Virus record (IMG/VR): IMGVR_UViG_3300032163_000079
Location: 1 to 28,521 of that record
Reading direction: 5' to 3' (one strand)
DNA: 28,521 nucleotides
From: a virus
Positions within the stretch are counted from its first letter, which is position 1. Each line of letters starts with the position of its first letter. Shown here piece by piece: positions 1-28,521 of this stretch. The notes beneath the pieces are model-generated. The model searched no databases. It saw nothing but the letters and a program-made list of their open reading frames with translations, and had not been told where the DNA came from. The position numbers and the translations under genes were made by a program.

Positions 1-14
1 CGCCCTCCTTAAAA
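1..14 (-). promoter_or_regulatory. Ribosome-binding site of a gene starting beyond the left edge
   Basis: Read on the minus strand, the window ends with AAGGAGGGCG, a strong Shine-Dalgarno sequence like those in front of most genes here. No start codon follows within the window, so the gene would begin just past coordinate 1. If so, the structured RNA at 85-172 is its 5' leader. This is inferred from the ribosome-site motif alone. Confidence 0.4.
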
Positions 15-84
15 CAAGCCTTGCTGCCCTATCCCAGTTATGTAGCCACCATACGGCAACCGCCCAACAGGGTCTTACGCAAGG

Positions 85-172
85 CCGCTCAAAAAAAATG
101 CCTGCGACCGTGGTAGCGTCGTAGTTATCCGGCGTCCCCAAGTGCAGGCTCTATCCCTCTCGTGGAGGGATT
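85..172 (-). ncRNA. Structured leader or small RNA ending in an intrinsic terminator
   Basis: A transcript starting about 7 nt after the -10 box at 179-184 would begin with a 7-bp hairpin (153-159 with 165-171). A second long hairpin follows, closed by GCCTGC/GCAGGC (144-149 with 100-105), and is immediately followed by eight U residues (91-98), as in an intrinsic terminator. About 80 nt further on is a Shine-Dalgarno sequence at the window edge. This is either a free small RNA of about 85 nt or an attenuated (riboswitch-like) leader of the next gene. I recognise no known riboswitch consensus in it. Confidence 0.5.
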
Positions 173-178
173 AGGGTT

Positions 179-206
179 ATTATACTCAAGTCTTTTCAAA
201 AGTCAA
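179..206 (-). promoter_or_regulatory. Sigma-70-type promoter, minus strand
   Basis: The -35 box TTGACT lies at 201-206 and a perfect -10 box TATAAT at 179-184, separated by 16 bp. Transcription would start near 172 and run left into the structured element at 85-172. It is one of the best promoter matches in the window. Confidence 0.7.
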
Positions 207-454
207 TCCCTCGTTCTTAATTTTTTTTCCCTCATAGTCACTTTTTTTTCCTGTCATATATACAGGAAAAGTATTGTAACTTGAGGTCTCAAAGTCGTTT
301 ATGACAGTGAGGAGGTGAAAAAGTCCCTTTCGGGCGAAAACACCGTGACCCTCTAATCCGTTATCCCCCGGCGGGTAAATATGAGCTTCCGATTTCCTCC
401 GCCATGCCTGATAATAATAAGGCCGACTGCCGAGTTCAAGAAGTTGAAATATAA
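207..454. other. Gap without a convincing gene
   Basis: No reading frame here has a good ribosome site. A 92-codon minus-strand frame spans 186-464, but it would need a TTG start inside the stem of the RNA at 455-593 and runs into the promoter at 179-206. The visible structure is a second copy of the GAGGGTC element (347-356 region) that can pair with the upstream RNA element. Confidence 0.4.
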
Positions 455-593
455 AAAGCCCCAAGCCTATTTTTTGCGTTAGAGGGTCAAGGTCTTAAGC
501 AAAACACGGTCGGCTTGGGGCTTTGCTTCCGTTACCGGAAGTTAAAAGCGTATATTTAACCGTGCTTTATAATTTAAGACCAATCAGACCCTC
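455..593 (-). ncRNA. Highly structured RNA with nested helices and possible pseudoknot
   Basis: On the minus strand several exact complementary arms nest: GAGGGTC/GACCCTC (587-593 with 482-488), GGTCTTAA/TTAAGACC (574-581 with 491-498) and CACGGT/ACCGTG (559-564 with 505-510). Inside are two small hairpins, GTTAAA/TTTAAC (541-560) and CTTCCG-GTAA-CGGAAG (526-541). A 13-nt arm inside the fold (512-524) is perfectly complementary to 455-467 outside it, which gives either a pseudoknot or an alternative terminator hairpin followed by UUUUUAU. A promoter at 603-631 would transcribe it. It matches no RNA class I recognise; riboswitch, attenuator or phage regulatory RNA are all possible. Confidence 0.6.
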
Positions 594-602
594 ACTACGA
601 TA

Positions 603-631
603 AGTAAATCATAATTCTGTTTCATTGTCAA
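603..631 (-). promoter_or_regulatory. Sigma-70-type promoter, minus strand
   Basis: A perfect -35 box TTGACA (626-631) lies 17 bp from a weaker -10 box TTTACT (603-608). Predicted start is near 596, right at the first helix of the structured RNA at 455-593, which supports that RNA being a real transcript. It lies just after the stop of the holin-like gene. Confidence 0.6.
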
Positions 632-655
632 GCGGTATCTTTGGCTGCCCATAAG

Positions 656-856
656 TCAAGGATGAAAAAGACCTTTGAGATACGCTACTGCGAACGCTAC
701 GCCACCCGCGATACCTGCCATTTTTATACGATGGCCGTTGAGATTTTCCCGCAGGAGTCTCAGTTCCTGATTGTGCTCGCTCTGCTTGTCCTCTATGCCT
801 TTGAGCCGCCCTTCCAGACTGCCGATAACGCGGCTTATTTCGTCAAACTCCGTCAT
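656..856 (-). CDS. Small membrane protein, holin/XhlA-like
   Basis: This 66-aa protein has an acidic, heptad-like N-terminal half (about residues 5-42, probably a coiled coil), then one hydrophobic segment at about 45-63 and a short KGLFHP tail. That plan resembles small phage membrane proteins of the hemolysin XhlA/holin-accessory type, which help release lytic enzymes through the inner membrane. It is the last gene of the late operon, after the tail genes, where lysis genes often sit. No endolysin is visible in the window. GGAG and AGGA motifs precede the ATG. The function is inferred from topology and position only. Confidence 0.6.
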   Translation of the reverse strand: MTEFDEISRVIGSLEGRLKGIEDKQSEHNQELRLLRENLNGHRIKMAGIAGGVAFAVAYLKGLFHP

Positions 857-892
857 GTTCCTATATCTCCGTTATTTTAATGAACGACCCTT

Positions 893-994
893 TTAAGGGT
901 TCGCCGCATCTCCTTGCTCATACACCGTGTAAAACCGCCCGTCACACGTTACGGCAACCATCGTTGCGGGAAATGGCGTCTCAGGGCTGAACAT
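893..994 (-). CDS. Small open frame after the tail gene, possibly its frameshifted end
   Basis: From the ATG at 994 this frame encodes 33 residues beginning MFSPETPFPAT and ending EQGDAANP. The frame stays open upstream to a TGA at 1097-1099, overlapping the end of the 1063-1770 gene and adding SGYGGGGVSTVKIPVVE-type sequence. The ATG has only a distant GGAG, 12 nt away. The protein-like composition upstream of the ATG suggests that the overlap is used, through a rare start codon or a ribosomal frameshift out of the tail gene. Alternatively it is a remnant of a longer tail protein. Confidence 0.4.
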   Translation of the reverse strand: MFSPETPFPATMVAVTCDGRFYTVYEQGDAANP

Positions 995-1062
995 AATGCG
1001 CGTAGTCTCCAAGCCCGTATCAGGGTCAATCTCCGTTGTCTGGGTTTCAACGACCGGTATCT

Positions 1063-1770
1063 TTACCGTGCTGACGCCACCTCCACCGTAACCGCTTCAA
1101 GCGTAACGGTATCCCAGAGGGCCGCCGTTATCGTGCCCGTGGCGGGCGTTGCAGGCGTGCCCGTCACCGTGTAATCGAACGTGTTCGTGGTAACGTTGGA
1201 TATGACGAACGTGCCGTTATATTCGGTCTGGGTTGCGCCCGCCATCAAGACTGAATTCCCGTTTGCGTATCCGTGCGCCGTCACCGTCGCGGTCGCGGTC
1301 GAGCCTGCGCGGGTTATTGAGGTTACGGATTTCGTGTTCGTCGGCGTGTTGCATTTTCCGGTGACTATCAACGTTTTGTCAACCGAGGTGTTTATTGTGA
1401 AAAAGCTATTCGCAGTGCCCGTAGTGCTATACATATCAACGAATCCCACTCTGAAAAACACCTGTGAACTTTGTGAATTTCTATTACGCAACATCATCCC
1501 GGCCTGTGCCGAAACGTAAGTGCTTGCTAATGTGAACCCCGACAAGTTGTTCCCGTCAAAGTTGATATTCCCTGATTTATTGTTTGTGCTACTGGTTATA
1601 GACCATAGGGGAATGACATATAAAACCCCGTTAGGCCCCATCGTGCCGCCGGGGATGACTACGGAATAAAGCGTCGTCTCCACGTTCATGCCAGTGATTG
1701 ACACGGGCGTATGCTGATAGGCAAACTGCTTACGGACTGAAGCCAAAAGAAGTGACTGTCTACTTCTCAT
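1063..1770 (-). CDS. Putative tail or receptor-binding virion protein with FCCH-like domain
   Basis: This 235-aa protein is rich in Ser, Thr, Asn and Gly, as beta-rich tail proteins are. Residues about 148-215 contain a repeat-like module (VTAHGYANGNSVLM... NGTFVISNVTTNTFDYTV). The tail nozzle protein at 11186-13699 carries the same kind of module (AASHGYSNGGEVQV... FKVANVATNTFSL). This small beta-barrel is common in phage tail proteins and is often annotated as UBA_E1_FCCH-like. A strong AAGGAGGT ribosome site precedes the ATG. Its position after the fibre gene suggests a fibre accessory or receptor-binding role, which is inferred. Its end overlaps an open frame described at 893-994. Confidence 0.65.
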   Translation of the reverse strand: MRSRQSLLLASVRKQFAYQHTPVSITGMNVETTLYSVVIPGGTMGPNGVLYVIPLWSITSSTNNKSGNINFDGNNLSGFTLASTYVSAQAGMMLRNRNSQSSQVFFRVGFVDMYSTTGTANSFFTINTSVDKTLIVTGKCNTPTNTKSVTSITRAGSTATATVTAHGYANGNSVLMAGATQTEYNGTFVISNVTTNTFDYTVTGTPATPATGTITAALWDTVTLEAVTVEVASAR

Positions 1771-1804
1771 AATCTAACCTCCTTAGTTATTTAACCCATT
1801 CTTT

Positions 1805-2101
1805 TTAGCCTACTCTGTGTATTTGTAATGTCCCCGTTCCTGATGCTGTTACAGCACCTATCCTGCAACTCGGCGGAACGTCTACAGGGATAGTATTGTC
1901 CGCTAACAAAGGATACCCCGCATTGGCACCTGCGGCTACTGTCACATTATTCGCGGTTGGATTTACCTTGATATAGCAGTCAACATCAGCCTTTATGTCG
2001 TAAATTCCTTCACTGAGGACAGCTGTTTGTGCCGCTGTGGTTGATATGGATAGGTCAACCCGATAACTCTCTTTAATCCTTATTGCGTCTATTATTCTCA
2101 T
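1805..2101 (-). CDS. Small virion-associated protein, beta-rich
   Basis: This 98-aa protein has the pattern GIYDIKADVDCYIKVNPTANNV... YPLLADNTIPVDVPPSCRIGAV..GTLQIHRV. Small phage structural proteins encoded near tail fibres often have this pattern, with an alternating strand pattern ending in a SxxxGTLxIxxV motif. No catalytic residues or membrane segment are seen. GGGGGG just before the ATG serves as the ribosome site. The exact role (decoration, fibre accessory) is unknown. Confidence 0.6.
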   Translation of the reverse strand: MRIIDAIRIKESYRVDLSISTTAAQTAVLSEGIYDIKADVDCYIKVNPTANNVTVAAGANAGYPLLADNTIPVDVPPSCRIGAVTASGTGTLQIHRVG

Positions 2102-2138
2102 ATACCCCCCTTTTAATTGTTCCTGTTTTCCAACTCAT
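2073..2138 (-). CDS. Possible 21-aa upstream peptide
   Basis: A strong ribosome site (AAAAAGGAGATACC) 13 nt after the fibre stop codon precedes an ATG that opens 21 codons (MSWKTGTIKRGV...). This frame overlaps the start of the 98-aa gene and stops 26 nt inside it. The ribosome site is too good for a random spot and no other gene uses it. The frame may act as a translational coupler for the 98-aa gene. It is too short to judge by composition. Confidence 0.3.
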   Translation of the reverse strand: MSWKTGTIKRGVYENNRRNKD

Positions 2139-2150
2139 GGTATCTCCTTT

Positions 2151-3581
2151 TTAAGCCTTTATTTCTTTTATAACAATCGAAGAAGCCATGACTCCGCCAA
2201 AGAGACGAGCGGCGCCTCCACCATTGAAACGTGTAGTGCCCGTCCCATCACTCCCCGCCCTGACTTTGAAAGTTATAGAAGATGTAGTCGCGGCAATCAT
2301 GGTATGAACGAGCACATTCTGAGCGCATTGATTTGATATGCCACCCACCCGCATTGTCGCTGCTATCGCGTTAGCTGTCGTATCCTGAAATAGAGCAATC
2401 GATACTATCCCGTTGCCGGAGGTTGCCCCATTCCATAAAACCTCTATGTTCAAGATATTAGTTGCGCTCTTCGGCGTGAACGCTAACGTCATGTATTCGT
2501 CCCCCTCGGTATTCTGGGGAATGGTATCATCAGTCGGTATCTGTGTTGACCCTGTCGCTAATGCCCCGGTCTGAAACTTGGCGAATTGAACGATTGCGCC
2601 GACGGCAACCTTCGCGTCCGTAACCGCGTTATCCGCTATTTTTGCGGTCGTAACGTTTAAGTCCGCTATTTTTGCCGTTGTTACGCCCAAAGCCGCGAGT
2701 TTCGCGGTCGTAACCACCCCGTCCGACACTTGAATGGCATACACCGGATTTATCAACACCCATTTATTCAGGGACAAGTCACAGACCAACTCAATCCAAC
2801 TATCCGCGCCCGGAATATCTCCCGGACTCAACGGCAGGTTATTTCCTTTAACAATCGTCATTGCGGCGAAAGAGTTCAGCTTAAACGTAGGGGTAGTCGT
2901 AGCGTTTGCCGCGCCCGCTTCAATGGAAACCCGTAACCCGTTGGTTAAAACAGAGAAGGAGAGCGATATAGTCGCCGTGATGACATCCGCAGTGCCGCCC
3001 GCGACAGCCACGAGGGTAGGGCTTGTTACGCTCAATATCTGCCCGGTAAGAGTGAGAGAGGCATCAATGCCGGTAACGAGGGTTGATATATCGGCGGGTG
3101 AGACCGCCTCAATCGCATTTCCGGCGGAGTTCCACCTGAATATTTTTAAGGACGAAGGAATGGGCAAAACAGACGATACGCCAGTCGTTGTTTCAGATAA
3201 CTTCATCGCCCTATCAATTTCTACCTGCTGGCTCTGGTCTTTCATCACAAGGTCGTCAAAAGCATCCTCGTGAATTTCGGGAAAGAAATCCCCCTGATTT
3301 CTTATGTCCGTTCCCTGTGTCAAAGCCCGTATTCTGCGTATTGTGAGCAGGTAGCTTGTTGGCAGGTTGCCTGCGGTGAGGGTTATAGAGCCGCCCGTCG
3401 TGTCGCCAACGCCCGATACTGTGAAGTCAGTGTCAACCGCCAGGGTTGTCTCGACATTTGCAGTATCCCGTTTCGTTACCTTCAAGTCCGTCTTCGCAAA
3501 TATCTTAAAGGTAAAACTGTAAGAGGCCGTCGCTCCATTGCCTACATAATCCATGCGGTTTGTAACTGAACTTATCGTCAT
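2151..3581 (-). CDS. Tail fibre with T7-like N-terminal domain
   Basis: The 476-aa protein begins with the virion-attachment domain seen in T7-type fibres (residues about 1-130: the N-terminal YVGNGATASYSFTFKIF segment, a DFTVSG strand, then LTIRR and a DQSQQVEIDRAMKL helix). The middle is beta-rich. Residues about 284-325 contain tandem VTTAKIADxNVTTAKIADNAVTDAK repeats, a shaft motif of trimeric fibres. The C-terminal part (about 350-476) looks like a TNF/C1q-like or other receptor-binding head. It should bind the host surface and attach to the tail. A clear AAGGAG ribosome site precedes it, 12 bp after the giant protein gene ends. Confidence 0.85.
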   Translation of the reverse strand: MTISSVTNRMDYVGNGATASYSFTFKIFAKTDLKVTKRDTANVETTLAVDTDFTVSGVGDTTGGSITLTAGNLPTSYLLTIRRIRALTQGTDIRNQGDFFPEIHEDAFDDLVMKDQSQQVEIDRAMKLSETTTGVSSVLPIPSSLKIFRWNSAGNAIEAVSPADISTLVTGIDASLTLTGQILSVTSPTLVAVAGGTADVITATISLSFSVLTNGLRVSIEAGAANATTTPTFKLNSFAAMTIVKGNNLPLSPGDIPGADSWIELVCDLSLNKWVLINPVYAIQVSDGVVTTAKLAALGVTTAKIADLNVTTAKIADNAVTDAKVAVGAIVQFAKFQTGALATGSTQIPTDDTIPQNTEGDEYMTLAFTPKSATNILNIEVLWNGATSGNGIVSIALFQDTTANAIAATMRVGGISNQCAQNVLVHTMIAATTSSITFKVRAGSDGTGTTRFNGGGAARLFGGVMASSIVIKEIKA

Positions 3582-3593
3582 TGAATTTCTCCT

Positions 3594-6500
3594 TTACTTT
3601 TTCACTTTCTTCTTAGATACCGCTTTACCGAGAATTTGAGCGGCCTGAGAGCTACCCGGTATCCCGGATAGTGTGCCCACCGCCCCCGCCGCCCTGATAA
3701 CGCCTTTTACCTTAGTGTTCCGGTCTTGCCCCTTAAACGCCCCCGCCGTCCCTTTGATTATATCTTCAGACGTGTTTATCAGTGGAATTGGATTAGACGA
3801 ATACGTCAGTGAGCTAACGACCTGTCCAGCAATCGGCACGGCTTGGACAATGTTCAACGCCGCCCCCGTCGCAAAAGAGTCTTCTTCCCGGTCATCGCCG
3901 GTGAGCGTGTTGACACCTTTTCTCACGCCTCTTCTAATTCCTTCCTCCAACGCCGCAGCCACTATCACAATCCAAAAAAACGATGATGCAGCTTTCTTAT
4001 AGTTTTTCTCCTTTATTCCCAGCCGCCATATCTGGCGCTCTATATTATCCCACCGGTGTAACATGAAACTCTGAAAGAGCAGTATGGTTTTATTCAGGGA
4101 CTTATTGCCGGATAAACCATAACCAGCCGTCATGGCGAGCGGCTGGTCTTTGAAAAATGAAGAGCCTTGACTCTCTCTCATCGCTTTTGTTGCCCCCGCG
4201 AGCAACCCCGCATCCGGCTTTGTATAATCGGGGACGACCCCTTTTTCAAAAGCCGCCTTATGATATGCTCCTATCGCGGCGGTCGAGCGCATCAAACCGT
4301 CGAGCGCGGTCAGTCCCGTCATGCCGATATGCGTGATATACCCGTCTCCCAATTCCCTAAAAGCTATGTCATCTCCGACCGCCTTCTTGACTTCAGGAAA
4401 GTTGTCTATAACGAAATTGCGGGCGGCTTTGGACGTTGCAATTTCATACGCTCCTCTCGTCGCCCATTTTACGCCGATTGTGCCGATGGTATCGGCAAAC
4501 GTCGATGGCTGAACTAATGCCGACGCTATTCTGAAAGCCAGAACGCCAGACCCCATATTGCGTCTGACGATGTCGAGCGCGGCTATCCGCTTCGCGCCTT
4601 CCGAGCCGCCCTTCCTTGCCATTACGTCCAGCCATTGAAGCCATGCGAGAGAGCCTACGTCGCCTAACTTCGCTCTCATCTCAGGCGTGTTCACTATTTC
4701 GGAATATTGTTTTATATCTCTTCCGAGCGTCAACATATACGCAACGTCATCTAAATGCCGCTGAAGGATTTTATTCGCGTTCAATTCCAGCTTGATTTTA
4801 CTTTTCGCCGCTGCCGCTTTCGTAAAACCCTGCTCTACTGTTTTCGTCCTGTATATAGCGTCATCGGGACGCGAACCGAACCGGTCATACATTTCCAACT
4901 CGTTCAGCGCGTCATAGTCGCTGTGAAAAGAGACGTAATTATCAATGTCCGGCAAGGCGATATTGTAATTATCTAACATGAATTTCTTTACGTCCGCGTA
5001 ATGTTCCTCTATTAACGTGCGGAATAATATCGCCGCCTTTTCTTCTTTTGGCGTAAGTTTTACGGCGTTAAGCGCCTCCTGCGTAATGCCGGAATTTGCC
5101 AACCGCTGAACGCCGCCCTCGCGTTTCTCCAGAAGTTTCGCGCCGAGCCGCTCGAAAGAGCCATCCTTAAATCCCGCCGTCGCCTCTTGCCAGCGCGACA
5201 AGGCGAGGTCGTTAAAGGTAAGGTAATTGCCAAAGCCCAAATCCAATGCCGCCTTCATCGGTTTCATGCCGGTGATATCCGCCAGCCCGTCTATCGGCGT
5301 AAGTGCTACACTGTTCTTTTGCATAAAATTACGCAACGCGACGTATCTCTCTACCCACGCCTTCGGCTTTTCGCCTATCGGCGCAACCCCTGCGGCCTTA
5401 GTATTTATAGGGGTCGCCGTTTCAAGCAACGTCTTCTGCCGGTCTGCTTTTTCAGCGTCGTATAACGCTTCCTTACTCGACCACTTCGTTTTTCCTAACT
5501 TGCCTAAGAGTTCAATTTCCGCTTGTAAGCCCTCGACTTGCGAACGTGTCAATTCATTCTTCGGAACGCGGGAAAGTATTTTAAGTTTTTCAAGCACCCT
5601 TCGCGGAAGCTCAATGTTTTCTCCGGCGGCTTCAGATTGTTTCAGGTATTCTTGCGTAGCCTGCAACTCTTCCAGTATGCCGGCTGTATGGCCGGATAAT
5701 TCATAGCGTCCGATTACGTCCTTGATTTTATTTCTGTAATCGGCGGCTACGGCAGAGCTATCGGAGAGTTTTTCAGCGGTTGTCTTGAGTTTCTTGATTG
5801 CCGCGTTCAGTCCCGTCTTTTCCTTCGCCGCATTCAGTATCTCGCTCATCCGCGCTTTTTCGACTGCCGCGCCCTCCTTATTCCCCGCCCTGTATGCCTC
5901 ACGCGCCGCCCTTGCCGCCTTGATGTAGGCAGCCTTGAGTTGGCCGAGTTCGGATATGGGAGCGGCCATGTCTTTCGTTTGTCCGGTCGCCTCACGGATA
6001 AGGGTCTTTACGCCTGTCTTTTTCGCCGGTTCATAAGTCGGCTCTGCCGCCGCCCTTGCCGTCTCCGCCGCTTTCATGGCCGCCCGTTCTTCCGGCGTGG
6101 CAAATATACTGTCCATCACCCGCCGCACTTCAGGGGTAAGCTCAACGCCTAATTCAAGAATGGTCTTATATACGCCCCTTAACCATTCTTTTATCTTCGC
6201 GAAGATGGTTTCTAATTCTTTTGACGGGGCTTTGCCTTCCATGAAGTAGACTTCAAGCCCACGTGCAAATTTCTCGTGCTGTGTGACGGTGAGAGGCTTG
6301 CCTTTTTCCGCCCCCAGCCAGTCGAGAATGGTTTTGTAATTCCCCTTGAGTTCTTCGGTGGCCTTCGGCATGGCGGCCAGCTCGCCCATGAGCTTGAAAT
6401 ACAGATGTCCGGTCTCATGTAAAAAAGTCGAGGGGTCGGCTTTCTCAAGCAGGGTTATGTCTATGCCGTTCTTGCCAAAGGAGATGCGGCCACGGGGGGT

Positions 6501-8981
6501 TTCGCCCTTCTTCTGGTAGTATTCCTCTATCTTTATAAGCTCCTCATCAAAAATGACAAAGTTATGCTTACCTTCACCCTTGTCCCGACTCACCCCTTCA
6601 AGATACTTTATGCCGGGGATGCCGATGGACTTGAGATAGAGAGAAGCATTCTGGTCGCCAACATAACCCCCGTGTATAGTTCTAACAATTGGTTCTTTCC
6701 GCCCTTGTTGAAAATCTGAGATTAGCGCGTTATATATGTCTCTACCACTATCTGTGTCGCTTGTGTAGAGTCCTTTAACGCCTTCTGTCTGCCGATACCG
6801 CTCACGCAAGGGTTCGAGTGCCTTCTTTATCTTCTCGCTCTGTTCGGAAAGGGGCTTATCCCAATCAAGGAAGTCATCCTTTTCGGGGAGGTTGACTTTA
6901 TAGAGGCGGCCCGGTTCCTCAAACCTAATATCTTTCTCATCTATTGCCTCAATAGCCTTGATTGCTTTTCTTGCTCTTTCTTTAGTAAATTCTGATGCCC
7001 CCTTGTTTTCCAAATGCACCTTTGTTATGAAATTTATAGCCAAGGTCTTGCCACCAAAGGCGCGTATATCGTTAAGGGCAATCTGCGTTATGTCCGAAGC
7101 TAACTCTTCGCTTGTCGCAGTAAAAAGTTTTCCTTTGTAGTAAAGTTGTAACCCATGGTCTTTGCTTAATTTATTTTTATACCACGCCGCTACGTCCTTA
7201 TTCTCTGCAAAGTAAAGCCCCCACCCATAAACCTGCGCTCCTTCACCCTTGCCGATATGCTCAAGAGTAAATTTATCAAACTTGTGAGGCGTGCCGTGAT
7301 AGGCGGACTGGGAATACCCTTCCCCAGTAAGACCTTCAGCTGGGTTCGCTTCTGCCATCCTCGTGATACTTGGCAGGTTCTCCTGAATAAATGCGTCCGC
7401 TTCCTCCGGCGACATCCCGCTGGCATCAATCATGTTCTTCAAGCCGCCATAAGTAGTGGCGTAGATTTTGGCCGATGTCTCATCGTATCCGGCGGCCTTC
7501 AACCTGTCTATCATCTCAGGCACAATCCCCGGAGCCTTATCTACTACATGCTGGACTGCCGCTTCAACCATTTTGGCGTGAGCTGCACGTTCTTCCGCCG
7601 GAAGCGCGTCAATACCCCCTATTTCGCCGCTTAGGTTGGCGTTCACGCCTTGTTTCGGCTCAGGAGGTAGTTTGGCCTGCCCTTCGGCTACGGAGGGCGC
7701 TACGGGGGTTGTAGGAGGTTCTGAGTGGGGGGAAGTTAGCGTCTCACCAATTGCTTTATCAAATGCCTGCGCAAGTTCGGCCTCCGGCACGTCTTGAGTT
7801 TGTAAAGTCGTCTCAAGAGCGTCAAGTTTGGCCGTAGCTTCAGGAGGCATGGCAGGCTCAGCGGGAGGTGTTTTGGGTGTAGTTTCACCTGCGGGTAACG
7901 CTCCCACCGGTGTCTCAGCTTTGCCGCCGACACGAGACACGCTGATTTTCTCCTGCGAGGGGTCGAGTTTGAATAGGCTTTTGACTTTTACCCACCATGC
8001 TTTATCGCGGATAGTCGTTATTTTCTCCGCATCTAAGGTAATATCCAGCCCTTTACCCGTCCGTATGGCTTCTGCCGCTTGCTTTCCGGGGATGCCAGCC
8101 TCTTTATAAAATTCCGCAAGGTCATCTGTTTTGAGTCCGTTATGTATATCCGTGAGGTCTTGACCGCTTAAATATACTTTTCGGGGAAGGTTGTATGTGT
8201 TTATAACGTCCTTCGTTAAGCGTTCAAATAAACGCGGGGCACTCTCGCGTAATTTCGCGCCCCCTTTTAATACTCCGCCGGTAACTGCGCCTTTTGCGAA
8301 GACATCAAACACATCCAGTAAGGCAAGCGTAATATCTGATGTATCTTCAGGCATGAGTTCGGCAAGTCCTTTATTTTGGAACATCTGATATTTTTCGCCC
8401 TTAATCAAATTTACCGCCTTGCTTTCAAGTTCAGAGACAGCTTGATATACCCCTAAACCGAGAGCGGTCGCCACCGGCGCGGTAATTAATCCTATGGCGA
8501 TAGGCGGTATAAATGCTGTTTCCATGAGCAAGCTGACCTTTTCCCTGACAGTGGGGTTTTCGGGCAAGCCGAGACTCTTCCTTCTTTCCGCGACGGCGGG
8601 AGATAATCGCGGTTGAAGCAGGTTATAAGCTGTTGGGAGCGGAATATTATATTTATCAGATAAACCGATGGCCTCTATAATTCCCTGATGGTCTAATTCC
8701 CCGCTCTTCATTATACTCATGGATGGTTTTTGAAAAGGATATCCCTGTGCTTTGGCATAATTAAGCACATGTTGCGCTTCTGACGGAGATGGAATATTCG
8801 CTTGCGCTTCCGCTTGTGGCTGAATAAACGACGCGGCCTCTGGGAACATGGCGGCGGCCTCCGTCATATTCTCCTGCGGGGATAGAGGCGCAGAAGCGGC
8901 GGACGATTGGGCAACATTATCCGGCACGAAGCCGAAATTGGTATCGGCATTATCCGGCACGAAGCCGAAGTCCTGCGGCAT
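3594..8981 (-). CDS. Giant polyvalent internal virion protein with ART-like and zincin-like domains
   Basis: This 1795-aa protein is of the phage polyvalent or internal (ejection) protein type. It starts with a duplicated FGFVPDN motif. A hydrophobic stretch lies at about 154-180 and another near 1665-1680. Residues about 555-825 contain YHGTPHKFDKF..HIGKGEGAQVYGWGLYFAE, typical of the ADP-ribosyltransferase-like module of polyvalent proteins. At about 851-856 FLHETGH is an HExxH zinc-protease signature (MPTase-PolyVal type). The middle (about 980-1190) is charged and helical, and the C-terminus resembles large polyvalent-associated domains. It is probably packaged in the head and ejected with DNA to modify or cleave host proteins. 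A strong AAGGAGGT site precedes it, and its ATG overlaps the upstream stop. Confidence 0.8.
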   Translation of the reverse strand: MPQDFGFVPDNADTNFGFVPDNVAQSSAASAPLSPQENMTEAAAMFPEAASFIQPQAEAQANIPSPSEAQHVLNYAKAQGYPFQKPSMSIMKSGELDHQGIIEAIGLSDKYNIPLPTAYNLLQPRLSPAVAERRKSLGLPENPTVREKVSLLMETAFIPPIAIGLITAPVATALGLGVYQAVSELESKAVNLIKGEKYQMFQNKGLAELMPEDTSDITLALLDVFDVFAKGAVTGGVLKGGAKLRESAPRLFERLTKDVINTYNLPRKVYLSGQDLTDIHNGLKTDDLAEFYKEAGIPGKQAAEAIRTGKGLDITLDAEKITTIRDKAWWVKVKSLFKLDPSQEKISVSRVGGKAETPVGALPAGETTPKTPPAEPAMPPEATAKLDALETTLQTQDVPEAELAQAFDKAIGETLTSPHSEPPTTPVAPSVAEGQAKLPPEPKQGVNANLSGEIGGIDALPAEERAAHAKMVEAAVQHVVDKAPGIVPEMIDRLKAAGYDETSAKIYATTYGGLKNMIDASGMSPEEADAFIQENLPSITRMAEANPAEGLTGEGYSQSAYHGTPHKFDKFTLEHIGKGEGAQVYGWGLYFAENKDVAAWYKNKLSKDHGLQLYYKGKLFTATSEELASDITQIALNDIRAFGGKTLAINFITKVHLENKGASEFTKERARKAIKAIEAIDEKDIRFEEPGRLYKVNLPEKDDFLDWDKPLSEQSEKIKKALEPLRERYRQTEGVKGLYTSDTDSGRDIYNALISDFQQGRKEPIVRTIHGGYVGDQNASLYLKSIGIPGIKYLEGVSRDKGEGKHNFVIFDEELIKIEEYYQKKGETPRGRISFGKNGIDITLLEKADPSTFLHETGHLYFKLMGELAAMPKATEELKGNYKTILDWLGAEKGKPLTVTQHEKFARGLEVYFMEGKAPSKELETIFAKIKEWLRGVYKTILELGVELTPEVRRVMDSIFATPEERAAMKAAETARAAAEPTYEPAKKTGVKTLIREATGQTKDMAAPISELGQLKAAYIKAARAAREAYRAGNKEGAAVEKARMSEILNAAKEKTGLNAAIKKLKTTAEKLSDSSAVAADYRNKIKDVIGRYELSGHTAGILEELQATQEYLKQSEAAGENIELPRRVLEKLKILSRVPKNELTRSQVEGLQAEIELLGKLGKTKWSSKEALYDAEKADRQKTLLETATPINTKAAGVAPIGEKPKAWVERYVALRNFMQKNSVALTPIDGLADITGMKPMKAALDLGFGNYLTFNDLALSRWQEATAGFKDGSFERLGAKLLEKREGGVQRLANSGITQEALNAVKLTPKEEKAAILFRTLIEEHYADVKKFMLDNYNIALPDIDNYVSFHSDYDALNELEMYDRFGSRPDDAIYRTKTVEQGFTKAAAAKSKIKLELNANKILQRHLDDVAYMLTLGRDIKQYSEIVNTPEMRAKLGDVGSLAWLQWLDVMARKGGSEGAKRIAALDIVRRNMGSGVLAFRIASALVQPSTFADTIGTIGVKWATRGAYEIATSKAARNFVIDNFPEVKKAVGDDIAFRELGDGYITHIGMTGLTALDGLMRSTAAIGAYHKAAFEKGVVPDYTKPDAGLLAGATKAMRESQGSSFFKDQPLAMTAGYGLSGNKSLNKTILLFQSFMLHRWDNIERQIWRLGIKEKNYKKAASSFFWIVIVAAALEEGIRRGVRKGVNTLTGDDREEDSFATGAALNIVQAVPIAGQVVSSLTYSSNPIPLINTSEDIIKGTAGAFKGQDRNTKVKGVIRAAGAVGTLSGIPGSSQAAQILGKAVSKKKVKK

Positions 8982-10699
8982 TACCGCACCTCCTTATATC
9001 CGGCCTTTATGGCGGCCTTCAATTTATCGGCGGGAATTAATCCACTTTGCCCTTGTGGGTTCATCACGCGAACCTTCCCTTGCGGGATAGGCGGTTGTGA
9101 GGCCTTTTTCTCCTGCGGGGCTTGCGGGGCAGTTTGCGAAGTGGGGGCGGCAGCAGGCGTTTGCTTTAAATTCAACTCCCCAAGCCTTCTTGGATAATCC
9201 GGCGTGCCTGACGACCACGAGCCTAACATCTCTTGCACCCATGTTTCCTTATAAGGCGTGGACATAGCATCATAAAACACGGAAGGCGGTTCATCGGGAT
9301 GTTTCTGCACCCACTGGCGTAAACCCTCCACCACTTTATTAAATACCGCATTCCCCGCAGCCCCATCCCCCATCAGACCATTTTTATGGTCGTTGCTCAG
9401 TGATTGAATTACGGCGGTTATCCCCGCTTTCGTTGCAGGGTCGGACTTGGCCGCGTTCTCGGCATCGCTATTTATTGTCCTGCCGGTCGTGGGATTGATT
9501 ATCCCTCGCTCCACGTTATCCGCCACTTCCATCTTGAACGCGAAGATTTCTCCAGAGGTAGCTGTTGTTGGGAATTTCATAGCTTTAGTAGATAAGTCGC
9601 GCACAACCGCAGGGTCTTCCTCTGTGCTTATTTTCTTGCCCCGTTCAGTCATCTTGTCTATAAACGCCATTCGCGCTTTAGGCTTCATATCAGTAAATGC
9701 CTGCATCGTCCTTATCTGAGATAGCGACTTGCCTTTTAACACAGCGTCAGTCGCGCTGTTCTCATTTGCATCTTCTATGGCTTTAATTTTGGCATTGTAA
9801 CCATTGACGCTTTCAGTCAACATCGTAATTCCCGTTTTAATAATATTCGGGTCATTAGTAAGTTCGCGGAGCGCCACTTCGCCGTCGTATCTGTTCAGCT
9901 CGGTTTTCCCATCGGTTTCTCCATATATCTCATTAAATGCCTGCTGGCTGAGCCTATCGGCCATGCCCATAGTTGACGCGGTATGTAGAAGTGCCTCTAT
10001 GTCGGTTTTATTACCGAGCAGATACTTCTGGTTTTCATCATATATTTTAAGAGCCTGCGTATCGTTGCCATTGACTACGGCCTCTTTAATCGCGCCTTCA
10101 ATGGCTGTATGCCCAAAGGCGGCAGTTCTATCCTGTATCCATTCCGGCGATTTGCCATTCCGCCCCCCGTAAGCTGCAATATGGTTGTATTGCAAGTTCA
10201 CTATATTTTGTATTGCAGGGATATTATTGTAATTATCCGCTACCGAGCGTATGGCGTTGTTATTGGATGCGTTGGTCGTTTCCATGTCGTATTTGGCAAA
10301 TTGTTCAATCGCATGTGTTTTTATCGTATGGTCTAAGACCGCCCAATGCCCCTGTGCAAGCTTATCAACCATAAATCTCTGATTATCGTTTGTCGCAGTT
10401 TGCCTTAACTTATCAACCCTCTTATCCCAGTTAGATTTATAGTCACCCGTATCAATGGCATCTTTCCCAAGCTTGCGCATAGCGTCATCCCTAAATATAG
10501 ATGTCGCTTCCGTCAACTGGTTATCCGCGTCAAGTCCAAAAACCTGATTAGCGTGTTGCAACATTTGATTGCCCAACACTTCCACCGCCGCAAATGTTTG
10601 ATTGGCAGGATTATTGTTTGATGGGGTAATATCAAGCTGTCCGCCGCGCATCGGCGCATCGGTTACTTGTCTTTCGGCCATTGGAACGGTAATCGCCAT
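8981..10699 (-). CDS. Internal virion (ejection) protein
   Basis: The 572-aa protein is almost entirely helical and charged, with no membrane segment or catalytic motif visible. It starts with MAxxVPxAxRQV..., a common beginning of podovirus internal core proteins. It lies between the gp14-like protein and the giant polyvalent protein, the order of internal virion proteins in T7-like and BPP-1-like phages. It probably helps form the ejected channel or core; this is inferred from order and composition. The C-terminus (about 495-540) is Pro/Ala/Gln-rich. Its stop overlaps the next ATG (TAATG). Confidence 0.7.
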   Translation of the reverse strand: MAITVPMAERQVTDAPMRGGQLDITPSNNNPANQTFAAVEVLGNQMLQHANQVFGLDADNQLTEATSIFRDDAMRKLGKDAIDTGDYKSNWDKRVDKLRQTATNDNQRFMVDKLAQGHWAVLDHTIKTHAIEQFAKYDMETTNASNNNAIRSVADNYNNIPAIQNIVNLQYNHIAAYGGRNGKSPEWIQDRTAAFGHTAIEGAIKEAVVNGNDTQALKIYDENQKYLLGNKTDIEALLHTASTMGMADRLSQQAFNEIYGETDGKTELNRYDGEVALRELTNDPNIIKTGITMLTESVNGYNAKIKAIEDANENSATDAVLKGKSLSQIRTMQAFTDMKPKARMAFIDKMTERGKKISTEEDPAVVRDLSTKAMKFPTTATSGEIFAFKMEVADNVERGIINPTTGRTINSDAENAAKSDPATKAGITAVIQSLSNDHKNGLMGDGAAGNAVFNKVVEGLRQWVQKHPDEPPSVFYDAMSTPYKETWVQEMLGSWSSGTPDYPRRLGELNLKQTPAAAPTSQTAPQAPQEKKASQPPIPQGKVRVMNPQGQSGLIPADKLKAAIKAGYKEVR

Positions 10700-11173
10700 T
10701 TATTGCCCCCCACCATAATTGTAATATGACGCGGCTCTCATACCGCCCGTCAATAGGCTTTGCATGGCCTGCGAATTATCCGCCATCTGTGTAATCCTTC
10801 CTTGTGCCGAGGCTTGCAGTCCGCTTATCCGGTAGCCGAACGCCTCTCTGAGCGCGTTGTTTTTAATCGTCAAAGCATCCATTTCGCCTATGTCAGCCGC
10901 CTCGTTCTGAACGTCTGCGGCTGAGCCGGTATCCGTGCGAATACCCTGAGCGGCAAGAGATGCCTTTTGAGAACCTATCAACTTCTTTGTCTTCTGACGC
11001 ATCTGAGCTTCGGCCACCTGTCCGCGCCTCATAGCGTCCTCTGCCGCCAGATTTGCAACATAGGCGTTTGACTTCCCCACCGCCTTTGCAGCCTTGCCGG
11101 CCATATAACTGCTATAAGCGCCAATTACGCCCTGAAACATACTCATTGCGGCCAGACCAGTTCCTGCTTCCAT
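10700..11173 (-). CDS. Internal virion protein, T7 gp14-like
   Basis: This 157-aa protein has a hydrophobic Gly/Ala-rich N-terminus (about residues 5-30, ...AMSMFQGVIGAYSSYMAGKAA), then a long Ala/Gln-rich amphipathic helix with GSQKASLAAQGIRTDTGSAADV. That pattern is typical of gp14-like internal proteins. In T7, gp14 inserts in the outer membrane at DNA ejection. The protein ends in a Tyr/Gly tail. A clear AAGGAG site precedes the ATG. The stop codon touches the start of the next internal protein gene, so the two are translationally coupled. Confidence 0.8.
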   Translation of the reverse strand: MEAGTGLAAMSMFQGVIGAYSSYMAGKAAKAVGKSNAYVANLAAEDAMRRGQVAEAQMRQKTKKLIGSQKASLAAQGIRTDTGSAADVQNEAADIGEMDALTIKNNALREAFGYRISGLQASAQGRITQMADNSQAMQSLLTGGMRAASYYNYGGGQ

Positions 11174-11185
11174 ATTTGACGCTCC

Positions 11186-13699
11186 TTAAACTTGAATATA
11201 CCCCGACGGCGTTATGGCAAGCACCGCTAACGGCAGCGGGTCAATTTGCCGGATAAGCACCTTACCTGTTGTATTCCACTCGCCTGATATGAGCAAGTCA
11301 ACAATACCGGTAGACAGAGAAACAGGCTCGTCATAATTCTCCAAATTCCGTATTTTCAATTCTGTCAAACGCGTCTCATCCATGCCCGCGAAAATGCCCC
11401 TTGAAGACTCAACGAATATCGTCAATTTGTTTATATGTTTTTTCTTGTCCATCATCGATTGCCCTTGAGGGGTATCAATGTTCAAGGTTTCCATATCTGC
11501 GGTGATGGGAAGACCTACATGAACGACGGCATGAGGGTCATTAAGAGTCACTGCTCCGTTCGTAACCGTTTTGACGACATACGACGTGTTATTCGGACTT
11601 GCCGAAACGAAACCATCCGCAAGGATGCTCACGTTCTTGCCCTCAAGGTGCCACAGCCCGCCCAGTTCGTCAACCATCTTCGCCCATAACGTTATTGCCA
11701 CATTCCGCATTCCCGTTGGCACAGTCTTATTCGGTTTGACAGTTACCGCCGTGCCACTCGTATAAGCGTTTATTATACACCGGATGACCGTCCCATCCGT
11801 TCCCGTAAGCTCAATCCCATTACCTACATCCGCCGAAGTAAAGAAAGACGCGCTGGCCGTGAGCGTCAAATTCTCGTCATAAGTCCAATTCGTGCCGCCC
11901 GATAGCGTCATGGTCGTAGCGGTAGAGTTGCGTCCATCGTAAGACAACGAGCAGTCCATGAATACAGAGTCGACAATATCTTTTACCTGCCGCGTCTTCA
12001 AATATTCTATGTAGCGCACTGTCTTGCCGTTAATCGTTCTTTTGATAACCAGATAAAGTACGTCCTCCGTGTTTTGCGGAACGACACAAATGTTTTCTAC
12101 TGTTCCATCGAAGGTATGCCTGTGCCAGCCGAAAACCATGTGTTCGCGCACATAAGTCAATCCGAGTAAAACGCCATCGTTTCGCACACACCAGACAATA
12201 GAATGTGGTATCTGCTGATATGCCCAGTCGGCAAGCGTGTAATTATCAAACAGATGCGCGGAAAATATCGTTAATTCGTTTCCCTGATAACTTTGTGCCT
12301 GATATTCGGTTAAATCCCGGATGACAGACCCGCGAGCCTGAACGTAAAGCGCAGTATTCCCCACGACCAAAGGAGCAAGATTGCCAGAACCGTTACCCGA
12401 TATGCGCGACGGGTTGATGTCCGCAGGGCGCAGTATGCCCGCCATATCGCCATTTACCAGCCATTCGCCGCTTGACGTGAATATTATCAGTTTGCCAAGG
12501 TCAAGAATATGTTTGATAGCGTTTACCTGTTTGCCTACCAGAGAAAAAGTTATCGCTTGGTCATCCTGCACGGGCGTTGAAATCATAAAATTCTTACGCA
12601 AAGCAGAACGACTCGTCCATACCCCTTCAGTATCGGTGTTCGTATTAGCGAAAAGTAGACGTTGCTGAAAATAGGCCACTGTTGAGGGATATTTATTAAC
12701 CGCGTTGAAAAGTTGTCTGTCCACTGTTGGAGTATCCAACATGTCGGGCGTATAGGTGGCATCCGTAAAAGAATTAGTCCCAGCTACGCCTATCCATCCG
12801 TATTGCCCGTTTTTGAGTTGATAGACATTATACTGTTGCGCTCCACTTACGGCATCCCATGTCAGAGTTGATGTGCTTGACGTTGAACCAGCGGCGGCGG
12901 AGGGCAGAGACTCCTCAAATGTCTCTGAAGCCACAGCGGTCACCTTATAATATTTCACCGTACCCGGAGTCGAAGACACTAAATTGACCGGAGCGGCGAG
13001 AGCCGCGGCAAAAGTCATTGCGGTAAACGTCCACGCGGTATCGCCCGTCCGTGCCAATTCTTTCACGGGATAACTCGGATGCGTGAGAGTTATTATATCA
13101 GCGGATTGGATATAATTGAGCGTTGGGAGGTCTGCGGTAGCGTAGGAAGTAACGACAGTATAAACCTTAGCTGCCGTGCCGCCCGATGTGTATGCGCCAA
13201 AGGCGGTAGAATCGACTGCCGTGCCGTCCATATACTGAAGGCTGAAAGTGTTTGTCGCAACATTAGCCACCTTGAAGTTACGCCCGTTGAGTTGCGTCAT
13301 ACCGCCTACGCCCGATACTTGCACCTCGCCCCCGTTGCTGTAACCATGCGACGCAGCCGTTATAACGCACGGGTTGGCCTGTGTTGCTCCGGTAATCGTT
13401 TTAGCGGTTTCCGTCAATTGCGCGCCATTCTTATGAACGCGCATATACAGGTCGCCAAATTCCAACACATAGGTTTGCGAATTATTGAAAATGAACGGGA
13501 TAAGCCGGACTGTTTGACTGGAGTCCTTGACCTCTGCGACAAACCTCGTGCCCGGACGGTTTGCAAGACCGCCATGACGCATCACGATAAAATTGAGACA
13601 CGTCCGCAAACCCGTGGCGTATTTAACTTGGTCTATACGCGCCCACAGCGATGGCGATACTTCACCTCCGCTGAAAGAGAGTTGCCGGACGTTCGGCAT
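11186..13699 (-). CDS. Tail nozzle / tubular protein B-like (gp12-type)
   Basis: The 837-aa protein begins MPNVRQLSFSGGEVSPSL followed by ARID..KYATGLRTCLNF and RHGGLANRPGTRFV. This start is highly characteristic of podovirus tail tubular protein B or nozzle proteins. Residues about 100-165 hold an inserted FCCH-like beta module related to the one in the protein at 1063-1770. It should form the distal end of the short tail. The length is close to that of T7 gp12 (about 790 aa). It overlaps the preceding gene by one base (TAATG). Confidence 0.9.
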   Translation of the reverse strand: MPNVRQLSFSGGEVSPSLWARIDQVKYATGLRTCLNFIVMRHGGLANRPGTRFVAEVKDSSQTVRLIPFIFNNSQTYVLEFGDLYMRVHKNGAQLTETAKTITGATQANPCVITAASHGYSNGGEVQVSGVGGMTQLNGRNFKVANVATNTFSLQYMDGTAVDSTAFGAYTSGGTAAKVYTVVTSYATADLPTLNYIQSADIITLTHPSYPVKELARTGDTAWTFTAMTFAAALAAPVNLVSSTPGTVKYYKVTAVASETFEESLPSAAAGSTSSTSTLTWDAVSGAQQYNVYQLKNGQYGWIGVAGTNSFTDATYTPDMLDTPTVDRQLFNAVNKYPSTVAYFQQRLLFANTNTDTEGVWTSRSALRKNFMISTPVQDDQAITFSLVGKQVNAIKHILDLGKLIIFTSSGEWLVNGDMAGILRPADINPSRISGNGSGNLAPLVVGNTALYVQARGSVIRDLTEYQAQSYQGNELTIFSAHLFDNYTLADWAYQQIPHSIVWCVRNDGVLLGLTYVREHMVFGWHRHTFDGTVENICVVPQNTEDVLYLVIKRTINGKTVRYIEYLKTRQVKDIVDSVFMDCSLSYDGRNSTATTMTLSGGTNWTYDENLTLTASASFFTSADVGNGIELTGTDGTVIRCIINAYTSGTAVTVKPNKTVPTGMRNVAITLWAKMVDELGGLWHLEGKNVSILADGFVSASPNNTSYVVKTVTNGAVTLNDPHAVVHVGLPITADMETLNIDTPQGQSMMDKKKHINKLTIFVESSRGIFAGMDETRLTELKIRNLENYDEPVSLSTGIVDLLISGEWNTTGKVLIRQIDPLPLAVLAITPSGYIQV

Positions 13700-14019
13700 T
13701 ACTTTTTCCCATACAAAATATCAGCGTGATTTTTCATTTCAGCCGCAAGTTCCATATCCGTTATCTGTAATTCAATGCGTCTTTCAGGCGTAGTATCGTC
13801 ATCCTTCAAGACCTCCGTTGCCGATACGCCTACCACCTTGACCTTCGCCATGAGAGAAAGAGAAATCCCCACTTCGGGCATGGTTGTGATGCCAAGGGTT
13901 TCAATCGCCTCGTCATCAAGCGTGAGCCGCAACCCGTAAGGATATTTCGGCTGTTCTACTTCCGCTATATTGTCATTTCCCTTATCCTGCTTATCCATCG
14001 TCATCATCATTGATTTCAT
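13699..14019 (-). CDS. Small capsid-associated protein resembling capsid staple proteins
   Basis: This 106-aa protein contains YPYGLRLTLDDEAIETLGITTMPEVGISLSLMAKVKVVGVS and a C-terminal RIELQITDMELA. Short phage proteins called capsid staple or stabilising proteins share this pattern (PYGL.. L.LG....P.VG..., then LQITDM). It has one compact alpha/beta domain without a membrane segment. It sits between the two tail-tube genes. The staple assignment is from remembered motif resemblance. Confidence 0.65.
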   Translation of the reverse strand: MKSMMMTMDKQDKGNDNIAEVEQPKYPYGLRLTLDDEAIETLGITTMPEVGISLSLMAKVKVVGVSATEVLKDDDTTPERRIELQITDMELAAEMKNHADILYGKK

Positions 14020-14020
14020 T

Positions 14021-14626
14021 TTACTCCCTCCCCCTTATGAATTCGCTTTCTACGTCTTCCTCGGCCTGTTCTTCGTTGAAGGCATCCGCCCTTGCCACGC
14101 TTATTTGTAAGCCGTAGAGTTTAAACGCCCTGTCGCCAAGTTTAAACGGGTCGCCACCCGTCAACCTTGGGGCAACAAGATAGGCGATATAATACGAGAG
14201 AACAAGCACAAAGTCCGGCGGATATATCTGTGTGGTTACGTTCTTAGTCGTATATTCCATCTGAGCGTCTTCAGCATCGGTGAAAAGCAGCGAGCCGTTA
14301 TCGTCCCCTGCTATTTTATAAGGTGCCCTCGACTGTCTCGTATCGTTCCGCAGTCCCGAAAGAACACGCCGCACGTATAAACAGTCCGTGGGATACCTGT
14401 AAGAATACGCCCATTCCGTATTTGGCTCGCTTGCCACCAGAGCCAAGGCGGCTATTCTGGTGGCAAAAGGCCAAGGGCAATCGCTTAACACGATGCCGAG
14501 CGCGACATCATAAAATCGCCGGATTGCGGCGGCTTCCTCGCTCTTTTCGGTATCTATATTGGCTATCTCTTTCCCAATGCCGAGATGCGATAATGCGAGA
14601 TTGGCTACTTCCACTTTTGAAGACAT
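14021..14626 (-). CDS. Tail tubular protein A-like adaptor (gp11-type)
   Basis: The 201-aa protein starts MSSKVEVANLALSHLGIG and continues with EAAAIRRFYDVALGIVLSDCPWPFATR and AYSYRYPTDCLYVRRV. These are the signature segments of the podovirus adaptor (T7 gp11 family), which bridges portal and nozzle. Its length fits the family (about 200 aa). The C-terminus is acidic and charged. It is next to the nozzle gene, as expected for its partner. Confidence 0.9.
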   Translation of the reverse strand: MSSKVEVANLALSHLGIGKEIANIDTEKSEEAAAIRRFYDVALGIVLSDCPWPFATRIAALALVASEPNTEWAYSYRYPTDCLYVRRVLSGLRNDTRQSRAPYKIAGDDNGSLLFTDAEDAQMEYTTKNVTTQIYPPDFVLVLSYYIAYLVAPRLTGGDPFKLGDRAFKLYGLQISVARADAFNEEQAEEDVESEFIRGRE

Positions 14627-14635
14627 CGTTTCCCC

Positions 14636-14899
14636 TTATACGTTTCTTGGCCTGCCCGGTCGCCTTGAGGACGACTGCGGAGAGGTTTGTAAGTCTGCTG
14701 GATGAAGTTCCGCCATCTCCGCCGCCGTTGGTTCACCCGGCGCGTTGGTCTTGGGAAGCGTATCCTTTACGTGTTTCATCCATATTGACGAAAAATGCGC
14801 CGGACTAACAAGGTCAAATACATCCCCCGCCTTGCGCCGGACAAGGGCGTAATAACCCACATACTTCTTGTCACCTGACGGCAACGCTTCTACTCTCAT
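14636..14899 (-). CDS. Small phage protein with AT-hook-like tail
   Basis: This 87-aa protein contains YYALVRRKAGDVFDLVSPAHFSSIWM, a segment found in small proteins next to adaptor or capsid genes of many podoviruses. It ends with RRPGRPRNV, which resembles an AT-hook (GRP core flanked by Arg) that binds the DNA minor groove. The function is not known; it may be a minor capsid or DNA-associated protein. A good GGAG site precedes the ATG. Confidence 0.65.
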   Translation of the reverse strand: MRVEALPSGDKKYVGYYALVRRKAGDVFDLVSPAHFSSIWMKHVKDTLPKTNAPGEPTAAEMAELHPADLQTSPQSSSRRPGRPRNV

Positions 14900-14931
14900 A
14901 TAGTCTCCTTTTTTCCAAGTTTATGAACTGC

Positions 14932-14957
14932 GCCGAGCGGGGTTATCCCCGCCCGGC
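14932..14957 (-). terminator. Strong intergenic hairpin after the cement-protein gene
   Basis: On the minus strand an 11-bp stem (GCCGGGCGGGG with CCCCGCUCGGC, one G-U pair) closes on the four-base loop AUAA. It follows the stop of the Bbp16-like gene. There is no clear U-run, so it is a weak terminator or an RNA-stabilising structure that raises expression of the capsid and cement genes relative to genes downstream. Confidence 0.55.
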
Positions 14958-14976
14958 CTCGTTCATTCCGACCGCC

Positions 14977-15405
14977 TTACTGTATTGGGTAGTTCTTTGC
15001 ATACGGGACGTAATTCTGTATGCAGTTCTGGGGCTGAAGGAACGCAGTGACAGTCCCACTCGGCGATGTGCCGCCAAGGGTGTAGTTCAATCTCAGATAC
15101 CTCCCCGCACTTGTGTCCGCAGGCAACGGGATGACAAACTGTGCACCAACCACTGCCTCCGCATAGGTTATCGTCCTTGTGGCGATTACCGTGGTTGGGG
15201 TAGCAGTCGAGCCGGACTGCACTGTAAAAACGTAAGTCTCATCCGTGGTCGTTCCGTCAAAGGCAACGTCCACACCCACGACCACGGCGAGCGGCTCACC
15301 AATGCCAATGTTCCTGTCGGAACTAAGGTCAACCACGCTTTCGGATACCGCTGTGACCGTTAGTGCTTGTGCATCGCTGAAACGTAACAACTTGTCTGGA
15401 ATCAT
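14977..15405 (-). CDS. Capsid cement protein, Bbp16-like
   Basis: The 142-aa protein starts MIPDKLLRFSDAQALT and then has VSESVVDLSSDRNIGIGEPL, VVVGVDVAF, FVIPLPADTSAGRYLRLNYTLGG and a TVTAFL end. This is the pattern of Bbp16-family cement proteins, named from Bordetella phage BPP-1, where the protein decorates and stabilises the capsid. It lies right after the major capsid gene and has a strong GGAGG ribosome site, as expected for a protein needed in hundreds of copies. Confidence 0.85.
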   Translation of the reverse strand: MIPDKLLRFSDAQALTVTAVSESVVDLSSDRNIGIGEPLAVVVGVDVAFDGTTTDETYVFTVQSGSTATPTTVIATRTITYAEAVVGAQFVIPLPADTSAGRYLRLNYTLGGTSPSGTVTAFLQPQNCIQNYVPYAKNYPIQ

Positions 15406-15436
15406 TTCATCCTCCGTTTAAGAGTTTTTGTTTTTT

Positions 15437-16459
15437 TTACGACACCACAACTTCCGTCTCAAGCAGCTGGTCGCACATCCTGACAGGCACGCCCATGAAC
15501 GAAAGGCCACTCTGTATGCGTTGACCGAGCTGCCCCAGTCCTTCTTGTATGGAGAGAACATTTATGCTTTTCTCCATTGCGGCAACGCGCAAGTTGGACA
15601 TAATCGTCTTGTTCGCGTAGAACGCCATATTCCCCATCCCCGGGGCAGGTATGCGGTCGATTGCCCTGCTCATCAACTTGGGCAGAAACGTAGCCGCAGT
15701 GGTTGCCTGTGTGGTTGCCAGAGCGAGCAGGTCGGATATGTCTATGTTGGCGATGCGGACTGCATATCTCCAGTCCCTTAGTGCAAGGCCACACTTCCAT
15801 TGCCACCTATCCATATAAGCGCGGAAGCGGTCATTGTTAGTGTCAAACGCGTCTCCAAGGCCGATGTCCTCGTGGACGAGTCCCGCCTTTGACCCTTTGG
15901 GGAAGATGCCATGCACGGTATTCTGCCCCCAGCAGACGAGCCACATGGACGAGTTATCCGAACCCGCACCACCCGCGCTGAGGATGTTCGAACCATTTGC
16001 CGCAGAGAGGCTGGCATAACGCGGCGATAAGCCCGTAAACTCCTCCTGCTGGGTCGCCGAATTACCGTAAAACAAGGTCTGCGCCATCTCTTGGTTCATC
16101 GACTCGATGAACGCCTGCGCCTCTGTGAGTCTCACGGCGGCAGTATTGCCGTTAAGTTCGGCAATAGCCGTATCCAACTCGCTTCTCGCCTCCAACATGC
16201 CGCAAGCTTCGTCAATCTGCGCCGTAGTGGATTTGCTTTTCGGAACGCCTGCATTCAGAAGCCTCCATGTTACCGTAGGCAACCCCGTCCTTACCGTTAT
16301 CCTATCGCCGGTGGGCAGGTTGCCCTCGCGGAAAAGCATATCCGCCAAGACCTGATTCGTCTGTGCCAACATCTCCACGATGGTCGGCACCTTGCCATCG
16401 GGGTCAACCCTCTTTGCCCAATCGGCAAGAGTTAAAGCCGTTGCGTTTAACGTAGCCAT
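15437..16459 (-). CDS. Major capsid protein (HK97-like fold, BPP-1 type)
   Basis: The 340-aa protein has the features of BPP-1-type capsid proteins: MATLNATALTLADWAKRVDPDGK, IVEMLAQTNQVLADMLF, DRITVRTGLPTVTWRLLNAG, and GLSPRYASL. A C-terminal segment (ALRDWRYAVRIANIDISDL) is followed by FYANKTIMSNLRV. The extended N-arm, E-loop-like strands and P-domain order fit an HK97 fold. It is flanked by scaffold and cement genes. No protease gene is visible nearby, so maturation cleavage of the head proteins is not evident. Confidence 0.9.
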   Translation of the reverse strand: MATLNATALTLADWAKRVDPDGKVPTIVEMLAQTNQVLADMLFREGNLPTGDRITVRTGLPTVTWRLLNAGVPKSKSTTAQIDEACGMLEARSELDTAIAELNGNTAAVRLTEAQAFIESMNQEMAQTLFYGNSATQQEEFTGLSPRYASLSAANGSNILSAGGAGSDNSSMWLVCWGQNTVHGIFPKGSKAGLVHEDIGLGDAFDTNNDRFRAYMDRWQWKCGLALRDWRYAVRIANIDISDLLALATTQATTAATFLPKLMSRAIDRIPAPGMGNMAFYANKTIMSNLRVAAMEKSINVLSIQEGLGQLGQRIQSGLSFMGVPVRMCDQLLETEVVVS

Positions 16460-16479
16460 TTCCTATTCCTCCTTAAAGG

Positions 16480-17091
16480 TTATGTATTCGGATAAAATAT
16501 CTCTTCCATCGTCTTCACGCTCGTCGCGGAAGTGGATTTAGGCACGACCAGCTTGTCGTTTGCCATTAGCTTCCCCAGTCTGACAAAAGCCCGCACTACT
16601 TCGGGATGGTTCCCAAATCCCGTATCATCGAGCAGTTTTTTGAAAACAGGGGAGTCTATGCGGTCAACGACGCGCTTAGCAAGCTCAACGTTTTCCTTGA
16701 ACCCATCGCCGCCGATTTCTTTATCGGCTTTTGCTTCTACGAGCCACGAAGCCCTTGCCTCCTCAACCTGCGACATTTGCGCATCGTGGTAACTGCTCAC
16801 CGCCTCGTTCTGAACGTCGAGGTATTCCTGAGCTTCGGTGTTGGTTAATCCCAACTCCTTAGCCTTGGTCTTTAACCTGTCAACGTCAGCCGTCTGAAGT
16901 AAAGACTTCTCCGGCACTTTCAGGTCGTAACTCTCAGGCGCACCCTCTGGTTCTTTACTGCCCGGCTCCTCCGGTGTTTTCCCGCCCTCTGCTTTCACTT
17001 CCTCACCAGTCGTTGCAGGTGTCACCGGTTCGTCCGTTTGTATGCCCGCTTCGGGGTTCGCCTGCGCGGGGTTTGTCGCTAAGTCTGTCAT
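16480..17091 (-). CDS. Head scaffolding protein
   Basis: This 203-aa acidic protein has a disordered Pro/Glu/Ala-rich N-terminus (about 1-60), then helical, coiled-coil-like segments (about 65-180), and a short basic stretch near the end. The plan is that of podovirus scaffolds, which assemble the procapsid and then leave. It lies directly upstream of the capsid gene. Its ATG overlaps the previous stop (ATGA). Confidence 0.8.
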   Translation of the reverse strand: MTDLATNPAQANPEAGIQTDEPVTPATTGEEVKAEGGKTPEEPGSKEPEGAPESYDLKVPEKSLLQTADVDRLKTKAKELGLTNTEAQEYLDVQNEAVSSYHDAQMSQVEEARASWLVEAKADKEIGGDGFKENVELAKRVVDRIDSPVFKKLLDDTGFGNHPEVVRAFVRLGKLMANDKLVVPKSTSATSVKTMEEIFYPNT

Positions 17092-17276
17092 TTACTTCCT
17101 CCTTTTTTGAGCTTCATTAACGTTTGCGCCAACTGCTTTCTTTTCTTCATCAGAGGCGAGTCAGACTCCTTCACCTCCATCTTGCCTGCCGGTATTTTTT
17201 CACCGGCCTTGACATGAAGAGCCTTATGAAGCGCGCCCTTCTTTCCCACTGCCTTGGTAATCCAGTTTTTCCCCAT
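17088..17276 (-). CDS. Small basic phage protein (MGKNWI family)
   Basis: From the ATG at 17276 this encodes 62 aa beginning MGKNWITKAVGKKGALHKAL and containing GEKIPAGKMEV and KKRKQLAQTLMKLKKG. Proteins of this type (MGKNWIxxAIKKPGALHKxL...GEKIP) are frequent between portal and scaffold genes of phages; their role is unknown. A longer GTG start exists at 17288, but the ATG has GGAG at the right distance. It is very Lys-rich, so contact with DNA or with the acidic scaffold is possible. Confidence 0.75.
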   Translation of the reverse strand: MGKNWITKAVGKKGALHKALHVKAGEKIPAGKMEVKESDSPLMKKRKQLAQTLMKLKKGGSK

Positions 17277-17290
17277 ACCATTCTCCACAA

Positions 17291-17333
17291 ATAAAAAGGG
17301 CGAACCAGACGCTTGCCGCGTCCAATCCGCCCT
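17291..17333 (-). terminator. Intrinsic terminator within the late operon
   Basis: On the minus strand an outer stem AGGGCG/CGCCCT (328-333 with 297-302 of the 17 kb region) encloses an inner GACGC-loop-GCGTC hairpin, and UUUUUAU follows. It lies after the DUF2292 gene and before the scaffold and capsid genes. It should terminate only part of the transcripts, separating packaging genes from head genes. Confidence 0.65.
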
Positions 17334-17362
17334 GAGTGCTTCAGTAGCGTGTAAGGCTATAT

Positions 17363-17485
17363 TTAAGGCTTTATACTCTCCGTTCTCCTGATAATAACAA
17401 CCTTCCCCGCTTCGAGTTTGATAAGCACGTCTCCATAGAACCGCTCTACTTCCAAACTCTTTAATAACGCAAGGAGCTTATCCAT
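17363..17485 (-). CDS. DUF2292 (YezD-like) small protein
   Basis: The 40-aa product reads MDKLLALLKSLEVERFYGDV followed by LIKLEAGKVVIIRRTESIKP. The pattern of a short N-terminal helix, then a (Y/F)G.V.I....GKVV.I.RTE.I hairpin matches the DUF2292/YezD family of tiny beta-hairpin proteins of unknown function, which are common in phages. AAGGAG is placed just upstream inside the preceding gene, and the ATG overlaps that gene's stop by 8 bp (ATGGATAA), so the two are coupled. Confidence 0.8.
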   Translation of the reverse strand: MDKLLALLKSLEVERFYGDVLIKLEAGKVVIIRRTESIKP

Positions 17486-17792
17486 TTTTCGCCTCGCTCA
17501 TCATCTTCAACAACACCGCCTCGTCTGCCGCCACTACCTCAGCCATGAGAAAATGACCAACATCCTGCCGTCCCGCGTTATGGTGTATCTTCGCGCTGGG
17601 TTCCCATATACTTTCAAATACCTTACAGTGCTCAAGCAACCGCCACATAAACCGCCGACCGGCAACGGATGACGTTATCTCACGAATGTCGTCAAGCTCC
17701 TGTTTGCGTCTGTCCTGAACCTTCCGGCCTGCCTCTTTGACCTGTTCCGCATCTGCGGCATTCTTGACGTATGAGTGATTTTCCTTTCTCAT
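17478..17792 (-). CDS. Bbp19-like phage protein
   Basis: This 104-aa protein contains QELDDIREITSSVAGRRFMWRLLEHCKVFES, then HHNAGRQDVGHFLMAEV and a final LKMMSEAK. The GRRFxWRLLExCxVF....NxGxRxVGxxL..E...MM.E pattern is that of the Bbp19 family from BPP-1, found next to portal genes. Its function is unknown. Its ATG overlaps the portal stop codon (TAATG). Confidence 0.85.
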   Translation of the reverse strand: MRKENHSYVKNAADAEQVKEAGRKVQDRRKQELDDIREITSSVAGRRFMWRLLEHCKVFESIWEPSAKIHHNAGRQDVGHFLMAEVVAADEAVLLKMMSEAKNG

Positions 17793-19528
17793 TATTGAGG
17801 CACCGTAGGCGGCAACATGGAGCCGCCAGCAGCAGCTTGATTTGCCAATGCCGATAAAGCGTTATTCCCGCTAAGGTCTGCCGCAGATAAATCCTTGGCC
17901 GTTTTTGCGGTTTGCGCTATCTGCGCCTGCTGCGCCTGCTGCGCCTGCGCCTGTTGTCTCTGCGCCCTCACCTGCATCACTTGGTCGTCTGAAACTATTA
18001 TCCTTGGCGGAGTGCCTATGATGTCCGCATATTCATCAACCATCTGGTCGCCATCTATTTTATCGAGAACTTCCGGCTTGAATTGCGCTACCTGTCCGGC
18101 AAACTGCGCTAATTTTTCAATGCCCACCAGCCCAGCCAACTTCTGTGCTTGGTGCATTATAGAAATATACTCCACTTTTAAAACATGTCCGTTTAATTCG
18201 GGCGGCGGCGGCGGGATAAATCCCTGCTTCGCCATAATATTAAAAGAAATGTCAATTAATGGGTCGAGTAGGTCTTGGTTCAGCTGCTCTAATACCGGCC
18301 CCAACGCCAGTAATTTCTCCTCATGCCTCTCATCAATCTCACGCGCCGTTATCATGCGCCGGTCGCTGTTGGTGAGCGTCAAAAACAAGTCCTCGTAGTA
18401 CGTCCTGCGGATACGTTGCTGAATCTCTTGAATATCCGCCGTCAATGCCTCTATTCTGAAGTTCACTTCATGCGCTGGGCGGAAACCCTTCTGCCCTTCA
18501 CGTTCATCTACATACGTAATATCCCCCGGCAGTATAGAAGCCTTCTGAGTCCTCAGCGTCGAGGGGCCTATCATCGGCGGATTAACCATCTTTTCAATGG
18601 CCTGCGCCTTGCGTTTCTGCATGATTTGCAAGGCTTTAATGTCGCCTATGGCAATATTACCCGGACACTCCGTTCCGTAAACATCCTCGCCCGTGACCTC
18701 CCAGCGCGGAGCTAACACGGGAAAATAATCAAACCCACTATCCCGCAAATAGGTCTCCGCACCCATAGCGGTTGCCGACCCCTGCCCCTTTTCGTAATAA
18801 ACGCTCTCGTATTTTTTGCTCGTCAAGGACTTCTGGTTATAATCAAGGTTCGGCTGTATGACATGGCAAACAGTTATCCAGATGTCCATCTGTTTGTTAT
18901 CATAGTGGTTTTTTACTGTTACCGAGAATTTAGACCAGTCTATCTTTCCGTCCGGCCCCATTCCGAACTTCTGAACTAATTGGCGGACTGTATAACGAAA
19001 TTCTCTAAAGAAAACGTCTACCTTCTGTCTGTCATCCGTGGCAATGCAATACGAGCCGATGGGAAAGGGATAACAGCGGATAACATTTTCAAAATCTTCC
19101 TCTATTGCCATCGCCGCCGTCCCAAACGTCCCCATATCTCCGTAAACTATCGGCAAAGCGTTATAAAGGTTCGACCGCAGAAAAACCGTTGTCATCCTCG
19201 TCGTTACAATATCCAGCCAAATCTTAGCGGCACTTGACTCCGCCAATGCGGGGTCGGGCGTAGATAGTCTGAACCACGGCCGGGCAGGCGACGTAATGCC
19301 GCCCATCATTCCCGACCGGAGGGTTCTTGCCGCCAGTGTTGCCGTGGCATCTATTATTTTTTGGTTCCGCCGTTCCCCTCGGTTGCTATCGGTAACTGTG
19401 AACTGCGGACGGCGTGGCAGAATATAGTCGGCATTATCCCGCCACTGCGGGAGAAATGTAGACCGCTCATTCTCCAGCATCCCCCTGAGTACCTCTATTT
19501 TCTGACGACGGTTTTCATACATAATCAC
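17792..19528 (-). CDS. Portal (head-to-tail connector) protein
   Basis: The 578-aa protein shows portal features: an N-terminal helix with SGMMGGITSPARPWFRL, DMGTFGTAAMAIEED, a YENRRQKIEVLRGML start, and a C-terminal Gln/Ala-rich helix (about 515-555) ending in a Pro-rich tail. It forms the dodecameric DNA gate at one capsid vertex. Length and position next to terminase fit BPP-1-like portals. The start is GTG at 19528 or, more probably, ATG at 19522. Confidence 0.9.
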   Translation of the reverse strand: MIMYENRRQKIEVLRGMLENERSTFLPQWRDNADYILPRRPQFTVTDSNRGERRNQKIIDATATLAARTLRSGMMGGITSPARPWFRLSTPDPALAESSAAKIWLDIVTTRMTTVFLRSNLYNALPIVYGDMGTFGTAAMAIEEDFENVIRCYPFPIGSYCIATDDRQKVDVFFREFRYTVRQLVQKFGMGPDGKIDWSKFSVTVKNHYDNKQMDIWITVCHVIQPNLDYNQKSLTSKKYESVYYEKGQGSATAMGAETYLRDSGFDYFPVLAPRWEVTGEDVYGTECPGNIAIGDIKALQIMQKRKAQAIEKMVNPPMIGPSTLRTQKASILPGDITYVDEREGQKGFRPAHEVNFRIEALTADIQEIQQRIRRTYYEDLFLTLTNSDRRMITAREIDERHEEKLLALGPVLEQLNQDLLDPLIDISFNIMAKQGFIPPPPPELNGHVLKVEYISIMHQAQKLAGLVGIEKLAQFAGQVAQFKPEVLDKIDGDQMVDEYADIIGTPPRIIVSDDQVMQVRAQRQQAQAQQAQQAQIAQTAKTAKDLSAADLSGNNALSALANQAAAGGSMLPPTVPQ

Positions 19529-19824
19529 GTCCCTAATAGAGTTTTTTGGCTACCTGTCTGCCCTGTCCCCGTCACGCCGAGCGGCGACGTTAAAATGGTA
19601 TCCCGCGTCCCCGGCTCTCCTATCGCGCCGCGTCTTGCTTGTAAACGCATAGCAGCCTGTTCCGTGTTACGTTTCTGCGTGGCTGCCAGTATATTCGCCT
19701 GCGTCTTCTGCTCCTCCGCCGCCGCCGTAATAGCCTGTCGCTGCCTATTCGCGGAATATGCTTGGTAGCCACCGCCGGCAAGAGCGACAGTTCCTAACAC
19801 TATTGCTGATACAGGGTCGAACAT
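19525..19824 (-). CDS. Small membrane-like virion protein
   Basis: This 99-aa protein has a hydrophobic N-terminus (about residues 2-22, DPVSAIVLGTVALAGGGYQA), then a Gln/Ala-rich helix and a Gly/Thr/Ser-rich tail. The composition resembles the gp14-like internal protein at 10700-11173 and suggests an internal or ejected component. Its function is not established. A good AAGGAGG site precedes the ATG, which lies 25 bp inside the GNAT gene; its stop (TGA) overlaps the portal's GTG start. Confidence 0.6.
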   Translation of the reverse strand: MFDPVSAIVLGTVALAGGGYQAYSANRQRQAITAAAEEQKTQANILAATQKRNTEQAAMRLQARRGAIGEPGTRDTILTSPLGVTGTGQTGSQKTLLGT

Positions 19825-20252
19825 AGTGGCCTCCTTAGCATTGTCCTGACTGGTTTATATCCTTTATTCAACCACGAGCTTTTTTGCTCGTCAAAACAAA
19901 AAAACTCCAGCACGGATGCCTGCCGCGCATGTGCAAATCTTATAGCTTCGCGGTAGAGCCGTGCCGCAATAGACGTTTGCCGGTAGTCGGGCAATACGTA
20001 AAAATGCTGACCTACGGCATGTAACTGACCTGTCGATGGCTCAGGGTATAAAAACCCGTCAATGAACCCGACCAAGTGGCCGTCAACTTGCGCCGTACAT
20101 AGATGGTAAATATCGGTTTTTAGCAACGCCACCGCCATATCTTCCCACCAGTCGCGCCGAGGTGTATAGTCAGGAGCAAGTTCTTTCACCATCCGCACCC
20201 AGAGTGCGGCTATCTCAGGGACATCATCTGGTTTAGCATAGCTGATTATCAT
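19800..20252 (-). CDS. GNAT-family acetyltransferase
   Basis: The 150-aa protein follows the GNAT plan: MIISYAKPDDVPEIAAL at the start, VDGHLVGFIDGFL strands, then HFYVLPDYRQTSIAARLYREAIRFA (motif A, acetyl-CoA binding) and ASVLEFFC..EQKSSWLNKGYKPV (motif B). The motif A loop reads RQTSIA where Q/R-x-x-G-x-G/A is usual, so cofactor binding may be altered. Related genes occur beside portal and terminase genes of many podoviruses; the substrate is unknown. Its ATG overlaps the terminase stop (ATGA). Confidence 0.85.
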   Translation of the reverse strand: MIISYAKPDDVPEIAALWVRMVKELAPDYTPRRDWWEDMAVALLKTDIYHLCTAQVDGHLVGFIDGFLYPEPSTGQLHAVGQHFYVLPDYRQTSIAARLYREAIRFAHARQASVLEFFCFDEQKSSWLNKGYKPVRTMLRRPLCSTLYQQ

Positions 20253-21538
20253 ACTCTCTCCACGAACGGGTCATACTCGTGCAGACATTTGCCCCGCTCA
20301 CCTGCCCGCTCAATTATCCTTTCCACCGCGTCCCACTGTATATGCCCACCCATCGCAAACGTCCGCAACGCATCGGCGGCATGGCTATGCACGTCATGCA
20401 CAGGGTCTCTACTCTGACTATCGCCTTTATCCTCAAAACGGTAATGCCGGAGAGCCTGTAACCCATCCGCGCATTTCTCAGCGTCAAACCACAACGCAGG
20501 GAATACCATGCGGAGCGCATTAATCCCGTCTCCGATACTGGAGCGTGGGACTATATCTACGCGCCGACCGCCCGCCGTCAATAACTCCTCGGCGGAGCGT
20601 CCGCTCAGACCCGCATGGGACGACCCGTCATGCGGCAGGTAATCAGTCCCATAGACATAGCCCCTGTTCTGTAACTCTTTCAGGTAGTAGTCGCTGTCGC
20701 GTAACCTGTCCTGAAAAAAATCAATGACGTGATATTCAAACCCGAATTTTTGGACAAACCAGATTGACGTATTATCGCTATACCCCAAATCCCAAAACGT
20801 GCATACCGGCACGCCCTTGACATACGGAACGGACGTTATGCGCCCGGCCTCACGGGCAGCGGCCAACTCACGCGCATATACTGCACCCTCTACGGCCTGC
20901 CGGCACTGCCCACCCCAGATATTGAGATAGTCCGCCTCGCTCCTGCGTTGGCAGTCCTCCATCTCGCGCCGGAGCACGTCGGGGAACCACGGATTGTCCT
21001 GCCATGAGGATTTAATGACTACCGCACCGGTCGGAGGATTGATAACGAACCGCTGATATGTCTCGTCCTCCTCAAGCTCAGGATTGAGGCTCATCCATAT
21101 TTCGGAGTCCGGCTTACGAATGGTGGGGATGAGATAATCCCAGCTGGACTTACTGACTGACGTTGCCTCCTCCACCCAGACGCGGTCAACGCCCTCATAG
21201 GATTTTATCTGCGCGGCATTGTGGCGTAATCCCTCAAAGAAAAACTCCGTCCCGTTTTTTCCTTTGATTGTCGCGGCTTGAATGTTGTAATAGGATTGGA
21301 GGTTATATTGGGTTATTAGGTCGGAGAGAAGGCGGTGGACAGAGTCCTTGATGGACTTCATAAGCTCACGGGCGCATAATATACGCAGAGGTTCTTTAGC
21401 CCCCTGAACCAATAATGCACGGGCGATTGAATGGCTTTTAATCCCACCCCGCCCGCCGTGCAAAACCTTATACCGCGCCGGGGAAAGAAGCGGTAACATC
21501 TTGCGGGGGAATTCTATTTGAGCGACGCCTTCGGCCAA
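20249..21538 (-). CDS. terL: Terminase large subunit
   Basis: The 429-aa packaging motor has an ATPase half with Walker A-like HGGRGGIKS at 27-35 and Walker B VWVEEAT at 120-126 (catalytic Glu pair 123-124). The nuclease half has FWDLGYSDNT (Asp250, Asp255), LPHDG (Asp304) and SHAADALRT (Asp389). It resembles the PBSX/Terminase_3 type. It pumps DNA into the procapsid through the portal and cuts it. The start is TTG at 21538, supported by GAGGAG upstream; there is no better ATG. Confidence 0.95.
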   Translation of the reverse strand: MAEGVAQIEFPRKMLPLLSPARYKVLHGGRGGIKSHSIARALLVQGAKEPLRILCARELMKSIKDSVHRLLSDLITQYNLQSYYNIQAATIKGKNGTEFFFEGLRHNAAQIKSYEGVDRVWVEEATSVSKSSWDYLIPTIRKPDSEIWMSLNPELEEDETYQRFVINPPTGAVVIKSSWQDNPWFPDVLRREMEDCQRRSEADYLNIWGGQCRQAVEGAVYARELAAAREAGRITSVPYVKGVPVCTFWDLGYSDNTSIWFVQKFGFEYHVIDFFQDRLRDSDYYLKELQNRGYVYGTDYLPHDGSSHAGLSGRSAEELLTAGGRRVDIVPRSSIGDGINALRMVFPALWFDAEKCADGLQALRHYRFEDKGDSQSRDPVHDVHSHAADALRTFAMGGHIQWDAVERIIERAGERGKCLHEYDPFVERV

Positions 21539-21549
21539 TTATAAACTCC

Positions 21550-22014
21550 TCAGCCTATAATCTTTATCTCTATGCTCCTGACATCAATCGCGCCGCTAAC
21601 GTCCACTTTCTCATTCGGATAATAACTGCCGAGCTTGAACGCCGTATCTAAATATTTATGTCGCGTAGCGTAGTCAGGCACGTCAATAAAATCCTTAGTC
21701 ATGCCATTCGCGTCCGACATGCCTTCACCGTTCGGCGCGATGACATTCGCGGAAATGACCTTCGTAGACTCCAACCCCTCATCAAGTTTGCTCAAAAGTT
21801 TTTCAGACGTAAGCCCTTGTTTCTCCATTAATTCCTGAATGGTGGCCTGTATCTTGCTTTCTCTTGCCTTCGCCCCGGCCTTACTCGTCGCCGTGTAATG
21901 AGTATACCCAGCCTGTCTCATAGCAGTCGTAGGCGGAAGCCCTGCCGCCAGACCCTTGACAAACTTGCGCTCGCGGATATTGAGCGTTTCCTTTTTTTTC
22001 TTTTTTTCTTTCAC
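21550..22014 (-). CDS. terS: Terminase small subunit
   Basis: The 154-aa protein has the Terminase_2-type DNA-binding start LNIRERKFVKGLAAG..PTTAMRQAGYT followed by helix ATSKAGAKARES, then an oligomerisation helix (QATIQELMEKQGLTSEKLLSKL) and a variable tail. It recognises phage DNA and hands it to the large subunit. The first residues are a run of Lys and Glu (KEKKKKKE). The start is GTG at 22014, preceded by GAGGAA. A promoter -10 box ends only 6 nt upstream, so the main transcript may be leaderless. Confidence 0.9.
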   Translation of the reverse strand: MKEKKKKKETLNIRERKFVKGLAAGLPPTTAMRQAGYTHYTATSKAGAKARESKIQATIQELMEKQGLTSEKLLSKLDEGLESTKVISANVIAPNGEGMSDANGMTKDFIDVPDYATRHKYLDTAFKLGSYYPNEKVDVSGAIDVRSIEIKIIG

Positions 22015-22020
22015 ACTTCC

Positions 22021-22049
22021 TCTATACCACAGCCGGTTGCGGTTGTCAA
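22021..22049 (-). promoter_or_regulatory. Near-consensus promoter of the late operon
   Basis: TTGACA (22044-22049) and TATAGA (22021-22026) are separated by 17 bp. Start is predicted at about 22014, the GTG of the terminase small subunit. This is the strongest promoter for the whole minus-strand structural operon, and no late-type activator site is needed to explain it. Confidence 0.75.
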
Positions 22050-22061
22050 TAATAATTACAC

Positions 22062-22101
22062 AATGGCATCAGTCTTGCTAAGATGCAAGAGTTATGCCAT
22101 T
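22062..22101. promoter_or_regulatory. Interrupted palindrome between divergent promoters
   Basis: AATGGCAT (22062-22069) and ATGCCATT (22094-22101) are perfect inverted copies. An inner CTTGC/GCAAG pair (22074-22078 with 22085-22089) has the same centre. It lies between the -35 boxes of the two divergent promoters, where an operator would act. On the plus strand it is followed by TTATTTTT, so it could also be an intrinsic terminator for plus-strand (antisense) transcripts. Confidence 0.55.
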
Positions 22102-22128
22102 TTATTTTTAAATAACTGAAAACAACAC

Positions 22129-22155
22129 TTGACATCTATATCGGTATGTGATAAT
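22129..22155 (+). promoter_or_regulatory. Promoter of the plus-strand small genes
   Basis: TTGACA (22129-22134) is followed after 15 bp by GATAAT (22150-22155), which has an extended -10 TGT just before it (22147-22149). The extended -10 can compensate for the short spacer. It faces the three plus-strand genes at 22262-23443. Confidence 0.65.
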
Positions 22156-22179
22156 ATCATAATCATAGAGAGATTATCC

Positions 22180-22264
22180 GCAATAGGGCGGCAAAAGAAC
22201 GGAGGCAGAGATAGGCGCGTAATCACCGCAATCACGCGGCCAAAAACCGGGAGGTAGAGAAATG
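22180..22264 (+). repeat. Duplicated gene leader with ribosome site
   Basis: Two imperfect copies of the same leader lie in tandem: GCAAT...GCGGC...AAAAGAACGGAGGCAGAGATA (22180-22213) and GCAAT...GCGGC...AAAAACCGGGAGGTAGAGAAATG (22228-22264). A third copy (GCGGC...AAACCGGAGAAGGGGGTAGAAAATG) precedes the next gene at 22686. The first copy has ATA where the others have ATG, so it may be a decayed gene start. Confidence 0.55.
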
Positions 22265-22651
22265 GTCTATATTTTCAAAATCTTAAATGACGCCTCTGAT
22301 GTAGGCTTCGATTGGGGGACTGACCGGACGCACGAATTATCAATCGGAAAAAATCTCGCAGAGGCCGAGAAAATGGAGGAGGAACAAAGTGAATGGGACT
22401 CTACAGACGACCGTGTGGTCGTAGAGGCAGAAACTCCGGAAGAAGCATTCGTTGAGGCCCCTTCCGCGGGAAGCGCCGACTGCTGGAAAGACGACGTCTG
22501 GCTGGGGGTCGCGGACTATCTATCGAATAAGACGTGGGCGGAACTCCTGAACGTGAAATTCGAATACACCCTGCCGTCGGTGGAAGAATGGCAGGAAATC
22601 GCCAATATCCAAGGCGAAGATGCAGTTAAAAAAGCAAAGTTATATTTATAG
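22262..22651 (+). CDS. Unrecognised acidic protein
   Basis: This 129-aa protein is acidic, with a Glu-rich middle (AEAEKMEEEQSEWDS... VVVEAETPEEAFVEAP) and Trp-containing WKDDVWLGVADYL. I recognise no family. It has a good GGGAGG ribosome site, and its leader is duplicated. It is the first gene of the plus-strand unit opposite the late operon, a position often used for early or host-takeover genes. Being acidic it might mimic nucleic acid, but this is only a guess. Confidence 0.65.
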   Translation: MVYIFKILNDASDVGFDWGTDRTHELSIGKNLAEAEKMEEEQSEWDSTDDRVVVEAETPEEAFVEAPSAGSADCWKDDVWLGVADYLSNKTWAELLNVKFEYTLPSVEEWQEIANIQGEDAVKKAKLYL

Positions 22652-22685
22652 TGCGCGGCAAAAAAACCGGAGAAGGGGGTAGAAA

Positions 22686-23126
22686 ATGAATAAAGTATCG
22701 GAAGACACAAAGTACGCCATTTTGTGCGCAAAAGAAGTGTATAACGAGCCCAGTTGGGGTGCTTGGGCTGAGAACTGGTTGAGTGAAAACAACCGGACAG
22801 AGGCGGCGGCACGGGCAGCAGAGGCCGCAGCAGAGGCGGTGGCCTCTGCTGTGGCGGAGGCGGAGGGAGAGGAGGAGGAAGTGGAGGTGGAGAAGGAGTG
22901 GGCTACTGCGGAGGCAGAGGCTGTGGGGTGGGCAAAAGAGGAGGCGGAGGCGGTGGGGTGGGCGGCAGAGTCCGCAGCGTGGGCGGCGGAAGCCGCGGCG
23001 TGGGAGGCGATGGGGGAGTCGACGAAGGCCGCACGGGCGGCTGGGGAGGCGGTGAGGACTGCGAAGGCGGCGGCGAGGACGTCGCAGGCGGTGAGGGAAG
23101 CGATGGCGGAAAGAGGTAGAAAATGA
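22686..23126 (+). CDS. Ala/Glu/Trp-rich low-complexity protein
   Basis: The 146-aa protein has an ordinary N-terminus (MNKVSEDTKYAILCAKEVYN, then WGAWAENWLSENNRTEAAA). From residue 38 it consists of Ala, Glu and Val with recurring EAEAVGWA and AAAWEA units, a long helix or coiled coil. The DNA is purine-biased and several other frames are open. The ribosome site GGGGGT and the 4-bp ATGA overlap with the next gene support this frame. The N-terminal Trp motif resembles Ala-rich repeat proteins seen in phages and toxin immunity loci; the role is unknown. Confidence 0.65.
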   Translation: MNKVSEDTKYAILCAKEVYNEPSWGAWAENWLSENNRTEAAARAAEAAAEAVASAVAEAEGEEEEVEVEKEWATAEAEAVGWAKEEAEAVGWAAESAAWAAEAAAWEAMGESTKAARAAGEAVRTAKAAARTSQAVREAMAERGRK

Positions 23127-23443
23127 AAAAAATAGCTCTCACAACCGACCACCCCTCCTCGTCCTACGGGCTACCGGTGCTCGTCATAGATGGGCAGGCA
23201 TACGGCCCGGGCGACATGACACCGCTCGGGCCTGCGGCGGAAGTCGCGGCACATCCCAGTGCTGATAATGACAAAAATCTTCTTGACCGGTTTCTCGCTC
23301 AGCTTCCGCCGCCGAGTATCTGGACAGTAACATGTTACCGGTGCGGGCACGTTTGGAGTCCTGACAGGGTAGTGCCGCCTAAGTCGTGTCCCGCCTGCCG
23401 GTCGCCATACTGGGACAGGCCGCGCAAGACACAAAAACGGTAA
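23123..23443 (+). CDS. Zinc-ribbon protein
   Basis: This 106-aa protein has an N-terminal DHPSSSYGLPVLVIDGQAYGPGD segment and a C-terminal zinc ribbon: Cys71/Cys74 (CYRCGHVW) and Cys89/Cys92 (CPACRSPYWDRPR). The ending is common in small prokaryotic regulators and antitoxin-like proteins that bind nucleic acid, though I cannot name a partner toxin here. The start overlaps the preceding stop, and an AGAGGTAG site precedes it. It is the last gene of the plus-strand unit. Confidence 0.75.
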   Translation: MKKIALTTDHPSSSYGLPVLVIDGQAYGPGDMTPLGPAAEVAAHPSADNDKNLLDRFLAQLPPPSIWTVTCYRCGHVWSPDRVVPPKSCPACRSPYWDRPRKTQKR

Positions 23444-23448
23444 GCGTC

Positions 23449-23483
23449 TATCTGGGGCGGAGATATTACTTCGCCCCCAGATA
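23449..23483. terminator. Hairpin between convergent genes
   Basis: TATCTGGGGCG (23449-23459) and TCGCCCCCAGATA (23471-23483) form a nearly perfect inverted repeat with one bulged base. It lies between the convergent plus- and minus-strand units; its right arm is inside the end of the nuclease gene. There is no U-run, so it is probably an imperfect bidirectional terminator. Confidence 0.5.
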
Positions 23484-23849
23484 CTCCTCAATCACCTTTA
23501 CTGCCTCTTGCCAGCCGTAGCAGACCTCAACGCGATTGCCGAAAGCACGCAAGCGTTCATGCCATGCGCATTGTGCTGGTGTGGGTTTATTCTTGCCGAC
23601 TTTCATCTCGATATAAAGGCCGTGATATGGGTCACGTGGAACAGGCAAACCGATATCTGGAAAACCTGCGCGCAACCCTTCGGCCTTCATCCACGCGCCC
23701 TGAAACGGCGACCGGCGTGCCGCGTTCGGGATGGCGTAAAGCGCACTCAATTCAGGATATGTTTTTAAGTTAAGCGCAGCCCACTTTACAAGCGCAACCT
23801 GATTTTCGTGCTCCGTCCCTTCCGGCTTCCATTTCTTGACGGCTGTCAT
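23466..23849 (-). CDS. VRR-NUC domain nuclease
   Basis: The 127-aa protein is a single VRR-NUC (PD-(D/E)xK-type) domain: Glu14 in the first helix, YAIPNAARRS at 38-47, GLRAGFPDIGLPV with Asp65, LYIEMKVGK with Glu81 and Lys83, and Gln93 in TPAQCAWHERL. All expected catalytic residues are present. Such stand-alone phage nucleases are thought to act on branched or damaged DNA during replication and packaging. The ribosome site AAGGAG lies within the end of the preceding small gene. Confidence 0.9.
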   Translation of the reverse strand: MTAVKKWKPEGTEHENQVALVKWAALNLKTYPELSALYAIPNAARRSPFQGAWMKAEGLRAGFPDIGLPVPRDPYHGLYIEMKVGKNKPTPAQCAWHERLRAFGNRVEVCYGWQEAVKVIEEYLGAK

Positions 23850-23851
23850 AT

Positions 23852-24019
23852 CTATCTCCTTAGTCGTTCCTGTTGTTCTAAATAAAGAGAGGCCTTTCCT
23901 TTCTGTTCTGCCGCTTTAACAGCGAGTGCTCTCGCTTTCATATTCATATCCGCTAACTCCTGTTCAAGGGCATTTATCATCCGGCTCAAACAGGCGGCTG
24001 TGTTTATGAAAATGTTCAT
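23852..24019 (-). CDS. Small helical protein, 55 aa
   Basis: A clear AGGAGAAATT site precedes the ATG at 24019. The product starts MNIFINTAACLSRMINALEQ and continues as a charged helix (ELADMNMKARALAVKAAEQK, then YLEQQERLRR), probably a coiled coil. No family is recognised. It ends 2 bp before the nuclease ATG. Confidence 0.65.
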   Translation of the reverse strand: MNIFINTAACLSRMINALEQELADMNMKARALAVKAAEQKGKASLYLEQQERLRR

Positions 24020-24027
24020 AATTTCTC

Positions 24028-24282
24028 CTATCTATCCTCTTGGCATCTCACTTCGACATAAGCAAATCCTGCCAGCGCCAACTTCGCAGTCATCCATGCA
24101 CGAATACGTGGACTATTAGGCGAAGCTTCGGACAGTATCACGCGCGAGATGCAGGAAAAATCGCCCCAGTTTATGGATTCACCTTTAAATGCGTCTTTTG
24201 TGTGGTAGGCTTCTTCACACATTTTTATTGCGCATTCGCGCAAAGACACCAATTTTTTCATAACATCAAGATGCTCAGTCAT
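24028..24282 (-). CDS. Small unknown protein following the TIGR array
   Basis: The ATG at 24282 has an ideal AGGAGGAAAT site immediately left of the array. The 84-aa product starts MTEHLDVMKKLVSLRECAIK and includes INWGDFSCISRVIL and PRIRAWMTAKLALAGFAYVEV. No known domain is recognised. A longer frame would start at 24441, but that extension is the translated array (36 bp equals 12 codons, so the repeat stays in frame) and is spurious. Its place directly after the array makes it part of the same transcript; a role in the Tas system is possible but unsupported. Confidence 0.75.
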   Translation of the reverse strand: MTEHLDVMKKLVSLRECAIKMCEEAYHTKDAFKGESINWGDFSCISRVILSEASPNSPRIRAWMTAKLALAGFAYVEVRCQEDR

Positions 24283-24296
24283 ATTTCCTCCTATGG

Positions 24297-24594
24297 TCTT
24301 ACGCTTGCTTCCAGTGGGTGTCTCGTCGTTCATGGCTCGCTTGTGTTTTGTGGTTGTCTTTCGCTTAGTGGCTCGCTTGGCAACAGTGGGTGTTTTATGA
24401 TTTATGGCTCGCTTCACGCTCGTGGTTGTCTTGGCTATCATGGCTCGCTTGCCTTCAATGGTTGTCTCATGCCTAATGGCTCGCTACAATGCAATGGGTA
24501 ACTTTAATCTCGTGGCTCGCTTGCCTTCAGTGGGCATCTCGTAAAACGTGGCTCGCTTGTTGTCTTTGGGTGTCTGCATAATCTTGGCTTATCT
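24297..24594 (-). repeat. TIGR-type array: 36-bp dual-repeat, dual-spacer units
   Basis: On the plus strand TGGCTCGCTT recurs exactly every 36 bp at 24333, 24369, 24405, 24441, 24477, 24513 and 24549, with degenerate end copies at 24297 and 24585. Halfway between (24315, 24351, 24387, 24423, 24459, 24495, 24531, 24567) is a different 10-mer, consensus TGGKTGTCTY. The 16 intervening 8-bp segments are variable. No insertion or deletion disturbs the period. This is the layout of Tandem Interspaced Guide RNA arrays, whose processed tigRNAs are 36 nt with two spacers. Transcription is probably on the minus strand with the neighbouring tas gene. It is not CRISPR: repeats and spacers are far too short and two repeats alternate. 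Confidence 0.9.
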
Positions 24595-25542
24595 CAAATA
24601 AACCCACCCCCTCTCCTCCGGTCTTATTACCCGATGATTTTCACCGAGCATCGCCTCTACATAAAGTGCGTCTGTCGGCAGTCCCCTTAGCATCCTTCCG
24701 ACAAACCAGTAATCCGCGAGGAAGTGCTTCATTATCGCCCTTATCCCCGCCCCGTGTCTATGGCAGGGCTTAGCGTCCTTCCACGCCACCTCAACTAACT
24801 TACCTTGAGTGTTGCGGCTCATCACCAGTTTATCACTGCATGACAGACGATGCTTAACCGCGTCATAAACGGCACGATAGGGGCCGCGCCCTTTTATCTG
24901 ACTGTCGGCCATAGTGTAGAGGGCAGTTCTCAAGGTCTTGTTGCCGCCGCCCGCCGTTCCCTTTTCGTAACGCGAATGTGAGGGCTTGTCAAGTCCGGCA
25001 TACGCCCACAGGCTGGAGGCATGACGGGCTTTTTCAAGGTCTATGTATATCAGACAATTTGCAACCGTCATGGGGCCGATGGACTTTACCCCGATGGCAG
25101 CTTTTACAAGCGGGTCTGTTTTTACCATCTCCTTTACCGTCTTGCTCACCGCCGTGTCTATCGTTACGAGCTTGCCCGCAATAGCGTCAAGGTGAGAATT
25201 GAGAAACTCCTTTGTGTCCGCATCGAGGAAGTCCGTCCCCCGCTCCATCGCTAACAGCTGATTGTTTATTTTATTGCGAAGTTGCATGACGTGCCGCCGG
25301 CTGTCCATCTGCCCCTTGAGTATTTCAAAAAGTTCCTCACGTTCCCGCAACGTCCCCTGCTTCTTCATACGAGGGCGCGGCAGGACTGCCTGAACGTTCG
25401 GAAACGATAACCGCCCGCCCCGCGACTTAGGAATTTTCCGGTTCGCGTCATACAGCGGAACGGGGAGAGGCAATACCCCGCCCGATATGGCGCACAAGCC
25501 GTTCTGTGTCTTCTTGGTGGCAATCTTGATAGCTGTTTTCAT
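24589..25542 (-). CDS. tas: Tas protein of a TIGR-Tas system, nuclease-less (TasA-like)
   Basis: The 317-aa protein has a basic N-terminus (1-65), a coiled-coil helical region (about 66-145), then the Transposase_20/IS110 C-terminal-like core: GVKSIGPMTVANCLIYIDL (151-169, helix-hairpin-helix), LWAYAGLD (178-185), GGGNKTLRTALYTMA (198-212) and RAIMKHFLADYWFVGRML (268-285). The N-terminal RuvC/DEDD domain of true IS110 transposases is absent, and no HNH or inserted RuvC is seen. In TIGR-Tas systems this core is the Nop-like RNA-binding domain that uses dual-spacer guides to find DNA; forms without nuclease are called TasA. It ends inside the first array repeat. AAGGAG precedes the ATG. An annotation pipeline would probably call it an IS110/IS1111-type transposase. 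Confidence 0.85.
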   Translation of the reverse strand: MKTAIKIATKKTQNGLCAISGGVLPLPVPLYDANRKIPKSRGGRLSFPNVQAVLPRPRMKKQGTLREREELFEILKGQMDSRRHVMQLRNKINNQLLAMERGTDFLDADTKEFLNSHLDAIAGKLVTIDTAVSKTVKEMVKTDPLVKAAIGVKSIGPMTVANCLIYIDLEKARHASSLWAYAGLDKPSHSRYEKGTAGGGNKTLRTALYTMADSQIKGRGPYRAVYDAVKHRLSCSDKLVMSRNTQGKLVEVAWKDAKPCHRHGAGIRAIMKHFLADYWFVGRMLRGLPTDALYVEAMLGENHRVIRPEERGWVYLR

Positions 25543-25656
25543 CGGTTTTTCTCCTTATTTTCAGTTAGTAAAAACCAAACTCTTTATAAATCGCCTACTT
25601 AGCGTTATTACCCTTAGCCTACCCTTGGCAGACCCCTTTTTGTTGGATTTAGACCG

Positions 25657-25974
25657 CTAAACCCCTCCATGAGTGGCCTTCTTTTTGATAATATTGGTGC
25701 CCAAGTTGTCTATTTTACCCATCCCGCGCCGTTTAGGGTTCGTGCCAAACCTGTAATCCCACAGAGAGCATTTATGGGGCGCCGGGGCCAAGACCTCACC
25801 CATGCACTCCTTGACCTGTGGTGAGCTACCTACACAATCGAGACAATGAACACGTATCTTTTTTAAAGAAGATAAATCGCGGTCATTTAGTTTACAAAAT
25901 ATACTCCCGCAATCAAATTGCTGTCCGTTCTTGCAATAGCGGCATTGAATCTTGATTGACTTCTTCGGTGTCAT
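25657..25974 (-). CDS. Cys-rich putative zinc-binding phage protein
   Basis: From the ATG at 25974, with a strong AAGGAGGAAGTT site, this gives 105 aa. Two Cys clusters are visible: Cys11/14/22/27 (CRYCKNGQQFDCGSIFC) and Cys44/47/57/69 (HCLDCVGSSPQVKEC... CSLWDYRFGTNPKRRG). The CLDCxGxSPxxVxxC...CxLWxYRxGxNP motif is very common in phage early regions but has no assigned function. A start 10 codons earlier (26004) lacks a ribosome site. It is 8 bp or less beyond the loader operon context and precedes tas by 114 bp. Confidence 0.8.
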   Translation of the reverse strand: MTPKKSIKIQCRYCKNGQQFDCGSIFCKLNDRDLSSLKKIRVHCLDCVGSSPQVKECMGEVLAPAPHKCSLWDYRFGTNPKRRGMGKIDNLGTNIIKKKATHGGV

Positions 25975-26012
25975 AACTTCCTCCTTTTTTCGCTCAACCG
26001 TCAAGTTTTCCT

Positions 26013-26735
26013 TTACGGTTGCCCCGCCAAACCCAGCCGCCAGTCCTTCTGCCCCATGTTTATAACTGCACCCATCTCGCAGATGCGTGAGGCGATGCGG
26101 GCATCAAACTGTTCCGCTAACTGACCTTGCGTTAGATTACTCGTAATTATCGTCTGCCGGCAATCACGATAACGGCGGTCTATCAACAGGTATAAAACCG
26201 TGCGTGACCAGTCGCTTACTTTTTCTGCGCCTAAATCGTCTAACGTTAGAAGTGGACACCGTGAGTATTTTTCAAGGATAGCCCTTTCCTGTTCTGTTTC
26301 TCCCTGCCATGAGTTTTTTATTTCAAGGAGCAATTCAACCACTGGTAAAAATCGTGGTGTGCCCTTCGCCGGATAAATGCCGCTCTCTGCCACATCAAGG
26401 TTGTCCGCCAGCCAATTTCCCATGAGCGCGGAGGCAAGATGCGTTTTACCAGAGCCGTGCCCGCCGGTTAAAAATAAGCTCTCGCCTTTTCGTAAAATCT
26501 CCAATGCCCGCTCTGACTGTTTGTTTTGCAACAGGCCTTTTCCACGATAGCGGAGCGGTATGCGCATATCGGCAGTCGCCCTGATAGACCGCCCCGCCCT
26601 AACCGCTTCCTTCGTCTTCGTCAAATCGCTCTGTGACGGCATCGTAAGCTGCGCCGTCAGCCCAGACTCCACCTGCGGGCGTTCTGGCATTTTGATTATT
26701 GCGCTGATTTTTTCCATAGCACTCATTGCAAACAT
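26013..26735 (-). CDS. DnaC/IstB-like AAA+ helicase loader
   Basis: The 240-aa ATPase has Walker A GGHGSGKTHL at 91-100, Walker B LLTLDDLGAE at 162-171, sensor 1 ITSNLT at 197-202 and the arginine-finger region ARIASRICEMG at 212-222. It should load a replicative helicase, from host or phage, at the origin. The N-terminal 55 residues overlap the replication gene upstream by 137 bp. AGGGGG favours the second ATG (26726) over the first; another possible start is at 26567, exactly where the conserved part begins. Confidence 0.85.
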   Translation of the reverse strand: MFAMSAMEKISAIIKMPERPQVESGLTAQLTMPSQSDLTKTKEAVRAGRSIRATADMRIPLRYRGKGLLQNKQSERALEILRKGESLFLTGGHGSGKTHLASALMGNWLADNLDVAESGIYPAKGTPRFLPVVELLLEIKNSWQGETEQERAILEKYSRCPLLTLDDLGAEKVSDWSRTVLYLLIDRRYRDCRQTIITSNLTQGQLAEQFDARIASRICEMGAVINMGQKDWRLGLAGQP

Positions 26736-27558
26736 ACCCCCTGACTGTTTTTGTTAAAGTTGCCCAACCCGGCTTATCACGCGTAGACGGCAGCGCGCCA
26801 CAGGTGATGCATTGGTTAGGGTTGGGCTTATTGTCGCTGACGCATAGCTCGTCTTTCCACCTTTCGCCTCGTATCCACGTAGCGGCCAATGGGATATATT
26901 GTCCTTTTCCTTTCTGCCAATCTTCCCTTTGTTTGTGTTTTTCTATTGCCGCAAGGATTAGAGCTAAAAGGGTATCATCTGCTTTTAACGCTATCCACGC
27001 TTTCAAAGCGTCCTTCCTTGCGTCTTTTTTAGGATAGGCTTCCCAGAATTTTTCAAACCCGTAATCTCCCCCCTTGGGGGGTAGGGGGGTGTCTTTCTTT
27101 TCTTTTAAAGACAAAGATAAAGAAGAAGACAAAGACAAAGAAGAAGAGTTCGTGTTTGGTTCGCATTTGGTTTGAACCATTTTTGAACCAACCTTCGTGG
27201 TTAAATTCCTTTTAATTCTACGGACTTGACCTGATTTGATACCTGCGAGCTTACTTTTTTCGACCCATTCTTTTTGTTTTTGCCGCTCTTTTAACATGCG
27301 CAAATTAACCAAACGCGAACCAACCTTCGGGTGTGGAACGAAGCATTTTTGAACCAACCTTCGTAGTATCTTTTTATCCGTTAGCCGCGACAACTTCAAG
27401 AGGATTTCATCATCATCAGGCAAGCTGCATTCTGGGTCACTCCACATGTGGCAGAGCAGGTGAATATATGCCCCTTCCTCTTCTGGGGTCATAAGGGTAA
27501 TTTGTGTGCTTGATAGCCAATCAGCGGGGTAAAATTGGAAAGCCGGAGTATGAGCCAT
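26599..27558 (-). CDS. Replication initiation protein with DUF1376 domain
   Basis: The 319-aa protein starts with a DUF1376 domain (FYPADWLSSTQITLMTPEEEGAYIHLLCHMW at about 9-39, then a winged-helix-like stretch to about 90). A Ser/Leu-rich linker (138-152) and an FEKFWEAYPKK..RKDALKAW...PLAATWIRGERWKDE segment (169-236) follow, as in phage replication O-like proteins. A C-terminal zinc-binding pair, CITC (250-253) and CNEC (277-280), is an extra. It probably binds the origin and recruits the loader encoded next. A strong AAAGGAG site precedes its ATG. Confidence 0.8.
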   Translation of the reverse strand: MAHTPAFQFYPADWLSSTQITLMTPEEEGAYIHLLCHMWSDPECSLPDDDEILLKLSRLTDKKILRRLVQKCFVPHPKVGSRLVNLRMLKERQKQKEWVEKSKLAGIKSGQVRRIKRNLTTKVGSKMVQTKCEPNTNSSSLSLSSSLSLSLKEKKDTPLPPKGGDYGFEKFWEAYPKKDARKDALKAWIALKADDTLLALILAAIEKHKQREDWQKGKGQYIPLAATWIRGERWKDELCVSDNKPNPNQCITCGALPSTRDKPGWATLTKTVRGYVCNECYGKNQRNNQNARTPAGGVWADGAAYDAVTERFDEDEGSG

Positions 27559-27580
27559 TTACATCTCCTTTAAAATGCAC

Positions 27581-27651
27581 AAAGCCGTTCACAACGGGGG
27601 CGATATCCCCTTCCATGCGCAGATTGCCCACGCATGTTTGTGAACGGCTTT
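27581..27651 (-). ncRNA. Three-way-junction RNA leader of the replication gene
   Basis: The perfect 14-bp outer stem (27581-27594 with 27638-27651) encloses two further hairpins: CATGCG/CGCATG (27614-27619 with 27631-27636) and GGGG/CCCC (27597-27600 with 27607-27610). It lies between a promoter at 27699-27726 and the replication gene, ending 22 nt before its ATG. There is no U-run, so it is a structural leader, a protein-binding site or a DNA element such as an origin rather than a terminator. Confidence 0.6.
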
Positions 27652-27698
27652 ATAAATTCTAATGGATTGTATGAAACCATATCGCGGTTCATTCTTTT

Positions 27699-27726
27699 AT
27701 CTTACCACCTTTTAAAAAAAAGTCAA
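27699..27726 (-). promoter_or_regulatory. Promoter of the replication/TIGR operon
   Basis: TTGACT (27721-27726) lies 16 bp from TAAGAT (27699-27704); the spacer has an A/T run. Transcription would start near 27692 and cover the structured leader, both replication genes, the Cys-rich gene, and probably tas and the array. No other good promoter lies between here and the array. Confidence 0.6.
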
Positions 27727-27739
27727 GTGAAAAATCTGG

Positions 27740-27916
27740 TTATTTTTTTAACTTATGAGTAACTGCCCATGCTAAATCGGATAGTTTTTTTCTGGCCTGC
27801 CTTGTGTAGATGTAAAAACTATCAGGCGGCATCCGATTGGCAGGGTCTGTTTCTATTCTAAGGCGTAACTCGTCGAGTTCTGCCAAAGTCAATTTGCACA
27901 TTCTGAGATTTTTCAT
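27740..27916 (-). CDS. Small unknown protein, 58 aa
   Basis: The ATG at 27916 has AGAGGGG upstream; an in-frame GTG at 27940 would add eight residues but lacks a site. The product starts MKNLRMCKLTLAELDELRLR and ends WAVTHKLKK, helical and basic, with a PPDSFYIYTRQARKKLSDL segment. The KLTLAELDELRLRI segment resembles short helical phage regulators. No family is assigned. Confidence 0.65.
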   Translation of the reverse strand: MKNLRMCKLTLAELDELRLRIETDPANRMPPDSFYIYTRQARKKLSDLAWAVTHKLKK

Positions 27917-27932
27917 CACACCCCTCTTTGCA

Positions 27933-28106
27933 TCATGCACGCTTTATTTCGGAGTATAGGCGGTTCAACTCCTCAACTACGAGAGCACCGTCTCTTGTCC
28001 ATGTTCTGTCCTCAGGTTCGCCCAAATAGCAGGCGAACCCGTTTGGCCCAACCAGATAACAGGAGTCGTTGGTGACGTAGTATGCCTTTTTAACCTTATC
28101 CGTCAT
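27933..28106 (-). CDS. Small unknown protein, 57 aa
   Basis: An AAGGGGGAAT site precedes the ATG at 28106. The product starts MTDKVKKAYYVTNDSCYLVG and contains PNGFACYLGEPEDRTW and a C-terminal helix VVEELNRLYSEIKRA. It reads like a small beta-strand-plus-helix early phage protein. Function unknown. Confidence 0.7.
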   Translation of the reverse strand: MTDKVKKAYYVTNDSCYLVGPNGFACYLGEPEDRTWTRDGALVVEELNRLYSEIKRA

Positions 28107-28128
28107 ATTCCCCCTTGTCCCCTATTCC

Positions 28129-28248
28129 TCATGCAAAAAAACATTTGACACAACACGCATATTTATCGGCGAAACACCCCGGACATCCCTCAAAATCATG
28201 GTTCGGTTTATGCGTGATAGCTCCGCAGAATACGCAAAAACGCCTCAT
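28129..28248 (-). CDS. 39-aa Cys-rich zinc-finger-like peptide
   Basis: The product MRRFCVFCGAITHKPNHDFE continues with GCPGCFADKYACCVKCFFA. It has seven Cys and two His, including CVFC, CPGC and CCVKC, enough to bind two zinc ions. The start follows the PAPS-reductase-like stop by 8 bp without an obvious ribosome site, so it is probably coupled to that gene. The dense, regularly spaced Cys pairs argue against chance. Confidence 0.55.
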   Translation of the reverse strand: MRRFCVFCGAITHKPNHDFEGCPGCFADKYACCVKCFFA

Positions 28249-28256
28249 TGGAGCGA

Positions 28257-28521
28257 TTATTCAAATAATATCGTTTGGTCGTCATCGTCATCACCCTTAC
28301 CCTTCAGCCACCAATTGAACATTTCCTCCCAATTCGCCCATCTGTCAACCGAGGGATTTCCTTCAAGTTTGCGCTTGGCATAAAGCCGCATAAAAGCTCG
28401 CTTCCAGCCATCTGCAATTTTAGGAAATTGTTCCATTTCTCTTACCTTTGCAGCATAAGAGGCTTGCGGACAAAGGACACAACCGAGGCGCTTAAATCCT
28501 CTATCATATAAATTACAATAG
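28257..28521 (-). CDS. PAPS-reductase-family protein, 5'-truncated by the window edge
   Basis: Only the last 87 residues are inside the window. They begin YCNLYDRGFKRLGCVLCPQA, the C-terminal GFxRxGCxxCP motif of phage phosphoadenosine-phosphosulfate reductase-like (DndC-type) proteins. A helical segment and an acidic GDDDDDQTILFE tail follow. In phages such proteins are linked to sulfur transfer or nucleotide modification; substrate unknown. The N-terminal ATP-pyrophosphatase loop would lie off the right edge. Confidence 0.8.
   Translation of the reverse strand, partial: YCNLYDRGFKRLGCVLCPQASYAAKVREMEQFPKIADGWKRAFMRLYAKRKLEGNPSVDRWANWEEMFNWWLKGKGDDDDDQTILFE

Follow-up and report, generated by a model that had tools for sequence, protein, structure and literature searches.

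A phage-borne TIGR-Tas system of the TasH branch with a predicted dead HNH nuclease

The tandem array on the minus strand of the window (the whole 28,521-nucleotide stretch of viral DNA that was analysed) very probably belongs to a phage-borne dual-repeat TIGR-Tas system of the TasH branch, in which the HNH nuclease is predicted to be dead and guided binding to DNA would take place without cutting. Judged by those defining features that can be checked in sequence, the system is a member of TIGR-Tas, an assignment that follows from its TasH-like neighbour, from the edge repeat and the 10+8 layout of Salicola phage CGphi29, and from the presence of arrays in all 25 relatives. The contig is that of a tailed phage, and its gene content comprises a terminase, a portal (head-to-tail connector), a GP7-type capsid and tail genes. 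The features of the locus are collected in Table 1.

Table 1. Features of the TIGR-Tas locus and its downstream flank
Feature	Position	Strand	Remarks
TIGR array	24302-24594 (about)	minus	truncated edge, then 8 x [A 8, loop 10, B 8, edge 10 nt]
tasH-lineage gene, 317 aa	24589..25542	minus	degenerate HNH (aa 1-66), then coiled coil and Nop domain
HNH domain, aa 1-66	25345..25542	minus	H58->R, H62->Q, Y45->L; D32, R35, G43, N49, P55 kept
GGAGG, ribosome-binding-site-like (AGGAGG-like)	24287..24291	minus	belongs to the next gene, directly after the array
84-aa gene, no Pfam or PHROG match	24028..24282	minus	directly downstream of the array

Anatomy of the array and its flanks

The dual-repeat arrays of TIGR-Tas systems consist of two alternating repeats of 8-12 nt, separated by spacers that are mostly 9 nt long and 8 nt long in SpTIGR, where the variable sequence amounts to 16 nt (PMC12045711). 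SpTIGR belongs to the published TIGR-TasH system, that of Salicola phage CGphi29 (Faure et al. 2025, PMC12045711), and the complexes formed by TasA, TasR and TasH hold 36-nt RNAs (PMC12045711). The array of the window has this same alternating organization, with 16 ten-base repeats set at exact 18-bp steps, a 36-bp unit and 16 variable spacers of 8 nt each distributed over eight units. The edge repeat has the 10-nt consensus AAGCGAGCCA and the loop repeat reads AAGACA[C/A]CCA (10 nt). As in TIGR-Tas arrays, both ends carry truncated edges: the first edge repeat, AGATAAGCCA, is a truncated or degenerate copy that shares 6 bp with the 3' end of the tas gene, and the last one, AAGCG, is shortened at its 3' end. 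The two repeats have A2, C9 and A10 in common, the box-like motif expected in this family, and all loop and edge repeats of the window retain the final CCA. From unit 1 to unit 8, the spacer pairs (A/B) are AGATTATG/AAGACAAC, CGTTTTAC/CTGAAGGC, CGAGATTA/TTGCATTG, TTAGGCAT/TTGAAGGC, TGATAGCC/CGAGCGTG, TAAATCAT/CTGTTGCC, CTAAGCGA/CAAAACAC and TGAACGAC/CTGGAAGC; two of these 16 spacers, CTGAAGGC and TTGAAGGC, are alike at 7 of 8 positions.

The periodicity is far from what composition yields, the self-match at 36 bp reaching 0.62 over 216 bp against a maximum of 0.41 at any period from 20 to 60 when the whole window was shuffled 30 times with dinucleotides preserved. Averaged over columns, the information content is 1.73 bits for the edge repeat and 1.52 for the loop repeat, against 0.46 and 0.63 bits for the two sets of spacers. 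The description in an earlier note of two alternating 10-mers at 18-bp steps, with a 36-bp period, eight units and 16 segments of 8 bp, was thus confirmed by reading the sequence and by the shuffles. The 10-mers described there are real repeats given as reverse complements, since the functional strand is the minus strand, as indicated by the strand of the tas gene and by repeats that end in CCA. Likewise, the array placed there at 24297-24594 exists, with the slightly shorter extent of Table 1. The same note does not mention the adjoining tas gene or assign a strand, and the loss of HNH residues described below was beyond its reach.

Within the window no second array was found. The possibility that the array forms a structured RNA or belongs to a known family of Rfam was rejected, as it has no Rfam match and its RNA is not more stable than shuffled sequences (z +1.44). 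A CRISPR array, which has one repeat of 25-36 nt and spacers of similar length, does not describe a locus with two 10-nt repeats, 8-nt spacers and an adjoining Tas gene.

A Rho-independent terminator after the array has been called typical of TIGR loci (PMC12045711), although it does not define them. Unlike in CGphi29, no terminator-like site follows the array of the window, neither between the array and the next gene nor elsewhere on the minus strand in 23800-26100, and the ribosome-binding site of the next gene comes immediately after the last repeat. These two features together suggest that the array is part of a polycistronic transcript. In two relatives (L009 and L010) the next gene likewise starts directly after the array. 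Elsewhere in the window, at 22646-23152, a tandem repeat with a 21-bp period, GC-rich and alanine-rich, is covered by long overlapping open frames on both strands. No tas gene was present in the fetched stretches of 80 loci sharing the capsid gene of the window phage.

The Tas effector and the loss of its HNH histidine pair

The gene directly upstream of the array, on the same strand, encodes a Nop-domain Tas protein, so that array and effector adjoin as TIGR-Tas systems demand. A phmmer search of PDB sequences matched residues 11-314 to TasH (21kl and seven other entries, E=5.8e-96), the next match being TasR (9mty, E=3.6e-11), and tblastn against phage records returned Salicola phage CGphi29 (51% identity, 96% coverage). 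The protein also passes the cut-off of 100 bits of the NCBIfam model NF052498 (TIGR_Tas_endo, 'TIGR-Tas system RNA-guided endonuclease') with 114.4 bits. Its AlphaFold2 model (mean pLDDT 89.6) was matched by Foldseek to 9w04_B (E=3.4e-32), a chain of the TasH-tigRNA-dsDNA complex on which VIA-align superposes 307 residues with a Z of 29.3 and an rmsd of 4.4; beyond the HNH domain, the model fits 9vzx_A over 244 residues with an rmsd of 1.9. With an N-terminal HNH fold, a TasH-type Nop domain, and 42-56% identity to TasH relatives against only about 30% to TasA-like effectors, the protein falls in the TasH subtype. Tas proteins are easily mislabelled, since Pfam shows only a C-terminal Transposase_20 stretch and the PHROGs label of the family is transposase. 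An IS110 transposase was nevertheless rejected, as the DEDD domain is missing, the N-terminus aligns with the HNH of TasH and the Transposase_20 match is confined to the C-terminal part; the NCBIfam IS110 model does not match the protein at E 0.01. When the protein was used as a query against genome contigs, no host or chromosome copies were found, nor were any plasmid copies.

The HNH domain was examined in 28 TasH sequences (the window protein and 27 others), a column being taken as conserved when it is the same in at least 26 of the 27 others. Eight HNH columns qualify (D32, R35, G43, Y45, N49, P55, H58 and H62), and the window protein has lost three of them, compared with none of the 50 conserved columns after the HNH domain (Fisher p = 0.0018). 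The pair H58 and H62 (H-x3-H) is present in all 27 other proteins and replaced by R58 and Q62 in the window alone; none of the 27 departs at more than one conserved HNH column. Position 34, which is D or H in nearly all other TasH, is N here. The profile of the family HNH, 'GGiYteeNtrvvtPvahmkrh', aligns with colicin E7 in a match that is weak (E 0.05) with a clear motif, and the missing pair falls on the HxxxH of colicin E7. In colicin nucleases the H-x3-H motif binds the metal. VIA-align places T4 endonuclease VII on residues 1-63 of the model (Z 8.0, 58 residues, rmsd 1.6).

The HNH catalytic residues, mapped in TasH by alignment only, are therefore not intact as in an active TasH endonuclease, and the effector is predicted to be a member of the TasH lineage with a dead nuclease. 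Since the histidine pair is lost and none of the 50 conserved positions beyond the HNH domain shows a loss, we infer from this one contig a nuclease-dead, RNA-guided DNA binder. The residue losses are read from a single metagenomic contig that has no close relative, and a decaying locus or a sequence error behind them retains a small share of probability; decay is made less likely by the undamaged Nop columns and the good preservation of the repeats.

It is unlikely that the nuclease still works and cuts through substitute ligands, as a TasH like that of CGphi29 would. The retention of D32, R35, G43, N49 and P55, a beta-beta-alpha core predicted at good confidence and a clean reading frame speak for such activity, but the pair found in 27 of 27 relatives is R and Q here, Y45 is L, position 34 is N, and the lost histidine pair aligns with the HxxxH of colicin E7. 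Less probable still is that the phage carries a functionless, decaying TIGR-Tas remnant. The lost HNH active site would fit it, as would the degenerate first edge, even if the family usually has a first edge truncated at its 5' end (PMC12045711). Against it stand a clean frame open over 317 aa, the absence of any loss among the 50 conserved positions outside the HNH domain and the final CCA kept throughout the array.

A second Tas lineage, found in L151 (~466-1305) and L180 (2483-3349), has an N-terminal HNH of zinc-ribbon-like type, and both the usual DH and the final H/N appear to be replaced there (KRIIP or DRIIP; CEW or CDW). Judging from these residues, it is possibly another inactivated HNH-Tas; if this lineage also lacks the usual histidines, inactivation would be recurrent.

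Known counterparts and proposed mode of action

The closest known counterpart is the TIGR-TasH system of CGphi29 (PDB 9w04, 9vzx, 9w02, 9w03 and 21kl). Its effector is of the same lineage (51% identity over the whole length), its array lies downstream of tas on the same strand in a phage context, and its array combines the edge AAGCGAGCCA and the loop AAGACAaCCA, both 10 nt long, with 8-nt spacers. The window differs in the loss of the HNH histidine pair and in its eight units with different spacers, carried by an otherwise different phage. TIGR-TasA, a solo Nop domain without nuclease, resembles the window in the predicted outcome, tigRNA-guided binding without cutting, and the edge repeat of the window is also that of some short TasA-like effectors encoded in viral contigs; the window protein differs in that the N-terminal HNH fold is still present. 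A Tas nuclease domain without active site is also found in TasR with inactivated RuvC from CPR bacteria (PMC12045711), which represents another nuclease fold and lineage, in a clade that goes with stem arrays (PMC12045711). In the main text of that paper the inactivated Tas nucleases are inactive RuvC forms only (PMC12045711). The Nop domain fold is shared with IS621 of the IS110 family (VIA-align Z 15.4, 186 residues, rmsd 3.7), from whose transposases the window protein is set apart by the missing DEDD transposase domain, and with box C/D Nop5 (Z 7.8, 152 residues, rmsd 4.3).

A minus-strand transcript running through the tas gene would probably also carry the array. By analogy with the published family, this transcript, with Tas bound and required for the step, would be cut in the edge repeats to give eight 36-nt tigRNAs, each laid out as half edge, spacer A, loop, spacer B and half edge. 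A Tas dimer would hold each tigRNA through its edge and loop repeats and a DNA site of ~16 bp would be opened, with spacers A and B pairing to opposite strands, while the target DNA would be sharply bent by the Tas complex, as in the published family. With a predicted dead HNH the cutting step should fail here, and the complex would be expected to leave its target bound and bent. We infer that cleavage is absent and that the complex would serve as a roadblock or repressor guided by RNA and directed at a competing element, the host or the phage's own genes. A natural dead TasH, in which the nuclease has been inactivated and guide binding kept, and which serves the phage as a programmable DNA-binding repressor, is the somewhat favoured form of this proposal. 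The targets, spacer origin and function of TIGR-Tas are open questions (PMC12045711). The predicted dead HNH would make the system of the window a variant of the TasH branch; if so, a binding-competent TasH that does not cut would point to a regulatory or blocking role, as suspected for TasA, and the protein would constitute a compact natural dead effector.

Relatives, spacer turnover and target search

Besides the window, 25 relatives were parsed (24 viral contigs and CGphi29), and all 26 loci have dual 10-nt-repeat arrays that share the strand of tas and whose spacers are nearly all 8 nt long; the arrays lie downstream, upstream or on both sides of tas. Their edge repeats occur as the variants AAGCGAGCCA, AAGTGAACCA and AAATGAATCA. 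Pairing with covariation has been described in edge repeats (PMC12045711), and here too positions 3:8 and 4:7 covary, the two pairs being complementary in 92% and 95%, respectively, of 285 repeats, where permutations gave means of 85% and 78%. The reading as a TIGR array, which the earlier note had drawn from the layout, hence gains support from the adjoining Tas protein and from this covariation. The comparisons it had proposed also bore it out: the repeats match the published SpTIGR locus, the related phage contigs have arrays at every parsed locus, and spacers vary between close relatives instead of forming a fixed satellite.

This variation is seen between L017 and L018, two phages with 97% identity in TasH and ~93% in the flanks. 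Only 22 of 558 distinct spacers recur among the loci, 12 of them between these two. Their arrays (L017 4930-5498 and L018 4939-5471) have A-loop-B cassettes in common, nearly always paired and in the same order, with wholly different cassettes interspersed among them in mid-array; in the common units the edge repeats differ more than the cores. As read from the sequences, common cassettes kept in order with unrelated ones between them speak for the wholesale replacement of units, and the exchange makes TIGR spacer turnover directly testable. A tandem repeat in a protein-coding gene or a fixed satellite can accordingly be dismissed as having next to no probability, for even though the 36-bp period is divisible by three and frames extend partly into the array on both strands, no open frame runs through it and stops occur in all six frames, L017 and L018 exchange some units wholesale, and an array adjoins the tas gene in every parsed relative.

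Units that are copies or near-copies of one another occur in the arrays of L002, L003 and L007, as with CGAAGTAT/TACCTGGA and CGAAATAT/TACCTTGA in L002, and the window spacers at 24523-24530 and 24451-24458 are near-duplicates as well, suggesting that arrays grow by unit duplication followed by drift. Targets were sought with composite 16-mers in four geometries, with gaps of 0-2 and at most one mismatch; in 1.19 Mb of related loci there was no excess over re-paired controls. The count for the B-A order, 36 against 17-28 in controls, is inflated by related contigs. An exact scan of the viral collection with two guides of the window gave 7 and 13 matches, compared with 15 for a re-paired control, and neither search yielded a natural target.

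The exact edge-loop-edge pattern was found in 58 stretches of viral contigs and in two of Candidatus Nomurabacteria contigs, and a Tas homologue, in several cases short and TasA-like, is encoded in the fetched DNA of 49 of these 60 stretches. The two CPR contigs (L177 and L178) carry the same edge-loop-edge repeats, and L177 encodes a TasA-like protein of ~270 aa. Microcystis phage Mvi-JY20 (L012, 2965-3900) encodes a Tas-like protein (193 bits), annotated as hypothetical only, and has a 36-bp dual-repeat array after this gene (ATGCGAGCC / ACGAAACCC). Thirty-five mycobacteriophage records match the window Tas in tblastn against phage records. In Mycobacterium phage Ohno789 (L013, 2500-3564), the Tas-like protein passes the NCBI TIGR-Tas model (232 bits), is annotated as hypothetical or transposase, and is preceded just upstream by hairpin-like units that could be a TIGR array of the stem type, in a phage group amenable to genetics.

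Follow-up and report, generated by a model that had tools for sequence, protein, structure and literature searches.

The locus described here raises two questions: whether a phage gene that reference libraries name a transposase encodes the effector of an RNA-guided system and, if so, whether that effector can still cut DNA. The gene (tas) lies on a 28.5-kb virus record, analysed over its full 28,521 nucleotides (the window), that encodes tail, internal virion, head-tail adaptor, major head and terminase proteins. It is situated between replication genes (DnaC-like and primosomal) and the terminase, and is preceded by a ribosome-binding-like AGGAG. The initial annotation had read the product as a TasA, misnamed as an IS110 transposase, that has neither an HNH nor a DEDD/RuvC domain and binds its target without cutting it.

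The misnaming is real. Pfam gives the window protein only Transposase_20 (E 5.5e-6) and PHROGs matches it to a family labelled 'transposase' (PHROG 4285), so that the Transposase_20-like core proposed at the outset is present, as is the GNKTLR motif (GGGNKTLR). Searching the Tas profile, as had been suggested, places the protein above the cut-off of the NCBIfam TIGR-Tas model NF052498 (114.4 bits against 100, E 7e-33), which is matched by 24/24 members of our alignment A2. The library names mislead both ways, 'transposase' in Pfam and PHROGs versus 'endonuclease' in NCBIfam. Of proteins with a solved structure, TasH matches best by sequence (E 5.8e-96, residues 11-314), followed by TasR (9mty, E 3.6e-11). 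Among named phages, the nearest relative is the prototype SpTasH of Salicola phage CGphi29 (51% identity over residues 13-315; Faure et al. 2025, PMC12045711), and identity to the 23 TasH relatives in A2 is 42-56%. The window gene is a TIGR-Tas effector of the TasH lineage and not an IS110 transposase. The TasA assignment does not hold at this level of identity to TasH and with an HNH-homologous N-terminus: TasA is defined as a solo Nop domain (PMC12045711), and TasA proper is ruled out by the additional domain.

Table 1. Positions in the window of the tas gene, its domains and diagnostic codons, the array and the neighbouring nuclease gene.
Feature	Position	Strand	Basis or remark
tas gene, 317 aa, TasH-lineage TIGR-Tas effector	24589..25542	(-)	intact ORF, NCBIfam model, TasH matches
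HNH-homologous N-terminal domain (residues 18-66), predicted degenerate metal site	25345..25491	(-)	alignment to 33 relatives; beta-beta-alpha unit in model
Codon 34, Asn (AAC); D or H in 33/33 relatives	25441..25443	(-)	
Codon 58, Arg (CGT); His in 33/33 relatives	25369..25371	(-)	
Codon 62, Gln (CAG); His in 33/33 relatives	25357..25359	(-)	
Coiled-coil helices (residues 70-140)	25123..25335	(-)	AF2 model
Transposase_20 / Nop core (residues 152-218) with GGGNKTLR	24889..25089	(-)	Pfam match, structure comparison
TIGR array, 8 units x 36 nt; first edge overlaps tas stop codon	24307..24594	(-)	pattern scan
3' truncated edge repeat (AAGCG), array end	24302..24306	(-)	
VRR-NUC protein	23466-23849	(-), as tas	~0.7 kb from tas

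The AF2 model of the window protein (24 sequences, mean pLDDT 91.5) contains a beta-beta-alpha unit (strands 32-35 and 50-53, helix 55-62), followed by two long helices that form the expected coiled coil and by the Nop core. The structure job did not include SpTasH (L012). In comparisons with VIA-align, the nearest solved structure is TasH 9w04 (Z 29.7, 307 residues, rmsd 4.1). TasR 9mty (Z 19.2, 198 residues, rmsd 2.7) aligns from residue 63 only and IS621 (Z 15.4, 183 residues, rmsd 3.6) to residues 67-312 only. Nop5 (1nt2), one of the comparisons proposed initially, reaches Z 8.0 (151 residues, rmsd 4.2), within the range of chance helical matches. The window protein has no DEDD/RuvC domain, as had been claimed; its N-terminus is HNH-like, and both IS621 and TasR align only C-terminal of that part. 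The HNH fold in the model is no independent test of HNH retention, because the alignment behind it consists of intact relatives.

The absence of an HNH domain, in contrast, is not borne out: about 66 N-terminal residues align through the TasH HNH domain (residues 11-68 of the window protein), and what is missing is the set of predicted metal-binding residues, the domain itself being present. When 20 intact TasH N-termini (SpTasH included) were made into a profile and searched against the PDB, the hits beyond TasH itself included a maturase HNH (E 1e-4) and DNases of colicin E7 (E from 0.026). TasH columns 58 and 62 align with the HxxxH pair in the last helix of the colicin E7 and group II intron maturase HNH domains, corresponding to colicin H569 and H573 (numbering assigned from the HxxxH pair), and columns 34-35 align with the maturase HH pair, of which column 34 is the first His. 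In colicin E7, H544, H569 and H573 hold the metal and H545 is the base (PMC10386286). Where HNH enzymes usually have this general-base His, TasH has Arg in the profile alignment. With these roles transferred from colicin to TasH by homology, all three predicted ligand columns (34, 58 and 62, which match metal ligands in HNH DNases) are replaced in the window HNH. The counts rest on 33 different TasH relatives whose N-terminus could be read, 20 of them with D and 13 with H at column 34; dropped beforehand were L023 (a near copy of L021, its metal columns also intact), the identical proteins L048, L050, L064 and L073, fragments lacking the N-terminus (L011/L038, L072/L183) and loci re-fetched from the same contigs. 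Cutting by TasH is reported to be HNH-dependent (PMC12045711). On these substitutions, the window protein is very likely unable to cut DNA. Its HNH part retains L30, D32, R35, K39, G42, G43, N49 and P55, with Y45 changed to Leu.

By eye, the TasH alignment also contains two kinds of HNH: R61 accompanies D34 in 19/20 sequences and occurs in 0/13 of those with H34, seven of which have E61. These may be two versions of the active site that differ in chemistry.

No second TasH with a lost metal site was found: a scan with the first 69 residues of the window protein gave 23 candidate stretches and no relative, and the two relatives newly obtained by the A4 scan are intact. No relatives were found in cellular genomes and plasmids either (0/12 candidate stretches in one scan, none in a second).

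The HNH part evolved unusually fast on the window branch, and the Nop part did not. With the tree fixed from the Nop part, the terminal branch measures 3.76 in HNH versus 0.345 in Nop, a ratio of 10.9 that is the highest of 25 taxa and is noisy, being drawn from only 40 HNH columns. When branches were scaled one at a time in the HNH part, the window stood at the top of 31 taxa (2dlnL 20.0; next 9.8), with a branch about three times the expected length, the best among six coarse multipliers (0.1, 0.3, 1, 3, 8, 20); L018, a near copy of L017, was excluded. Counting the columns on which at least 90% of relatives agree, 3/11 are changed in the window HNH and 1/64 in Nop (Fisher p 0.009), so that 63/64 conserved Nop columns are retained. 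Within the HNH part, changes affect 3/3 ligand columns versus 1/9 other conserved columns (hypergeometric 0.018, a post hoc comparison of small numbers). A Nop-domain tree rooted on three TasA-like phage proteins nests the window among TasH sequences; its FastTree support labels may have shifted on re-rooting. In the analysis of terminal branch lengths, the nearest neighbour of the window is weakly supported (bootstrap 44-50).

The adjacent array noted initially is there, on the same strand as tas. Each of its eight 36-nt units consists of a 10-nt edge AAGCGAGCCA, an 8-nt spacer A, a 10-nt loop resembling AAGACAACCA and an 8-nt spacer B. A pattern scan found seven dual-repeat matches at exact 36-nt spacing versus 0.03 expected, and 0/100 shuffles reached seven. 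Seven of the eight edges differ from AAGCGAGCCA by at most one base. Each of the 16 half-repeats terminates in CCA, a motif named box C in TasR arrays (PMC12045711). Arrays of 36-nt dual repeats stand beside tas in 25/25 loci (the window and 24 relatives); edge repeats also occur upstream of the gene in 17/25, the window array being downstream only. The window has no Rfam match. The B spacers of units 2, 4 and 8 are alike (CTGAAGGC, TTGAAGGC, CTGGAAGC) and their A spacers differ, as if aimed at related sites or as if the units had diverged from copies.

We searched for targets of 271 spacer pairs from the 25 loci in 468,767 bases, comprising 28 stretches (the window, 24 TasH loci, the near copy L023, the tas fragment L038 and a Microcystis phage, L013), with gaps of 0-2. 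The pairing order, A followed by the reverse complement of B, was inferred from the cut geometry in PMC12045711. There were no exact targets. One-mismatch matches numbered 23 versus 14.2 ± 5.2 in ten shuffled pairings, and the three other arrangements gave 12, 20 and 19 versus 10.1, 11.6 and 11.8; the largest excess in standard deviations belongs to the contiguous A-B arrangement, which disagrees with the known mode. These mismatch counts provide no evidence of targets. Within the window itself, its spacers have no self target with up to two mismatches. A single window spacer pair searched against all IMG/VR contigs was found in two, versus 79 for a swapped control pair, and is uninformative.

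Apart from the misnamed tas, no integrase family was found among the 28 ORFs scanned against PHROGs. A non-exhaustive repeat scan of 20000-28521 showed no element ends or terminal repeats flanking tas, which fits the initial annotation on this point. Two further features were noticed in the window. A repeat-rich, Ala/Glu-rich ORF with no PHROG match (22686-23126, (+)) lies amid mostly (-) genes, and an inverted repeat of 29 nt with a 43-nt loop (27566-27666; 83% complementary), located shortly upstream of the gene for the primosomal protein, is a possible RNA structure or regulatory site.

Several other explanations of the locus deserve to be weighed. That the gene encodes an IS110-family transposase has a practically negligible probability: the Pfam and PHROG labels speak for it, and it is ruled out by domain content: there is no DEDD domain, and IS621 aligns only outside the N-terminal part. 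The TIGR array and the match to the NCBIfam Tas model argue in the same direction. It is also very improbable that the protein is a TasA with no nuclease of its own that relies for cutting on the VRR-NUC protein, a partner suggested in the initial annotation; in favour, the two genes lie close together on the same strand. A VRR-NUC gene occurs in only 2/12 tas-bearing records (several of them fragments), namely the window and the Salicola phage, in which it is ~24 kb from tas. In L078, the closest phage by terminase (76%), a 59% identical VRR-NUC adjoins the small terminase gene, with no tas within its 13.9 kb. VRR-NUC belongs to the terminase module, and on this context we reject it as a Tas partner.

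Two further readings accept a TasH origin. In one, the protein is still a nuclease, with N34, R58 and Q62 forming an unusual or metal-independent active site. D32, R35, N49 and both glycines are retained, and therefore weak or unusual activity is conceivable; TasH already departs from other HNH enzymes at the general base, and at the last HNH position mutants of some enzymes retain partial activity (PMC5304195). Against this, all three ligand columns have changed, to residues absent from the 33 relatives, in a family in which cutting is reported to depend on this domain, and we consider the reading quite doubtful. In the other, the TIGR system is in decay, the nuclease having been lost first and the rest drifting without present function. 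The long HNH branch would fit such a course, as would the single occurrence; the intact ORF with its ribosome-binding-like site, the short Nop branch and near-complete Nop conservation, the well-kept edges and CCA ends and the concentration of changes on the metal columns all count against it, and decay seems to us unlikely.

We therefore regard it as probable that the locus is a TIGR-TasH system whose effector no longer has a working nuclease but still binds DNA as directed by its guide, a reading that rests on one sequence. It agrees with the core idea of the initial annotation, binding without cutting, to which the replacement of the ligands and the preservation of Nop columns and repeats lend support. 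The predicted metal-holding residues are lost, and therefore the window Tas probably grips chosen DNA without cutting it. In such a system, tas and the array would be transcribed together and the array processed to 36-nt tigRNAs, one of which would be loaded per Tas dimer. Spacers A and B would pair with opposite strands of a ~16-bp site, and the complex would hold and bend the DNA; tigRNA loading, two-strand recognition and bending are carried over from work on TasH and TasR (PMC12045711). If there is no cutting, site occupancy would therefore be the effect, and, with less assurance, a complex that stays bound might keep transcription or replication from proceeding there, which would make the protein a naturally occurring analogue of dCas9 or TldR. 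The host or rival phages may be silenced. More tentatively, and with a probability slightly below even, a phage may have converted a TasH nuclease to an RNA-guided DNA-binding regulator by replacing exactly the predicted metal-holding residues, a natural 'dTasH' that would have kept the HNH fold for DNA grip, would repress host, rival-phage or its own genes and would have arisen independently of TldR.

Other Tas loci were noticed along the way. In the isolated cyanophage Microcystis phage Mvi-JY20 (L013), a TIGR array built of ATGCGAGCCA / ACGAAACCCA repeats (5701-6022) comes after the gene of a 241-aa TasA-like protein (4965-5690) that is annotated as hypothetical; phage and host both have names, and a TasA could be tested there. 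Mycobacterium phage records account for 35 of the named-phage matches to the window Tas. In two of these mycobacteriophages (L075, Ohno789, at 2857-3564; and L076), a Tas/Nop-like protein of ~235 aa is encoded beside a Cas4-family exonuclease or with a single gene in between, and L075 1500-6618 showed no dual-repeat array.

The founding paper covers active TasH, active and inactive TasR, and TasA; it calls the role of the non-cutting forms unclear and offers that they block transcription or replication or aid integrases (PMC12045711). No description of a nuclease-dead TasH was found in searches of open-access literature or in the passages of the founding paper that were consulted. Nucleases are proposed to have been added to a TasA-like ancestor (PMC12045711); a dead TasH would be a step the other way, in which targeting outlived cutting, and would suggest that a phage can profit from binding alone.

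Among known systems, SpTasH/SpTIGR has the same domain order, edge AAGCGAGCCA, loop AAGACAACCA, 8+8-nt spacers (16 variable nt per unit; PMC12045711), a 36-nt unit and an array downstream of tas. It differs in having D34, H58 and H62, and it cuts DNA. TasR proteins of CPR bacteria with a predicted inactive RuvC resemble the window protein in that a nuclease fold is kept and predicted to be dead, although the fold is RuvC rather than HNH and they are reported with stem arrays and Nop insertions (PMC12045711). TasA is likewise predicted to bind without cutting, but it has no N-terminal nuclease domain, whereas the window protein carries an HNH remnant. TldR, a dead TnpB of prophages that acts as a repressor (PMC13418256), offers a parallel, being phage-borne, with guide RNA and DNA binding kept and the nuclease site lost; its protein and guide are unrelated to those of TIGR-Tas, and repression is shown for TldR, whereas the window system is known from its sequence.
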